Below the pieces are notes generated by a model. The model was given only the letters and a program-made list of their open reading frames with translations, ran no database searches and was not told the origin of the DNA. A stretch of DNA of 64,000 bases. Origin: Spiribacter salinus M19-40 (GTDB lineage Bacteria > Pseudomonadota > Gammaproteobacteria > Nitrococcales > Nitrococcaceae). Numbering within the stretch: position 1 is the stretch's first letter; every line of letters starts with the position of its first letter. This document shows, piece after piece, positions 1-64,000 of this stretch. Both the position numbers and the translations under genes were made by a program. Location of the stretch: the NCBI RefSeq assembly GCF_000319575.2, contig NC_021291.1:1426001-1490000 (forward strand). Reading direction: 5' to 3'.

Positions 1-71
1 CCGCCCAACCTGCAGCAGCAGGGTCCACAGAGCCCGCCGTTGCGATAGGCCGGTAAGCTGGCAAAGCGGGG
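1..71. other. Unassigned window edge downstream of hisD
   Basis: These 71 bases lie just after the hisD stop on the minus strand. In many gammaproteobacteria hisC follows hisD. No ATG is present on the minus strand here, and the possible TTG/GTG starts read into peptides I cannot match to HisC. The next gene therefore cannot be identified from what is visible. Confidence 0.3.
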
Positions 72-1382
72 CTATTCGTCCGGGCTTTCCAGACGAAGCT
101 CCGCTGAACGGGCGTGCGCGGTGAGCCCTTCGGCATGGGCGAGGCGCGCGGCAATCGCCCCCAGTGTCCTGGAACCCGCCGGCGAGCATTGCACCAGGCT
201 GGTCGACTTGCAGAAGTCATAGACACCGAGCGGTGAGGCAAAGCGCGCCGTCCTCGAGGTTGGCAGTACGTGGCTTGGCCCCGCACAGTAATCACCGATG
301 GCCTCGGGGGTGTAGCGCCCCATGAAAATGGCGCCGGCGTGATCGATGGCCGATGCCAGCCGCTCTGGCTCCACCACCGACAATTCGAGGTGCTCCGGCG
401 CGATCCGGTCGGCCACCTCGGCCGCTTCACCCAAATCTCTCACGCAAATTAACGCCCCGCGCCGCGCCAGCGACGGGCGGATAATCTCAGAGCGACTCAT
501 CTCGGGCAGCAGCCGCTCCATGGCGGCCTGCACCTCATCGAGGTAGCGGGCCTCGGGGCAAATAAGCAACGCCCGGGCGTCCTCGTCGTGCTCCGCCTGC
601 GAGAAGAGATCCATCGCGGTCCACTCGGGATCGGTTTGGCCGTCACAAATCACCAGGATCTCTGAAGGCCCCGCCACCATGTCGATCCCGACATGGCCGA
701 AGACGCGACGCTTGGCTTCGGCCACGTAAGCGTTACCCGGCCCGACGATCTTGTCCACCGCGGGCACGGTCTCCGTACCATAAGCCAACGCGCCCACCGC
801 CTGTGCCCCACCCAGCAGAAACAGCCGGTCCACGCCGGCCACGGCTGCTGCGGCCAGCACCATGGGCGCGATTTCTCCACCTGGTGCTGGCGCCACCATG
901 ATGACCTCTCGGACACCCGCCACGCGGGCGGGGATGGCGTTCATGAGCACCGATGAGGGATAAGCGGCCTTGCCACCGGGCACATACACGCCAACACGCT
1001 CGAGCGGCCGAATGCGCTGCCCGAGCTTGGTGCCATCGGGCTCGGTCGTCTCCCAGCTTTCCTGGCGCTGATGCTGATGATAGGCCTCAACCCGCGCGGC
1101 GGCCGTCTCCAGGGCCTTGCGGTCCTCAGGCTCCAGCGCCTCAAGCGCGGCCTGCCAGCGAGCGGGCGGCACCTCGAGCTCGGCGGCCTGTTCAACGTGG
1201 TAACCATCGAGATCCCGAGTGTAATCCACCAAAGCCCGGTCACCCTCATGCCGCACCCGAGCAAGGATCGAATCAACGGCGGCTTCAACCGCATGCGGCG
1301 CACCGTCATCCCAGTCCGTCAGCGCCGCAAGGCGGGCCTCGAAATCCGGCTGAGTCGTGCTCAAGCGCTGAATGTCCAACAT
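72..1382 (-). CDS. hisD: Histidinol dehydrogenase
   Basis: Zinc enzyme that oxidises L-histidinol to L-histidine in two NAD-dependent steps, the last reactions of histidine synthesis, in the cytoplasm. The 436-residue length matches the family (about 430). Visible motifs are the NAD-site [15 protein letters not shown], the zinc/substrate-side segment SQAEHDEDA and the catalytic Glu-His pair in APEHLEL. The ATG start lies 3 bases after the hisG stop, so it is the distal gene of the mla-murA-hisG-hisD operon. No sign of damage. Identification is secure. Confidence 0.97.
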
Positions 1383-1385
1383 GCC

Positions 1386-3549
<2,164 letters not shown>

Positions 3550-3553
<4 letters not shown>

Positions 3554-3879
3554 GCGTCTGCCGTCCCCCACTCATTGGTCTTCAGTCCCAACAGTTTAGC
3601 AACCCCGCCAATGCCCGCGAGCCTGACCAGGCGCTGCGGCGGATTGGTGATCGTTAATGTACCGCCGGCCGCCTCGAGGCGAAGGCGCCATTCCAGAATC
3701 AGCGCCACTCCGGCGCTATCAACAGCGCCCAGGCCACTGAGGTCGACCTGGTAGGCGCCGGCTCCCACCGGCAGTGTCTCGAGCAACCCGGTGACATCGG
3801 CAAAGCGCAACGACCCGGCCAACGCAAGTTCGCCTGGTGCCTCCCCACTCAGCACCGGCGCCGGGTCATTCGCTGTCAT
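3550..3879 (-). CDS. mlaB: STAS-domain protein of the Mla transporter
   Basis: Single STAS domain of 109 residues. MlaB binds the ATPase MlaF in the cytoplasm and is needed for assembly of the MlaFEDB complex, which moves phospholipids between the membranes. The diagnostic strand-helix DLSGLGAVDSAGVALI contains the conserved DSAG, with the Ser at the site phosphorylated in anti-sigma-factor antagonists. The start at 3879 overlaps mlaD by 14 bases. A longer form from 3912 is possible but would overlap mlaD more deeply. The mlaC gene normally found between mlaD and mlaB is absent. Confidence 0.88.
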
Positions 3880-4339
3880 CACCGTCACTCTGGTTGTAGA
3901 TGAACTGCCCAACGATATCTTCGAGCACCAGTGCCGAGCGTGTAATCATCAATTCATCCCCCTCAGTGAGCGCATCCGGCATGCCGCCGGGATCGAGGGA
4001 GATATATTGCTCGCCCAACAGCCCGGCGGTCTGAATACTCGCTGCCGAATCACTGGGCAGGTCATCGTATTGGGCGTTGATGGTCATCTCTACCCGCGCC
4101 TCAAGCCGGTCCTGATCCAGGGAGATAGCGCTGACGCGCCCGACCTGCACTCCGCCAAGGTTGACCGGCGCGCGCTCACGCAGTCCGCCCACATTCTGAA
4201 AATGGCCGACGATCGTATAGCCCTCGGCGCGCTGAAAAACGTTGAGGTTGCTGACCTGCATCGCCAGGACAAACAGCGCAACCAGCCCGGCTGCCACAAA
4301 AGCGCCAACCACCAGTTCGACCCGTCGTGAATTATCCAC
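3866..4339 (-). CDS. mlaD: Mla lipid transporter substrate-binding protein (MCE domain)
   Basis: Inner-membrane-anchored periplasmic protein whose MCE domain forms a hexameric ring on MlaE and guides phospholipids. One transmembrane helix follows the short N-terminus (VELVVGAFVAAGLVALFVLAM); the MCE domain follows (GGLRERAPVNLGGVQVGRV). I place the start at the GTG at 4339 because AAGGAG sits six bases before it. A TTG at 4357 overlapping the mlaE stop (TTGA) would add six residues and has no comparable ribosome-binding site. The protein is 157 residues, slightly shorter than the E. coli one, mainly at the C-terminus. Confidence 0.9.
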   Translation of the reverse strand: MDNSRRVELVVGAFVAAGLVALFVLAMQVSNLNVFQRAEGYTIVGHFQNVGGLRERAPVNLGGVQVGRVSAISLDQDRLEARVEMTINAQYDDLPSDSAASIQTAGLLGEQYISLDPGGMPDALTEGDELMITRSALVLEDIVGQFIYNQSDGDDSE

Positions 4340-4353
4340 CAGGCGCTCCTTCG

Positions 4354-5130
4354 TCAATCAAACATCAGTGCGGTGAGCACAAAATCCAGACCCAGTACGA
4401 CAAGCGAGGTCGTCACTACCGTGCCGGTCGTTGCCCGACTCACGCCGTGTGAAGTCGGGACACAGTCGTATCCGTTAAAAACCGCGATCCATCCAGCCAC
4501 CAGGCCAAACAGCACACTCTTGATCATTCCGTTCATCACATCATCGCCGAAGCTGACCTGTGCTTGCATCTGCGACCAGAATGAACCGCCATCAACCCCC
4601 AGCATGACGGTCGACACAAAGTAGGCGCCAAAAATACCCAGCACTGTAAAAATGCCTGCGAGCAGCGGCAGAGAGATCAGCGCGGCGATCAATCGAGGCG
4701 CAATAATGCGGCGCTCCGGATCGACGGCCATCATCTCCATGCCCGCCAACTGTTCCGTCGCTTTCATCAGCCCAATTTCTGCCGTCAGCGCTGATCCCGC
4801 GCGACCGGCAAAGAGCAGCGCCGTGACCACCGGCCCGAGCTCTCGCGTCAGCGATAGCGCCACCAGCACACCGAGCGATTGCTCAGCGCCGAAATCGACC
4901 AGGGTGTAGTACCCCTGCAAGGCGAGCACCATGCCAACGAACAAGCCGGACACCACGATAATGACCAGCGTGAGCACGCCCACCGAATACAGCTGCTGAA
5001 TCAACAGCCCCGGCCGGCGCGCCAGCTCGCCCAGGCCCAGTACAACCCGCAGCAGGAACATCACCGACCGACCCAGAGAGCCGAGGGTGGCCAGGGTCGA
5101 GGCACCGAGCTTTTGCAAGGCAGCGATCAT
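4354..5130 (-). CDS. mlaE: Mla phospholipid ABC transporter permease
   Basis: Integral membrane permease of the MlaFEDB complex, 258 residues with several hydrophobic helices. The family signature is seen in the EQSLGVLVALSLTRELGPVV stretch and the following AGRAGSALTAEIGLMKATEQ, the conserved coupling and core region of MlaE/TtgB permeases. Start and stop overlap neighbours: ATGA with mlaF upstream and a stop just inside mlaD's alternative start, indicating tight co-translation. Complete and unremarkable. Confidence 0.96.
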   Translation of the reverse strand: MIAALQKLGASTLATLGSLGRSVMFLLRVVLGLGELARRPGLLIQQLYSVGVLTLVIIVVSGLFVGMVLALQGYYTLVDFGAEQSLGVLVALSLTRELGPVVTALLFAGRAGSALTAEIGLMKATEQLAGMEMMAVDPERRIIAPRLIAALISLPLLAGIFTVLGIFGAYFVSTVMLGVDGGSFWSQMQAQVSFGDDVMNGMIKSVLFGLVAGWIAVFNGYDCVPTSHGVSRATTGTVVTTSLVVLGLDFVLTALMFD

Positions 5131-5957
5131 TCGCGCCGCTCGCCGCGCAGGTCATCCGCCATCGGGTCTGCCGGATAATGGAACGGCACCGGTCCGTCCG
5201 GGAGCGCGTTGAGAAACTGCCGGACCCACTCGGAGTGGCTCGCCCGCAGTTCCGCTGGCGTCCCCGCCTCGACGATCTGCCCCTCTGAAAGGACAAAGGC
5301 GCGGTCAGCGATGCTGAGCGCCTCTTCCACGTCGTGGGAGACCACCACACTGGTGAGGCCCAGGGCGTCATTCAGCTCGCGAATCAGCTTCATGAGCGCA
5401 CCCATGGAAATGGGATCCTGCCCGGCAAATGGCTCGTCGTAGAGGATCATTTCCGGATCCAGCGCAAGCGCCCTCGCCAGTGAAACCCGACGTGCCATGC
5501 CACCAGACAACTCCGCCGGATAGAGATCGCGCGCGCCGCGCAGGCCCACGGCCTCCAGTTTCATCAGCACCACATGCCGAATCAGCGCCTCGGGGAGATC
5601 GGTGTGCTCACGCAGGGGAAAAGCAACATTGTCAAAACAGGTGAGATCGGTGAATAGCGCCCCACTCTGAAACAACACACCCATTCGACGCCGGAGCCGA
5701 TACAGCGCCCGTCGGGAGAGCCGGCCGACCGCTTCGCCATCCACATTGACCTGGCCGCCCTGGGCGCGCAACTGGCCACCGATCAGTCGCAGCAGCGTCG
5801 TTTTACCCGTCCCACTGGGACCCATGATCGCCACAACCTCGCCGCGGCGAACCGTGACATCGACCCCGTCGAAGAGTCGCCGTCCGCCTCGGCTGAAAAC
5901 GAGGCCACGGATGTCGATTAAACCGTCCGGACGCAAACTGGCAGTGCTGTCTGTCAT
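5127..5957 (-). CDS. mlaF: Mla phospholipid ABC transporter ATPase
   Basis: Cytoplasmic ATPase driving the Mla phospholipid transporter. 276 residues with Walker A GPSGTGKTT (about residue 47 on), Q-loop region LFQSGALF, ABC signature LSGGMARR, Walker B LYDEPFAGQDP and the switch His in VVSHD. The C-terminal tail of about 30 residues after the ABC fold is where MlaB docks in the family. It is the first gene of the eight-gene operon reaching hisD, with a promoter at 6002-6030. Confidence 0.97.
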   Translation of the reverse strand: MTDSTASLRPDGLIDIRGLVFSRGGRRLFDGVDVTVRRGEVVAIMGPSGTGKTTLLRLIGGQLRAQGGQVNVDGEAVGRLSRRALYRLRRRMGVLFQSGALFTDLTCFDNVAFPLREHTDLPEALIRHVVLMKLEAVGLRGARDLYPAELSGGMARRVSLARALALDPEMILYDEPFAGQDPISMGALMKLIRELNDALGLTSVVVSHDVEEALSIADRAFVLSEGQIVEAGTPAELRASHSEWVRQFLNALPDGPVPFHYPADPMADDLRGERRE

Positions 5958-6001
5958 GGGTTCTGGGCGCGCCGTTGCGACTGGTGAGCTGTGAATTCGC
6001 G

Positions 6002-6030
6002 AGTATCCGCCAAGGCATGGAACCGGTCAA
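6002..6030 (-). promoter_or_regulatory. Sigma-70-type promoter of the mlaF-hisD operon
   Basis: Read on the minus strand: -35 TTGACC at 6030-6025, a 17-base spacer, -10 GATACT at 6007-6002. The match is 5/6 and 4/6 to consensus. Transcription would start near 5995, giving a leader of about 40 bases before the mlaF ATG. It is the only strong candidate in the 118-bp divergent gap before the antiporter gene. Confidence 0.65.
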
Positions 6031-6075
6031 ATGCGGTATTGTGTGCCTCGATTAACGGCTCACCGGACTGACCCG

Positions 6076-7050
6076 ATGGACATCCTCATTCTACTGGCGG
6101 CCCTCGCGGTCGGGTTTGCCGCACTGGCCTGGAGTGCCGACCTGTTTGTCGCCGGCGCCTCCAGCGCAGCGGCGCGACTGGGTGTCTCCGCCCTGGTGAT
6201 CGGGCTGACGGTTATCGGCATCGGCACCTCGCTGCCCGAAATGCTGGTCTCCGCGATTGCCGCTATCGAGGGCACACCCGCCATCGCCCTCGGCAATGCC
6301 ATCGGCTCGAACATTGCCAACGTGGGTCTGATCCTGGGCATTACCGCACTGGCGACACCTTTTGCCGTTGGCCACGGCATATTGCGCCGCGAGTTTCCTG
6401 TCCTGATGATGGTGGTGCTGGGTACGGGATGGGTGCTCATTGATGCCGAGGTCTCGCGCCTCGATGGCGTGCTGTTACTGGTCGGTATGACGGCCGTCAT
6501 CCTCTGGCTCGGCTGGGAAGCGCGTCAGGACAATGCCCATGCCGAAGTCCTCAAACGAGAGATCGGCCAGGCTCCGACGAAGGCGATGACGCGTGCGCGA
6601 ACCTTCATCGCAATTGGCCTTGGCTTAGTTGTCCTCCTCGCCAGCTCCCGACTGCTTGTTTGGAGTGCCTCGGAGCTGGCGCGGCTGATCGGCGTCAGCG
6701 ATCTGGTCATCGGCCTGAGCGTCGTGGCCGTGGGCACCAGCCTGCCCGAGCTGGCAGCGGCCACCGCGAGTGTCCGGCGCAATGAACCCGGACTGGTCAT
6801 CGGCAACATCCTCGGCTCCAACATCTTTAACCTGCTAGCCGTACTGGGTATTGCTGGCACGCTGGCCCCCTTTGCGGCCGATGGCCCAAGCCTCCTGCGC
6901 GACTACGGCATCATGAGCCTGTTCATGCTGGCCATCGTGCCGGTTAGTCTCGGGCTCAGGCAGCGAGGTCAGGCCGGCCGGGTGGAAGGCGGTATGCTAT
7001 TACTCGGATTTATCGCCTATCAGTTCATGCTGTTTATCGTGGGGCGCTGA
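6076..7050 (+). CDS. yrbG: Calcium/sodium antiporter (CaCA family)
   Basis: Inner-membrane cation exchanger of 324 residues made of two inverted repeats of about five helices. Each repeat carries the signature alpha motif: GTSLPEMLVSAIAA with GNAIGSNIANVGLI in the first and GTSLPELAAATAS with GNILGSNIFNLLAV in the second; the acidic residues there coordinate the cations. The start is the ATG at 6076 (MDILILL). An upstream in-frame ATG would add 15 uncharacteristic residues. It sits divergent to mlaF and before kdsD as in E. coli yrbG. The actual ion specificity is inferred from the family. Confidence 0.92.
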   Translation: MDILILLAALAVGFAALAWSADLFVAGASSAAARLGVSALVIGLTVIGIGTSLPEMLVSAIAAIEGTPAIALGNAIGSNIANVGLILGITALATPFAVGHGILRREFPVLMMVVLGTGWVLIDAEVSRLDGVLLLVGMTAVILWLGWEARQDNAHAEVLKREIGQAPTKAMTRARTFIAIGLGLVVLLASSRLLVWSASELARLIGVSDLVIGLSVVAVGTSLPELAAATASVRRNEPGLVIGNILGSNIFNLLAVLGIAGTLAPFAADGPSLLRDYGIMSLFMLAIVPVSLGLRQRGQAGRVEGGMLLLGFIAYQFMLFIVGR

Positions 7051-7067
7051 GGGGAAACGCTAAAACC

Positions 7068-8039
7068 ATGAAGGACACCGATTTTTGCCGCCTTGGCCGT
7101 GCCGTGCTCGAAACCGAGGCAGCGGCGATAACGGCACTCCTGCCGCGCGTCGATCACGACTTCGCGACGGCCTGTCGCCTGCTCCTCGACTGCCAGGGCC
7201 GCGTGGTGGTCATCGGCATGGGTAAATCCGGTCACGTGGCGGGCAAACTCGCGGCCACGCTGGCCAGCACAGGCACGCCGGCCTTTTTTGTGCACCCTGG
7301 CGAGGCGAGCCACGGCGATCTTGGCATGATCACGCCTGGCGATGTGGTGATTGCGCTGTCCAACTCGGGCGAGACCGAGGAAATCAACCAGCTCCTGCCA
7401 CTGATTAAACGCCTGGGCAATGCGCTGGTTGCGATTACGGGCAACCCGGACTCCACCCTCGCCGCCACCGCTAGCGTTCATCTGAACGTGGCGGTGGACC
7501 GCGAGGCCTGCCCGCTCGGACTGGCACCCACGGCAAGCACCACCGCCAGCCTCGCGATGGGCGACGCCCTTGCCATTGCGCTGCTGGATGCGCGTGGCTT
7601 CACCAGCGAGGATTTCGCCCGCTCTCACCCGGGCGGTCGCCTCGGTCGACGGCTTCTGCTTCGAATCGCCGACCTGATGCATGCCGATGACACGACGCCC
7701 CGCGTCTCTCCGGATACGCCATTGGCCGGCGCGCTGCTGGAGATGACCCGCAAAGGGCTGGGCATGACAGCGGTCTGCAATGCCGAAGGTGAGGTCATCG
7801 GCATTTTTACCGACGGCGATCTACGTCGAGCGCTGGATGAGGGGATCGATGTTCACGAGACGCCCATCGAGGCGGTCATGACCCCCAATCCTCGCCTTGC
7901 CACGCAAGATCAACTGGCTGCCGAGGCGCTGGCACTGATGGAGCGCCACAGCATCAATGCGCTGCTGGTTACCGATACGCACGGCCGTCTGACCGGCGCG
8001 CTCAACATGCATGACCTCCTGCGTGCCGGAGTGATGTGA
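7068..8039 (+). CDS. kdsD: D-arabinose 5-phosphate isomerase
   Basis: Interconverts ribulose 5-phosphate and arabinose 5-phosphate, the first step toward KDO, the inner-core sugar of lipopolysaccharide. An N-terminal SIS domain (GMGKSGHVAGKLAATLASTG, then SNSGETEEI) is followed by two C-terminal CBS motifs (from about residue 205), total 323 residues as expected. It is followed after one base by lptC. The kdsC phosphatase gene, normally between kdsD and lptC, is missing. Confidence 0.96.
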   Translation: MKDTDFCRLGRAVLETEAAAITALLPRVDHDFATACRLLLDCQGRVVVIGMGKSGHVAGKLAATLASTGTPAFFVHPGEASHGDLGMITPGDVVIALSNSGETEEINQLLPLIKRLGNALVAITGNPDSTLAATASVHLNVAVDREACPLGLAPTASTTASLAMGDALAIALLDARGFTSEDFARSHPGGRLGRRLLLRIADLMHADDTTPRVSPDTPLAGALLEMTRKGLGMTAVCNAEGEVIGIFTDGDLRRALDEGIDVHETPIEAVMTPNPRLATQDQLAAEALALMERHSINALLVTDTHGRLTGALNMHDLLRAGVM

Positions 8040-8040
8040 C

Positions 8041-8607
8041 GTGCGCGCACGCTGGAGGGTCAACGCGGTCATTGGGTTGCTTGTCATGTTGGCCGTACTG
8101 CTGGCCTGGCGGGGCATGGCGCCCAAACCCACCAGCGATGAGATGCCCTCGCGCCTCGACCCGGAAATCACGGCTCACGCTGAGGGCCTGACGCTGACCG
8201 GCACAGACGAGACGGGCGCTTTGGCCTACCGCCTGTCCGCCCAGAGCGCGCGGTATTACCAGCAGCCCGATCTCTGGCAGCTTGAAACCCCGCACTGGCG
8301 CCTCGCGCAGGACGAGGGCGCACCCTGGGTGGGGCAAGCGACTCATGGGCGGATCTGGGACGACGCCACCCGGGCTGACCTCCGGGGCGATGTGATGCTC
8401 ACGCGCGAGGACGACGCCGGCGCAAGCCGCCTCGAGACGACGTTCATACAACTCGAAATACCCGAGCAGTATGCTGAGACGGATCAGGCCGTCACCCTGG
8501 TGGGCCCGGATTTTCAGGTGAACGCGGGCGGCGCGCGCGTTTGGCTCGATCAGGAACGGATCGAACTGCTCGACAACGCAAGGGGGCAACATGACGCCAC
8601 CGAGTAA
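8041..8607 (+). CDS. lptC: LPS export protein LptC
   Basis: Single-pass inner-membrane protein linking the LptBFG ATPase to the periplasmic LptA bridge. Begins at a GTG one base after kdsD. An N-terminal helix (residues about 8-24, VIGLLVMLAVLLAW) is followed by a beta-jellyroll domain with typical LptC elements (LTLTGTDETGALAYRLSAQS, YYQQPDLWQLETP). 188 residues. Its 3' end overlaps lptA by 17 bases. Sequence conservation in this family is low, so the call also leans on position. Confidence 0.9.
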   Translation: MRARWRVNAVIGLLVMLAVLLAWRGMAPKPTSDEMPSRLDPEITAHAEGLTLTGTDETGALAYRLSAQSARYYQQPDLWQLETPHWRLAQDEGAPWVGQATHGRIWDDATRADLRGDVMLTREDDAGASRLETTFIQLEIPEQYAETDQAVTLVGPDFQVNAGGARVWLDQERIELLDNARGQHDATE

Positions 8608-9127
8608 GGCATTACGGGCACGCAGCCGCCGCCTGAATGGACACCTTGGCGTGTCCTTGCTGCTCGTGCTGCTCGCCGGTTCAGCCTTGGCCCAGAACGG
8701 CGAGGCGATCGAACTCAGCGCCGACACCGCCGATGTCCGTGAGGCCGAGGGTGTCAGCATTTATCGCGGTAACGTGGTACTCACCCGTGCGAACAAGCAA
8801 ATCACCGGATCGCTGATGCGGGTCTACACCGACGAGCAACGCGAACTCGAGCGCATCGAGGTGGAAGGCACGCCCGCAACTTTCCGGGAAAAACGACCCG
8901 ACGACACATCGCGTCATGCTGAAGCCGAGCGCATGGCGTACTTCGCCAGCGGGCCAGAGCGGCTCGTCATCCGGGGCGGAGGCCGTTTTTGGCAGGGCGA
9001 CACCGAGGTCACCGGGTCGGTCATCACCCACTACCTCGCTGAGGCCCGCACCGTCGCGGAAAGCCATGCAGACGACGACGAACGCGTCAGCGTAACGGTC
9101 GATTCAACGGATGCCGAGACCCCATGA
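8591..9127 (+). CDS. lptA: LPS export periplasmic bridge protein LptA
   Basis: Periplasmic OstA-domain protein that polymerises into the bridge carrying lipopolysaccharide from LptC to LptD. A signal peptide is evident (Arg-rich start, hydrophobic core [14 protein letters not shown], cleavage after ALA-Q). The mature part has the OstA pattern beginning [27 protein letters not shown]... with repeated beta-strands. 178 residues, near E. coli's 185. Overlaps lptC upstream and lptB downstream (ATGA). Confidence 0.95.
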
Positions 9128-9855
9128 GCGCCAGCGAGCTGAAGGCAACCGCGCTATCCAAACACTACCGGGGGCGTCCGGTGGTTGATGGGGTATCGCT
9201 AAGCCTTAAAAGTGGGGAAATCGTGGGCCTGCTCGGGCCAAACGGGGCCGGCAAGACCACGAGCTTCTACATGATCGTGGGGCTGGTCTCAGCCGATACC
9301 GGGCAGATCCATCTGGATGGGAGAGACATCACCCCGGCACCCATGCATGCCCGGGCCAAACTGGGCATTGGCTACCTCCCCCAGGAGGCATCGGTCTTCC
9401 GGCGCATGTCGGTCCTCGACAACCTGCTTGCCGTACTCGAGACCCGCCAAGATCTCGATCGAAGCGCCCGCCATGACCGGGCCCATGCCTTATTGGAGGA
9501 GTTCGGGGTTGAGCACCTGAGCCATCAAAAAGGGGTCAGTCTATCCGGGGGCGAGCGGCGTCGGGTTGAGATTGCCCGGGCGCTGGCGGCGGAGCCGCGT
9601 TTTATTTTGCTCGATGAGCCCTTTGCCGGTGTCGACCCCATCTCCGTTGGTGAGATCAAGTCCATCGTGCGCCACCTGGCTGAACGGCAGATCGGGGTGC
9701 TGATCACCGATCACAACGTGCGCGAGACGCTGGGGCTGGTCGATCGCGCCAGCATCCTCAACGCCGGCCGCGTGATCGTGGAAGGGGATGCGCAGACCGT
9801 GCTGGATGACGCCCAGGTGCGAGCCGTTTACCTGGGCGAAGACTTCCGCCTCTAG
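9124..9855 (+). CDS. lptB: LPS export ATPase LptB
   Basis: Cytoplasmic ATPase powering LPS extraction by LptFG. 243 residues with Walker [11 protein letters not shown]-loop YLPQEASVF, signature LSGGERRR, Walker [14 protein letters not shown] and switch His in ITDHNVRET. Start overlaps the lptA stop (ATGA). lptF and lptG are not in this window, as is normal. Secure. Confidence 0.98.
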
Positions 9856-9934
9856 CGGCGACAAAACCCATTGTGCTGGCCGTATCGGTACCCCCGGCGT
9901 TAATCTGACAAGACAAGGAGATCGACGAACGCCA

Positions 9935-11407
9935 ATGAAGCAAACCCTGCAGATCCGGCTTGGCCAGCAACTGGCGATGACCCCGCAGCTGCAGCAGGCA
10001 ATCCGGCTGCTGCAGCTGCCGGCTGCCGAACTCAATCTGGAAATCCGCGAGGCGCTGGAATCCAACCTGATGCTCGAGGCCGAGGAAGAGACCGAGCCAG
10101 GCCTGGACAGCCATGACCCGGACGCGCTGCCAGAGACCGGGTTACGTGAGCCCTCCGAGGCCACCCTCGGGAGCGACGCACCGGATGCGACCCGCCTGGG
10201 TGAGGCCATACCCGTCGACGAGCGCTGGGAAGACACCATTGGCCCGTCGAGTTCAGCGGCTGGCGGCGATCGGGACCGCGCCATCGATCCCCTGGAGAAT
10301 CGCGCCAGCCCCGACGCCTCGCTACAGGACCACCTGTTTTGGCAGCTCGAGCTGTCTGGATTAAGCGAACGTGACCGACGCATCGGCGAAGTCATCGTTG
10401 ATGCCATCGCCGATAACGGCTATCTCACCGAGCCGCCCCAGGACTTGCTGGCCGCGGTACCGCATGACCTCGAAGTCGAGGCAGATGACATCCAGGCCGT
10501 CCTTGCGTTCATCCAGCATCTCGACCCCATTGGCGTCGGCGCTCAGGATCCTCGCGAGGCCCTGCGTATCCAGATCGCGGCACTGCCCGACGACACGCCG
10601 CACCGGGCAGCCGCCGGCGCCCTGATCACCGACCACCTGGAACAACTCGGCCAGGGCCCCAGCCAGCATGCCGCACTGCGCCGCCAGCTCGGCATCGACC
10701 AAGCGAGCCTCGAGGCGGCAATTGCGCTTATCCAAACACTGGATCCCCACCCGGGCTCCGGATTTGGTGACACCCGCACGGAGTACATCGTCCCCGACTG
10801 CATGGTCCGCCGGATGAATGGACGCTGGGAGGTCGAGGTCAATCCGGAGGCTTCGCCGCGGCTCCGCGTCAATGACTATTACGCCAGCCTGGTCCAGCGC
10901 GGGGATGCCGGCGCAGACAACCACCTCATGCGCCAACACCTGCAGGAAGCGCGGTGGCTGATCAAAAGCCTGCGCTCCCGCAACGAGACCCTGCAAAAGG
11001 TGGCTGAATGCATTGTCGAGCGCCAGCAAGGATTTCTGGAACACGGTGAAGAGGCCATGCAGCCGCTGGTGCTGCGCGAAGTGGCCGAAGCCATTGAGAT
11101 GCACGAGTCCACCGTCTCCCGAATCACAACCCAGAAGTACATGCGCACGCCTCAGGGCACGCATGAGTTCAAGTATTTCTTCTCAAGCCATGTCCAGACC
11201 ATGGATGGCGGGGAGTGCTCCGCCACGGCCATCCGCGCCCGCATTCGACGTCTGGTCGCTGCCGAGACACCGGCACGACCGTTAAGTGACTCACGGCTGG
11301 CCGACATCCTTCGTGATGAAGGCATCAACGTGGCACGCCGGACCGTAGCGAAGTATCGTGAGGTGATGGGCATCGCCTCTTCCACCGACCGCAAACGACT
11401 GGGTTAA
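9935..11407 (+). CDS. rpoN: RNA polymerase sigma-54 factor
   Basis: Alternative sigma factor for enhancer-dependent promoters. 490 residues: the Gln/Leu-rich region I at the N-terminus (MKQTLQIRLGQQLAMTPQLQ), an acidic stretch around residues 45-100, the core-binding domain, a helix-turn-helix near EVAEAIEMHESTVSRITTQK, and the invariant RpoN box ARRTVAKYRE near the C-terminus. The start at 9935 fits the family; AAGGAG lies 14 bases upstream, a longer spacing than usual. No enhancer-binding activator is present nearby. Position between lptB and hpf is the classical one. Confidence 0.98.
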   Translation: MKQTLQIRLGQQLAMTPQLQQAIRLLQLPAAELNLEIREALESNLMLEAEEETEPGLDSHDPDALPETGLREPSEATLGSDAPDATRLGEAIPVDERWEDTIGPSSSAAGGDRDRAIDPLENRASPDASLQDHLFWQLELSGLSERDRRIGEVIVDAIADNGYLTEPPQDLLAAVPHDLEVEADDIQAVLAFIQHLDPIGVGAQDPREALRIQIAALPDDTPHRAAAGALITDHLEQLGQGPSQHAALRRQLGIDQASLEAAIALIQTLDPHPGSGFGDTRTEYIVPDCMVRRMNGRWEVEVNPEASPRLRVNDYYASLVQRGDAGADNHLMRQHLQEARWLIKSLRSRNETLQKVAECIVERQQGFLEHGEEAMQPLVLREVAEAIEMHESTVSRITTQKYMRTPQGTHEFKYFFSSHVQTMDGGECSATAIRARIRRLVAAETPARPLSDSRLADILRDEGINVARRTVAKYREVMGIASSTDRKRLG

Positions 11408-11428
11408 CCACCCTGATAGGAGATCAGC

Positions 11429-11755
11429 ATGAAAATCGATGTTACCGGTCATCATGTCGAAATCACCGACTCACTGCGGGACTACGTCAATGAAAAATTC
11501 CAGCGCCTGGAGCGGCATTTCGACAACGTGGTGGACGCCCACGTCATCCTCACGGTCGAGAAAAACCGCCAGTGTGCCGAGGCGACTCTGGCTGTCAGCG
11601 GCGCACGCCTTTTCGCTGAGGCCGACCACGAGGAAATGTATGCCGCCATCGATCTGCTGATCGATAAGCTGGATCGCCAGGTGGTCAAGCACAAGGAAAA
11701 GCGCAGCGACCACCATCGCGGCGAAGGTCGAGTTGGACCCACGCTGGATTCCTGA
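11429..11755 (+). CDS. hpf: Ribosome hibernation promoting factor, short form
   Basis: Binds the 30S subunit near the decoding site in stationary phase and promotes 100S ribosome dimers together with RMF in gammaproteobacteria. 108 residues of the S30AE fold (VTGHHVEITDSLRDYVNEKF at the start; ATLAVSGARLFAEADHEEMYAAIDLLIDKLDRQ). It lacks the C-terminal dimerisation domain of long HPF. A good ribosome-binding site (TAGGAGAT) precedes the ATG. Downstream of rpoN as usual. Confidence 0.95.
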   Translation: MKIDVTGHHVEITDSLRDYVNEKFQRLERHFDNVVDAHVILTVEKNRQCAEATLAVSGARLFAEADHEEMYAAIDLLIDKLDRQVVKHKEKRSDHHRGEGRVGPTLDS

Positions 11756-11759
11756 GCCT

Positions 11760-12230
11760 ATGGACATTGCCGGACTGCTAACGCTCGAGCGAAGTCGTTG
11801 CGGGGTGCGTGCCACCAGCAAAAAGCGCGCGCTCGAGCGTCTCAGCGAGCTATTGATGCTGGATGCCGGCAACGAGGCCGTCCAGGCCGTCTTTGAGGGT
11901 CTCACGCTGCGCGAACGACTGGGCAGCACCGGATTAGGCCACGGAGTGGGTCTGCCCCACAGCCGCAGCGGTGAACTGGATCAACCTCGAGCGGCTATCA
12001 TCCGACTGGATCAGCCAATCGAATTCGATGCCGTCGACCGCCAGCCGGTGGATATCCTGTTTGCCCTGCTGGTGCCCGAGCACAATAATGACGAGCACCT
12101 GCGCATTCTCTCGCGGCTTGCCGAAATGTTTCGAGATGATGCCTTGTGCAGCCAGCTCCGCGCCTGCCGCGGTGATGACGACCTCTACAATGCCGTCGCG
12201 GGCTGGCACTCGGACAACGCCAGCCCATGA
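11760..12230 (+). CDS. ptsN: Nitrogen PTS enzyme IIA
   Basis: EIIA-Ntr, the terminal phosphate acceptor of the regulatory nitrogen phosphotransferase system, which controls potassium and nitrogen functions. 156 residues; the phosphorylated His is residue 67 in the GHGVGLPHSR motif. The start is the ATG at 11760 (MDIAGLL), four bases after hpf; an upstream in-frame start would lie inside hpf. The stop overlaps hprK (ATGA). Its normal donors are NPr/HPr and an enzyme I; see the note on the missing ptsI. Confidence 0.94.
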   Translation: MDIAGLLTLERSRCGVRATSKKRALERLSELLMLDAGNEAVQAVFEGLTLRERLGSTGLGHGVGLPHSRSGELDQPRAAIIRLDQPIEFDAVDRQPVDILFALLVPEHNNDEHLRILSRLAEMFRDDALCSQLRACRGDDDLYNAVAGWHSDNASP

Positions 12231-12688
12231 CACGAATCGCCGCCACGCTCGTCCAGGTGCATGGGCATGGTGTCCTTCTGCGGGGGCCAGCAGGCAGCGG
12301 TAAAAGTGACACCGCGCTCGCACTGGTCCACGCCGGCCACGCGCTAGTCAGTGACGATGGCGTCGACTTGCACCCCGGCCCGCAGCGACTGATGGGCGCC
12401 GCGCCTGCCGCGGGCTACGGCTTGCTCTACTTACGCGGTATTGGGCTGCTCGACGTCGCCGAACAGTTTGGTGCCCAGGCCGTCCTGCGCCGCTGCGCGA
12501 TCCGGCTCGTCATCGATCTCATCGATGAGCGCCAGCCCGAGACGCCTGAGGGCCAGTGGTCCATCACTCACCTGGCCAGTGTTGCGATACCCCGTCTGGC
12601 CCTGGCGCCCAACCGACCACTGAGTGCGCTGATCCCGACCGCCGTCCGGCATCGACTGGTCACTCAGCAGGTATCCGCATGCGGCTGA
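12227..12688 (+). CDS. hprK: HPr kinase/phosphorylase, short catalytic-domain form
   Basis: Phosphorylates HPr on the regulatory Ser. 153 residues, equal to the catalytic domain only; the N-terminal domain of the usual 300-residue enzyme is missing, and the upstream ptsN overlap (ATGA) leaves no room for it. Walker A GPAGSGKS holds Lys26. Paired Asp43-Asp44 follow in LVSDDGV, and the signature LRGIGLLDVAEQFGAQAV matches the family. In a manual alignment the conserved His 21 residues before the Walker Lys (His140 in Bacillus/Lactobacillus enzymes) falls at Ala5. Short HprK is familiar from alphaproteobacteria; it is unusual in gammaproteobacteria to my knowledge. Confidence 0.88.
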   Translation: MTRIAATLVQVHGHGVLLRGPAGSGKSDTALALVHAGHALVSDDGVDLHPGPQRLMGAAPAAGYGLLYLRGIGLLDVAEQFGAQAVLRRCAIRLVIDLIDERQPETPEGQWSITHLASVAIPRLALAPNRPLSALIPTAVRHRLVTQQVSACG

Positions 12689-13527
12689 TCATTGTCAGCG
12701 GGCTATCCGGCTCTGGGAAAAGTGTCGCCCTGGCGACGCTCGAAGACTTCGGCTTTAACTGCATCGACAACCTGCCGGTGGCACTGCTTGAATCGTTTGG
12801 CCAGCACATTGCCGAGAGTGCCGATGGGCCGATGCATGCCGTCGGCATTGATGCGCGCAACCGACCCGCAGAGCTCGCCCGCTTCCCGGCCATCCTCGAG
12901 AGCCTTGAGGGCATCGGGCTCGCCGCCGAAATCGTGTTTCTCGATGCGGACGACGACACCCTGCTCAAGCGCTTCTCGGAGACTCGGCGCCGCCATCCCC
13001 TCAGCGGTCCTGATGTGCCGCTGGCAGAAGCGATCCGCGGAGAGCGAGAACTCCTCATGCCGCTGCAGGAGCGTGCCGACCTGACCGTCGACACAACGCA
13101 CACAACCCTCCATGAACTGCGCGACATGGTCCGGGACCGGCTCACGGAGACTCGTCAGGGGCTATCCATTCAGCTGGAATCCTTTGGCTACAAACATGGC
13201 ACGCCGACCGATGCCGACTTTGTTTTTGACAGCCGCTGCCTGCCCAATCCCCACTGGGAGCCAGAGCTGCGACCCCTCACCGGCCAGGACGAGCCCGTCG
13301 CCGAGTATCTCGGCGCGAGCCCCACGGTCGATCGCTATGCCAATAGCCTGACCGCCTTTCTGGAGGACTGGCTACCGGTATTCGAGACCGAAAACCGCAT
13401 TTACCTCACGGTGGCGGTGGGCTGCACCGGCGGACAACACCGATCGGTTTACCTGATCGAGCGTCTTGCAGCGCATCTCCGATCACGGCAGTGTGCCGTC
13501 AATATCCGCCATCGGGAGCTCCCGTGA
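12679..13527 (+). CDS. rapZ: RNase adapter protein RapZ
   Basis: P-loop protein (YvcJ family) that senses glucosamine-6-phosphate and, in enterics, delivers the small RNA GlmZ to RNase E. 282 residues: Walker A GLSGSGKS at residues 8-15, then DNLP, and a C-terminal half with the conserved SFGYKHGTPTDADFVFDSR and CTGGQHRSV motifs. The ATG at 12679 overlaps hprK by 10 bases; longer in-frame versions start inside hprK. Only the family's general role can be assigned, as GlmZ homologues are restricted to some gammaproteobacteria. Confidence 0.95.
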   Translation: MRLIIVSGLSGSGKSVALATLEDFGFNCIDNLPVALLESFGQHIAESADGPMHAVGIDARNRPAELARFPAILESLEGIGLAAEIVFLDADDDTLLKRFSETRRRHPLSGPDVPLAEAIRGERELLMPLQERADLTVDTTHTTLHELRDMVRDRLTETRQGLSIQLESFGYKHGTPTDADFVFDSRCLPNPHWEPELRPLTGQDEPVAEYLGASPTVDRYANSLTAFLEDWLPVFETENRIYLTVAVGCTGGQHRSVYLIERLAAHLRSRQCAVNIRHRELP

Positions 13528-13943
13528 AACCCAGTGTCCTGCTGATCACGCATACCGGTATTGGTGCAGCGCTGCGTGAAACGGCCGAAGAAATCCTGGG
13601 CCAGCGCCCGATGCCGATAGCAGAGCTCGCCCCTGAGCCCAACGAATCCGTGGCGTCGATCCAGGGACGGGCGGAGGCCGCGCTCGCATCGCTCGACCAC
13701 GGCGAGGGTGTACTCATCCTCACCGATGCCTATGGCGCCACGCCCAGCAACATGGCGGTCGCCCTGGGCGCTCACTATGGGTATCCGGTGATCGCCGGGT
13801 TGAACCTGCCCATGCTGCTCCGGGTCATGAATTACCCCCACCTCCCCGTTGAGCGATTGGTGGACAAAGCCCTCTCCGCGGCACGGGATGGTATTCTCAT
13901 GGCCGATCGGCCGTCAGACCCCGTTGGTCAGCGGCATGGCTGA
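13524..13943 (+). CDS. PTS EIIA-Man-type protein
   Basis: Single-domain EIIA of the mannose class, 139 residues. The active-site His is residue 10 in LLITHTGIG, and the fold's hallmark DAYGATPSNMA is present. The start is the GTG at 13524 overlapping the rapZ stop (GTGA). No EIIB, IIC or IID partner gene lies nearby, so it probably serves a regulatory rather than a sugar-uptake role, as in other proteobacteria with the ptsN-hprK-rapZ-EIIA-HPr cluster. Overlaps ptsH by 8 bases. Confidence 0.9.
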   Translation: MKPSVLLITHTGIGAALRETAEEILGQRPMPIAELAPEPNESVASIQGRAEAALASLDHGEGVLILTDAYGATPSNMAVALGAHYGYPVIAGLNLPMLLRVMNYPHLPVERLVDKALSAARDGILMADRPSDPVGQRHG

Positions 13944-14223
13944 CAGCCCAAAGCGCCAGGAAACGGTACTCGAGATCGTAAACCAGCTCGGCCTGCATGC
14001 TCGGGCGGCCGCTCGGTTTGTCGAGGTGGCGAGCCGCTTCGAGGCAGAGATCGATGTCCTACACTCGGGGCATCAAGCGAACGGCAAGAGCATTATGAGC
14101 TTGATGATGCTGGCAGCCGCTCGCGGCAGCCGCCTCGCCGTCACCGCCACCGGCGACGACGCCGATGACGCGCTGCAGGCACTGGCCGAACTGGTCGGCA
14201 ACCGATTTGGCGAGGCGGACTGA
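13936..14223 (+). CDS. ptsH: Phosphocarrier protein HPr/NPr
   Basis: 95-residue phosphocarrier. The phosphoryl-accepting His is residue 21 in QLGLHARAAARFV, and the HprK-target Ser is residue 52 in ANGKSIMSL, the same 31-residue spacing as His15/Ser46 in the canonical protein. Both phosphorylation sites are therefore kept. Start ATG 13936 overlaps the EIIA gene. The gene normally following is ptsI (enzyme I); here mgtE follows after 22 bases. Confidence 0.94.
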   Translation: MADSPKRQETVLEIVNQLGLHARAAARFVEVASRFEAEIDVLHSGHQANGKSIMSLMMLAAARGSRLAVTATGDDADDALQALAELVGNRFGEAD

Positions 14224-14245
14224 ACCACGCCTCGGGGAGAGGCCC

Positions 14246-15601
14246 ATGGCCGAAGAACTTGAGCAAAAACAGGGCAGAGTAGCGGATACAGTCTCCAGCC
14301 TGTTGCAGGGCGGGACCGTGCCGGAAGCCCAGCAAATGCTCAATGCCCTGCATCCCGCCGAAATCGCCAACCTGCTGGAATCCTTCCCGACCACCGAGCG
14401 CAAATTGCTCTGGGAACTCGTTGACGAGGAAAACGGCGGCGAGGTCCTTCTGCAGGTCAATGACGAAGTCCGGAGCGGCCTGATCCAGGAAATGGATGAG
14501 GATGAGTTGCTGGCGGCCACCTCGGGCATGGACATGGATGACCTGGCCGACTTCATGCAGGACCTGCCGAAGACGCTGACCGGCGAAATCCTGCGCTCCA
14601 TGGATAACCAGAACCGCCAGCGCCTGGAGTCGGTTCTGGCCTTCCCCGAGGACAGCGCCGGCGGCCTGATGAACACGGACACCGTGACGGTGCGCCCGGA
14701 TGTCAGCCTCGACGTGGTCCTCCGCTATCTGCGGATGCGCGGCGAGATGCCCGAACTCACCGATCATTTGTTTGTGGTGAGTCGTTTCGATCACTTCCTG
14801 GGCGTGCTGCGGGTCAGCGATCTACTGACTCGCGACCCCTCCGGACAGGTGGACGACCTGCTCGATACCCATGCGGTAGCGATCGCCGCCGACACACCGG
14901 CCCGCGAAGTGGCCAAGATGTTCGAGGACCGTGACCTGATCTCGGCACCGGTTCTGGACGAACGGGGACGATTGATCGGGCGCATCACGATCGATGACGT
15001 CGTGGATGTCATCCGCGAAGAGGCCGAACGCTCAATACTGAGCATGGCGGGTCTGGGCGATGAAGAAGACATGTTCGCACCCGTCTGGTCGAGCACCCGC
15101 CGGCGTGCGGTCTGGCTGGGCGTCAACCTGATCACCGCCCTGCTGGCTGCCTATGTGATCGGGCTGTTTGAGGCCACGATTCAGGAAGTGGTGGCGTTGG
15201 CGGTACTGATGCCCGTGGTTGCCAGCATGGGGGGCATCGCCGGCACACAAACACTAACGCTGGTCGTGCGCGCCATGGCCCTGGGTCAGGTCGCCTCTCG
15301 GAACAGCCGCGCGCTGCTATTCAAGGAACTGGGCGTGGGTGTGCTCAATGGCCTGTTCTGGGCCGGTGCCCTGGCGGGGATTGCCATTCTCTGGTTTGGC
15401 CGGCCCGCCATTGGCGCCATCATCGCTGCCGCGATGGTCATCAACCTGGTGGTGGCGGCTCTCTCCGGCGTGGGCGTGCCCTTGTTGCTGAAACGCCTGG
15501 GTATTGACCCGGCACTGGCCGGCGGCGTTGTCCTGACCACGGTCACCGATGTCATCGGCTTCATGGCATTCCTTGGCCTGGCAACGATCTTCCTGATCTA
15601 G
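14246..15601 (+). CDS. mgtE: Magnesium transporter MgtE
   Basis: Magnesium channel of the inner membrane, gated by cytoplasmic magnesium binding. 451 residues: N-terminal helical MgtE_N domain (about 1-130), a CBS pair (about 135-260; AFPEDSAGGLMNTDTVTVRP marks its beginning), a plug helix and five C-terminal transmembrane helices with VMPVVASMGGIAGTQTLTL, the conserved pore helix. Start at 14246 is preceded by GGGGAGAGG. Last gene of the plus-strand run; it is convergent with the tRNA-Met gene. Confidence 0.96.
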   Translation: MAEELEQKQGRVADTVSSLLQGGTVPEAQQMLNALHPAEIANLLESFPTTERKLLWELVDEENGGEVLLQVNDEVRSGLIQEMDEDELLAATSGMDMDDLADFMQDLPKTLTGEILRSMDNQNRQRLESVLAFPEDSAGGLMNTDTVTVRPDVSLDVVLRYLRMRGEMPELTDHLFVVSRFDHFLGVLRVSDLLTRDPSGQVDDLLDTHAVAIAADTPAREVAKMFEDRDLISAPVLDERGRLIGRITIDDVVDVIREEAERSILSMAGLGDEEDMFAPVWSSTRRRAVWLGVNLITALLAAYVIGLFEATIQEVVALAVLMPVVASMGGIAGTQTLTLVVRAMALGQVASRNSRALLFKELGVGVLNGLFWAGALAGIAILWFGRPAIGAIIAAAMVINLVVAALSGVGVPLLLKRLGIDPALAGGVVLTTVTDVIGFMAFLGLATIFLI

Positions 15602-15621
15602 CCCATCGAAGCGAACGGAAT

Positions 15622-15698
15622 TGGTGGCTACGGGTGGATTCGAACCACCGACCCCATCATTATGAGTGATGTGCTCTAACCAGCTGAGCTACGTAGCC
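15622..15698 (-). tRNA. tRNA-Met (CAT), elongator type
   Basis: 77 bases including an encoded CCA. Acceptor stem GGCTACG/CGTAGCC, anticodon stem CATCA/TGATG with loop CTCATAA (anticodon CAT), T-arm GGTGG-TTCGAAT-CCACC. The body closely resembles E. coli elongator tRNA-Met, and the first pair G-C separates it from initiator tRNA. A tRNA-Ile with lysidine is a less likely alternative given the acceptor stem. Confidence 0.97.
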
Positions 15699-15716
15699 GT
15701 CGAGGCGAGGGTGAGG

Positions 15717-15745
15717 AGTATCCAGAGCCCGGCCTGCCCTGTCAA
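15717..15745 (-). promoter_or_regulatory. Promoter of the tRNA-Met gene
   Basis: On the minus strand: -35 TTGACA (perfect consensus, 15745-15740), 17-base spacer, -10 GATACT (15722-15717). It lies 18 bases before the mature tRNA 5' end, giving a leader of about 11 bases. Same -10 hexamer as the mlaF promoter. Confidence 0.8.
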
Positions 15746-15763
15746 ATCGGCGCCAGACGCCGT

Positions 15764-16855
15764 TCAGACGTTAAATCGAAAGTGACAGACATCCCCCTCG
15801 CGCATCAGATAATCCTTGCCCTCAAGGCGCATTTTCCCGCTTTCCTTGGCAGCCTGCTCACCGCCAATGGCGATATAGTCGTCAAACCCGATCACCTCGG
15901 CACGAATGAACCCGCGCTCAAAATCGGTGTGAATCCGGCCCGCCGCCTGTGGCGCCGTTGAGCCCTCAGCCACCGTCCAGGCCCGAACCTCCTTCGGCCC
16001 CGCCGTAAAGAAAGTTAACAACCCCAACAGCGCATAACCCCGGCGAATCAATCGGTTCAGGCCTGGCTCTTCAAGCCCGTAGGCCTCGAGCATCTCCTGC
16101 TGCTCGGCGGCGTCGAGCTGCGAGAGTTCCGCTTCGATCGAGGCGCAGAGCGCCACCACACCCGCACCCTCACGCTCCGCCAACGCTTCGATCGCCGCCA
16201 GCTGCGGATTATCGGTAAACCCTTCCTCGGTGACGTTCGCGACATACAGCACGGGTTTGGCTGTCAGCAAATGCAACTCGCGCAGGGCCAGGACGCCCGC
16301 TTCATCCAGCGTCTGCGCCCGCACCGGGACCCCCTCGTTCAGCCCAGCCGAAATAGCCTGGAGCGCATCGCGGATGGCGATGGCCTCCTTGTCATTGGAT
16401 TTCGCCCGGCGCCCGAAGCGCTCAACTGCCCGGTCGACCGTATCCAGATCCGCCAGGAGCAGTTCGGTGTTGATGGTCTCGACATCCGCTACCGGATCAA
16501 CCCGGCCCTCCACGTGGTGAACGTCCTCGCTCTCAAAGCAGCGCACCACATGCGCGATGGCGTCCGTTTCCCGAATATTGGCGAGGAATTGATTGCCCAG
16601 ACCCTCCCCGCGGGATGCGCCCGTTACAAGCCCGGCGATATCCACAAACTCCATGGCCGTTGGCACGACGCTCTCTGGCTTGACCCGTTCGGCCAGCTGA
16701 TCGAGCCGCGGATCAGGCACGGGGACGATGCCAACATTCGGGTCAATCGTGCAGAAGGGGTAGTTCTCCGCCGGGATCTCGTTCCGCGTGAGCGCGTTGA
16801 ACAGCGTCGATTTGCCCACATTGGGTAGTCCGACGATACCGCATTTAAATCCCAT
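15764..16855 (-). CDS. ychF: Redox-regulated ATPase YchF
   Basis: Obg-family P-loop protein that hydrolyses ATP rather than GTP and associates with ribosomes; linked to oxidative stress. 363 residues, exactly the E. coli length from the ATG at 16855 ([17 protein letters not shown]). Walker A is [29 protein letters not shown] is the G3 region with switch sequence. The C-terminal TGS domain ends in the family's [20 protein letters not shown] longer in-frame start overlaps pth and is unlikely. It follows pth by 7 bases. Confidence 0.97.
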
Positions 16856-16862
16856 GACTGCC

Positions 16863-17447
16863 TCAGTCTCTCGTGTGGAGTTGCTGTTGAGCCCGATCCC
16901 ACTCGCCGCGGGCCAGTTCTGAGGCCACATCAACGGCTGCATCGATTGCCCTATCAATACCGGCGCGCTCCTCGCGCCCAGGCGCATGCAGGACATAAGA
17001 GATCACCTGATCACTGTGCCCCGGATGGCCGACACCCAGACGCAGGCGCGCAAAGTCCCGGGTACCCAGTGCCGAGGCGATGTCCCGCAGGCCATTGTGC
17101 CCGCCATGCCCCCCACCCTGCTTGAGGCGCACAACACCTGTGGGCAGGTCGATTTCGTCATGCACGACTAGAATCGCCGCCGGATCGATTCGATGGAACT
17201 GGGTGAGCGCCGCCACCGATCGCCCGCTGTGGTTCATGTAGGTCATCGGGCAGAGCAGGTGGGTATCCACATCGGCCGCTCGCCAGCGCCCCGCCACACC
17301 GTGAAATTTGCGCTCGGATCGAAGATCGATGCCCTCGCGCCGAGCCAGGGCCTCAATAAACCAGAACCCGGCATTGTGCCGGGTTCCGGTGTACTTGGGC
17401 CCGGGGTTACCCAGGCCGACCATCAGCTGAATCGCCGAATGACGCAT
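16863..17447 (-). CDS. pth: Peptidyl-tRNA hydrolase
   Basis: Releases tRNA from prematurely dropped peptidyl-tRNA. 194 residues with the N-terminal [17 protein letters not shown], whose His is catalytic, then PMTYMNHSG, and the DEIDLP and [13 protein letters not shown] segments; the essential Asn and Asp are intact. Sits between rplY and ychF in the usual order with short gaps, consistent with one transcript. Confidence 0.97.
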
Positions 17448-17474
17448 GGGCGGTAATTGGGCGCCCGCGCCGAC

Positions 17475-18161
17475 TCAGCTCTCCGCTTCGCCGGAATCGC
17501 CCTCGGACTCATCGCCGCCACCGGTGTCACCAGCATCCGACTCGCCCGCCTCTTCCTCGGTATCCTCTTCCACGGCCTTGCGCGGCGCGTGGATACTGAC
17601 CAGCACAGGGTCGTGGTCCGTGTCCGGATCAAGCCCCGGGAAGACGACGCCCTCAGGCGCATGAATCTCGGACAGATGAATGGAGGAGCCCAATTCAAGC
17701 TCGGCGATATCCACGTCAATGGCCTCTGGCAGGTCATCCGGCAGACACTCAACCTCGATCTCGATGGCATCGTGATGCACCAGGCCGCCCCCCAGTTTCA
17801 CGCCGACGGCGTCCTCCTGGTTGAGGTAATGGATCGGCACTGTCTGGCGCATTTTCTCGCCAGCCTTGATGCGCAGCAGGTCCATGTGCGAGACCAGTGG
17901 CTTGAACGGGTGGCGCTGCAGATCCTTGAGGATCGCCTTCTCAACGCGCTTGCCCTTGACCTTGACGTCGAGAATCTGTGAGAAAAACGTCTCCTCGCGC
18001 ATCAGGCGCAGGACCTGCTCTTCATCAAACGTCAGCGATACCGGCTTCTTGCCGGCCCCGTAGAGGATGCCCGGGATCTGTTTCGCCCGACGCAGGCGGC
18101 GGCTCGCACCCTTCCCCTGGTCCTCGCGAACAGTGGCATCCAGTTTCAGTTCAACACTCAT
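17475..18161 (-). CDS. rplY: 50S ribosomal protein L25, Ctc/TL5 long form
   Basis: Binds 5S rRNA in the central protuberance. 228 residues: N-terminal L25 domain (RRLRRAKQIPGILYGAGKKP; about 1-95), then the beta-rich TL5/CTC domain (about 100-195), and a C-terminal tail of about 35 residues almost wholly Glu, Asp, Gly and Ser. E. coli has only the L25 domain. The acidic disordered tail is common in related species and fits, but does not prove, a salt-adapted proteome. Good GGAGATAT ribosome-binding site. Confidence 0.95.
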   Translation of the reverse strand: MSVELKLDATVREDQGKGASRRLRRAKQIPGILYGAGKKPVSLTFDEEQVLRLMREETFFSQILDVKVKGKRVEKAILKDLQRHPFKPLVSHMDLLRIKAGEKMRQTVPIHYLNQEDAVGVKLGGGLVHHDAIEIEVECLPDDLPEAIDVDIAELELGSSIHLSEIHAPEGVVFPGLDPDTDHDPVLVSIHAPRKAVEEDTEEEAGESDAGDTGGGDESEGDSGEAES

Positions 18162-18181
18162 TGCGGTGATATCTCCATTAT

Positions 18182-18201
18182 CGCCCCCGCGACCAGGGGC
18201 G
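18182..18201 (-). other. Stem-loop between prs and rplY
   Basis: On the minus strand CGCCCC pairs with GGGGCG across an 8-base loop, in the 50-base gap after the prs stop. No T-run follows, so it is not a classical terminator. It lies about 15 bases before the rplY ribosome-binding site and may be an RNA-processing or stability element. The function is unknown. Confidence 0.35.
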
Positions 18202-18211
18202 GTGATACAAG

Positions 18212-19165
18212 TCAGTCGACAAACAACTCGCTGACCGACTCATCATTGTTCACTCGCCGCATCGTCTCGGCGAGCATTTCCGCCAGCGACAGCTGACGAA
18301 TTCGGGTACACGCAGCGGCCTCGGCCGACAACGGGATGCTGTCCGTGACCACAAGCTCGTCCAGTTGACTGGTCTCGATTCGCCCGATGGCCGGCCCGGA
18401 CAACACCGGGTGGGTAATATACGCGACAACCTTGCCGGCGCCACGCTCTTTGAGTGCGCTCGCGGCCTGGCACAGGGTGCCCGCGGTATCGATGATGTCA
18501 TCAACGATGATGCAGGTCTTACCCTCGACATCACCAATGATGTTCATGACTTCCAGTTCATTGGCGCGTGGCCGGCGCTTATCGATAATCGCCAGGTCCG
18601 CGTTATCCAGGCGCCGGGCGACCGCGCGGGCCCGGAGCACACCACCGACATCCGGCGAGACCACAATCTTGTCCGGATGCGTCTCCCGCCAGATATCGCC
18701 CAGCAACACTGGCGAGGCGTAGACATTGTCCACGGGAATATTGAAAAAGCCCTGAATCTGGTCGGCATGCAGGTCGACGGTGACCACCCGGTTAATGCCC
18801 GCCGTGGTAATCATGTCCGCCGCCAGTTTGGCGGTGATCGGGACGCGCTGCGAGCGCGGGCGCCGGTCCTGCCGGGCATAGCCGTAGTACGGAATGACCG
18901 CCGTGATGCGCGCTGCCGACGAGCGCCGGAGCGCATCAGCAATCACCAGCAGCTCCATCAGATTGTCGTTGGTCGGCGCGCAAGTGGGCTGGATGATGAA
19001 CACGTCGTGCCCGCGCACGTGCTCGTTAATCTCGACCTGGACTTCGCCATCACTAAACCCGGTCACGAGTGCATCGCCAATGCGGATTTTGAGATGGGTG
19101 GCCACGGCACGGGCCAGCTCGGGATTGGCGTTCCCCGTGAACACCATCATGCTTCCGTTTTCCAT
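18212..19165 (-). CDS. prs: Ribose-phosphate pyrophosphokinase
   Basis: Makes PRPP from ribose 5-phosphate and ATP for nucleotide, histidine, tryptophan and NAD synthesis. 317 residues, class I. Visible: the ATP-contacting [20 protein letters not shown] flexible-loop region, His of [12 protein letters not shown], and the PRPP loop [12 protein letters not shown]. The start lies 29 bases after the tRNA-Gln 3' end; the gene is probably transcribed from the ispE side through the tRNA. Confidence 0.98.
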
Positions 19166-19194
19166 GGCAGCTGGACCCTGTTTCCCTTATTGAA

Positions 19195-19269
19195 TGGCTG
19201 GGGCGGCAGGATTCGAACCTGCGCATGCGGGGATCAAAACCCCGTGCCTTACCGCTTGGCTACGCCCCA
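19195..19269 (-). tRNA. tRNA-Gln (TTG)
   Basis: 75 bases with encoded CCA. Acceptor stem TGGGGCG/CGCCCCA, anticodon stem GGGGT-side with loop TTTTGAT giving anticodon TTG, T-arm GCAGG-TTCGAAT-CCTGC. The 5' end begins one base after the ispE stop codon and prs starts 29 bases beyond the 3' end, so it is embedded in the ispE-prs operon. I see no clear own promoter inside the ispE 3' end. Confidence 0.97.
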
Positions 19270-19270
19270 A

Positions 19271-20125
19271 TTACAGATGACGCTCGGCCTCCAGGCGGTC
19301 GAGCAGCGGTGAACGATTGACGGCCTGGCAAACCCAGGCTTGGAACGTCTTGCCCACCTCCCTGGCTGCCATGCTGGCCCGCTCGCGATCATCGAACCGG
19401 GCAAACAGACAACCACCGGTCCCGGTCAATAACGTCGGGCCCCATTCCCCCAACCTATCGAGCGCCCGCGCTACCGCCGGATGTTGTCGCCGAACGACGG
19501 CTTCGCAGTCATTTCGGCCTTCACCGGCTTTAAAGCCGCGTATTGTTATATGGGCTCCATGGCGTGTCAATTTAGGGTCACAAAACACCGACCGAGTGTC
19601 CACGGAAACACCCGGGTCAACCACCACCAACCAGGGGCAATCCACCTCAACGGGCGTAAGCGATTCCCCAACACCCTCAGCCCAGGCCGCCTGCCCACCC
19701 ACAAAAACCGGGACATCGGCACCCAGACGGAGCGCCACGGCAGCCAGCTCCCGTTCTGTCAGCCCACAGCGCCACAGCGCATTCAGCGCCACCAGCGTCG
19801 TCGCCGCATCAGAACTCCCGCCTCCCAGTCCACCACCGGCGGGAATGCGCTTGTCCAGCCGAATGCGAACGCCCTGACTGATCCCGCCCGCCTGCTGCAA
19901 CGCCCGCGCTGCCCGCACCGTCAGATCATCGTCAAGCGCCAGGCCAGGCAGCCCGCCGTCGCGAAGAACATCGGGGACATCGAGGATTTCGAAGTCAAGC
20001 CAATCGCAGAGCGCTAGAAACTGAAACACCGTCTGCAGCGTGTGATAGCCATCCGCGCGGCGGCCGGTGATATGCAGAAATCGATTAATCTTCGCCGGCG
20101 CGGGCCAGGCTGAGGACAGCGACAT
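19271..20125 (-). CDS. ispE: 4-diphosphocytidyl-2-C-methyl-D-erythritol kinase
   Basis: GHMP-family kinase of the non-mevalonate (MEP) isoprenoid pathway; phosphorylates CDP-methylerythritol. 284 residues: N-terminal PAPAKINRFLHITGRRADGYH with the catalytic-region Lys, the glycine-rich ATP loop IPAGGGLGGGSSDAATTL, and a C-terminal LTGTGGCLFARF motif. Start overlaps the lolB stop (ATGA). Complete. Confidence 0.97.
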   Translation of the reverse strand: MSLSSAWPAPAKINRFLHITGRRADGYHTLQTVFQFLALCDWLDFEILDVPDVLRDGGLPGLALDDDLTVRAARALQQAGGISQGVRIRLDKRIPAGGGLGGGSSDAATTLVALNALWRCGLTERELAAVALRLGADVPVFVGGQAAWAEGVGESLTPVEVDCPWLVVVDPGVSVDTRSVFCDPKLTRHGAHITIRGFKAGEGRNDCEAVVRRQHPAVARALDRLGEWGPTLLTGTGGCLFARFDDRERASMAAREVGKTFQAWVCQAVNRSPLLDRLEAERHL

Positions 20126-20721
20126 CAGTTTTCGACCTGCCAGTCGCGGATGACGAGCCGCATCTGGATTGCTTCATGACGCACCTCGACGCGCGCGGGC
20201 AGCCAATACCCCGCCTGTCGGGCATAGCGGGCATAGCGGACCCGCCAACCCCCCTGATCCAGGGCGACGGCCCGGCCCTGGGCGTCCAGGCTGACCTCGC
20301 CGTCCATCCACGGCACCGGCTGTCCCCGTACCCACCAGCGCAATAGGCCCACAGGCAAGTTGTATCCGGTTACCGCGCGAACCAGCTCCGTCGGGCTGCT
20401 GGCTGTATACTGATCGCCATCCGCCGTAGTCAGCGTGACCGTGTCGGCCTGCCCCACAAGCCGTAAACGCCCCGAGCCGAGTGCGCCCCGAAGATCCAGC
20501 TGGTAGCCCTCAGTGGATTCCTCCCAGCGGAGACTGGCTGTGCCAGCCTCGTCATCGAACGCCAGCGAGGCCCGTCCGGATAAGGTCCAGGCCCCGGGTG
20601 CCTCAGGCGGCTCCCACGCCGCCACCGACAAGGACTTGGCCGCGGGGTTCGATTCAGGCGGTTGCACCGCGCAAGCCGCCAGCCACAACACCCCGAACCC
20701 AAGGACCAGCAACCGGCGCAT
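20125..20721 (-). CDS. lolB: Outer-membrane lipoprotein receptor LolB
   Basis: Accepts lipoproteins from LolA and inserts them into the outer membrane. 198 residues, itself a lipoprotein: signal peptide MRRLLVLGFGVLWLAAC with lipobox LAAC. The LolB fold is recognisable from WTLSGRASLAFDDEAGTASLRWEE, LVGQADTVTL and the TGYNLPVGLLRWWVRG segment. ATG at 20721 overlaps the upstream TPR gene stop (ATGA); a longer in-frame ORF begins inside that gene and would lose the signal peptide. Confidence 0.94.
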   Translation of the reverse strand: MRRLLVLGFGVLWLAACAVQPPESNPAAKSLSVAAWEPPEAPGAWTLSGRASLAFDDEAGTASLRWEESTEGYQLDLRGALGSGRLRLVGQADTVTLTTADGDQYTASSPTELVRAVTGYNLPVGLLRWWVRGQPVPWMDGEVSLDAQGRAVALDQGGWRVRYARYARQAGYWLPARVEVRHEAIQMRLVIRDWQVEN

Positions 20722-22184
20722 CACGGGTCGAGCCGCTCCTGGGTTTCGCGCAACACGGGATGGTCCGGCTGGCTCTCCAGCGCCGCCTCCCACACCGAGC
20801 GCGCCTGATCCCGACGGCCAAGTACCCAAAGCACCTCACCAAGATGGGCCGCGATCTCTGGATCACTCAGCGCGCGCTCATGCGCCGTGCGCAGATACTC
20901 GAGGGCCTCTTCCGGATGACCCTGCAGAAATGCCGCCCAGCCCATGCTGTCGATAATGGCGGGGTTATCAGGCGCCAGCGCGTACGCCCGCTCGATCAGT
21001 TCAGCCCCAGCATCCAGCCGATCGGTGCGATCAATCAGCGTGTACCCCAGCGCGTTCAGCAGCCGCGGCTCGTCGGGTTGTTCATCCACGAGGGCCTCGA
21101 GTTCACTCACCGCCTGGTCGATCTGCTCCAGCATCAACCGGGTCAGGGCCCGGGCATAACGTAGGTCCGTTGATCGGGGGTGGTTTTCCAGGCCCTCATT
21201 CAATACCGCGAGGCTTTGCGCATACTCCCCGCGCTTACGCAGCATGTCGCCCTCCAGCACCCGACTCTGCACCACAAGACCCGGCTGCCCCTCGCGCATC
21301 GCCTCGAGGACGACCTCGGCCAGCGCATAGGCCTCCGTGTTAATGGCAAGGACAGCCGCCATGTTAAGCAGCCGCGGGCCACGCTCGCCGGCCTCGAAGA
21401 GACGCCGATACTGCGCCAGGGCCACCTCCGGGCGATCCTGTGCCAGCAGAAGCTCAGCGCGCAGCAATCTGGCGGGCGTCCAGTCATCACGAAGCGCGAT
21501 CGCCTGATCCACGGCGTCCTGGGCAAGCCCCAGCTCATCCACCTGCATGGCCAAACGCGCGAGGGCAAGCTGGGCCGCGGGTGAAACAGGATAGGCCGCG
21601 GTCAGGCTCTGCATCACACTGACTGCGGCGCGATCCGGAAACTGACGTTGCAGCAAGGACCCGAGCCGACCGATGGCCGCTTCCCGGGCCTTCGGGTCCT
21701 CTGGCACCCCATCAACTAACGTGGCCCGCGCCTGATCGATGGCGCCCTGTTCGAGCTGCATGATGCCCAGAATCTGGTGAGCCTCGACGCTGTCGGGATC
21801 AAGGGCCTGCCAGCGCTCGGCCATCGCGAGGGCCCGATCCGGTTCGTCCACGCGCATCGCCAGCTCCGCAGCGCGGCGGGCCAGTGCCGGATCGCTGGAC
21901 AGGCGTGCTGCCTCGGCATACCGCTGACTCGCGGCCGCCGGCTGGTTACGACTGAGCGCAAGCTCTGCGGCCAACACCTGGGTTGTCACCGTCTCTGGGG
22001 TTGAGACGGCTGGCGGTGTTTCCGTGGCGATGGCCGTGTCGGCCCGATCGAACAAGCGCAGGCGATCACCGTCCAACGGCGCGCAGGCGCTTAGCCCCAT
22101 CAGCAGGCCGACGGCCATACCGCGGACACCGTACCGGGGCCAGCGACGGCCCCTGTTCAATTTCCAGTTAGCGAAACTGCTCAT
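20721..22184 (-). CDS. TPR-repeat lipoprotein of unknown role
   Basis: 487 residues. N-terminus: a basic stretch then VGLLMGLSAC, a likely lipobox, so probably an outer-membrane or periplasm-facing lipoprotein. The rest is a chain of degenerate tetratricopeptide repeats; the clearest are near the C-terminus (LLNALGYTLID..., PAIIDSMGWAAFLQGHPEEALEYLRTA). An internal ATG 22 codons in would leave a shorter, more standard signal peptide. A similar TPR gene between lolB and hemA is known in Pseudomonas and relatives, and its context suggests a role in lipoprotein or envelope assembly. I cannot name a function. Confidence 0.85.
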   Translation of the reverse strand: MSSFANWKLNRGRRWPRYGVRGMAVGLLMGLSACAPLDGDRLRLFDRADTAIATETPPAVSTPETVTTQVLAAELALSRNQPAAASQRYAEAARLSSDPALARRAAELAMRVDEPDRALAMAERWQALDPDSVEAHQILGIMQLEQGAIDQARATLVDGVPEDPKAREAAIGRLGSLLQRQFPDRAAVSVMQSLTAAYPVSPAAQLALARLAMQVDELGLAQDAVDQAIALRDDWTPARLLRAELLLAQDRPEVALAQYRRLFEAGERGPRLLNMAAVLAINTEAYALAEVVLEAMREGQPGLVVQSRVLEGDMLRKRGEYAQSLAVLNEGLENHPRSTDLRYARALTRLMLEQIDQAVSELEALVDEQPDEPRLLNALGYTLIDRTDRLDAGAELIERAYALAPDNPAIIDSMGWAAFLQGHPEEALEYLRTAHERALSDPEIAAHLGEVLWVLGRRDQARSVWEAALESQPDHPVLRETQERLDP

Positions 22185-22200
22185 GAAGGCCTTACTATAC

Positions 22201-22228
22201 TTGTGTTACACCCGCTCTGCCCTACAAT
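22201..22228 (+). promoter_or_regulatory. Probable hemA-prfA promoter
   Basis: -10 TACAAT (22223-22228, 5/6) with -35 TTGTGT (22201-22206, TTG conserved) at 16-base spacing, in the 72-bp divergent gap. Start of transcription near 22235 gives a leader of about 20 bases. On the other strand TATAGT (22199-22194) may serve the TPR gene but sits only nine bases before its ATG. Confidence 0.5.
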
Positions 22229-22256
22229 CTCCCACGTTCCAGCCAACTGGATCCCA

Positions 22257-23537
22257 ATGCCTGTCGTCTGTCTGGGTCTTAATCACAAATCAGCGCCCCT
22301 GGCCGTCCGGGAGCGTGTGGTCTTCTCCGCCGAGCGGCTCGATCCCGCGCTCGCGGCGCTGGCTGCGCGGCCGGGCGTGCGCGAGGCGGCGGTCGTGTCC
22401 ACGTGCAACCGCACGGAGATTTATGCCGTCCTGGCCCCGGAGGCGACGCCGGCCATCCTGCGGCGCTGGCTCGAGAGTGAACAGGCGCTGGCGGGCGATG
22501 AGCTCGCAGCGCACCTCTACAGCCTCGAAGGCCGTGAGGCGATTCATCATCTCCTGCGAGTCGCCTCGGGTCTCGACTCCCTGGTGCTCGGTGAACCTCA
22601 GATCCTGGGGCAAGCCAAGCTTGCCTATCACTCGGCGGCGCGGGCCGGCCTGCTCGGTCAAATCCTGCAACGCCTTTTCCAGCACGCGTTTTCTGTCGCC
22701 AAACGCGTGCGCACCGAGACCGACATCGGCGCCCATCCGGTCTCGGTGGCCTACGCTGCGGTGACTTTGGCCCGACAAATCTTCGGCCAGCTAGAGGCTT
22801 GCCAGGGGCTGCTGATCGGTGCCGGCGAGATGATCGAACTCACAGCCCGACATTTCCATGAACAGGGCCTGCGCGGGCTGGTCGTTGCCAACCGCAGCCT
22901 GGAGCGCGCCCAGCGGGTCGCCGGATTCTGTGACGGGCACGGCATCGGTCTTGACGCACTTGAAGACCAGGTGGCCCGCGCGGATATCATCGTCGCTTGC
23001 ACGGGCAGCGATACCCCCGTACTCACCCGAGAGACCCTGAAACGGGTCTTCAAAAGCCGCCGCCATCAGCCCCTGTTCATGGTGGATCTCGGCGTGCCAC
23101 GCGATATTGAACCCAGCGTTGAGACACTGCCCGATGTCTACCTGTACACGGTCGACGACCTGCGGGGCGTCATCGAACAAAGCCGGCGCTCTCGGGCGGC
23201 GGCCGCGGATGACGCCGAGGCAATCATCGAAAACCAGACCGATGCCTTCATGGACTGGATGCGCACCCTGAACGCTGTGGGCGCGATCCGGCGCTACCGC
23301 CAACATGCCGAGCGCCAGCGTGACGAGGCCCTCGCCCAGGCTCGCCGCCAGCTCGCCGCCGGGCATACCCCCGAAGCGGTCATCGAGCAGCTCGGCCACC
23401 GCCTGACGCGCAAGCTACTGCACACCCCAACCATGGGGCTGCGCGAGGCCGCGCGCGAGGGCGACGCCCGAGTGATTCGGGACAGCCACCGCCTGCTCGG
23501 CCTGGATGATGACGAGGAACGCGATACCGATGAATGA
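22257..23537 (+). CDS. hemA: Glutamyl-tRNA reductase
   Basis: Reduces glutamyl-tRNA to glutamate-1-semialdehyde with NADPH, the first step of C5-pathway tetrapyrrole synthesis. 426 residues: N-terminal [14 protein letters not shown]; catalytic Cys in [11 protein letters not shown]; the [12 protein letters not shown] motif; NADP-binding [13 protein letters not shown]; and a C-terminal dimerisation domain. Start chosen at the ATG at 22257. The stop overlaps prfA by 8 bases. Confidence 0.97.
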
Positions 23538-24618
23538 CAACCTGCGCCTCAAGCTCGAAAAGCTGGTCGAGCGCCACGAAGAAATTGAAGGCCTGCTCGC
23601 AGACCCCGCCGTGATCGGCGACTCCGAGCGCTTCACCCGCCTCTCCCGCGAGTACGCCCGGCTCGAACCGGTCCGCCGCAACATGGCCTTACTGGCGAGT
23701 GCTGAGGCGGACCTGGCCGCCGCCGAAGACATGCTGAACGAAGGGGATGCAGCCATGCGGGCGCTGGGCGAGGACGAGGCCAGCGACGCCCGGGCGCGCC
23801 TGAGCGAACTTGAGGCCGAACTCAAGGTGCTCATGCTGCCCGAAGATCCCAACGATGCCCGCAACACCTTTCTGGAGATCCGCGCTGGCACCGGGGGCGA
23901 TGAAGCCGCCCTGTTCGCGGGTGATCTGCTGCGCATGTACCTGCGCTATGCCGAGCAACAGGGCTGGCGCACCGAGATCATCAGCGAGAGCTCCGGGGAG
24001 CAGGGCGGGTACCGGGAAGTCGTGGCCCGAATTGCCGGCGACCGCGTGTACTCGCGGCTGAAATTTGAATCCGGCGCCCACCGGGTCCAGCGGGTTCCCG
24101 CAACGGAATCCCAGGGCCGCATCCATACCTCGGCCTGCACCGTGGCCATCCTGCCCGAGGCCGCCGAGATGGACGAAATCGACATCAATACCGCCGATCT
24201 TCGCATCGATACGTTTCGAGCCTCTGGCGCCGGGGGGCAGCACATTAACAAAACGGACTCCGCTGTCCGTGTCACCCATTTGCCAACCGGTGTGGTGGTG
24301 GAGTGCCAGGACGAGCGCTCACAGCACAAGAACCGTGCCAAGGCGCTGGGGCTATTACAGGCGCGCTTGATGGATCAGCAGCGGGAGGCGGCAGCAACCG
24401 AACGCACAGAGGAACGGCGACTGCTGGTGGGGAGTGGTGATCGCTCGGAGCGCATCCGGACCTACAACTTCCCACAGGGTCGAGTGACGGACCATCGCAT
24501 CAATCTGACTCTCTACAAGCTAGAGGACATCCTGATGGGACAACTTGATCAGGTGGTCGAGCCGCTTGTCAGCGAGTATCAAGCAGATCAGCTCGCTGCC
24601 CTGGCCGCCGAGAGCTAG
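23530..24618 (+). CDS. prfA: Peptide chain release factor 1
   Basis: Terminates translation at UAG and UAA. 362 residues; contains the GGQ motif in [17 protein letters not shown], whose Gln is the PrmC methylation target, and the stop-codon-reading [13 protein letters not shown] region, where P-A-T takes the place of the usual PxT tripeptide. Start ATG 23530 overlaps hemA. Unlike the usual hemA-prfA-prmC order, prmC does not follow directly; it is 2 kb away beyond an inverted dksA-aroG pair. Confidence 0.98.
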
Positions 24619-24636
24619 CAAGCGCCGCAGCGCCGC

Positions 24637-25068
24637 CTAGGCGACACGCTGCTTTTCCTTGATCTCTTCGAGGGTCTTGCAGTCCACGCACAGGGTCGCG
24701 GTTGGCCGCGCCTCAAGCCGACGCAAACCAATTTCGACACCGCACTGATCGCAGAACCCGTAATCATCCTTGTGGATGCGCTCCATGGTCTTGTCGATCT
24801 TGCGAATCAGCTTGCGCTCGCGGTCCCGGGTACGCAGTTCCAGCGCGAACTCCTCTTCCTGAGTCGCTCGATCAGCCGGATCCGCATAGTGATTCGCGTC
24901 GTCGCGCATGTGACTGACCGTGCGCTCAACCTCATCGAGCAGCTGCTGTTTCCAGGCCTCAAGAATCGCCTGGAAATGCGCCAGCTGCGGTTCATTCATG
25001 TACTCCTCACCCTCGGCGGGCTGGTACGGTTCGATCCCTCGAACAGGCAGGGAAGCCTTGTCAGTCAT
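24637..25068 (-). CDS. dksA: RNA polymerase-binding transcription factor DksA
   Basis: Binds the RNA polymerase secondary channel and, with ppGpp, controls rRNA and amino-acid promoters. 143 residues: coiled coil with the acidic tip DPADRATQEEEFALELR, then a four-Cys zinc finger (CDQCGVEIG...LCVDCKTL) fully intact. Two adjacent ATG codons occur; GGAGGT is best spaced (five bases) for the second at 25068. Convergent with prfA with an 18-base gap and no visible terminator. Confidence 0.96.
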   Translation of the reverse strand: MTDKASLPVRGIEPYQPAEGEEYMNEPQLAHFQAILEAWKQQLLDEVERTVSHMRDDANHYADPADRATQEEEFALELRTRDRERKLIRKIDKTMERIHKDDYGFCDQCGVEIGLRRLEARPTATLCVDCKTLEEIKEKQRVA

Positions 25069-25095
25069 CATGTACCTCCATTCGGTCGAGGACAG

Positions 25096-25124
25096 ATTCA
25101 ACCCTTCGGCGGCCGCGCGGTCAA
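25096..25124 (-). promoter_or_regulatory. Probable dksA promoter
   Basis: On the minus strand: -35 TTGACC (25124-25119), 17-base spacer, -10 TTGAAT (25101-25096; 4/6), in the 76-base gap after aroG. Predicted start near 25089 gives a leader of about 20 bases. The GC-rich spacer (CGCGCGGCCGCC) is typical of stringently modulated promoters, but that is speculation. Confidence 0.5.
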
Positions 25125-25144
25125 GCCCAAAACGCGACCGTCGA

Positions 25145-26218
25145 TCAGCCCGCCCTCGCCACCAGCGGTTGCGCCAGTCGCGTCGCCGCGTCACGGAGCA
25201 CGCGCTCAGTGGTGTCCCAGTCAATGCAGCCATCCGTAATGGACACGCCATACTCCAGCTGGGACAGATCCTCGGTGAGTTTCTGCGCACCCCAGCCCAA
25301 GTGACTCTCCATCATGACCGCCACGATCGAGCGATTGCCCTCGATCACCTGATTGACCAGATTGTCCATGACCAGCGGCTGCAGGGCCGGGTCCTTGCTG
25401 GAGTTGGCATGACTGCAGTCCACCATCAGCCGTGTCGACAGGCCCGCATCATCCAGCGCCTTTTCGCACAGCGCGATGCTCACGGAGTCGTAATTCGGCT
25501 GATTACCGCCCCGCAGCACCACGTGGCCGTAGCGATTGCCGGCCGTGCGAATGACAGCGGACCGTCCATCGGCCTGAGTCACGCCCAGGAAACTGTGAGG
25601 GTTCGCTGCCGAGCGCATCGCGTTGATCGCCACATCCAGGCTGCCATCGGTACCGTTCTTGAATCCAACAGCCGTGGACAGCCCGCTGGCCATTTCCCGA
25701 TGCGTCTGCGACTCGGTGGTGCGTGCCCCGATGGCCGTCCAGCTAATCAGATCGCCGAGGTACTGCGGTGTAATCGGATCCAGCGCCTCGGTCCCCGCCG
25801 GCAGGCCAATTTCCGCCAGATGCAACAGAAGCGACCGGGCACGCGTCAGCCCTTCTTCGATATCGAAGCTGTCATCCATATAAGGGTCGTTAATAAGCCC
25901 CTTCCATCCAACGGTCGTCCGCGGCTTTTCGAAGTAGACGCGCATAACGATCACCAGCTCTCCGGCCAACTCGTCGTGGAGGGCCTTCAGTCGGCTGGCA
26001 TAGTCCTTTGCCGCATCGACATCATGAATCGAGCACGGCCCCACCACGACCAAAAGCCGAGGGTCATCGCCGTCCAGAATCGCCTGAACCGCTTTACGCC
26101 CCGACTCGACGGTCTTCCGCGCCTGGTCGGACAAAGGCAACCGAGACTTGAGCTCCGCCGGCGGCGGCAGGGGCTCTTGTGCTACCACGTTCAAGTTATC
26201 AATTGGCTCGTTTTCCAT
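25145..26218 (-). CDS. 3-deoxy-7-phosphoheptulonate synthase, class I (AroF/G/H type)
   Basis: Condenses PEP with erythrose 4-phosphate, the first step of the shikimate pathway. 357 residues. Motifs: VVVGPCSIHDVDAAKDYA (metal-ligand Cys), RVYFEKPRTTVGWKGLINDP, GARTTESQTHREMASGLS, VDCSHANSSKD and the C-terminal SITDGCIDWDTTE. Which aromatic amino acid feeds back on it cannot be read reliably from sequence, so I do not choose among aroF, aroG and aroH. It lacks a convincing ribosome-binding site of its own and is preceded by a tiny ORF with a good one. Confidence 0.95.
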   Translation of the reverse strand: MENEPIDNLNVVAQEPLPPPAELKSRLPLSDQARKTVESGRKAVQAILDGDDPRLLVVVGPCSIHDVDAAKDYASRLKALHDELAGELVIVMRVYFEKPRTTVGWKGLINDPYMDDSFDIEEGLTRARSLLLHLAEIGLPAGTEALDPITPQYLGDLISWTAIGARTTESQTHREMASGLSTAVGFKNGTDGSLDVAINAMRSAANPHSFLGVTQADGRSAVIRTAGNRYGHVVLRGGNQPNYDSVSIALCEKALDDAGLSTRLMVDCSHANSSKDPALQPLVMDNLVNQVIEGNRSIVAVMMESHLGWGAQKLTEDLSQLEYGVSITDGCIDWDTTERVLRDAATRLAQPLVARAG

Positions 26219-26221
26219 GGT

Positions 26222-26248
26222 TCACCATCTGCCTTTAACGCGCGCCAT
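26222..26248 (-). CDS. Possible leader peptide MARVKGRW before DAHP synthase
   Basis: An 8-codon ORF on the minus strand: ATG at 26248, TGG as the last sense codon, stop TGA at 26224-26222, then three bases and the aroG-type ATG, all in one frame. AAAGGA lies five bases before its ATG, a better ribosome-binding site than the downstream gene has. It ends in Trp, an end product of the shikimate pathway, so it might couple or regulate translation of the synthase gene. It could also be chance; no hairpin pair typical of attenuation was found. Confidence 0.3.
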   Translation of the reverse strand: MARVKGRW

Positions 26249-26255
26249 AATCGTC

Positions 26256-26289
26256 CTTTCATGGTAGCGGCTCGCCGATAAAATGGCTA
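26256..26289. promoter_or_regulatory. Overlapping divergent promoter candidates (aroF/G/H-type gene and Trm112-prmC)
   Basis: Plus strand: CTTTCA (26256-26261), 17 bases, TAAAAT (26279-26284, 5/6), upstream of the Trm112-like gene. Minus strand: TAGCCA (26289-26284), 17 bases, TACCAT (26266-26261), upstream of the leader ORF and the DAHP synthase gene. If both are real, the two polymerases would compete for the same DNA. Each is a weak match and is offered only as a candidate. Confidence 0.3.
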
Positions 26290-26354
26290 TCGAGCGGCGA
26301 TATCCCGGGCGTGTCTGTTACTCTCAAGCGGGTTCAATGAAGGATGCGAAAGCC

Positions 26355-26621
26355 ATGGCGATCGACCGCAAATTACTGGATGTCCTGTGCTGCCCTGTCA
26401 CCAAACAGCCGGTCAGGGTGCTAAAGCGCACCGAACTCAAGGCGCTGAATGAGCGCATCGACGGCGGCGAGGTCCGCTATCAGGACGACAGCCCGGTCGA
26501 CACCCCGCTTGAAGCGGGTTTGATTACCGCGAACGAAGAGCGGATCTACCGCGTCGATGATGGCATTCCGGTCATGCTTGAAGACCGCGCCATCAACCTG
26601 CGGGCCGCGGGACTGAAGTGA
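26355..26621 (+). CDS. Trm112-family protein
   Basis: 88 residues of the Trm112/YcaR family: N-terminal RKLLDVLCCPVTKQPVRVL, a middle insertion rich in charged residues, and the C-terminal RIYRVDDGIPVMLEDRAINL typical of the family. The paired Cys knuckles of eukaryotic Trm112 are not present. The start is the ATG at 26355 with AAGGA ten bases upstream; in-frame ATGs at 26337 and 26283 give longer versions. Its stop overlaps the GTG of prmC (GTGA). In E. coli ycaR lies between lpxK and kdsB, so this location next to a release-factor methyltransferase is notable: eukaryotic and archaeal Trm112 activates such enzymes. Confidence 0.85.
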   Translation: MAIDRKLLDVLCCPVTKQPVRVLKRTELKALNERIDGGEVRYQDDSPVDTPLEAGLITANEERIYRVDDGIPVMLEDRAINLRAAGLK

Positions 26622-27460
26622 CAACCCCGCCAACACTGGCGGAGGCACGGCGCCGCGCCGGACAAGAGCTGGCCCCGGTGAGTGCTAGCCCGGCCCTCGA
26701 CGCAGAATGTCTGCTGGCTTGTGCCACGGGCCTGGCTCGGACGCGATTCCGCGCCCACCCCGAAGAAGTGCTAAAAGCGCCCGCCTGGGCCCGTTTCCAG
26801 CACCTGGTTGAGCGGCGTCTGTCCGGCGAGCCAGTGGCGCATCTCACCGGCCACCGCGGTTTCATGGATTTCGAGCTTCGGGTGGGCCCGGCGGTGCTCA
26901 TCCCTCGACCGGAGACCGAACATCTGGTCGAGGCCGCTCTGGAGCGATCTGCCGCGTCGGTGCTTGACCTGGGGTGTGGCAGCGGCTGCGTGGCCATTGC
27001 GCTGGCCCGCGCGTGGCCAGAGGCCGACATCGATGCAGTCGATGTCAGTGAGACTGCCCTCTCGGTGGCCCGAGCGAACGCCCGGGAACTCGGAGCGGAT
27101 CAGATCCGATTTCATGCCGGTGACTGGTATGCCCCCGTGAGCCGTCAGCGTTACAGCCTAATTGTCTCCAACCCGCCTTATATTGGGGCAGATGAGGCAG
27201 AACCGGACACCGGCGATCTTCGCTTCGAACCCCGGCAGGCTCTGATCGCTGGCCCCACCGGCCTGGAGGCGATCCGCATCGTCATTCAGGGCGCGCCAGC
27301 GCAGCTTCATCCTGGCGGACAACTCTGGCTTGAGCACGGATACCGCCAGGGCCCGTCGGTTCGTGAGGAACTCGCCGCGGCAGGCTTTACCGCCATTGAG
27401 ACACGACACGATCTGGCGGGCCACGAGCGCATCAGCGGCGGCAGACTCGAGGCAAGCTGA
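26618..27460 (+). CDS. prmC: Release factor glutamine methyltransferase
   Basis: Methylates the Gln of the GGQ motif in RF1 and RF2, raising termination efficiency. 280 residues: N-terminal helical substrate domain (about 1-75), PVAHLTGHRGFMDFELRV, SAM-binding VLDLGCGSGCVAIALA, and the catalytic NPPY at residues 185-188 (SNPPYIGADE). Begins at GTG 26618 overlapping the Trm112-like stop by four bases; its own stop shares one base with the moeB ATG. The usual neighbour prfA is 2 kb upstream. Confidence 0.96.
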   Translation: MTTPPTLAEARRRAGQELAPVSASPALDAECLLACATGLARTRFRAHPEEVLKAPAWARFQHLVERRLSGEPVAHLTGHRGFMDFELRVGPAVLIPRPETEHLVEAALERSAASVLDLGCGSGCVAIALARAWPEADIDAVDVSETALSVARANARELGADQIRFHAGDWYAPVSRQRYSLIVSNPPYIGADEAEPDTGDLRFEPRQALIAGPTGLEAIRIVIQGAPAQLHPGGQLWLEHGYRQGPSVREELAAAGFTAIETRHDLAGHERISGGRLEAS

Positions 27461-28206
27461 TGAACGACGCGGAACTGCTGCGCTACAGCCGGCAGATCAT
27501 GGTGCCGGGCCTGGATATCGACGGCCAAGCGCGTTTGCTGGCCTCCCGCGTTCTGATCGTCGGGCTTGGGGGCCTCGGCTCACCCGCCGCGCTGTATCTC
27601 GCCGCCGCTGGTGTGGGCCATCTCGTACTCGCCGACTTCGACCGCGTGGAAATCACCAACCTGCAACGCCAGATCCTGCATGGCAGCGCGGATGTCGGCC
27701 GGCTCAAAACCGAATCCGCCACCGACCGCCTGCATGCCTTGAATCCGGACACCACGATCACCCGGCTCGATACCCCGATGGACGCCGAACAGCTGAGTGA
27801 ATGGACGGCGAAGGTCGATCTGGTCGTGGATGGCAGCGACAACTTCGCCACCCGGTTTGCCGTCAATGCCGCCTGTGTCGCTGCCCGCCGCCCACTCGTC
27901 TCCGGCGCCGTCATCGGGATGGACGGACAGCTCGCGGTCTTCCGTCCCGATGCGGATGGCCCCTGTTACCGCTGTGTCTATGCCGATACCGGGGAGGAGG
28001 CGCAAAGCTGCAGCGAAACCGGTGTACTCGGCCCGCTCCCGGGCGTCATTGGCAGCCTCCAGGCCGTGGAGGTCATCAAGGTATTGACCGGCCTTGGCAC
28101 GCCCTTAAACGGGCGTTTGCTGATTATGGATGCACTGGGTCAGAACTGGCGCCGCCTTGATTTGCGTCGTGATCCGGACTGCCCGGTCTGTGGCCAAGGG
28201 GGTTAG
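27460..28206 (+). CDS. moeB: Molybdopterin-synthase adenylyltransferase / ThiF-family E1-like protein
   Basis: Adenylates the C-terminus of a small ubiquitin-like sulfur carrier (MoaD or ThiS). 248 residues: GLGGLGSPAALYLAAAGVG nucleotide-binding loop, ADFDRVEITNLQRQILH, VVDGSDNFATRFAVN, and zinc Cys pairs CYRCVY and CPVCG. A Cys occurs in the catalytic-region SCSETGVLGPLPGVIGS. MoeB and ThiF cannot be told apart with certainty; the prmC-moeB neighbourhood, common in gammaproteobacteria, favours MoeB. Convergent, with a four-base overlap, with hslO. Confidence 0.9.
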   Translation: MNDAELLRYSRQIMVPGLDIDGQARLLASRVLIVGLGGLGSPAALYLAAAGVGHLVLADFDRVEITNLQRQILHGSADVGRLKTESATDRLHALNPDTTITRLDTPMDAEQLSEWTAKVDLVVDGSDNFATRFAVNAACVAARRPLVSGAVIGMDGQLAVFRPDADGPCYRCVYADTGEEAQSCSETGVLGPLPGVIGSLQAVEVIKVLTGLGTPLNGRLLIMDALGQNWRRLDLRRDPDCPVCGQGG

Positions 28207-29081
28207 TGGGCCTGATCACTCGCCGGTGAGCGCGCCGCCGCCGGGGTAAAAAGCGCCTCAATGTCGACGGCATCGAACCGATAGGGTTCGTTGCAGAAGT
28301 CGCAATGCACCTCGACTTGGCCCTGTTCCTCGAGCGTATCGCGCATTTCCGCCTCGCCAAGGCCCTGCAGCATCGAGGCGACGCGCGCCCGCGAACACCG
28401 ACAGTGAAACCGCAACGGCATCGGGTCGAAAAGGCGGATATCTTCCTCATGAAACAGTCGCCGAATGATTTCACCCGGCGCCAGCTCACGAAGCTCGCCC
28501 CCCGTCACCGTTGCCGCAAGATGCCCGGCCCGCTCCCACGCATCGGGGTCGGCTGCCTCACTCTGTGCGGGCAGACGCTGGATGAGCATGCCGGCGGCAT
28601 GCGGCTGCTCGGCGGAGAGCCACACCCGCGTCGGCAGTTGCTCTGACTCACTGAAATAATGCTCCAGCGCGGCCGCCAGACTTCCGCCCGCCAGGTCCAC
28701 CACGCCCTGATAGCGCTCGCCCGCTGATTCGGGCTCGATGGTGATCGCCAGTGTCCCGTCGCGGGCCTGCGCCTCAAGGCCACCGGATTCCGGCACTGCC
28801 TCGCGCGTCCGAGCCATCGCCCGCAAGCCGCCGCTGGTGCCGGCCTGCACCAAAAGTAACGACAGGGGACCACTCGACTGCAACTGCAGCGAGAGGTGGC
28901 ACGGGTATTTCATGGTGGCGGCCAACAGCGCCGTCGCAGCCAGACCCTCGCCGATCAGGCGCTGGACAGCCGGCGAGTGGTCGGTGCGACCAACGATTTC
29001 GGTAAACGTCTCGTCCAGCTGCACGACCTCGCCCCGAATATCCGCATGCTCGAAGAGGAACCGATGCAGGCGATCTGACAT
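28203..29081 (-). CDS. hslO: Redox-regulated chaperone Hsp33
   Basis: Cytosolic holdase activated by oxidation. 292 residues; N-terminal core domain with GEGLAATALLAATMKYPCHLSLQ-type sequence and the C-terminal redox zinc centre with Cys-X-Cys (FHCRCSRA) and Cys-X2-Cys (CDFCNE), all four Cys present. Start lies six bases after the gatB stop, so it is probably expressed with the gat operon. Its end overlaps moeB's end by four bases. Confidence 0.96.
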   Translation of the reverse strand: MSDRLHRFLFEHADIRGEVVQLDETFTEIVGRTDHSPAVQRLIGEGLAATALLAATMKYPCHLSLQLQSSGPLSLLLVQAGTSGGLRAMARTREAVPESGGLEAQARDGTLAITIEPESAGERYQGVVDLAGGSLAAALEHYFSESEQLPTRVWLSAEQPHAAGMLIQRLPAQSEAADPDAWERAGHLAATVTGGELRELAPGEIIRRLFHEEDIRLFDPMPLRFHCRCSRARVASMLQGLGEAEMRDTLEEQGQVEVHCDFCNEPYRFDAVDIEALFTPAAARSPASDQAH

Positions 29082-29087
29082 AAGGCG

Positions 29088-30521
29088 TTAACCGTCCAGG
29101 CGCTGTTTTAGGATTTCATTGACTTGCTGGGGATTCGCCTTGCCGCCGCAGGCCTTCATGACCTGACCCACGAAAAAGCCCATCAATTTGGTCTTGCCCG
29201 CCCGGTACTGCTCGAGTTGCTCGGGGTTAGCCGCAATGGCCTCATCAACCAGCGCCTCAATCGCGCTCGAGTCGGTGACCTGCTCGAGACCGCGATCGGC
29301 AATCACGGCGTCGGCATCGCCCTCGCCCTGCCACATGGCCTCGAAGACCTCTTTGGCGATCTTGCCCGAGATGGTGTCATCCAGGATTCGTCGCAGCAGA
29401 TTAGCCAGCGCCTCGGCGTCTACTGGCGTTTCACCAATCTCGAGCCCCTCGCGGTTGAGCGCCCCTGAGAGCTCGCCCATCACCCAGTTAGCAGCCAGTT
29501 TGGCGTCGCTGCAACGCCCGGCAACCGCCTCGAAATAATCCGCCAAATCCCGGCTGGCCGTTAAATTGGCGGCGTCGTAATCAGAGAGGCCATAATCGGC
29601 CACGAAGCGGTTGCGCTTGGCGTCAGGCAGCTCAGGCAGCTCGTCGCGAACCTCATCGATGAGTGCCGGGGTGATCTCGAGCGGCAGCAAGTCCGGGTCG
29701 GGGAAATAGCGATAATCGTTGGCCTCTTCCTTGCCCCGCATCGCCCGCGTTTCCCCACGGTCTGAATCAAACAGCCGAGTCTCCTGGGTGATGGTGCCGC
29801 CGTCCTCGAGCACCTCGATTTGGCGCTCAATCTCGTAGTTGATCGCCCGCTCCACAAAGCGGAACGAGTTCAGGTTCTTGATTTCCGCTCGGGTGCCAAA
29901 CGCAAGCTGACCGACGGGCCGCACCGAGACGTTGGCGTCACAGCGAAAGCTGCCTTCCTGCATGTTGCCATCACAGATCCCGAGATAGCGGACGAGCGAG
30001 TGCATCTTCTTCATGTACGCCACCGCTTCCTTGGCGGTCCGCAGATCCGGCTCGGAGACGATCTCGAGCAGCGGGGTGCCCGCCCGATTCAGATCGATGC
30101 CACTCATCGCGCCGAAGCCTTCATGCAGGCTCTTGCCCGCGTCCTCCTCCAGATGGGCCCGAGTGACGCCGATGCGCTTGCGCTCGCCGTCGTCGAGATC
30201 AATGTCCAGATGGCCCGTGCCCACCACGGGGATCTCATATTGGGAGATCTGATAGCCCTTGGGCAGATCCGGGTAAAAGTAATTTTTTCGGGCAAAGACC
30301 GAGCGTCCGGCCACCGTGGCATCCAGCGCCAGCCCAAGGCGAATTGCGAAACGCACCGCCCGTTCGTTGAGCACGGGCAGAACGCCTGGCATGCCCAGGT
30401 CGATCGCGCAGGCCTGGGTATTGGCCTGCGCCCCGTACGCCGTCGAGGCACCCGAGAAAATCTTCGTGTTCGTGGCAAGCTGCGCGTGCAGCTCGAGGCC
30501 GATAACCGCTTCCCACTGCAT
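29088..30521 (-). CDS. gatB: Asp-tRNA(Asn)/Glu-tRNA(Gln) amidotransferase subunit B
   Basis: Kinase/tRNA-binding subunit of GatCAB, which converts misacylated Glu-tRNA(Gln) or Asp-tRNA(Asn) to the correct form. 477 residues from the ATG at 30521 ([15 protein letters not shown]); a longer frame upstream lies in gatA. Key segments: [28 protein letters not shown], and the C-terminal YqeY-like tail. The tRNA-Gln in this window would be a substrate if the organism lacks GlnRS; that cannot be judged here. Confidence 0.97.
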
Positions 30522-30528
30522 GACGCCG

Positions 30529-33474
<2,946 letters not shown>

Positions 33475-33524
33475 TCCAGCGCTAGCCTGCAAGGAGAGCA
33501 CGCGGAACGGGAGGATCCCCTACC

Positions 33525-34370
33525 ATCAAGCCCCTATTCCTACAGGGCCCATCCCTCACCGCCCGGCTGATATTACTGCTGCTGATCTCCGTTGCACTGA
33601 TGACCGTGGATCACCGGCAGGGGCTGCTAGAGCCCGTTCGGCAGGTCATCTCGACCGCGGTGCACCCGATCCGCCTGGTCGCGAGTCTGCCGACGACACT
33701 GCTGGACACGGCAAGCACGCAATTAACCAGCCGACGCGAGCTACTCGCGGAAAACGCCCGGCTGCAAGAGAAGCAAACCCGGGTCGAAGCGCGACTCCAA
33801 CGCCTCGATGCGCTCGAGGCGGAAAATATCCGTCTCCGCACGCTGCTGGACTCCTCTTACGACTTGGAACGGCCGGTTCTGATCGCCGACCTCATCGAGG
33901 TCGATCTCGATCCGTTCAGCCATCTCATCGAGATCGACAAAGGCCTGCAGGACGATGTCTATGTTGGCCAACCAGTGATCGATGGCAATGGCGTTATCGG
34001 CCAGGTTGACCGCATCGCCCCGCTGAGTGCGACCGTCCGGCTCATCAGTGACCCAAGTCATGGCCTCCCGGTTCAAGTCAACCGCAACGGCTTGCGCAGC
34101 GTGGCATTCGGCACCGGGCGGCTCGACACGCTGACGATTCGCACTTTGCCCAACAATGCCGATATCCGCGCCGATGATCTGATCGTCACCTCCGGGCTCG
34201 GGGGGCGCTTTCCGTCCGGCTATCCGGTTGCCCGGGTCAAAAGCGCCCAAACGGATCCAGGTGAGCCCTTCTCGCGCATCGAGCTCGAGCCGCTGGGGGC
34301 CCTTGACCGGATTCAGGAAGTCCTGCTGATCGAACGGGAACAGACACCGGAGGGCACAGCGGATGAGTGA
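33525..34370 (+). CDS. mreC: Rod shape-determining protein MreC, apparent ATC start
   Basis: Bitopic inner-membrane protein linking MreB to PBP2-RodA. The reading frame keeps the family's N-terminus KPLFLQGPSLTARLILLLL (E. coli begins MKPIFSRGPSLQIRLIL) only if translation begins at the ATC at 33525; GGGAGG lies ten bases before it. No ATG, GTG or TTG exists in that frame between the TAG near 33484 and the ATG at 33600, and starting at 33600 would remove most of the transmembrane helix. 281 residues: TM helix, coiled coil (about 60-105, ENARLQEKQTRVEARLQRLDALEAENIRLR region), then the beta domain with VTSGLGGRFPSGYPVA. A sequencing error or recent point mutation of ATG is the alternative. Confidence 0.9.
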   Translation: MKPLFLQGPSLTARLILLLLISVALMTVDHRQGLLEPVRQVISTAVHPIRLVASLPTTLLDTASTQLTSRRELLAENARLQEKQTRVEARLQRLDALEAENIRLRTLLDSSYDLERPVLIADLIEVDLDPFSHLIEIDKGLQDDVYVGQPVIDGNGVIGQVDRIAPLSATVRLISDPSHGLPVQVNRNGLRSVAFGTGRLDTLTIRTLPNNADIRADDLIVTSGLGGRFPSGYPVARVKSAQTDPGEPFSRIELEPLGALDRIQEVLLIEREQTPEGTADE

Positions 34371-34851
34371 ACCCCGGCCTCGCGGCATTGGGCTGATCGC
34401 GGTGACCATCATCGTTGGCCTGCTTCTCGACCTTATCCCCCTACCAAGGGCAATTGAGGCCTTCTGGCCACCCTGGGCCCTGCTGGTGCTCGTTTACTGG
34501 AGCCTGGCGATGCCCTCCCGGGTCGGCGTGGGCGTGGCCTGGATTGTCGGGCTGGTACAGGACGTGCTGCAGGGGACGCTGCTGGGCGCACACGCCATCG
34601 CCTTCGCCCTTGCCGCTTACCTCACGATCCAGGTGTATCAGCGCATGCGCGCCGTGCCCATTTGGCAGCAGGCGATTACGGTCCTGATGCTGCTGTTGAT
34701 CGTGCGCCTGATCCTGCTCTGGGTTCGCGAACTCATGGGCGCGGGGGGGTTGAGCTGGCAGTTCTGGATGCCGGCGGTGACGGGCACCATCGCCTGGCCT
34801 TTGGTATTTTTCGTTCTTCGCTCGCTTCGCCGCCGCTATCAGGTGAGCTGA
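34363..34851 (+). CDS. mreD: Rod shape-determining protein MreD
   Basis: Polytopic inner-membrane member of the elongasome. 162 residues with about five hydrophobic helices; the conserved GLVQDVLQGTLLGAHAIAFALAAYLT helix pair is present. Overlaps mreC by eight bases and is one base from mrdA. Complete. Confidence 0.95.
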   Translation: MSEPRPRGIGLIAVTIIVGLLLDLIPLPRAIEAFWPPWALLVLVYWSLAMPSRVGVGVAWIVGLVQDVLQGTLLGAHAIAFALAAYLTIQVYQRMRAVPIWQQAITVLMLLLIVRLILLWVRELMGAGGLSWQFWMPAVTGTIAWPLVFFVLRSLRRRYQVS

Positions 34852-34852
34852 C

Positions 34853-36679
34853 ATGAGTCTGGATATGCTGCGAGACAAGGCGGGAGAGCGGCGCGTCGTG
34901 CGCAGCCGCCTGGCCGTCGTCAGCGTCATCCTGGTCCTGGTCTTCGGCGCGATCCTGGGCCGTGTCGCCTATCTCCAGATTGTGGAGCACGAGCAGCTCA
35001 CCAAACGATCACAGGACAACCGCATTCGCCTGGCCCCTGTCGATGCTACGCGCGGCCTTATTCTGGACCGATCCGGGCAGACCCTCGCCGAGAATCGACC
35101 AGCATTCAGCTTAACGATTGTCCCCGAGCAGGTGGCCGACATGGACGCCCTGCTGAGTGAACTGGATGCGCTGATCGACATCTCCGAGGCCGAACGCGCC
35201 GCGTTCGCCGAGGCGCGCGCCCGCTCGCGAAGCTTTCAGGAAATCCCTTTACGCCTGCAACTCAGTGAAGAGACCGTCGCCGAGCTCGCTATCAACCGGC
35301 ACCGCTTCCCCGGCGTGGAGGTTCGCCCACGGCTTGCCCGACACTATCCGTACGGGCAGGTCGGCGCCCACGTGGTCGGCTATGTGGGGCGCATCAACGA
35401 ACGCGAACTGCGCCAGGGCGATCCGAACCAGTATCGCAGCACCAGCCTGACGGGTAAGGCAGGGATTGAGCGATTCTATGAGCCGCGACTGCAGGGCAAA
35501 CTCGGAATCGAGCACATCGAAACCAACGCCCTCGGCCGGTCCATTGCCACGTTGGAGCGCCGGCCACCCACGCCTGGCGAAGACATCCAGCTCACGCTCG
35601 ATATCGAGCTCCAGCGTCTCGCCGAGGAGACGCTAGGGGATTACCGCGGTGCCATTGTGGCCCTCGACCCTCGCGACGGTTCGATACTGGCCCTGGCCAG
35701 CCGCCCCCGTTTCGATCCGAACGCCCTGTCCCGAGGGATCGACCAGGACACGCTTGACGCCCTGAACCGGGATGTTACGCAACCCCTTTTCAACCGGGCC
35801 ATTGCCGGGCGCTATCCGCCCGGCTCTGTTGTGAAGCCATTTCTGGGCCTCGCGGGGGCGGCAGGTGGCCATATCAACCCAAACGAAACCCTCTATTGCA
35901 ATGGCACCTTCCAGCTGCCCAATGTCTCGCGCGTCTGGCGAGACTGGAAGCCCGAGGGCCATGGTCATGTCGATCTCACTCAATCTGTTGCCCAATCCTG
36001 CGATATTTACTTCTACGAACTCGCCAACGACATGGGCATTAATGCGATGCATGAGTGGATGAGCCGCTTTGGCTATGGTCAGGCCACGGGCATCGATCTG
36101 CCCGGTGAACGCGCGGGCGTCATGCCCTCGCGGGCGTGGAAGCGAGAGACGCGGGGAGAACCGTGGTACACCGGCGAGACCATCAACACCGGGATTGGGC
36201 AGGGCTTTACCCTTGCCACGCCCATCCAGATGGCAACCTCCACGGCGCTGATCGCCAACCGTGGTCGGCCGATCCGCCCGCAACTCCTTGCCGACCGCGA
36301 GGCCTTATCCCTCGGCCCGACAATCGAGCCAGTTGAACTGGCTGACGAAGCGTACTGGCAGCACGCCTGGAACGGTATGATCGAGACCGTACACGGACGC
36401 CGAGGCACCGCCCGCCGCCTCGGTGCGGATCTCGACTTCCGCATGGCCGGCAAGACCGGCACCGCACAGGTGGTCGGTATTGCACAGGATGAGGAATACG
36501 ACGAGGAAACTCTCGATGCCCGTTTTCATGACCATGCGCTGTTTACCGCGTTTGCCCCAGTGAAGGACCCGCGCATCGCCGTCGCCGTGGTTGTTGAGAA
36601 CGGCGGCAGTGGCAGTCAGACGGCAGCCCCAATGGCCAAAACGGTGATTGAAGCGTGGCTGAGTCGAACCGATGGATAA
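34853..36679 (+). CDS. mrdA: Penicillin-binding protein 2 (elongation transpeptidase)
   Basis: Class B PBP that cross-links peptidoglycan for rod elongation, paired with RodA. 608 residues: one N-terminal transmembrane helix (LAVVSVILVLVFGAILGRVAYL), the pedestal domain, then the transpeptidase domain with SVVK (Ser325), the second motif SCD, and KTG at residues 534-536 in AGKTGTAQVVG. Sits after mreD, as in Pseudomonas and unlike E. coli. Overlaps rodA by eight bases. Confidence 0.98.
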   Translation: MSLDMLRDKAGERRVVRSRLAVVSVILVLVFGAILGRVAYLQIVEHEQLTKRSQDNRIRLAPVDATRGLILDRSGQTLAENRPAFSLTIVPEQVADMDALLSELDALIDISEAERAAFAEARARSRSFQEIPLRLQLSEETVAELAINRHRFPGVEVRPRLARHYPYGQVGAHVVGYVGRINERELRQGDPNQYRSTSLTGKAGIERFYEPRLQGKLGIEHIETNALGRSIATLERRPPTPGEDIQLTLDIELQRLAEETLGDYRGAIVALDPRDGSILALASRPRFDPNALSRGIDQDTLDALNRDVTQPLFNRAIAGRYPPGSVVKPFLGLAGAAGGHINPNETLYCNGTFQLPNVSRVWRDWKPEGHGHVDLTQSVAQSCDIYFYELANDMGINAMHEWMSRFGYGQATGIDLPGERAGVMPSRAWKRETRGEPWYTGETINTGIGQGFTLATPIQMATSTALIANRGRPIRPQLLADREALSLGPTIEPVELADEAYWQHAWNGMIETVHGRRGTARRLGADLDFRMAGKTGTAQVVGIAQDEEYDEETLDARFHDHALFTAFAPVKDPRIAVAVVVENGGSGSQTAAPMAKTVIEAWLSRTDG

Positions 36680-37817
36680 CCTGAACTGGTCCACCCTCAA
36701 CGTGAACGAAGCGGCCCGCCGCGCCTCGGGCGGTCTTCTACAGCGCATCCTGCGCCTGGACGGGCTGTTGGTGGGGCTTTTGCTGCTGAATGCCGCTTTA
36801 GGCCTGCTCGTGCTCTACAGCGCATTCGGTGGGCAAATCGAGCCGATCCAGAGCCATCTGCTGCGCCTGGGCGTGGGCTTTGTTCTCATGATGCTCATTG
36901 CGCAGATTCCGCCCTGGCGCCTGGCGCCCATGGCGCCCTGGCTTTTCGGCATCGGCGCCGTGATGCTGGTGGCTGTTCTGCTCATCGGCGAATTGGGCGG
37001 CGGTGCGCGGCGTTGGCTTGATCTGGGGGTTGTTGGCTTCCAGCCCGCCGAGCTCATGAAAGTCGCGCTACCGATGATGCTGGCGTGGTTCCTTGCCCAG
37101 CGGCCCCTGCCAGCGAGCTTTAACCAGACCTTGCTCGCCCTTGGCATCATCGTCCTGCCCGTGGCCATGATCGGCGTCCAGCCTGATCTGGGCACCGCCA
37201 TTCTGGTGGGCACGGCGGGCATGGCTGTGTTGTTTCTTGCTGGTGTGGCCTGGCGGCTCATCGTGACGCTGGGCACACTGGCGCTGGCCGCCGTGCCGGT
37301 GCTGTGGATCTTTGGCATGCAGGACTATCAGCGCAATCGCGTCCTCACCTTTCTCGATCCCGAGCGCGACCCGCTTGGCGCTGGCTACAACATCATCCAG
37401 GCGCAGATCGCCATCGGCTCCGGCGGGGTGTTTGGCAAGGGCTGGATGAATGGCACGCAGGCCCATCTCGACTTCATCCCTGAGCAGCACACCGATTTCG
37501 TCTTCGCCGTCCTTGCCGAAGAACTGGGACTGTTGGGCGTTATCATCCTGCTCAGCCTGTACGGAATGATCATCGCCCGGTCGCTCTGGATCGCTCGAGA
37601 GGCCCAGGACAATTTCTCACGGCTACTGGCCGGCGCGCTGGCGCTGACATTTTTCATCTACTGCTCGATCAACATGGGCATGGTCGCAGGCCTATTGCCC
37701 GTTGTCGGCCTCCCGCTGCCCCTCGTGAGCTATGGCGGCTCGTCTATGGTGACGCTTCTCGCCGGCTTCGGTATTCTCATGTCCATTCATTCCCATCGCC
37801 GCATGTGGTCAGCGTGA
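36672..37817 (+). CDS. rodA: Peptidoglycan glycosyltransferase RodA (SEDS)
   Basis: Polymerises lipid II during elongation. 381 residues with about ten transmembrane helices. Signature segments: GARRWLDLGVVGFQPAELMK, the catalytic Asp172 in QPDLGTA, FIPEQHTDFVFAVLAEELG and PLPLVSYGGSS. The first 25 residues before helix 1 are slightly longer than in E. coli. Translationally coupled to mrdA. Confidence 0.98.
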   Translation: MDNLNWSTLNVNEAARRASGGLLQRILRLDGLLVGLLLLNAALGLLVLYSAFGGQIEPIQSHLLRLGVGFVLMMLIAQIPPWRLAPMAPWLFGIGAVMLVAVLLIGELGGGARRWLDLGVVGFQPAELMKVALPMMLAWFLAQRPLPASFNQTLLALGIIVLPVAMIGVQPDLGTAILVGTAGMAVLFLAGVAWRLIVTLGTLALAAVPVLWIFGMQDYQRNRVLTFLDPERDPLGAGYNIIQAQIAIGSGGVFGKGWMNGTQAHLDFIPEQHTDFVFAVLAEELGLLGVIILLSLYGMIIARSLWIAREAQDNFSRLLAGALALTFFIYCSINMGMVAGLLPVVGLPLPLVSYGGSSMVTLLAGFGILMSIHSHRRMWSA

Positions 37818-38812
37818 ACATCATCAACATCTCGTCCTGGCGCCCCGCGCTTGTCCTCGTCACCCTCGCACTGGCGGGCTGCGCCAGTTTCGCGGGTGAT
37901 GACCCCGGTGATCCGGCCGCCATGCGAGCCTTCGCCCAGACCATGGCCGATCGCCACGGCATGGATGCCGCCGCCATTGAGACCCTCTTGCTTGATGAGG
38001 CCGAGCATCAGCAGGGCATCATCGATGCCATCAGCGATCCCGCCGAAGCGCTGCCCTGGTATCGTTATCGCCCGATTTTTCTGACCGACGAGCGCATTGA
38101 AGCGGGCCTCGATTACTGGGACACCCATGCCGAGATACTGGACCAGGTCGAGGCCACCTACGGCGTGCCGCCCCACATCGTCGTCGCAATCATCGGCGTG
38201 GAGACGCGATACGGTCGCTACCGTGGCCGGCACCGCGTCCTTGACGCACTGCGCACCCTCGCCTTCGCCTACCCGCCCCGCGCCGATTTCTTCCGCAGCG
38301 AGCTCGAAGCGTTTTTGTTGCTCGCCGATGAAGAACGCTTTGACCCCACGGCGCCGCTTGGCTCATACGCCGGCGCCATGGGCGTTCCGCAGTTCATCAG
38401 TAGCAGCTATCGCGCCTATGCGGTTGATTTTGACGGCAACGGTCGCCGCGATCTGTTCTCGGAGCCGGCCGATGCCATGGGCAGTGTCGGAAATTACTTT
38501 GCCCGCCATGGCTGGGAAGCCGGTGCACCCATCGCCACCCGGGCCGAGGTCACGGGGAACCGCTGGTCCGAGTATCAGCGGGATGATCTGAAACCCGTCG
38601 ACACGGTTGCCGAGCTTGAAGCGGCGGGAATCACACCCCGGGCGCCCCTGAGCGGGGCGCAGCCCGCTCGACTGCTCGAGCTCGAGACCGAGACAGGTCA
38701 GGCGCACTGGATCACCCTGAACAATTTCTACGTCATTACCCGCTACAACCACAGCCCGCTGTATGCGATGGCTGTCCTGCAACTGGGCGAAGCCATGCGG
38801 GAGGCCCGGTGA
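37814..38812 (+). CDS. mltB: Membrane-bound lytic murein transglycosylase B
   Basis: Lipoprotein that cleaves glycan strands with 1,6-anhydro product formation. 332 residues from the GTG at 37814 (GTGA with the rodA stop); a GTG three codons upstream is equally possible. Lipobox LAGC near residue 22. Catalytic Glu130 in GVETRYGRYRG; FAYPPRADFF and GSYAGAMGVPQFISSSYRAYAVDFDGNG are family hallmarks. Its place between rodA and rlpA suggests coordinated wall opening during elongation. Confidence 0.94.
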   Translation: MNIINISSWRPALVLVTLALAGCASFAGDDPGDPAAMRAFAQTMADRHGMDAAAIETLLLDEAEHQQGIIDAISDPAEALPWYRYRPIFLTDERIEAGLDYWDTHAEILDQVEATYGVPPHIVVAIIGVETRYGRYRGRHRVLDALRTLAFAYPPRADFFRSELEAFLLLADEERFDPTAPLGSYAGAMGVPQFISSSYRAYAVDFDGNGRRDLFSEPADAMGSVGNYFARHGWEAGAPIATRAEVTGNRWSEYQRDDLKPVDTVAELEAAGITPRAPLSGAQPARLLELETETGQAHWITLNNFYVITRYNHSPLYAMAVLQLGEAMREAR

Positions 38813-39627
38813 TCCGCCGCATCGAAGCCATCGGTGGCGTCCTCCTCGTGCTGTTTCTGGCCGGCTGTAGCGGCATGGGGCCAGCACCGGGGGATGGTCC
38901 GGGCCGAGTCATCGACAACCCCCAGGCCATCCCGGATGCCATACCCAGAAACGCACCGCCCAGCCGCTACGGCAACCCCGATACCTACGAGGTCTTCGGC
39001 GAGACCTATCGGGTTATGCGCACCGCGGATGGCCATCGCGAACGTGGCATCGCCTCCTGGTATGGCAGCAAGTTTCATGGCCGCCGCACCTCGAGTGGCG
39101 AGCCGTATGACATGTACACGATGACCGCTGCCCACCGCAGTCTGCCGCTGCCCACCTGGGTAGAGGTCCGGCATCTTGGCAACGATCGCCGCATCGTGGT
39201 CAAGGTTAACGACCGCGGACCGTTTGCGGATAACCGCATCATCGATCTGTCGTATGCCGCTGCCGCCAAGCTCGGCATGCTCGGCACCGGTACCGCCCCC
39301 GTCGAGATCCGGACGGTTACGCCTGAAGGGCCCGAGGAGTCGGTGGTCGAAGCGGCCAACACGACGGCCCCGGGCGAATCAGCACCCAGTGATGATCCGG
39401 GCTACTGGCTGCAGGTAGCGGCGTTTGGCGAGCGACAAAACGCCGAACAACTCATGCGCGAGCTGGCGGCCGCGGGCGTTCGTCACCCGGCGCGGATTGA
39501 GTCGGGGGACGATGGACTGCATCGCGTCCGTCTGGGCCCGCTCGACAATGCCGAAGCCGTGGATGATGCCAGTCAGGCCTTAAAGACTGCCAATTTCGAC
39601 CCGGGTCATGTCATTATTCCGGACTAA
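38809..39627 (+). CDS. rlpA: Septal ring lytic transglycosylase RlpA family lipoprotein
   Basis: 272-residue lipoprotein (signal peptide with LAGC lipobox). A double-psi beta-barrel RlpA domain (GIASWYGSKFHGRRTSSGEPYD, then VKVNDRGPFADNRIIDLSYAAAAKLGM) contains the catalytic-type Asp of NDRGP. A C-terminal SPOR domain (about 197-270, YWLQVAAFGERQNAEQL) binds denuded glycan at the septum. GTG start overlaps mltB's stop. Whether it is enzymatic, as in Pseudomonas, or only structural, as in E. coli, cannot be read from sequence. Confidence 0.95.
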   Translation: MIRRIEAIGGVLLVLFLAGCSGMGPAPGDGPGRVIDNPQAIPDAIPRNAPPSRYGNPDTYEVFGETYRVMRTADGHRERGIASWYGSKFHGRRTSSGEPYDMYTMTAAHRSLPLPTWVEVRHLGNDRRIVVKVNDRGPFADNRIIDLSYAAAAKLGMLGTGTAPVEIRTVTPEGPEESVVEAANTTAPGESAPSDDPGYWLQVAAFGERQNAEQLMRELAAAGVRHPARIESGDDGLHRVRLGPLDNAEAVDDASQALKTANFDPGHVIIPD

Positions 39628-39658
39628 TCAAATCACCGTACTCAGCGAGTCGTACATC

Positions 39659-40810
39659 ATGCCCAGAACCCTTCCTCTTGCCCTGTCGGCGCTACTGATT
39701 CTGTGCCTCAGCCCCGCGGTGATGGCGCAGACGCAGCCAATCCCCGTGCCGTCTCCGCCGAGTGTCGGTGCCAACGGCTATGTGCTGCTCGACTTTCACA
39801 CCAACAAGGTGCTCGCTGAGCGCAACAGCGACACGCGGCTTGACCCCGCCAGCCTGACGAAGGTGATGACCGCCTTTGTTGTCTTCAGCGAGCTGAAGGC
39901 TGGCAATCTGCAGCTGACTGACCCGGTTCAGATCAGTGAAAATGCCTGGCGGGCCAAGGGCTCGCGAATGTTCATCGAGGTGGGCAGCCAGATCAGCGTA
40001 GAAAACCTGCTGCGCGGCATGATCGTGCAGTCGGGTAATGACGCGAGCATTGCGCTGGCCGAGCATATCGCGGGCAGCGAGCAGACGTTTGCTGCGCTCA
40101 TGAATCAATATGCTGACGAGCTCGGCATGGCCAACACCCAGTACACTAACGCCGCTGGCCTCCCGGAGGATGATCACTACTCCACGGCAGCCGATACGGC
40201 TCGGCTTGTCCGCGCGCTGATTAACCGCTTTCCCGAGTATTACGGCTACTACTCCGAGCGCTCTTTCGTGTGGAACGACATCGAGCAGTTCAACCGCAAC
40301 CGCATGCTCTGGCAGGACGACAGCGTCGACGGCGTCAAAACCGGCTACACCGAAAGCGCCGGCTATTGTCTGGCGACCTCCGCCGAGCGCGACGGCATGC
40401 GACTGATCTCGGTGGTCATGGGCACCGACAGCGCCGCAGCCCGGGTCCAGGCCAGCAAATCCCTGCTCAACTTCGGCTACCGGTTCTACGAAACTCGCCG
40501 GCTCTACGCCGCCGACGACGTCATTGAAGAAACCCGGGTCTGGAAAGGTGAGCGTGAGCAGCTACCGCTTGGCCTGGCGGACGCCCTTCACATCACCGTT
40601 CCCTCACGGGCCTACGACCGAGTCGAGGCCAGCCTGGAAGTGGACCAGCCCATCCAGGCACCGATCGAGGCGGGCACCGTGCTGGGGCGCTTGACGATCT
40701 CACTGGATGGCGAATCCCTCGCTAGCCGGGATGTGGTCGCCCTCGAACCGGTGACTCAGGCGGGATTGGTCGGCCGACTGGTCGACAGCGTGAAACTATG
40801 GCTGAACTAA
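39659..40810 (+). CDS. dacA: D-alanyl-D-alanine carboxypeptidase (PBP5/6)
   Basis: Trims the terminal D-Ala from peptidoglycan stem peptides. 383 residues with a signal peptide (LPLALSALLILCLSPAVMA). Active-site motifs SLTK (Ser65), SGN (Ser125) and KTG (Lys227) are intact; a C-terminal beta domain is followed by a short amphipathic anchor (LVGRLVDSVKLWLN). Start ATG 39659, 31 bases after rlpA; an in-frame extension to 39608 lies inside rlpA. Confidence 0.97.
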   Translation: MPRTLPLALSALLILCLSPAVMAQTQPIPVPSPPSVGANGYVLLDFHTNKVLAERNSDTRLDPASLTKVMTAFVVFSELKAGNLQLTDPVQISENAWRAKGSRMFIEVGSQISVENLLRGMIVQSGNDASIALAEHIAGSEQTFAALMNQYADELGMANTQYTNAAGLPEDDHYSTAADTARLVRALINRFPEYYGYYSERSFVWNDIEQFNRNRMLWQDDSVDGVKTGYTESAGYCLATSAERDGMRLISVVMGTDSAAARVQASKSLLNFGYRFYETRRLYAADDVIEETRVWKGEREQLPLGLADALHITVPSRAYDRVEASLEVDQPIQAPIEAGTVLGRLTISLDGESLASRDVVALEPVTQAGLVGRLVDSVKLWLN

Positions 40811-41073
40811 ACGACGGTGAGCACGGGCTGACCTTCCCTTGCGAGTTCCCCATCAAGGCGATGGGGCCAGCGACCAGCGAGCTGACAGAGGCTGTCTGGC
40901 ACATCGTGTCCCGCCACGCGCCACAGACGTCCGAGGACCGGTTGCGAACCAGTCAAAGCCGCGGTGGGCGCTATGTCTCGGTCACCGTCACCATCACCGC
41001 AGAGAGTCGCGCCCAGCTTGATACGATTTACGCTGAGCTGAGCGCGCATGACCAGGTGCTGGCCACCCTGTGA
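40798..41073 (+). CDS. ybeD: YbeD/DUF493-family protein
   Basis: 91-residue protein of the YbeD family, with an ACT-like fold and no firm biochemical role. Pattern: LTFPCEFPIKAMG at the start, SRGGRYVSVTVTITAESRAQLD, then YAELSAHDQVLATL at the end. It overlaps dacA by 13 bases and lipB by four (GTGA), the same dacA-ybeD-lipB order as in E. coli, which suggests a link to lipoate attachment or its control. Confidence 0.93.
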   Translation: MAELNDGEHGLTFPCEFPIKAMGPATSELTEAVWHIVSRHAPQTSEDRLRTSQSRGGRYVSVTVTITAESRAQLDTIYAELSAHDQVLATL

Positions 41074-41690
41074 GCCCCGCTGAACCCTGCGTTCGGGATC
41101 TTGGCCTGGCCGACTACGAAATCACCTGGTCGGCCATGCGCCGCTTCACTGATGACCGGGGCCCGGACACCCGGGACGAAATCTGGCGGGTGGAACACCC
41201 CCCCGTGTTCACCCTCGGCCAGGCAGGGCGTCAGGAACACGTCCTGGATGCTGGCACGATCCCGCTGGTCCAAACCGATCGGGGCGGACAGGTCACCTAC
41301 CACGGTCCAGGCCAAGCGGTCATTTATCCACTGCTGGATCTTCGCCGCCACGGGCTCGGGCCACGGCGACTGGTGAGCTTGCTCGAGTCGACGGTCGTCG
41401 ACTGGCTGGCCACGATGGGCATTGACGCCGCCCCTCGGGCTGACGCGCCCGGTGTCTACGTTGGGCCAGCGAAGATTGCGGCACTGGGCCTGCGCATTCG
41501 ACGCGGTTTCAGCTATCACGGGCTGGCGGTGAATGTCGCCATGGACCTAACGCCCTACCAGCGCATTAATCCCTGCGGACATGCTGAACTGCCAGTGACC
41601 GATCTGGCCCGTCTTGGCGTTGAGCGCTCACTGGATACCGCCTTCGCCGAACTTACTCATCAGCTGCTGAAGGGACTTGGCCGGCGCTAA
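41070..41690 (+). CDS. lipB: Octanoyltransferase LipB
   Basis: Transfers octanoate from acyl carrier protein to the lipoyl domains of 2-oxoacid dehydrogenases and GcvH. 206 residues: DRGGQVTYHGPGQAVIYPLLDL, KIAALGLRIRRGFSYHGLAVNV with the catalytic Lys, and nucleophile Cys169 in INPCGH. GTG start overlapping ybeD. The expected lipA is not downstream; instead the end overlaps the convergent murU by 38 bases. Confidence 0.96.
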   Translation: MSPAEPCVRDLGLADYEITWSAMRRFTDDRGPDTRDEIWRVEHPPVFTLGQAGRQEHVLDAGTIPLVQTDRGGQVTYHGPGQAVIYPLLDLRRHGLGPRRLVSLLESTVVDWLATMGIDAAPRADAPGVYVGPAKIAALGLRIRRGFSYHGLAVNVAMDLTPYQRINPCGHAELPVTDLARLGVERSLDTAFAELTHQLLKGLGRR

Positions 41691-42348
41691 GCCAGCCATC
41701 CAGCCGCGCAAGCCGCGCTGGCGTGCCGATATCAAACCACGCGCCTGTATGCTGCACCCCGGTCAGCTGACGGCGGTCGGCTGCGCGCTTTAACAGCGGA
41801 CCGAGCGGTGCATGGGCCGTGCGCTGTCCAGCAAACAAATCCGGGCGGTAGCAGCCGATGCCCGCAAAGGTCAGTCGTTGCCCACTGCCCTCGGTCCGTA
41901 CCGACGACGCCGCATCCAGATGGAAATCACCGTGCGGGTGATGACTCGGGTTTTCCACCAGCACGAGCTTCGCCAAGCCCTCGGGGGCCGATGACAAAGT
42001 CCGAAAATCAAAATCCGACCACACATCGCCGTTCACCACCCAGAACGGGTGTGGCCCCAGCCATGGCAACGCACGAATGATGCCGCCGGCGGTCTCCAGC
42101 GCCTGATCGCCCTCGTCGGAGATCAGGACCTCAAGCCCCCACGCCGAGCCATCCCCGACAAAGTCCCGAATACGCTGACCCAGCCAGGCCACGTTGATCA
42201 CGACGCGACGGCAGCCGGCATCCGCCAACCGGGCCAGATGCCAGTCAAGCAGCGTCCGCCCGCCCACCGTCAGCAAGGGTTTGGGACAGTGATCGGTAAG
42301 CGGGCGCATGCGCTCGCCGCGCCCAGCCGCCAAAATCATGGCATTCAT
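41653..42348 (-). CDS. murU: N-acetylmuramate alpha-1-phosphate uridylyltransferase
   Basis: Converts MurNAc-1-phosphate to UDP-MurNAc in the recycling bypass that skips MurA. 231 residues with the nucleotidyltransferase signature LAAGRGERMRPLTDHCPKPLL, metal-binding WVVNGDVWSDF, and GAWFDIGTPARL. Start overlaps amgK's stop (ATGA). The amgK-murU pair divergent from lptD is the arrangement in Pseudomonas, which strengthens the functional call over a generic sugar nucleotidyltransferase. Confidence 0.9.
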   Translation of the reverse strand: MNAMILAAGRGERMRPLTDHCPKPLLTVGGRTLLDWHLARLADAGCRRVVINVAWLGQRIRDFVGDGSAWGLEVLISDEGDQALETAGGIIRALPWLGPHPFWVVNGDVWSDFDFRTLSSAPEGLAKLVLVENPSHHPHGDFHLDAASSVRTEGSGQRLTFAGIGCYRPDLFAGQRTAHAPLGPLLKRAADRRQLTGVQHTGAWFDIGTPARLARLDGWLSAGQVPSAADE

Positions 42349-43325
42349 GCGCGCGCCGCCTTGACGGGCAACGCATCCAGCATGGCCCGTAGCCCGGCAT
42401 AAGCGGGGTACGGGGCAAGCTCGCGCGCCAAATAGGCGAGAAAGCGGGGGGCATCATCGAGGTAACTCGGTTTGTCATCGCGATAGGCCAGCCGCGCAAA
42501 GATGCCCAACACCTTGAGGTGCCGCTGCGCACCCATCAGATCGATGGCCTCATCAAGTGGATCAGGCAGTGCAATGCCGGCCGCGCGCGCAGCGGCTTCA
42601 TAACGCGCAATAAACGCCCTTTCAGCCGCCGGTGGGAAGTCGAAAAAGGCATCGCGCAACAAACTCACCAGGTCATAAGTGACCGGCCCCACCAGGGCAT
42701 CCTGAAAGTCGATTACCCCGGGATTAGGCTGACTGACCAACAGATTACGGGCCATAAAGTCACGATGCACCGCCACTTGGGGTTGATTCGTGGCCGCCAG
42801 GATCAAGCCCTCGCAAGCAGATCGCCATTCGGCCCACCACTGTGTATCGGGCTCGAGCCCAAGATGCTGCCTGACATACCAGGTTGGAAAGAGATCCAGC
42901 TCCGCCTGCAGCCGGTCCGCGTCGTAAGCCGGCAACACAGCCGGCGCCGTGGCGGCCTGCCAGCGCACCAGCGCCACCAGGGCATCATCCAGCAGCGGCT
43001 CTGCGGGCTCGCCACGACGCAACGCCGCCAGATAATCCGTACCACCCAGATCCTCGATCACCATCACCCCGGCCTGCGCATCGGCCCGGTCCACCGCTGG
43101 CACATGGACACCGGCCGCCTCCATTAAGCGGCGGACGCGCAGATAGGCCTCGCACACGGCCACCTGGTCGGGCGCATCCATCACCACGCGACCGCCGGCC
43201 GGCGTCTGCAGGCGGAAATATCGCCGGGCGCTGGCGTCCGCACCCAAGGCGACCAGACTCGCGGGGTCGAAGCCGTTTTCGATCAGCCAGTTGGCGACAA
43301 AGCGCTGTCTTGCATCCTCAACCAT
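42345..43325 (-). CDS. amgK: Anomeric MurNAc/GlcNAc kinase
   Basis: Phosphorylates MurNAc at C1, first of the two-step AmgK-MurU peptidoglycan recycling route that gives intrinsic fosfomycin tolerance in Pseudomonas. 326 residues of the aminoglycoside-phosphotransferase fold: RYFRLQTPAGGRVVMDAP (Lys-lacking N-lobe), catalytic VAVHRDFMARNLLV and metal-binding VIDFQDALVGPVTYDLVSLL. The ATG at 43325 has GGGGA eight bases upstream; a GTG at 43340 would give five more residues. Confidence 0.91.
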   Translation of the reverse strand: MVEDARQRFVANWLIENGFDPASLVALGADASARRYFRLQTPAGGRVVMDAPDQVAVCEAYLRVRRLMEAAGVHVPAVDRADAQAGVMVIEDLGGTDYLAALRRGEPAEPLLDDALVALVRWQAATAPAVLPAYDADRLQAELDLFPTWYVRQHLGLEPDTQWWAEWRSACEGLILAATNQPQVAVHRDFMARNLLVSQPNPGVIDFQDALVGPVTYDLVSLLRDAFFDFPPAAERAFIARYEAAARAAGIALPDPLDEAIDLMGAQRHLKVLGIFARLAYRDDKPSYLDDAPRFLAYLARELAPYPAYAGLRAMLDALPVKAARA

Positions 43326-43429
43326 GACTTTTCCCCGCACCCCCGGTGCCCCAACGTGCTCCCATAGGGTAACCTTTCCGCGATTAGGCTTCTGCGCCCA
43401 GACAGGGAGTTCCGATCATACCGCCGAGA

Positions 43430-45517
43430 TTGCTCAAGCTCGCGCCATGGGCGCTACTGCTGGTAACACCAATGGCCGGCCTGGCCGCAGCCGATGAGGC
43501 AAGCGGCCGCTGGGCGCTCTGTGGTGCGCCCTTATTGGCGCCAGTCGACGACGACGCCGACCTCGTTTTGAAAGGCGAGACACTGCGCTATGACCACACG
43601 GACGGGCGCCTGCTTATCGACCAGGCCGTTCAACTGCGCGAGGCCGGTCTGCTGATCGAGGCCGACTCGGTCGACTACCAGCTTGACGCCGATCGGGGCC
43701 GATTCGAGGGCGTACGCGAGTACCGCATCGCTGCGGGTCACCTGCAAGGCTCAGCCGACCGTATTATTCGGGAAGGCCCCGCCCGCAGCCGCTACGAGGG
43801 CGTAACGTTCAGCACCTGCATGCCGGATAACGAGCTTTGGCGCCTGGATGCCCGGCAAGCCACCGTGAACACCGACACGCGCCAGGGCCGGGCCCGGCAC
43901 TCGGTGCTCTCGATAGCCGACGTGCCCGTTTTCTATACCCCCTACCTGCCCTTTCCCATTGGCGAAGAGCGCATGAGTGGCTTACTGGCCCCCACCCTTG
44001 GCCAATCCGATCGCAACGGCACCACGGTCGCCTTGCCCTGGTACTGGAATATCGCGCCCAACCAGGACGCGACCATCACCCCGACCGTTTACGGGAAACG
44101 CGGCGTATTGCTGGGTACGCAATACCGTTATCTGCACGAAAGGGGCCAGGGCGAAATCAACGCCAGTTACCTGCCGAATGACGACCGATTCGGTGATGAC
44201 CGCTGGGCCATCGATCAAACCCATGATTGGCAGATGGGCAACGCAGTCCGCGGCGAGCTACGCCAGCAGCGCACCAGCGACCCCGATTACAACGACGACT
44301 TCAACAACGACTTTGATTACCGATCCGCCTCGTTTTTAGAGAGCCGGGCCCAGCTCTCGTGGGCCGATCAGGGCTTCATTGCCTCCGTGGACGCGCAGGA
44401 CTGGCAGCGCATAGCCAATGACGAATCGAGCCCCTATGCCCGGCGGCCCCGCGTGCAATTTGACTACGACCCCATCCAGGCCGAGCGCCCGGTCAAATTT
44501 TCGATCGCCTCGGCGTACACCGATTTTTACAACGCCGATGCAAGTCAGGCGCAGGGGATTGAGTACAACGTCGCCCCGCGGCTTTCCATGCCCATTAACG
44601 CGCTGGCGTATCGCTTCGAGCCTGCCGTGGCGTTTCAGCATTCCGGTTATGACTTAACCCGCCCTGAAGGCGATACCGACTCGCCCAGCGCCTCCGTGCC
44701 GATCTACACCGCCGATGCCAGCGTCTTCCTCGAGCGGCCGCACACCCTCTTCAACGGGGTGTATCAAACCCTCGAGCCGCGCATTCAGTATCGCAATGTC
44801 CCGGATCGCGGTCAGGACGCATTGCCCGACTTCGGCAGCCCGTCGAGGACCCGTCATTACGCACGCCTGTTCCGCCCGACGCCCTTCGACAACGAGCACA
44901 CTGAACAAGCCAGTGTGGGCCTCACCACGCGATACATTGATAATCAAACAGGCCGGGAGTACCTGCGCGCATCCCTCGGGCAGGCCTTTTATTACCACGA
45001 TGACGCCCCCCGGGACCGCTCGGACTACATCACCGAGCTGCGCCTGTCGCTGCCCCGTGGCCTGGTATTCGACGCGGACTATCGCTGGGACCCGGAGGAC
45101 GCCGACACCAACAAACTGCGCGCCCTGCTGCGCTGGCGGGGCGCGCATCGGGCAGCAGCGAACCTCGCCCTCAGACAACAAGAGGACCGGGGGGATGTGG
45201 CCCTGAATCAAATCACCGCCTCTGCCGCGCTGCCGATTACTCCCCAATGGCAGGTCTTTGCCGGCGTACGAGAGGATCTGGAGGCCGAGCAAACGCTCGC
45301 GCGTTTTTTTGGCATTCAGCAATCAGGCTGCTGCCATTCGCTTCGGGTCGTTGTGAACGAAGATCGCCGCCTGGCTGACAGCGCGGGACGGCGCACCCTC
45401 GAGCAAGCAATCCTGTTTGAGCTGGAACTCAAGGGCCTCGGCGGCATCGGTGATAGAATCCGGCCATTCCTGAGCGATGAAATCGACGGCTATAACGCGG
45501 AGCGCCCCTACCCATGA
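43430..45517 (+). CDS. lptD: LPS-assembly outer-membrane protein LptD
   Basis: Outer-membrane beta-barrel that, plugged by LptE, inserts lipopolysaccharide in the outer leaflet. 695 residues from the TTG at 43430: signal peptide ending GLAAA, N-terminal OstA-like jellyroll (about 40-140), then the barrel. The four Cys needed for the inter-domain disulfides are present (Cys31, Cys130 and the adjacent pair Cys634-635). The start is doubtful: AGGGAG at 43404-43409 is 20 bases from this TTG but five and eight bases from in-frame ATC (43415) and ATA (43418) codons. Stop overlaps surA (ATGA). Confidence 0.93.
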   Translation: MLKLAPWALLLVTPMAGLAAADEASGRWALCGAPLLAPVDDDADLVLKGETLRYDHTDGRLLIDQAVQLREAGLLIEADSVDYQLDADRGRFEGVREYRIAAGHLQGSADRIIREGPARSRYEGVTFSTCMPDNELWRLDARQATVNTDTRQGRARHSVLSIADVPVFYTPYLPFPIGEERMSGLLAPTLGQSDRNGTTVALPWYWNIAPNQDATITPTVYGKRGVLLGTQYRYLHERGQGEINASYLPNDDRFGDDRWAIDQTHDWQMGNAVRGELRQQRTSDPDYNDDFNNDFDYRSASFLESRAQLSWADQGFIASVDAQDWQRIANDESSPYARRPRVQFDYDPIQAERPVKFSIASAYTDFYNADASQAQGIEYNVAPRLSMPINALAYRFEPAVAFQHSGYDLTRPEGDTDSPSASVPIYTADASVFLERPHTLFNGVYQTLEPRIQYRNVPDRGQDALPDFGSPSRTRHYARLFRPTPFDNEHTEQASVGLTTRYIDNQTGREYLRASLGQAFYYHDDAPRDRSDYITELRLSLPRGLVFDADYRWDPEDADTNKLRALLRWRGAHRAAANLALRQQEDRGDVALNQITASAALPITPQWQVFAGVREDLEAEQTLARFFGIQQSGCCHSLRVVVNEDRRLADSAGRRTLEQAILFELELKGLGGIGDRIRPFLSDEIDGYNAERPYP

Positions 45518-46791
45518 TCCGACCGCTGCTCGCCAGTTTACTGATGACACTGGCCCTGTCCGTGGCCAAGGCCGAGGAGGTGCTGCTCGAGCGCATCGTC
45601 GCGTTGGTTAACGAGGATGTTGTGCTGGCCTCCGAGCTTGAGGCGGAACTGGCCTCGGTCACTGCCGAGCTCCGACAGCGCGATGTGCAAATTCCACCAG
45701 ACGACGAATTGCGCCGGCAGGTACTCGAGCGCCTGGTGATGCAGACCTTACAGATGAATGTGGCCGAGCGCCGTGGTATCCGGGTCGACTCCGCCACGCT
45801 GGACAGCACCGTTCGGCGCATTGCCGATCGCAACAACCTCAGCCTGACGGGTTTGCGCGATGCCCTCAGCGAGCAGGGCATCGACATGGCTCGATTCCGT
45901 GAACAAATGCGCCGCGACATCATGCTGACGCGGTTACGCCAGGAGGAAATGGACGAGCGCGTTGATGTCACTGATCAGGAAATCGAGCAATTTCTCGAGC
46001 GCAATCAGGACGACACCCGCGAATATCGCCTTGGGCAGATCCTCATCAGTGTGCCGGAGGCCGCCTCCGCCGGCGCCATTGATGAAGCTGAGGACCGGGC
46101 CCGCCAGGTGATGGAGCGCCTGAGCGCAGGAGAATCGTTCGCCCGTGTGGCCGCAGCCGAATCCGATGCACGAAATGCACTCGAGGGTGGTGATCTCGGC
46201 TGGCGACCCGCCACCGAACTGCCGTCCGTGGCAACCGATGCCATCCGCGATCTCGAGCCTGGCGAGACGACGGAGCCGCTGCGCACGCCAGCGGGTTTCC
46301 AGATCTACCAGCTCCAGGAAACCCGCGACCCCGACCAGCGCTTGATCGAGCAGGTCAACGTGCGGCACATCCTCATCGAAACGAATGAAATCGTCACCGA
46401 TCAGGATGCGCAGCTTCGGCTCGAATCATTGCGGGAGCGGTTGAGACAGGGCGCCTCGTTCGCCGACTTGGCCCGCTCCAATTCCGATGATCCCACCACG
46501 GCCACCCAGGGCGGTGAACTCGGCTGGCTCAACCCGGGAAGCCTGCCACAAGGCTTTCAAAACGCGCTTGCTGAGCTGCCAATAGGCGAGCTCAGTCAGC
46601 CCTTCCAGACCCGCGCCGGCTGGCACCTCGCCGAGGTCCAGGATCGCCGACAACGTGATGCAGGTGATCAGCTCGCGCGCGAGGAAGCCGCTGAGGCGAT
46701 CCGTGAGCGCAAGGCCGCCGACGAGGTTGAACTCTGGCTTCGGGAGCTACGGGAAGAGGCCTATATCGAGATCCGCCTGGGGAACGCATGA
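45514..46791 (+). CDS. surA: Periplasmic chaperone and peptidyl-prolyl isomerase SurA
   Basis: Escorts outer-membrane proteins such as LptD to the BAM complex. 425 residues with signal peptide (LLASLLMTLALSVAKA), N-terminal chaperone domain (about 20-165), two parvulin domains (about 170-270 beginning EYRLGQILISVPE, and about 280-380 beginning NVRHILIETNE) and a C-terminal helix. Coupled to lptD and pdxA by four-base overlaps. Confidence 0.97.
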   Translation: MIRPLLASLLMTLALSVAKAEEVLLERIVALVNEDVVLASELEAELASVTAELRQRDVQIPPDDELRRQVLERLVMQTLQMNVAERRGIRVDSATLDSTVRRIADRNNLSLTGLRDALSEQGIDMARFREQMRRDIMLTRLRQEEMDERVDVTDQEIEQFLERNQDDTREYRLGQILISVPEAASAGAIDEAEDRARQVMERLSAGESFARVAAAESDARNALEGGDLGWRPATELPSVATDAIRDLEPGETTEPLRTPAGFQIYQLQETRDPDQRLIEQVNVRHILIETNEIVTDQDAQLRLESLRERLRQGASFADLARSNSDDPTTATQGGELGWLNPGSLPQGFQNALAELPIGELSQPFQTRAGWHLAEVQDRRQRDAGDQLAREEAAEAIRERKAADEVELWLRELREEAYIEIRLGNA

Positions 46792-47756
46792 CCGGGCAGC
46801 GGCCCTGTATTGCCATTACCCCGGGGGAGCCTGCCGGTATCGGGCCGGAGCTGATCACCCATCTGGTGGATGCCTTCCCGGCCGCACGCCTGGTCATCGT
46901 CGCTGATCCCGCCGTGCTGGGGGACCTTGGGCGCGACGCTCCTCTGTTTGATCCTGATGCCCGGGAGCAGACGGCCGATTCGCTGACCCTTTGGCCGGTG
47001 CCGCTGGCCCAATCCGTCCAGCCGGGACGGCTTGATCCAGCAAACGCCCCGTATGTCCTTGAGACACTGCGCACGGCGGTGGAAGGGTGCTTGTCGGGCG
47101 TATTCGACGCCATGGTCACTGGCCCGGTTCACAAAGGCGTGATCAATGAATCCGGCCAGGCCTTCACCGGGCATACGGAGTTTCTCGCCGCGCTGACCGA
47201 CGCGCCCACGCCGGTCATGATGCTGGTCGCAGACACCCTCCGAGTCGCGCTGGTGACCACCCATCTGCCGCTGAAGGACGTCCCGGCCGCCATCACCCGG
47301 GAGCGACTCACGGCCGTGCTGCGCATCCTGGACGCCGACTTGCGGCGTTTCTACGGCTTGCGACCGCCCCGCATTCTGGTCACTGGCCTCAACCCGCATG
47401 CCGGTGAAGGCGGGCACATGGGTCAGGAAGAAATCGCGGTCATCGAGCCCACCCTTGCGTCACTGCGTGACGAGGGTCTGACACTGACGGGCCCGATGCC
47501 GGCCGATACGCTCTTCACCCCCCACCACCTGGCCGAGGCCGACGCCGTGCTCGCGATGTACCACGATCAGGGCCTGCCCGTGCTGAAACACGCAGGCTTT
47601 GGCCGCGCCGTGAACGTCACCCTGGGCCTGCCGATCATCCGCACCTCTGTCGATCACGGCACTGCACTCGACCTGGCCGGTCAGCACCGCGCCGACGCGG
47701 GCAGCCTCAAGGCAGCCGTCACCGAGGCGATCCGCATGACCCAGGCTGGTCGCTAG
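46788..47756 (+). CDS. pdxA: 4-hydroxythreonine-4-phosphate dehydrogenase
   Basis: Oxidises 4-phosphohydroxy-L-threonine in pyridoxal phosphate synthesis. 322 residues: ITPGEPAGIGPEL start, metal-binding His in the ESGQAFTGHTEF, GLNPHAGEGG and RTSVDHGTALDLAG motifs. Belongs to the lptD-surA-pdxA-rsmA operon as in E. coli, three bases before rsmA. Confidence 0.97.
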   Translation: MTGQRPCIAITPGEPAGIGPELITHLVDAFPAARLVIVADPAVLGDLGRDAPLFDPDAREQTADSLTLWPVPLAQSVQPGRLDPANAPYVLETLRTAVEGCLSGVFDAMVTGPVHKGVINESGQAFTGHTEFLAALTDAPTPVMMLVADTLRVALVTTHLPLKDVPAAITRERLTAVLRILDADLRRFYGLRPPRILVTGLNPHAGEGGHMGQEEIAVIEPTLASLRDEGLTLTGPMPADTLFTPHHLAEADAVLAMYHDQGLPVLKHAGFGRAVNVTLGLPIIRTSVDHGTALDLAGQHRADAGSLKAAVTEAIRMTQAGR

Positions 47757-47759
47757 CTC

Positions 47760-48563
47760 ATGCATCGTCCCCGTCGCCGGTTTGGCCAAAACTTCCTGAC
47801 AGACGCCGGCATCCTGGAGCGCATGGCCGACACCATCTCGCCCGCACCAGGGGAGGCGGTGCTGGAGATTGGCCCGGGTCGCGGCGCACTGACCGCGCCC
47901 TTGCTGGATCGAGGCGCCCAGGTGACGGCCATCGAGATCGACCGCGATCTCGCCGCAACGCTGCAACAATGGCCAGCCACACAGGATGGCCGACTGACCG
48001 TGATCGAAGATGATGCCCTGGCCCAGCCCGTGGCTAACTTTCGGCTTGCGGGCGCTGGCCCGCTTCGTATCGTTGGCAACCTCCCGTATAACCTCTCGAC
48101 ACCGCTACTCTTTCACCTGACCGATGACCGGGACAGTGTCAGTGATCTGCATCTGCTGCTGCAGCGCGAGGTGGTCGAGCGGATGGCGGCCGAGCCGGGT
48201 AGCCGGGTCTACGGCCGCCTGTCCGTCATGTTGCAGTATCGCTGTCAGGTCGATCCGCTTTTTGACCTGCCGCCGACCTGCTTCACCCCCGCGCCCCGGG
48301 TGACCTCAGCCTTCGTTCGATTACGGCCCCAACCCACGCCCCCGATTCCGCCGCTGAATGAACGCTGCCTGGCCGACATCGTCGCCCAGGCCTTTGGCCA
48401 GCGCCGGAAAACGCTGCGTAACGCCCTCGCCAGCCTGCTGGATGCCGCCGCCATCGAGGCGGCCGGCGTCAACCCCGGCGATCGGGCCGAGCGTATCGAC
48501 CTAGCGGGATTCGGGCGCCTGGCGAGGGTGCTCGGCCAATCACAGACACCCCCTGAGGCATAA
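47760..48563 (+). CDS. rsmA: 16S rRNA dimethyladenosine transferase
   Basis: Dimethylates two adjacent adenosines in the 3' hairpin of 16S rRNA (KsgA activity). 267 residues: RRRFGQNFLTD, SAM motif LEIGPGRGALT, catalytic VGNLPYNLSTPLL, and C-terminal PRVTSAFVRL. apaH follows after two bases; the intervening apaG gene of the enteric order is absent. Confidence 0.97.
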   Translation: MHRPRRRFGQNFLTDAGILERMADTISPAPGEAVLEIGPGRGALTAPLLDRGAQVTAIEIDRDLAATLQQWPATQDGRLTVIEDDALAQPVANFRLAGAGPLRIVGNLPYNLSTPLLFHLTDDRDSVSDLHLLLQREVVERMAAEPGSRVYGRLSVMLQYRCQVDPLFDLPPTCFTPAPRVTSAFVRLRPQPTPPIPPLNERCLADIVAQAFGQRRKTLRNALASLLDAAAIEAAGVNPGDRAERIDLAGFGRLARVLGQSQTPPEA

Positions 48564-48565
48564 GC

Positions 48566-49402
48566 ATGGCCGAGTACGCCATTGGTGATGTCCACGCCTG
48601 CCTGCCCGAACTGCAGGCCCTGCTCACTGCCATTCGCTTTGACCCCACCAACGACCGAGTCTGGTTCACCGGCGATCTGGTGGGCCGCGGTCCCCAGCCG
48701 GCCGAGACTTTGCGATTCATTCGCGGCCTGGGTGAACGCGCCGAGGCGGTGCTGGGCAACCATGACATCCACTGCCTCGCGGTCGCCGAAGGAACGGGCC
48801 GGCAGCGCAAGGATGACAACTTAGCGCCCCTGCTGAAGGCAGAAGACCGGGCCACACTGATCGACTGGCTCCGGCAGCGGCCGCTGCTCTGTGACATCAG
48901 CGCCGGTGCGCATACGCTCGTGCATGCCGGGATACCGCCACAGTGGGACCTGGATGATGCGCGCCGCCTCGCCCGGGAGGCCGAGGCCCTCCTGCGGGGG
49001 CCGGACTGCCCGCAACTCCTCGCCCATCTCTACGGCAACGATCCGGATCGCTGGCAGGAGGACCTCACCGGCTGGGACCGGGCCCGATTCATTATCAACG
49101 CCTTCACCCGGATGCGCTATTGCGGCGCAGACGGGCGCTTGCGGTTTCAACATAACGGCCCGCCAGAGGCGGCGCCCGCCGACCATTACCCGTGGTACGA
49201 AGCGCCTGGCCAACACCTCGCCGATAGCGGCCGGACGGTGATTGCTGGCCATTGGTCCAGACTGGGCCAGCGCAGCGGTCCGGGTTACGTCACCCTTGAT
49301 ACCGGTTGCCTCTGGGGCGGGGCGCTGACCGCCCTGCGGCTGGATGGCCCCAAGCCAGTCTTCACCCAGGTGGCGTGTCCCGGGAATCTCCGCCCGGCGT
49401 GA
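48566..49402 (+). CDS. apaH: Symmetrical bis(5'-nucleosyl)-tetraphosphatase
   Basis: Hydrolyses Ap4A to two ADP and can remove Np4 RNA caps. 278 residues, metallophosphoesterase motifs: IGDVHAC (the family usually has GDVHG), TGDLVGRGP, VLGNHDIH, LVHAGIPPQWD and GHWSRLGQR. Metal ligands are intact; only Gly to Ala after the first His is unusual. Its last 41 bases overlap the convergent nitrilase gene. Confidence 0.95.
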   Translation: MAEYAIGDVHACLPELQALLTAIRFDPTNDRVWFTGDLVGRGPQPAETLRFIRGLGERAEAVLGNHDIHCLAVAEGTGRQRKDDNLAPLLKAEDRATLIDWLRQRPLLCDISAGAHTLVHAGIPPQWDLDDARRLAREAEALLRGPDCPQLLAHLYGNDPDRWQEDLTGWDRARFIINAFTRMRYCGADGRLRFQHNGPPEAAPADHYPWYEAPGQHLADSGRTVIAGHWSRLGQRSGPGYVTLDTGCLWGGALTALRLDGPKPVFTQVACPGNLRPA

Positions 49403-50216
49403 GGCGGTGTGATAACGCGGGAAACCGCGCTCGCAGGGCTGGCAGCGCACCGCGATTCAAATCCGCCACTGCCACGTCGGGCCCGCCGCCGACCGGGCAA
49501 CGGGCCTGAACCTCGCCCCAGGCATTCACAATCAGGCTCTCACCATGGGTGGCGCGGCCGCTCGCATGCTGACCACCCTGACCTGGTGCGACCATAAAAC
49601 AGAGATTCTCGATGGCGCGCGCCCGCACCAGGACGGACCAATGCGCGGCCCCCGTGGTCGCGGTAAACGCCGAAGGCGCGAGCAGGATCTCCGCCCCCTG
49701 ATCCACCAGCGCCCGGTAATGCTCCGGAAAGCGCAGGTCATAGCAGATGGACAACCCGAGGCGTCCAGCCGGCGTTGTCACCGTCACCGGGCGGCCCCCC
49801 GGGGCAAAGGTGGCCGACTCGCGGTACCCCTCGCCGTCCGCCAGGGCCACATCAAACAAATGCCGCTTGTCGTAGCGCGCCAGACGCGTGCCATCCGGGC
49901 CATACACCAGACACGCGGGGCGGACGCGATCCGGCTCCGGGCCTTTCAGCGGCACACTCCCCCCCACCAACGTAATCCCGTGGGCTCGGGCGGTGTCTGC
50001 CAGAAAAGCCTGAATGGGGCCCGTCCCGTCCGCTTCGCCCACCGCCAGAATGTCGCCTTCACGCCGCCCCATACAAGCGAAGTTCTCGGGCAGCACCACC
50101 AGATCAGCCGCTTGACGGACGGCCGCATCAATCCCTTTCCCCGCCTGCTCCAGGTTGCCGGACACCTCGGCGCCGGAGACCATCTGAACCACGGCGGCCC
50201 GTGTCACCTCAGTCAT
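49362..50216 (-). CDS. Nitrilase-family amidase, likely deaminated glutathione amidase (Nit)
   Basis: 284 residues with the Glu-Lys-Cys triad: VLPENFACMG, RYDKRHLFDV and LSICYDLRFPEHYRAL. The sequence best fits the Nit1/YbeM group that removes deaminated glutathione, a repair role in the cytoplasm. In Pseudomonas a nit gene also follows yhdP and precedes tldD; tldD is not here. Overlaps yhdP by eight bases. The substrate is inferred from the family only. Confidence 0.87.
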   Translation of the reverse strand: MTEVTRAAVVQMVSGAEVSGNLEQAGKGIDAAVRQAADLVVLPENFACMGRREGDILAVGEADGTGPIQAFLADTARAHGITLVGGSVPLKGPEPDRVRPACLVYGPDGTRLARYDKRHLFDVALADGEGYRESATFAPGGRPVTVTTPAGRLGLSICYDLRFPEHYRALVDQGAEILLAPSAFTATTGAAHWSVLVRARAIENLCFMVAPGQGGQHASGRATHGESLIVNAWGEVQARCPVGGGPDVAVADLNRGALPALRARFPALSHRLTPGGDSRDTPPG

Positions 50217-53200
50217 TATCCTGCCCTCGATTGCTGAGGCCCCGCGGACTCAGCAGCTCAAGCTGCGGGTCATCCCAGGGCCCGGCGATGCGATACTGAA
50301 TCTCGGTTAACTGATCCACCTCGGGTTCGATCATCCCACGCGTAAGAAACAGCGCAACGGCGGCCGCGGGACCACCGGCCAGTCCGCCAAGGAAACTCAG
50401 GGCCGAGGTGACCTGCGGACGAACCGTCACGGTCTGATCATAGCGCTGCTTAACCACATCCGTGGTGCCTGCCAGCGACAGATTCAGGGAGGGCCCGACC
50501 ACACTCAGATCATCCGTTTGCAGGCGGCCCGCCCGCGCTTGCCAGCTGCCCTGCAAACGATCAAATCGCAAGCCCTCACCCACCACGTCCGAGAAATCGA
50601 GCCCGAGCCGCCGCGGGAGCACCGATAAACTGAAAAGCCCCAACGCGCGTCCCGCGCCGGGCTCAACGGCAGGCAAGGATCCGTTGCGCAGATCCACCGC
50701 CAGGTCGCCAGCCAGCGTCGGCAGAACCGGCGAGAGGAGCGGCCCCAGCCAGGTCAACTCCCCGCGGATATCCCCCTGTCCGTTGCGCATGACCGCCGGC
50801 AGGCCCAGCCCGGTAAAAAACCGACCGGCATCATCGGCCAGTACACTAAATTCAAGACGGGCCTCACCGACATTGGCATCGTTTCGCGCAACCACCGCGT
50901 CCAGATCAACGACCGCGCCCTCGAGGGTAAGCTCAGCCCGATCGCCCCCCGCATCCGTGACACCCCGAGAGAACGCGAGCGCCCCCAGCGACTCCCCACC
51001 TGCGCTCAAGGCGTCCACATCCACCTCAAACGGCATCGGCTGGCGATCCCGGTCGGCAGGCTCCCGGGGCATGGGAGTCACCAGCGGTCGTTGCGCCCCG
51101 GGGTCAGACGCACGCAGCGCCAGCGTGAGCGTCTCAAGGTCCACATCCAGGCCTTTCTCAGCGTCTGTCCGCCACTCGACAACGCCCTGACCCCCACCCT
51201 CGAGCGCCAGCGACCACCCGGCACCGCGGGGTGCACCGGTCACGGTAAACGGCTCGACCCGCCAGCGGCTGATCTCAAGCCCCTCCACCTCAAGCGCCAA
51301 CTGGCGTACCGGTGGCAAGCCCAACGTCAGGCTATCCCCTGACCCCGCGCTGTCCGTGGCAAGGGCACGGAGATCCGCCAGGGTGATCACGGGCAAGGCG
51401 CCAGTGATGGCCGTCCCCGAGGCCTCGGGTAAGACGGGTTCACTCGGGCCAACCGCCAGGCCCCAGCGCTGCTCGCCATTCGGGTCATGCGCGCCCCGCG
51501 CACGCAGGCGCTCTCCGTAACTCACCGCAAAGCGATGTTCGGCATCACCGCTGCGGCGCCATTCAAAGCGCCCTGCAACCGCCTCATCCAGCGACTTGCC
51601 GAGCCCAAAGGGCAAAGCCGTCTCGATACCCACTAGATCCGAGCGCACAAGCAGTCGGGTCTCAGGCTCGCGCTCGGCGCGGAGCGCCGGAAACCCTGGC
51701 TGCTCCCACCGCAGTCGCCAGCGCGCATCCCCCTTGACGCGCTCTGCCACGCCACTCAGGCCCGGCCAGTCCGCCAGCGCCAACTCGGTCCTGGCATCCA
51801 CCCGAATGCGGGCCGCCTCCCCTTCGCCGTCCGTCCGGGCCTGAGAGATGACATCCTGACCCTGGTAGCGCCCCCGCAGCCCATCCCAGCGCACGCCATC
51901 GTCATCAAAGGCAATGTCACCCGCCAAATCCGTGACGCGAAGGGCTGGCGTATCGACCGTAACCGCCACTTCATCAAAGCTCAGCTCACCGTCCATCTCG
52001 GGTGGGCGCTTTTCGAACGGGAAGAAAAACGTCAGATTCAAATCAGCGTCACCCGACCAGGCAGGCTCACCCGGTAAGGCGCCGTCACCCAGCAGCGGGC
52101 TTGCCACCACGATATCCGCCATCCGCGCAACAGGCCCATTGAGCGCACCCTCGATGCGCAGGCGCGGCTTCCAGAGATCCGGCAGACGGGCCTCGGCTTG
52201 CACCAGGCTTATCCCGTTCAGCTCGCCGCGATCGGCCTCGATGGACAGCCCCCGATTGCGAAAACGCAGTGTCCCCTCCAGCCCACTGAACGCCGGCCAA
52301 TCCGGGTTGAACGCAAAATCCACGTCCGCCAGCTGCGCCTGGAGATCGAACAGGCCCTCGTCATCGTCAAAGGGGAACGCCGTGAGCGGGCCCGCAAGCC
52401 GCAATGACGCGCCGGTCAGCTCGCCCCCCTGCACCGCCTGGTCAAGCCAGGCCGTCAGCTTTTCATGCATCGGGCCCACTGGCAGATGATTCATGACCGT
52501 CGACGTCGGCAACGATCCAACGTGGCCTTCGATATCGACCACCGTGCCGTCATCCGAATCCTGTTGTGCCGTGCCGCTTATCTGAAGCGCGGCGCCTGCC
52601 CACTCGCCGCGCCAGTCATCCGCGTGTAACCGCCAACCCGCCGGGCCGTCTTGCCAGGCGTTGAGCATGCCGGTCAGCGACTCGATCGCCACGGGATTGC
52701 GTAGCCGCGCATCGGTCACCCTGACCCCTGCATCGGCCAGCATAGCCTGGGCCTGCCATTGCGCACGGTTGTGCCAGACCAGATCCAGGCGGGGAATCGA
52801 TCCTGACGCCATGGCGGGCACACCTGAGCGCGCAGCCCATCCGCTCATCAGCGGCGCAAGCGAGACATTGCGGGCTGTTAACCGAAGCGGGGCACCCGCC
52901 GCGTGAGCCCGCCCCACACCGACGACGCCGACGTCCTGGGCCTGTCCATGCTGATCAAGCAGGCGCTGAGGCCGAAGTGCGGCCTCCCAGCCCGCCGGCG
53001 TCCGGGCCCAGTGCCCGGTGGCCTCAAGGGTTTCAAGCCCGCCGTCCAGCAACCCCAGGCGTCGGCCATTGACCTCGGCAACGGCTTGCGTCGGGCCTTC
53101 GTTATCGAGCGCCAGCCAAATGCGGCCCGCCAGGCGCGCATCCGGTGCCGGACGCAGCGCGGCCACCTCAAGGCCGGCCAATGTCAGCCATTGGGCCGCC

Positions 53201-53931
53201 TCAATGTCAGAGAAATCGATGACCGCACGCGCCGACGGCGACTCACCAACGGCCAGCTCTAGCCGGCCCCGCAGGCGCTGATCACCCGCTCGCGCATCGA
53301 GGGCAAAGCGCCAATCCCCCTCATCCATCTGATGCCATCGCAGCGCCACCGGCTCCAACTCGAGTTCAGACTCGCGCGCCACGTCTCTCAGTACCAGCCG
53401 GCTATCGCGAATGAGCAGCCGATCCACGGGCAATGCCTGGAGCTGATCCAGCAGTCGGTCCACCGGCGCGGCAACAGGCAGGGGCAGCAACCCCGAGACT
53501 TGCCACTGCGCCGCTGCCTCACGGCGCAGGGTCATATCCAGTCCAGCTGCCTCCAGGCCATGCAGGCGCAGCGCTCGGTCGCGCAGGGCATCCCACGGCG
53601 CAATCGCCAGGGTCAGTTCATCGAGCGCCAGGGGATCCTCCGCCTCATCCGCCGTGCCGAGCACCTCCACATCGCGAAGCACAAGACCCGGGCGCAGCCC
53701 TTGCAAGCGGGCATCCAGTCCGCCAATACGCAATTCCACGCCAAGCTGCTCACCCACCACTCGCTCGACCACACCGGTCATCGCCGGCGCAGCCGCGAAC
53801 AGCACGCGAATGCCGGTCAGCAATAACGCCGCCGTGACCAGCACCCCAACCAGGCCGTAGACGACGGCCGCCTTCAGCCGCTCGCCACGCTGCGGCCAGA
53901 TCCAGCGATGCAGGGATTGCAGAACGCCCAT
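50209..53931 (-). CDS. yhdP: AsmA-like phospholipid transport protein YhdP
   Basis: 1240 residues. One N-terminal transmembrane helix (AAVVYGLVGVLVTAALLLTGI) anchors a very long periplasmic beta-groove of the DUF3971/AsmA_2 family that bridges the membranes; with TamB and YdbH it carries phospholipids to the outer membrane in E. coli. The C-terminal region (LRFDRLQGSWQARAGRLQTDDLSV, then TSALSFLGGLAGGPAAAVALFL) is typical. It lies two bases after rng, as in rng-yhdP clusters elsewhere. The combination with a reduced mla operon in the same window is interesting. Confidence 0.94.
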   Translation of the reverse strand: MGVLQSLHRWIWPQRGERLKAAVVYGLVGVLVTAALLLTGIRVLFAAAPAMTGVVERVVGEQLGVELRIGGLDARLQGLRPGLVLRDVEVLGTADEAEDPLALDELTLAIAPWDALRDRALRLHGLEAAGLDMTLRREAAAQWQVSGLLPLPVAAPVDRLLDQLQALPVDRLLIRDSRLVLRDVARESELELEPVALRWHQMDEGDWRFALDARAGDQRLRGRLELAVGESPSARAVIDFSDIEAAQWLTLAGLEVAALRPAPDARLAGRIWLALDNEGPTQAVAEVNGRRLGLLDGGLETLEATGHWARTPAGWEAALRPQRLLDQHGQAQDVGVVGVGRAHAAGAPLRLTARNVSLAPLMSGWAARSGVPAMASGSIPRLDLVWHNRAQWQAQAMLADAGVRVTDARLRNPVAIESLTGMLNAWQDGPAGWRLHADDWRGEWAGAALQISGTAQQDSDDGTVVDIEGHVGSLPTSTVMNHLPVGPMHEKLTAWLDQAVQGGELTGASLRLAGPLTAFPFDDDEGLFDLQAQLADVDFAFNPDWPAFSGLEGTLRFRNRGLSIEADRGELNGISLVQAEARLPDLWKPRLRIEGALNGPVARMADIVVASPLLGDGALPGEPAWSGDADLNLTFFFPFEKRPPEMDGELSFDEVAVTVDTPALRVTDLAGDIAFDDDGVRWDGLRGRYQGQDVISQARTDGEGEAARIRVDARTELALADWPGLSGVAERVKGDARWRLRWEQPGFPALRAEREPETRLLVRSDLVGIETALPFGLGKSLDEAVAGRFEWRRSGDAEHRFAVSYGERLRARGAHDPNGEQRWGLAVGPSEPVLPEASGTAITGALPVITLADLRALATDSAGSGDSLTLGLPPVRQLALEVEGLEISRWRVEPFTVTGAPRGAGWSLALEGGGQGVVEWRTDAEKGLDVDLETLTLALRASDPGAQRPLVTPMPREPADRDRQPMPFEVDVDALSAGGESLGALAFSRGVTDAGGDRAELTLEGAVVDLDAVVARNDANVGEARLEFSVLADDAGRFFTGLGLPAVMRNGQGDIRGELTWLGPLLSPVLPTLAGDLAVDLRNGSLPAVEPGAGRALGLFSLSVLPRRLGLDFSDVVGEGLRFDRLQGSWQARAGRLQTDDLSVVGPSLNLSLAGTTDVVKQRYDQTVTVRPQVTSALSFLGGLAGGPAAAVALFLTRGMIEPEVDQLTEIQYRIAGPWDDPQLELLSPRGLSNRGQDND

Positions 53932-53933
53932 GC

Positions 53934-55400
53934 CTACATCAGCACCACATCAAACTGCTCGGGGCTGTACAGCGGCTCTGCCTGGAATTTGATGGGCCGG
54001 CCGATAAAGGTCTCAAGCTCCGCAAAACTGTCGCTTTCCTCGTCGATGGCCCGATCGACAACCTCCTGCGCGGCCAGCACAAGCAGCCGCGTTACCTCGA
54101 ACTGGCGGGCCGCCCGCAGAATCTCGCGAGCGATCTCATGGACCACGGTCTCGGCGCTTTTCAAAAACCCACGCCCACCACAGGTTGGGCACTCGTCACA
54201 CAGCAGATGCTGCAGCGACTCGCGCGTCCGCTTACGTGTCATCTCCACCAGGCCAAGCGCCGAGACACCGCTGATCTGGGTACTGGCATGATCCCGCTCC
54301 ACCCCCTTTTCAAGCGCTCGCAGGACCTGGCGCTGATGCTCGCTATCCACCATGTCGATAAAATCAACGATGATGATGCCTCCGAGGTTGCGCAGTCGCA
54401 GATGGCGTCCAATGGCCTGGGCGGCCTCCAGGTTGGTCTTGAAGATCGTCTCCTCAAGCGTGCGGTGGCCGACATAACCGCCGGTATTGACGTCGATGGT
54501 GGTCATCGCCTCGGTTTGGTCAATGATCAGATAACCACCGGATTTCAGCGTGACCCGGCGCTGGAGTGCCCGCTGGATCTCATCCTCAACGCCGTAGAGA
54601 TCGAAGATCGGCCGCTCGCCCGGATAGTGCTCCAGGCGCGAGCGGGCATCAGGCAGAAACGCCTCGCTGAAATCCAGTATCCGGGCGTACCCCTCGCGGG
54701 AGTCGATCCGTACCCGCTCGACCTCTTCTCCGGCCAGGTCGCGCACCACCCGCAGCATCAGCGGCAGATCCTCGTGTAATAGCGTGGCGGGCTGCGCGGC
54801 CTCACCACGGTGCTGGATGGCCGCCCACAATCGCTGCAGGAATTGCCAATCCCGGGCCAAGGCTTCGTCGTCTGCGCCCTCAGCCGCTGTGCGCAGGATG
54901 CAGCCGTCCGGGCAGTCCGGTCCCAGCATGGCTTCCGTTACCGCGCGCAGGCGGGCGCGCTCGTCTGGGTCCTCGATGCGCGCCGACACACCGATGCCCG
55001 GATTATTGGCACTTAGCACCAGATAGCGTGACGGGATCGTGATCTGTGTGGTCAGCCGTGCGCCCTTGCTCCCCATCGGGTCTTTTAAGACCTGCACCAG
55101 CACGCGCTGCTGCTCGCTAATCAGCTGCTGGATCGGGGCCTCGCTGGCCGACGTGTTGCCCGTGGCCGCCCCAGCCGCATGAATGTCCGAGGCATGCAAA
55201 AACGCCGTGCGACTCAGCCCGGCGTTAACAAAGGCCGCCTGCATGCCGGGCAGCACCCGCGAGACCTCACCCAGATAGATGTTGCCCACCAAGCCGCGCC
55301 GGCGGGCACGCTCGATGTGAATCTCCTGCAGACTGCCGTTATCAAGCACCGCAACCCGCGTCTCGCGCGGGGTCATGTTGACCAGAAGCTCCTGACTCAC
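53934..55400 (-). CDS. rng: Ribonuclease G
   Basis: Endoribonuclease maturing the 5' end of 16S rRNA and some mRNAs. 488 residues: S1-like domain (about 37-125, GLVGNIYLGEVSRVLPGMQAAFVNAG), catalytic Asp in MTTIDVNTGGYVG and IIIVDFIDM, and the zinc-link CPTCGGRGF. Length excludes RNase E, which has a long C-terminal tail. GTG start overlapping maf (GTGA). Confidence 0.97.
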   Translation of the reverse strand: MSQELLVNMTPRETRVAVLDNGSLQEIHIERARRRGLVGNIYLGEVSRVLPGMQAAFVNAGLSRTAFLHASDIHAAGAATGNTSASEAPIQQLISEQQRVLVQVLKDPMGSKGARLTTQITIPSRYLVLSANNPGIGVSARIEDPDERARLRAVTEAMLGPDCPDGCILRTAAEGADDEALARDWQFLQRLWAAIQHRGEAAQPATLLHEDLPLMLRVVRDLAGEEVERVRIDSREGYARILDFSEAFLPDARSRLEHYPGERPIFDLYGVEDEIQRALQRRVTLKSGGYLIIDQTEAMTTIDVNTGGYVGHRTLEETIFKTNLEAAQAIGRHLRLRNLGGIIIVDFIDMVDSEHQRQVLRALEKGVERDHASTQISGVSALGLVEMTRKRTRESLQHLLCDECPTCGGRGFLKSAETVVHEIAREILRAARQFEVTRLLVLAAQEVVDRAIDEESDSFAELETFIGRPIKFQAEPLYSPEQFDVVLM

Positions 55401-56011
55401 GACTCCGCCGGCCAGTGCCCCTGGTACGCAATCCCGAAATCGCTGAGCAGATCATGGGTCTCGAACATGGGCAGGCCCATCACGCCGGTGTAACTGCCCT
55501 CCAGTTGCTCGACGAATACCCCGCCCCGGCCCTGAATGGCATAGGCGCCCGCCTTGCCAGCCGGTTCGCCACTGGCCCAGTAGCGCTCGATCTCCGCGGC
55601 GTCCAGATCGCGCAGGGTCACGGTACTCAGCGAGAGCCGGGTCGACTCCCGCTCCCCGTCCACCAGCGCCACGCCGGTGAGCACACGATGGCTGCGACCG
55701 CTCAGTTGCTCCAGCATGGCGGTTGCCTCCGCCCGATCCCGGGGTTTGCCCAGGATGGTGTCATCAACGACCACGGCCGTGTCGGCACCGAGGACCGGTG
55801 TGGTGGCGCCCGCCGGCCGTGCGGCAAGCCCCGAGCGCGCCTTCTCGAGCGCCAGGCGAACCACAAAGACCTCGGGCGTTTCATCGGCATGCACAATCTC
55901 CTCCGCCTGCTGGGTGAGTACCTCAAAGCGCACGCCCATGCGCTCGAGTATCTCGCGCCGACGCGGTGAGGCGGAGGCGAGGAACAGGTCAATAGCAGTG
56001 GGGTCGGTCAT
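55397..56011 (-). CDS. maf: Maf-family dTTP/UTP pyrophosphatase
   Basis: House-cleaning nucleotide pyrophosphatase. 204 residues with LASASPRRREILERMGV, LGADTAVVVDDTILGKP, SGRSHRVLTGVALV and the AYAIQGRGGVFVEQLEGSYTGVMGLP stretch characteristic of the YhdE-type dTTP/UTP subfamily. The ATG at 56011 overlaps rlmH (ATGA). Usually beside mreBCD and rng; here it keeps rng but is separated from mre. Confidence 0.94.
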   Translation of the reverse strand: MTDPTAIDLFLASASPRRREILERMGVRFEVLTQQAEEIVHADETPEVFVVRLALEKARSGLAARPAGATTPVLGADTAVVVDDTILGKPRDRAEATAMLEQLSGRSHRVLTGVALVDGERESTRLSLSTVTLRDLDAAEIERYWASGEPAGKAGAYAIQGRGGVFVEQLEGSYTGVMGLPMFETHDLLSDFGIAYQGHWPAES

Positions 56012-56505
56012 AACGGCCTCCTGGCACAATCCGGGGATCCACCCCGATGGTAGGGATGCCCCGCAAGCAGGGTCCAGGCGCGGTAGAGCTGCTCGGCCAC
56101 CACCACCCGCACCAGCATGTGCGGCAAGGTAAGTGCCGAGAGCGACCAGCGCCGCTCCGCTGCCTGCAAACAGCGCGGATCCAGCCCGTCGGCACCCCCG
56201 ATCACGAACGCCAGATCGTCACCCTGCTGCATCGCATCGCCCAGATAGTCTGCCAGATCCCGTGTGGTCCAGGCTTTTCCGGTCTCCTCGAGGGCAATCA
56301 GCCGGGCATCCCCGACGGCAGAGAGCAGATGATCCGCCTCCTGGGCACGGGCCCGGACAACGTCGCCGCTGCGACGGGCGTCGCCGGCGTTCACCTCACG
56401 CAGCCCCAGGGGTAAGTGGCGCGGCATACGCGCGGCAAATGTCTCGAACCCCTCGGTTATCCAAGCGGGTGGCCGGCGGCCCACCGCCACGATTTCAAGC
56501 CGCAT
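56008..56505 (-). CDS. rlmH: 23S rRNA pseudouridine-1915 N3-methyltransferase
   Basis: SPOUT methyltransferase acting on helix 69 of 23S rRNA in the 70S ribosome. 165 residues: MRLEIVAVG start, FVIGGADGLDP SAM knot, LTLPHMLVRVVVAEQLYRAW, and HPYHR. The family usually ends right after HPYHR; here nine further residues (GGSPDCARRPL region) follow. Shares one base with rsfS upstream. Confidence 0.96.
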   Translation of the reverse strand: MRLEIVAVGRRPPAWITEGFETFAARMPRHLPLGLREVNAGDARRSGDVVRARAQEADHLLSAVGDARLIALEETGKAWTTRDLADYLGDAMQQGDDLAFVIGGADGLDPRCLQAAERRWSLSALTLPHMLVRVVVAEQLYRAWTLLAGHPYHRGGSPDCARRPL

Positions 56506-56861
56506 CAGGGCGAGGCCTCAGCCTCATCAACGCCCCAGATGCGCTCCAGCCGGTAGAACTCACGCACATCTTCAAGCATGACATGCACCACGACATCGCC
56601 CAGATCGACGAGCACCCACTCGCTGCCCTCGAGGCCTTCGATGCCGAGGGGGCGCACGCCCACCTCACCGGCCTGCTCGATCACCGCGTCGGCAATGGAG
56701 CGGACGTGACGGCGCGAGTTGCCACTGGCAAAGGCCATGTAATCCGTGATGGCCGTGCGGCCGTGCACGTCGATGACTCGGGCGTCCACGGCCTTCATGT
56801 CATCCAGGGCCGTGACCACCTGGTCACGAAGGGTCTGGGGCGAGGCGAGGGTTTCAGTCAT
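56505..56861 (-). CDS. rsfS: Ribosomal silencing factor RsfS
   Basis: Binds L14 and blocks subunit joining during starvation. 118 residues from the ATG at 56861; DVHGRTAITDYMAFASGNSRRHVRSIADAV and GSEWVLVDLGDVVVHVMLEDVREFYRLERIWG are diagnostic. The alternative longer frame starts in the gap before nadD. Adjacent to nadD and rlmH as in E. coli, without cobC. Confidence 0.96.
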   Translation of the reverse strand: MTETLASPQTLRDQVVTALDDMKAVDARVIDVHGRTAITDYMAFASGNSRRHVRSIADAVIEQAGEVGVRPLGIEGLEGSEWVLVDLGDVVVHVMLEDVREFYRLERIWGVDEAEASP

Positions 56862-56893
56862 GGCGCGCTTGCAACCTCCAGGGCACGTTGCCC

Positions 56894-57559
56894 TTATTGC
56901 TGGGGGTAACCATAAAGACCGGCATCGGCCATTGCCTCCCACACCGGGTCAGGCATCAGACCGCGGGCCGAACGGCCCTGCGCCATCAGGCGACGCACGC
57001 CCGTGGCCGAAATTTCCAGACGCGAGACCGGGTGGAATAACACCCGGCCAGCCGGTGTGGATCGCAGCGCCTGCGCCGATTGGACCTGACGGGGCGCGAG
57101 CCACTCGGCGAGTTCGGGGGATAGCGGCTCGCCGCTGTCACCACCACGGGTGGTCACGACGAGGTGGGCCTGCTCGGCCAGGGTCTGCCAGCGGTGCCAG
57201 TGCGGGAGGCTGCGAAAGGCATCGCTGCCCATCGCAAAACACAATGGCCGCTCAGGCCCGAGCTCACGGCGCAGTCCCTGCAGCGTATCGCTGGTGTACG
57301 ACGGCCCGGCGCGCTGGAGCTCACGCTCATCCACGACCAGGCCCGGGATATTGGCGACCGCCAGGTGCAGCAGGTGCGTGCGTGTCTGCGCATCCAGCCG
57401 CGGCTGCGGGCGATGGGGCGGGACACGACCCGGGACCAGTCGCAACTCAGACAGCCCCAGGCCTTCCAGCAATTCGATCGCCGGCCGAATGTGCCCATAG
57501 TGCACCGGGTCGAATGTCCCGCCCAGCAGCGCTACCGGTGCGCCGGCTGTTGTGCTCAT
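56894..57559 (-). CDS. nadD: Nicotinate-nucleotide adenylyltransferase
   Basis: Forms deamido-NAD from nicotinate mononucleotide and ATP. 221 residues with [17 protein letters not shown] (HxGH nucleotidyl-transfer motif), [15 protein letters not shown] and the C-terminal [14 protein letters not shown] (ISxTxxR). ATGA overlap with proA. Secure. Confidence 0.97.
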
Positions 57560-58839
57560 TCGCGCACGTGCCCTTCACCCATGACAATCCATTTCTGCGT
57601 TGTCAGCCCCTCGAGGCCCACGGGGCCCCGGGCATGCAGTCGATCGGTGCTGATCCCGATCTCGGCACCCAGTCCGTATTCAAAACCATCGGCAAAGCGC
57701 GTGGAGGCGTTGACCATCACCGAACTCGAGTCCACCTCGCGGAGGAAGCGCTCCGCACGCGGGTGGTGGTTGGTCACAATGGCCTCGGTGTGACCGGAAC
57801 TGTGCCTTTCAATATGCGCCATGGCCTCATCCAGGCCATTGACCACGCGAATGGAGAGAATCGGTGCGAGATACTCGGTATCCCAGTCTTCAGCGCTGGC
57901 CGCCTCGATATCCGGCAGCACCGCACAGGTGCGCTCGCACCCGCGCAGTGTCACGCCAGCCGCTTTAAAGCGGGCCTCCAGCCGGGGCAGTAGCGCCTCA
58001 GCAACCGCCGCATCCACCAGCAGGGTTTCCAGCGTGTTGCAGGTGCCGTAACGCTGGGTCTTGGCGTTCATGACCACCCGTTCGGCCATGTCCAGATCGG
58101 CTGCCGCGTCCACATAGCAATGGCAGATGCCATCCAGGTGCTTGATCATGGGCACCGTCGCCTCGCGCATGATCCGCTCGATCAGGCTCTTGCCACCGCG
58201 AGGCACCAGCACATCCACCCAGTCATCGAGGGTAATCAACGCGCCCACCGCCGCGCGGTCGGTGGTATCCACCACAGCGACAGCAGCCGCTGGCAAACCC
58301 ACCTCGACCAGACCCGCGGTGACGCACTCGGCAATGGCCTGGTTGGAGCGCAAGGCTTCCGAGCCCCCACGCAGCACACAGGCGTTACCGGATTTAAGGC
58401 ACAGCCCGGCGGCATCCGCCGTCACGTTGGGCCGCGACTCGTAGATAATCCCCACCACACCCAGGGGCACGCGCATGCGGCCCACACGGATACCGGATGG
58501 CATCGGGTTAAGCTCGGCGATCGAGCCGACTGGGTCCGGCAGCTCCGCGATCTGCTCGAGTCCACTCGCCATCGCCTCAATTCGCGCATCGGTAAGCGCT
58601 AGTCGATCCAGCAGCGCTTCGTCCAGTCCGGCCTCGCGACCGGCATCCAGATCAGCGGCGTTCGCTGTTTGCAAAGACGCGGCGCTGGCCCGCAGGCGGG
58701 CGGCGATGGCGCGCAATGCCCCGTTGCGGGCGCCGCTGGTGCTCGCCGCGAGCACTCGGCCCGCGGCGCGGGCGTCACGGGCCAGAGCCGCTACATGGGC
58801 TCGGACATCCTCCGGCGTGGACTTTTCCTCTACTGCCAT
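57556..58839 (-). CDS. proA: Gamma-glutamyl phosphate reductase
   Basis: Second step of proline synthesis, reducing glutamyl-5-phosphate to the semialdehyde. 427 residues: [23 protein letters not shown] region, [11 protein letters not shown], the catalytic Cys in [10 protein letters not shown], and [23 protein letters not shown]. proB is elsewhere. Its insertion between nadD and holA matches proA-nadD neighbourhoods in Pseudomonas. Overlaps holA by ten bases. Confidence 0.97.
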
Positions 58840-59876
58840 GTCAGATCCTCGGGCTGCTTGCCATGACCCGCCAGTCGGGCCGCGTCACTGGCTAATTCTA
58901 TCAGTTCATCCCAGGGCCGCCGCCGCTCTGCGCCCTTGAGGACGCGGTCGGCTGCCGCTGCTCGCGACAGCAGCTTGGCCCAGGCCTCTCGAGGGGCCTC
59001 CTGAGCCAACTGCTGCAGCCGCGCCTGGCGGTTTTTCCATACCCGATGGCGTCGCAACACCGCCTGCCGATCGCCACCAGGCCGTTGCGTCGCCTGCAAA
59101 TCCGTCAGCACCCGAAACTCCCGGGCCAGCCCCCAAAGCACCAGCACGGGCTCTTCGCCCTCGGCACGCAAACGCCGAGCAATGCGCCGCGTGCGCGGCA
59201 GATCACCGGCCAGCACGGCTTCCGGCAAGTCAAAGATCGCAAAGCGTGCGCTATCGGACACCGCGTCCCGGGCCTGCGCCCCGCTCATGGCCTTGCCATC
59301 GGCCAACAACGCCAGCTTGTCGATCTCCTGGGCCAGGGCCAGCAGATTCCCCTCATTGCGCTCGGCAATGACCGCAACGGCCTCGCGATCAAGGCTCACC
59401 CCACGCTGGCGGGCGCGCTCGGCGATCCAGCGCGGCAGCGCCTCACGCGGCACCGGCCAGGCATAGCTCATCACCCCAGCGCCTGCCAGGGCAGCTGCCC
59501 AGGCGCTTTTGCGCTGGGCCGGGTCAAGGCGCCCACAAATCACAATCAGCAGGGTGTCCTCGGGCGGCGCACTCGCATAGTCACGCAGCGCGCTCGCGCC
59601 CTCGCGGCCCGGCTTGCCGTTGGGCATGCGCAGCTCGATGATGCGGCGCTCGCTGAACAGGGACAGATTATCGGCCACCTCGCCGAGCCGGCTCCAGCTG
59701 AAGCCCGTCTCCACATGCAGGACCTCACGCTCAGCAAAACCGGCGGCACGGGCTTGCGCCCGCAGCCCATCCAGGGCCTCCTCGATGAGCAGCGGCTCCT
59801 CACCGGCAAGCAGGTAGACCGGATCCAACCCCCGGGCAACGCGCTTGGGCAGCTCTTCAATTCGGGCCTCTGCCAT
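58830..59876 (-). CDS. holA: DNA polymerase III subunit delta
   Basis: Clamp-loader subunit that opens the beta clamp. 348 residues, AAA+-like: [23 protein letters not shown] at the start, [13 protein letters not shown], the clamp-binding and lid regions, then a C-terminal helical collar ([15 protein letters not shown]...). The usual P-loop residues are degenerate, as normal for delta. Seven bases after lptE. Confidence 0.95.
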
Positions 59877-59883
59877 GGCCGGC

Positions 59884-60381
59884 CTACAGGCGCCGCCCCA
59901 CGCGCGTCAGCATCAACTGGATGGCCTCTGACCGCAGGTCACGGGTCAGCGCCTCTTGCTCGGCATCGGCTGCCTGCAGACTCTCCAGCGCAAACGCGCG
60001 GCTGACCTCCACAGTCTGGCTTGGCGACGCCTGCGCACTCGGTTCGGCCCGCCCGCCTGGCACGGTGCTGAAGCTCAGCGCGTAGGTCAGCTCGTACTCG
60101 GTCGCGAAACCGTCCGTACCGGTGGCAACCGTACGCCGTTGCGTATCCGCTGCGTCCAACTGCACGACCAGCTGTGCCGCGCCGGCCGATGGGACGACTT
60201 CCGCGCCAAGGCCCCGGAGCGACTGAGCGACCTCCGCCGTGATGCGATTACCGACACGCCCCTCCAGGGCAATGGGGGTACCGTCGAGGCCACCGCCAGC
60301 CGCCCCGCGCAACTGCCAGCCGCACCCCGCCAGCGCAATGGCCATCATCACAACCACCCAGCGGGCAGCATCACGGTTCAA
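59884..60381 (-). CDS. lptE: LPS-assembly lipoprotein LptE
   Basis: Outer-membrane lipoprotein that plugs the LptD barrel. 165 residues with signal peptide and LAGC lipobox (VVVMMAIALAGCGWQLRG; the Gly-Trp-x-Leu-Arg-Gly after the Cys is typical). Starts at a TTG at 60381 overlapping the leuS stop (TTGA), so translation probably depends on coupling to leuS. Order leuS-lptE-holA is universal in gammaproteobacteria. Confidence 0.94.
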   Translation of the reverse strand: MNRDAARWVVVMMAIALAGCGWQLRGAAGGGLDGTPIALEGRVGNRITAEVAQSLRGLGAEVVPSAGAAQLVVQLDAADTQRRTVATGTDGFATEYELTYALSFSTVPGGRAEPSAQASPSQTVEVSRAFALESLQAADAEQEALTRDLRSEAIQLMLTRVGRRL

Positions 60382-62969
60382 TTCGCCACCACGTTGACCA
60401 GGCGACCCGGCACGACGATCACCTTGCGAACCGTGAGCGCCTCGATAAACCGCTCGACATTGGGATCGACCAGTGCCGCAGCCCGAATCGACTCCTCGCT
60501 CGCGTCAGCTGCCACCTGAAGGCGGCTGCGAAGCTTGCCGTTCACCTGCACAACCAGCTCCACCTCATCACGGGCCAGCGCCGATTCATCGACCGCTGGC
60601 CAGGCCTGATCGACCGCTGCACCCGGCTGGCCCAGGGCCTGCCAGAGGGCATGACTCAAGTGCGGGGTAATCGGCTGGAGCATTAACACCACCGCCTCCA
60701 GCGCCTCCTGGCGCAGACCGCGGGCATTGGCGTCCGTGGCCTCGTAACGGCCGAGGGCATTGCACAGCTCCATCACCGCCGCGACGGCGGTGTTGAAGGT
60801 ATACCGCCGGCCCACGTCATCACTGACCTTGCGAATGGTTTCGTGCAGCTTACGGCGCAGCGCGATGCCTTCCTCATCCAGTTGACTCGGCGCTGGCGCG
60901 GGGATGGTGCCGGCAGCCACGTGATCCCGCACCAGCCCGTAAACCCGGCGCAAAAAGCGCGACGCCCCCTCGACACCGCTGTCCTGCCACTCAAGGGCCT
61001 GATCCGGCGGGGCCGCGAACATGGTGAACAGCCGCAGGGTATCGGCACCAAAGCGATCCACCAGGCTCTCCGGGTCTTCGCCGTTGTTCTTGGACTTCGA
61101 CATGGTCGTCCAGCCCGTGGACACCACCTCAACCCCGTCGTGGGCCCGGCGGGCGCTGACCACGCGGCCCTTGCCATCGCGCTCCACCGCCACCTCGGCG
61201 GGTGCGATCCACTCACGCCCACCCGCTTCGCTGTCGTGGTAATACGCCTCCGCCAGAACCATGCCCTGGCAGAGCAGGTTGGTGGCCGGCTCATCGCTCG
61301 TCACCCAGCCCAGATCGCGCATGAGCTTATGCCAGAAGCGGAAATACAGCAGATGCATTACCGCATGCTCGATGCCACCGATGTACTGATTGACAGGCAG
61401 CCAGTAGTTGGCGCGATCGTCCAGCATCGCATCGGCATCAGGAGTGCAGTAGCGAGCGTAGTACCAGGATGACTCGACAAAGGTGTCAAAGGTGTCGGTT
61501 TCGCGCTCAGCCGCCACCCCACAGCGTGGGCATTCGACCTGCCGCCAGGCCTCGTCGGTTTTCAAAGGCGACTGCAAACCGGTGAAGGTGACCTGCTCCG
61601 GCAGCGTCACCGGCAGATCCTCGGCGGGCACGGGCACGGCACCGCAGTCCGGGCAGTGGATGACCGGTATGGGACAGCCCCAGTAGCGCTGCCGGGAGAC
61701 CCCCCAGTCGCGCAGTCGGTAATTGACACGGCGCTCGCCAATGCCCTGGTTTTCCAGGAATTGGGCAATCGACTCGAACGCCGTGGGAAAGTCCATGCCC
61801 GTGAAATCCCCGGCGTTGACCGTGACCAGATCGTCCTTGGCCGTCCAGGGCTCCGCCTGAACATCCACTGATGTGCCATCGGCCGGCCCCACGGCCTGAC
61901 GAATCGGCAAGCCATAGCGCGTCGCAAACTCATGGTCTCTTGCATCATGAGCGGGCACCGCCATGATCGCGCCCGTGCCGTAGCCCATCAGCACAAAGTT
62001 GGCCACCCAAACGGGAATGCGCTCCCCCGAGAGCGGGTTGACCGCCTCAACACCCAGCGGCATGCCCTTTTTCTCGAGCTTCTCCATGGCCTCTTCGGTG
62101 ACCGCGCCCTTGCGGATCTCCTCAAGGAAATCGGCCAGCGCCGGATCGCGCTCACCCGCCGCCACAGCCAGCGGATGATCCGCGGCCACCGCCATGTAGG
62201 TCGCGCCATACAGCGTATCGGGCCGGGTGGTGTACACCCGGAGCGGCTCACCGCCCTCAGCCAGGGCAAAATCCAGCTCGACGCCTTCGGAGCGGCCAAT
62301 CCAGTTCCGTTGCATGGTCTTCACCGCATCAGGCCAGCCAGGCAACGCCTCCAGGCCATCGAGCAGCTCATCGGCGTACTCGGTAATGCGGATAAACCAT
62401 TGCGGAATCTCGCGGCGCTCTACCGGCGCACCGGAGCGCCAGCCGCGACCATCCACCACCTGCTCATTGGCCAATACGGTCTGATCCACCGGATCCCAGT
62501 TGACCACCGCCCGGGCCCGATAGACGAGGCCCTTTTCCAGGAGCTGGGTGAACATCAGCTGCTCCCAGCGGTAGTAATCCGAGTCGCAGGTGGTGACCTC
62601 GCGGGTCCAGTCGTAGCCATACCCCATGCGCTGGAGCTGCCGGCGCATGTGATCGATGTTCTCGTAAGTCCATTTCGCTGGCGGCACACCGCGCTTGATG
62701 GCGGCATTCTCTGCCGGCAGGCCAAACGCATCCCAGCCCATCGGCTGGAGGACGTTGCGCCCCTGCATGCGCTGGTAGCGACTGATCACATCGCCAATGG
62801 TGTAATTGCGCACATGCCCCATGTGCAGCCGCCCGCTCGGGTAGGGCAGCATCGACAGGCAATAGTATTTCTCGCGGGCCGGATCTTCGGTGACCTGAAA
62901 GGTGCCCTCAGCGTCCCAGTAGGACTGCGCGGCCTGCTCGATCGTGGCGGGGTTGTAGTGATTTTCCAT
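60378..62969 (-). CDS. leuS: Leucyl-tRNA synthetase
   Basis: Charges tRNA-Leu. 863 residues, class Ia: the HIGH-type motif HMGHVRNYTIGD, zinc-type Cys pair CPDCGAVPVP and CPRCGV, the CP1 editing domain (about 225-415, YTTRPDTLYGATYMAVAADHPL), and TMSKSKNNGEDP (KMSKS). C-terminal anticodon and Leu-specific domains complete. Starts 44 bases after the zinc-ribbon gene. Confidence 0.98.
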   Translation of the reverse strand: MENHYNPATIEQAAQSYWDAEGTFQVTEDPAREKYYCLSMLPYPSGRLHMGHVRNYTIGDVISRYQRMQGRNVLQPMGWDAFGLPAENAAIKRGVPPAKWTYENIDHMRRQLQRMGYGYDWTREVTTCDSDYYRWEQLMFTQLLEKGLVYRARAVVNWDPVDQTVLANEQVVDGRGWRSGAPVERREIPQWFIRITEYADELLDGLEALPGWPDAVKTMQRNWIGRSEGVELDFALAEGGEPLRVYTTRPDTLYGATYMAVAADHPLAVAAGERDPALADFLEEIRKGAVTEEAMEKLEKKGMPLGVEAVNPLSGERIPVWVANFVLMGYGTGAIMAVPAHDARDHEFATRYGLPIRQAVGPADGTSVDVQAEPWTAKDDLVTVNAGDFTGMDFPTAFESIAQFLENQGIGERRVNYRLRDWGVSRQRYWGCPIPVIHCPDCGAVPVPAEDLPVTLPEQVTFTGLQSPLKTDEAWRQVECPRCGVAAERETDTFDTFVESSWYYARYCTPDADAMLDDRANYWLPVNQYIGGIEHAVMHLLYFRFWHKLMRDLGWVTSDEPATNLLCQGMVLAEAYYHDSEAGGREWIAPAEVAVERDGKGRVVSARRAHDGVEVVSTGWTTMSKSKNNGEDPESLVDRFGADTLRLFTMFAAPPDQALEWQDSGVEGASRFLRRVYGLVRDHVAAGTIPAPAPSQLDEEGIALRRKLHETIRKVSDDVGRRYTFNTAVAAVMELCNALGRYEATDANARGLRQEALEAVVLMLQPITPHLSHALWQALGQPGAAVDQAWPAVDESALARDEVELVVQVNGKLRSRLQVAADASEESIRAAALVDPNVERFIEALTVRKVIVVPGRLVNVVAN

Positions 62970-63013
62970 GGCGCCAGAGGATACCCCGGCGCCGGGTCGG
63001 ATTGCACCTGCGC

Positions 63014-63550
63014 TCAGTCAGCCTGGCGGCGCACGGCCCGCTCGAAACGACTGCCATGACAGCTCGGGCACGGCGGTATATGACCCGCCCGTTGAAAATG
63101 CAGTCGCTCTCCGCAATCCCGGCACACCAGCGTCCCGGGCCCGGTGATCTCCCCGGTGTGATAGCGCGAGGCGGCCTGCAGCTCGCGATTAAAGGCCTGC
63201 CACTCGAGCCGGGTTTGATCCGCGACCGAGGAAAACCGATCCCAGATCCAGTTCTCCACCAGCTGCAAGTCCATGTGCAGCCAATCCGCGTAGGTCCCGC
63301 GGGCTGTCTCGACGTATTCGGCCGCGTCCTCGAGGTCACGCTGCAACCACTGTGCGATGCGATCCGCCTCGTCGCGGGTCAGCTCCCCCAGCTCAACGCT
63401 GCGCTCACGGGCGGTCTCCAGCGCCTCTCGCACCCCCTGGCCCACCGACTCGCCCGTGTGCTCAAGGCGCTCGCGAAGTCGCTCGAGCATCCGCTCGTAG
63501 CCCTGTACCTCATGCTCACCCGCGGTCTTTTGTTGATCGGAATCCGTCAT
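63014..63550 (-). CDS. DUF1451/YbeL-family zinc-ribbon protein
   Basis: 178 residues. A long charged helical region (about 1-125, many Glu/Arg, GYERMLERLRERLEHTGESV) is followed by a zinc ribbon with two Cys pairs (LVCRDCGERLHF and PPCPSCHGSRF). Family members such as E. coli YbeL also lie near leuS; the function is unknown, possibly nucleic-acid or ribosome associated. ATG at 63550 has AGGGG eight bases upstream; a GTG nine bases earlier is less likely. Confidence 0.9.
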   Translation of the reverse strand: MTDSDQQKTAGEHEVQGYERMLERLRERLEHTGESVGQGVREALETARERSVELGELTRDEADRIAQWLQRDLEDAAEYVETARGTYADWLHMDLQLVENWIWDRFSSVADQTRLEWQAFNRELQAASRYHTGEITGPGTLVCRDCGERLHFQRAGHIPPCPSCHGSRFERAVRRQAD

Positions 63551-63598
63551 GGCTGACACCCCTGATTGTGCGAATGCCCCCAGTGTAACTGGACCCGT

Positions 63599-64000
63599 CT
63601 AGACATCGCGAAACAGTCGGACACCACGGCGCCGCAGCAGCGTGCCGATCAGCAGCAGGGCGGCGCTGCCGCCCGCCATTGGCCAGTCTCGCCAACGCAT
63701 GTAGGGCGTCATTCCCTGGCGGGGCACCACCTCGCCCTCGATGACCGCGGCCTCGAACAACGGTCCCTGGTCGCTCACCTCGCCCTGCGCGTCGATCAGG
63801 ACCGACACCCCCGTGTTCGTCGCCCGAATCATCGGCCGGGCCGTCTCCACGGCACGCATTCGGGCCATCTGCAGATGCTGCCAGGGCGCAGCGGTCTGCC
63901 CAAACCAGGCATCGTTGCTGACGTTCAGCAGGATCTCGGCGCCAGGTAAGGCATCCAGCACCTCGGTGCCAAACGTCACCTCGTAGCAAATACTCACCCC
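63599..64000 (-). CDS. lnt: Apolipoprotein N-acyltransferase, C-terminal part (cut by window end)
   Basis: Adds the third acyl chain to lipoproteins in the inner membrane. Only the last 133 codons are present. The nitrilase-fold nucleophile Cys is seen in VSICYEVTFG, followed by NVSNDAWFGQTAAPWQHLQMARMRAVE and RATNTGVSVLI, then a final transmembrane helix (MAGGSAALLLIGTLL) and an Arg-rich end. The protein would begin beyond base 64000. 48 bases before the zinc-ribbon gene. Confidence 0.95.
   Translation of the reverse strand, partial: GVSICYEVTFGTEVLDALPGAEILLNVSNDAWFGQTAAPWQHLQMARMRAVETARPMIRATNTGVSVLIDAQGEVSDQGPLFEAAVIEGEVVPRQGMTPYMRWRDWPMAGGSAALLLIGTLLRRRGVRLFRDV

Follow-up and report, generated by a model that had tools for sequence, protein, structure and literature searches.

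Throughout the order to which Spiribacter salinus M19-40 belongs, a gene for a long-form Trm112 protein stands directly upstream of prmC and in the same direction (49 of the 49 loci with downstream sequence). We favour, with a probability of about 0.45, the explanation that the two genes form a co-expressed translation-modification operon in which Trm112 has its partner in trans, over both rivals, namely a direct partnership of Trm112 with PrmC and an inherited gene neighbourhood.

Gene order and products of the locus

The window, i.e. the whole stretch of 64,000 nucleotides that was analysed, holds the following features around the pair:

23506 to 24618, forward strand: prfA, release factor 1 with a GAGGQ motif (named from sequence)
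25145 to 26218, reverse strand: DAHP synthase gene (aroG-like), divergent (named from sequence)
26355 to 26621, forward strand: Trm112-family ORF of 88 aa, long form (XF2673/2K5R-like subfamily; assigned by sequence and PF03966 profile)
26618 to 26621, forward strand: GTGA, 4 bases shared by the end of the Trm112 ORF (stop codon) and the beginning of prmC (start codon)
26618 to 27460, forward strand: prmC, peptide chain release factor N5-glutamine methyltransferase, GTG start, 280 aa
27460 to 28206, forward strand: moeB/thiF-like adenylyltransferase gene, whose start overlaps the prmC stop by 1 base

The ORF at 26355-26621 (+) translates into the 88 amino acids MAIDRKLLDVLCCPVTK...DDGIPVMLEDRAINLRAAGLK. 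The four-base overlap with the prmC GTG, already reported in the preliminary description, was confirmed; it contains TGA as the Trm112 stop codon and recurs in most loci of the window's genus. While hemA, prfA and prmC all lie inside 6 kb, the locus differs from a hemA-prfA-prmC operon in that dksA and aroG intervene between prfA and prmC, which are ~2 kb apart, and Trm112 is coupled to prmC instead. The prfA-prmC order is the usual arrangement elsewhere (PMC3098086), and in the other gammaproteobacteria that we compared, prfA usually lies immediately 5' of prmC.

The preliminary description had further assigned the small protein to the Trm112 family and called it longer than YcaR, with an insertion, and both statements hold. 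The protein matches Pfam Trm112p (PF03966) with 33.7 bits at a cut-off of 22, and its gene is the sole PF03966 match found by a whole-genome profile search of the 1.74-Mb genome. Among aligned relatives two forms occur, a short, YcaR-like one of ~60 residues and a long one of 84-93 residues with ~27 more residues in its central part. In the window protein this insertion spans about residues 26-52, and in the structure predicted for the L008 readthrough product (see below) the insertion holds a helix (residues 25-36). Because the insertion is present in every long family member, we regard it as a trait of the subfamily. Eukaryotic Trm112 also has a helical domain in the central region, while bacterial forms are said to be without it (PMC5372719). 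XF2673 from Xylella fastidiosa (PDB 2K5R), a solved, uncharacterised long Trm112-like protein, matches the window protein over 84 residues (E 3.4e-29) and has the same central insertion. A CxxC pair, including the C-terminal CxxC of a zinc knuckle, is absent from all 74 distinct long Trm112 sequences. Since Cys and/or Asp are reported as metal ligands of bacterial Trm112 (PMC5372719), metal binding by the long form is possible without CxxC. A phylum-wide sample showed the long form in the window's class only. Judged by its sequence, the window protein is a member of a long, Cys-poor gammaproteobacterial Trm112 subfamily.

YcaR (UPF0434) has the N-terminal KLLDIL.CP and C-terminal Y.V.DGIPVML motifs in common with the window protein but differs in its length of ~60 residues, its lack of the insertion and its gene position (lpxK-ycaR-kdsB). 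Against the YcaR equivalog NF008806 the window protein reached 21.1 bits, below the cut-off of 126. In L030, L041 and L042 the short form is flanked by an lpxK-like and a kdsB-like gene. In the window genome ycaR is missing from this place, where the preliminary description had located it as a rule: lpxK and kdsB overlap directly (L181, G000:C1 around 848376-849290; kdsB named from sequence), and a genome search for a second, short YcaR found none.

The downstream gene is a genuine prmC, as had been claimed. Its product reached 272 bits against TIGR03534 (cut-off 199.1), carries a PrmC_N domain (68 bits) and contains the motifs IPRP(E/D)TE and SNPPYI. By its sequence, it is a complete and canonical PrmC with the N-terminal domain and the release-factor-contact motifs kept, and PrmC is described as active alone (review PMC5372719). 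Its score against the HemK2/MTQ2 profile TIGR00537 was 51.6, below the cut-off of 87. An Mtq2-like enzyme as alternative was dismissed, as the 16 genomes searched gave no Mtq2/HemK2-type match (TIGR00537) above cut-off. In the DPHL motif after NPPY (27194-27202 in the window, prmC residues 193-195) the His is usually lost in the PrmCs of the order; it is kept in 18 of 25 unpaired gammaproteobacterial PrmCs.

Extent of the pairing and variation of its flanks

The order comprises five families, 17 genera and 54 genomes. Long Trm112 was found in 50 of these genomes, with all 17 genera represented. Fifty-one loci were read for their gene neighbourhood, two of which stop at a contig end, leaving the 49 testable loci given above. 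The spacing between Trm112 and prmC ranges from overlap up to 215 bases. A restriction to this strain, which the preliminary description had named as refuting its proposal, is therefore not what we found: the pairing across the whole order dismisses a strain-specific accident and likewise a chance overlap. The same pair occurs on seven extra contigs from uncultured Spiribacter, Aquisalimonas and other Ectothiorhodospiraceae, some of them possibly from the same species, and in family f105, which belongs to another small order and is represented by two genomes. Searches of the literature, incomplete in their coverage, returned no report of a bacterial Trm112-prmC pair, and a search for viral relatives found none. 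The bin G396 contains two Trm112-prmC loci on separate contigs (L105, L106), by duplication or because the bin is mixed.

Trm112 was missing from four genomes of the order (G371, G382, G395, G404). In three of the four a full-length PrmC match is absent as well, with scores no higher than those of paralogues; in G371 the PrmC match is partial (208 bits, positions 2-222) and just above the cut-off. True loss of Trm112 was set aside, since PrmC is also missing or partial. Because full-length PrmC was not found, the locus is most likely unassembled in these genomes, G371 being less clear.

The neighbours of the pair vary. The gene moeB adjoins prmC in 43 of 55 testable loci, and of 59 loci, 30 have aroG and 25 a ClpX-like AAA+ gene upstream of Trm112. 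The ClpX-like protein has ~410 aa with a C4 zinc finger, AAA_2 and ClpB_D2-small, and is divergent; examples are L016:86-1345 (-) and L023:2-1108 (-), and in the window's genus the gene is not found at this position. Trm112 and prmC stay together in L134 and L107 despite rearrangement relative to their neighbours, and in L114 despite a separation of 215 bases. In a tree, the order's paired PrmCs cluster together (91/81) and those of f105 fall outside this cluster; the pairing may stem from one event.

In nine other families (18 genomes) long Trm112 also occurs apart from prmC, which lies elsewhere and often after prfA; one of these genomes (G290) yielded only a PrmC paralogue. Because nine families have long Trm112 with no prmC nearby, its function appears to be independent of linkage to prmC.

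A proposed co-expressed operon and possible partners of Trm112

We propose that the product of the small gene is a bacterial Trm112 of the long form, and that it most likely acts as beta-sheet docking partner for at least one class I SAM-dependent methyltransferase. Its gene would have come to occupy a fixed place immediately 5' of prmC, the usual site of prfA, in the ancestor of the order. Both genes would be translated from one mRNA, probably with reinitiation at GTGA, and this coupling would co-express two translation-modification genes. PrmC would be an ordinary, self-sufficient enzyme, and the main partner of Trm112 would be another methyltransferase acting in trans.

Natural fusions agree with a general role of Trm112 in docking to class I methyltransferases. 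L136:2799-3875 (genome G321) encodes a protein of 358 residues in which a Methyltransf_11 domain is fused to a segment resembling long Trm112, and in L176 and L177 shorter Trm112-like segments are joined with Methyltransf_11 domains; Pfam gives Trm112p for L176, at a score just under the cut-off, but not for L177. The L136 fusion might serve as a guide to the true type of Trm112 partner. A first look through the 16 Methyltransf_11 matches of the window genome, PrmC included, yielded no clear candidate partner.

In support of the operon, the pairing is strict while the flanks vary, prfA-prmC is the usual order elsewhere, long Trm112 is also found unlinked from prmC, the L136 fusion exists, PrmC is canonical and mostly polar where N6AMT1 would contact Trm112, and the readthrough model (both described below) does not dock Trm112 with confidence. 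Against it stand the trans partner that was not found and the fact that strict pairing is equally expected if PrmC itself is the direct partner; moreover, the comparison of contact faces draws on a single human structure, and even the L177 fusion has a face that is just partly hydrophobic.

Possible direct contact or common descent, and meaning of the coupling

The idea of a direct partnership, in which long Trm112 binds PrmC and stabilises it or tunes its binding of SAM or the release factor, appears rather doubtful to us. It would make the pair a bacterial counterpart of Mtq2-Trm112, possibly using another surface. The analogy is close in substrate: in eukaryotes, with an archaeal counterpart, the Trm112 partner Mtq2 (N6AMT1) methylates the same GGQ glutamine of the release factor as PrmC (PMC6796863). 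The strict pairing with overlap throughout the order, the same pair in the second order (f105), the lack of an Mtq2-type match in the 16 genomes and differences between paired and unpaired PrmCs at some positions, such as the lost His of DPHL, all speak for it. However, long Trm112 is unlinked from prmC in nine families, and while Mtq2 is without the large PrmC N-terminal domain and requires Trm112, the PrmC of the window is complete with this domain.

The N6AMT1 residues that touch Trm112 (PMC6796863) form a hydrophobic face which receives Trm112 strand beta-4. The N6AMT1 sequence was confirmed against PDB chains. An automatic N6AMT1-PrmC alignment was discarded because it opened a spurious gap in the helix that follows beta-2, and the contact positions were located in PrmC by hand, with the conserved Asp residues behind strands 2 and 3 as anchors. 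In this hand-set comparison with one human structure, N6AMT1 I48, L72, M74, A83, L87, P99, V100 and I101 correspond to S, D, D, L, R, F, H and A in the window PrmC, which is thus mostly polar where N6AMT1 meets Trm112 with hydrophobic residues. Paired (51) and unpaired (25) PrmCs alike carry polar residues where N6AMT1 has I48, L72 and L87. At the position of M74 the paired PrmCs, with mostly Thr or Asp, are less hydrophobic than the unpaired ones, with mostly Val, Thr or Leu; at that of I101 the difference is slightly opposite. In the L177 fusion, the methyltransferase's own face is just partly hydrophobic.

In L008 (Aquisalimonas) both genes lie in one frame with a TAA between them, and the natural readthrough product was modelled with AlphaFold2. 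The model, built from a shallow, unpaired alignment with no positive control, had a mean pLDDT of 89.6 and a pTM of 0.73; PrmC alone gave a pTM of 0.87. By our own length-scaled estimate, a pTM of ~0.71 would be expected for an unplaced Trm112 and >0.85 for a well-placed one. DSSP assigned neither an extension of strand 3 nor extra strand pairing in this shallow-alignment model, and its best PDB match was E. coli PrmC (2B3T). In the model, Trm112 does not appear to be confidently docked on PrmC. Because of the alignment and the missing control, we take this as mild evidence against a complex.

That adjacency reflects a complex of Trm112 with PrmC, as suggested in the preliminary description, is therefore not supported, in view of the canonical PrmC, its mostly polar face, the model and the unlinked occurrence in nine families. 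Since the tests that speak against the complex are indirect, the idea is weakened by them, and a physical pair is possible, if somewhat disfavoured. In its narrower form, long-form Trm112 as a dedicated PrmC partner within the order, with a docking surface unlike that of Mtq2, it would be the first bacterial complex of Trm112 with a release-factor methyltransferase; we consider this unlikely.

Less probable again is an inherited neighbourhood, in which an ancestral cluster (prfA, dksA, aroG, the ClpX-like gene, Trm112, prmC and moeB) placed Trm112 before prmC while the products are functionally unlinked. Separation would be costly because the translation of prmC would now depend on the overlap. 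The single clade of the order's paired PrmCs, with a pairing that may be a single event, and the cluster of the same genes in f105 are consistent with such descent, but the pair outlasts the rearrangements in L134 and L107 and the gap in L114 while its flanks swap.

The co-expressed operon with a partner of Trm112 in trans thus remains the explanation that we favour. A review describes bacterial Trm112 proteins as being of unknown function (PMC5372719), and the order-wide Trm112-prmC coupling supplies a specific, testable partner hypothesis for one Trm112 subfamily. It ties the bacterial Trm112 family to GGQ methylation, the process in which Trm112 acts in eukaryotes.
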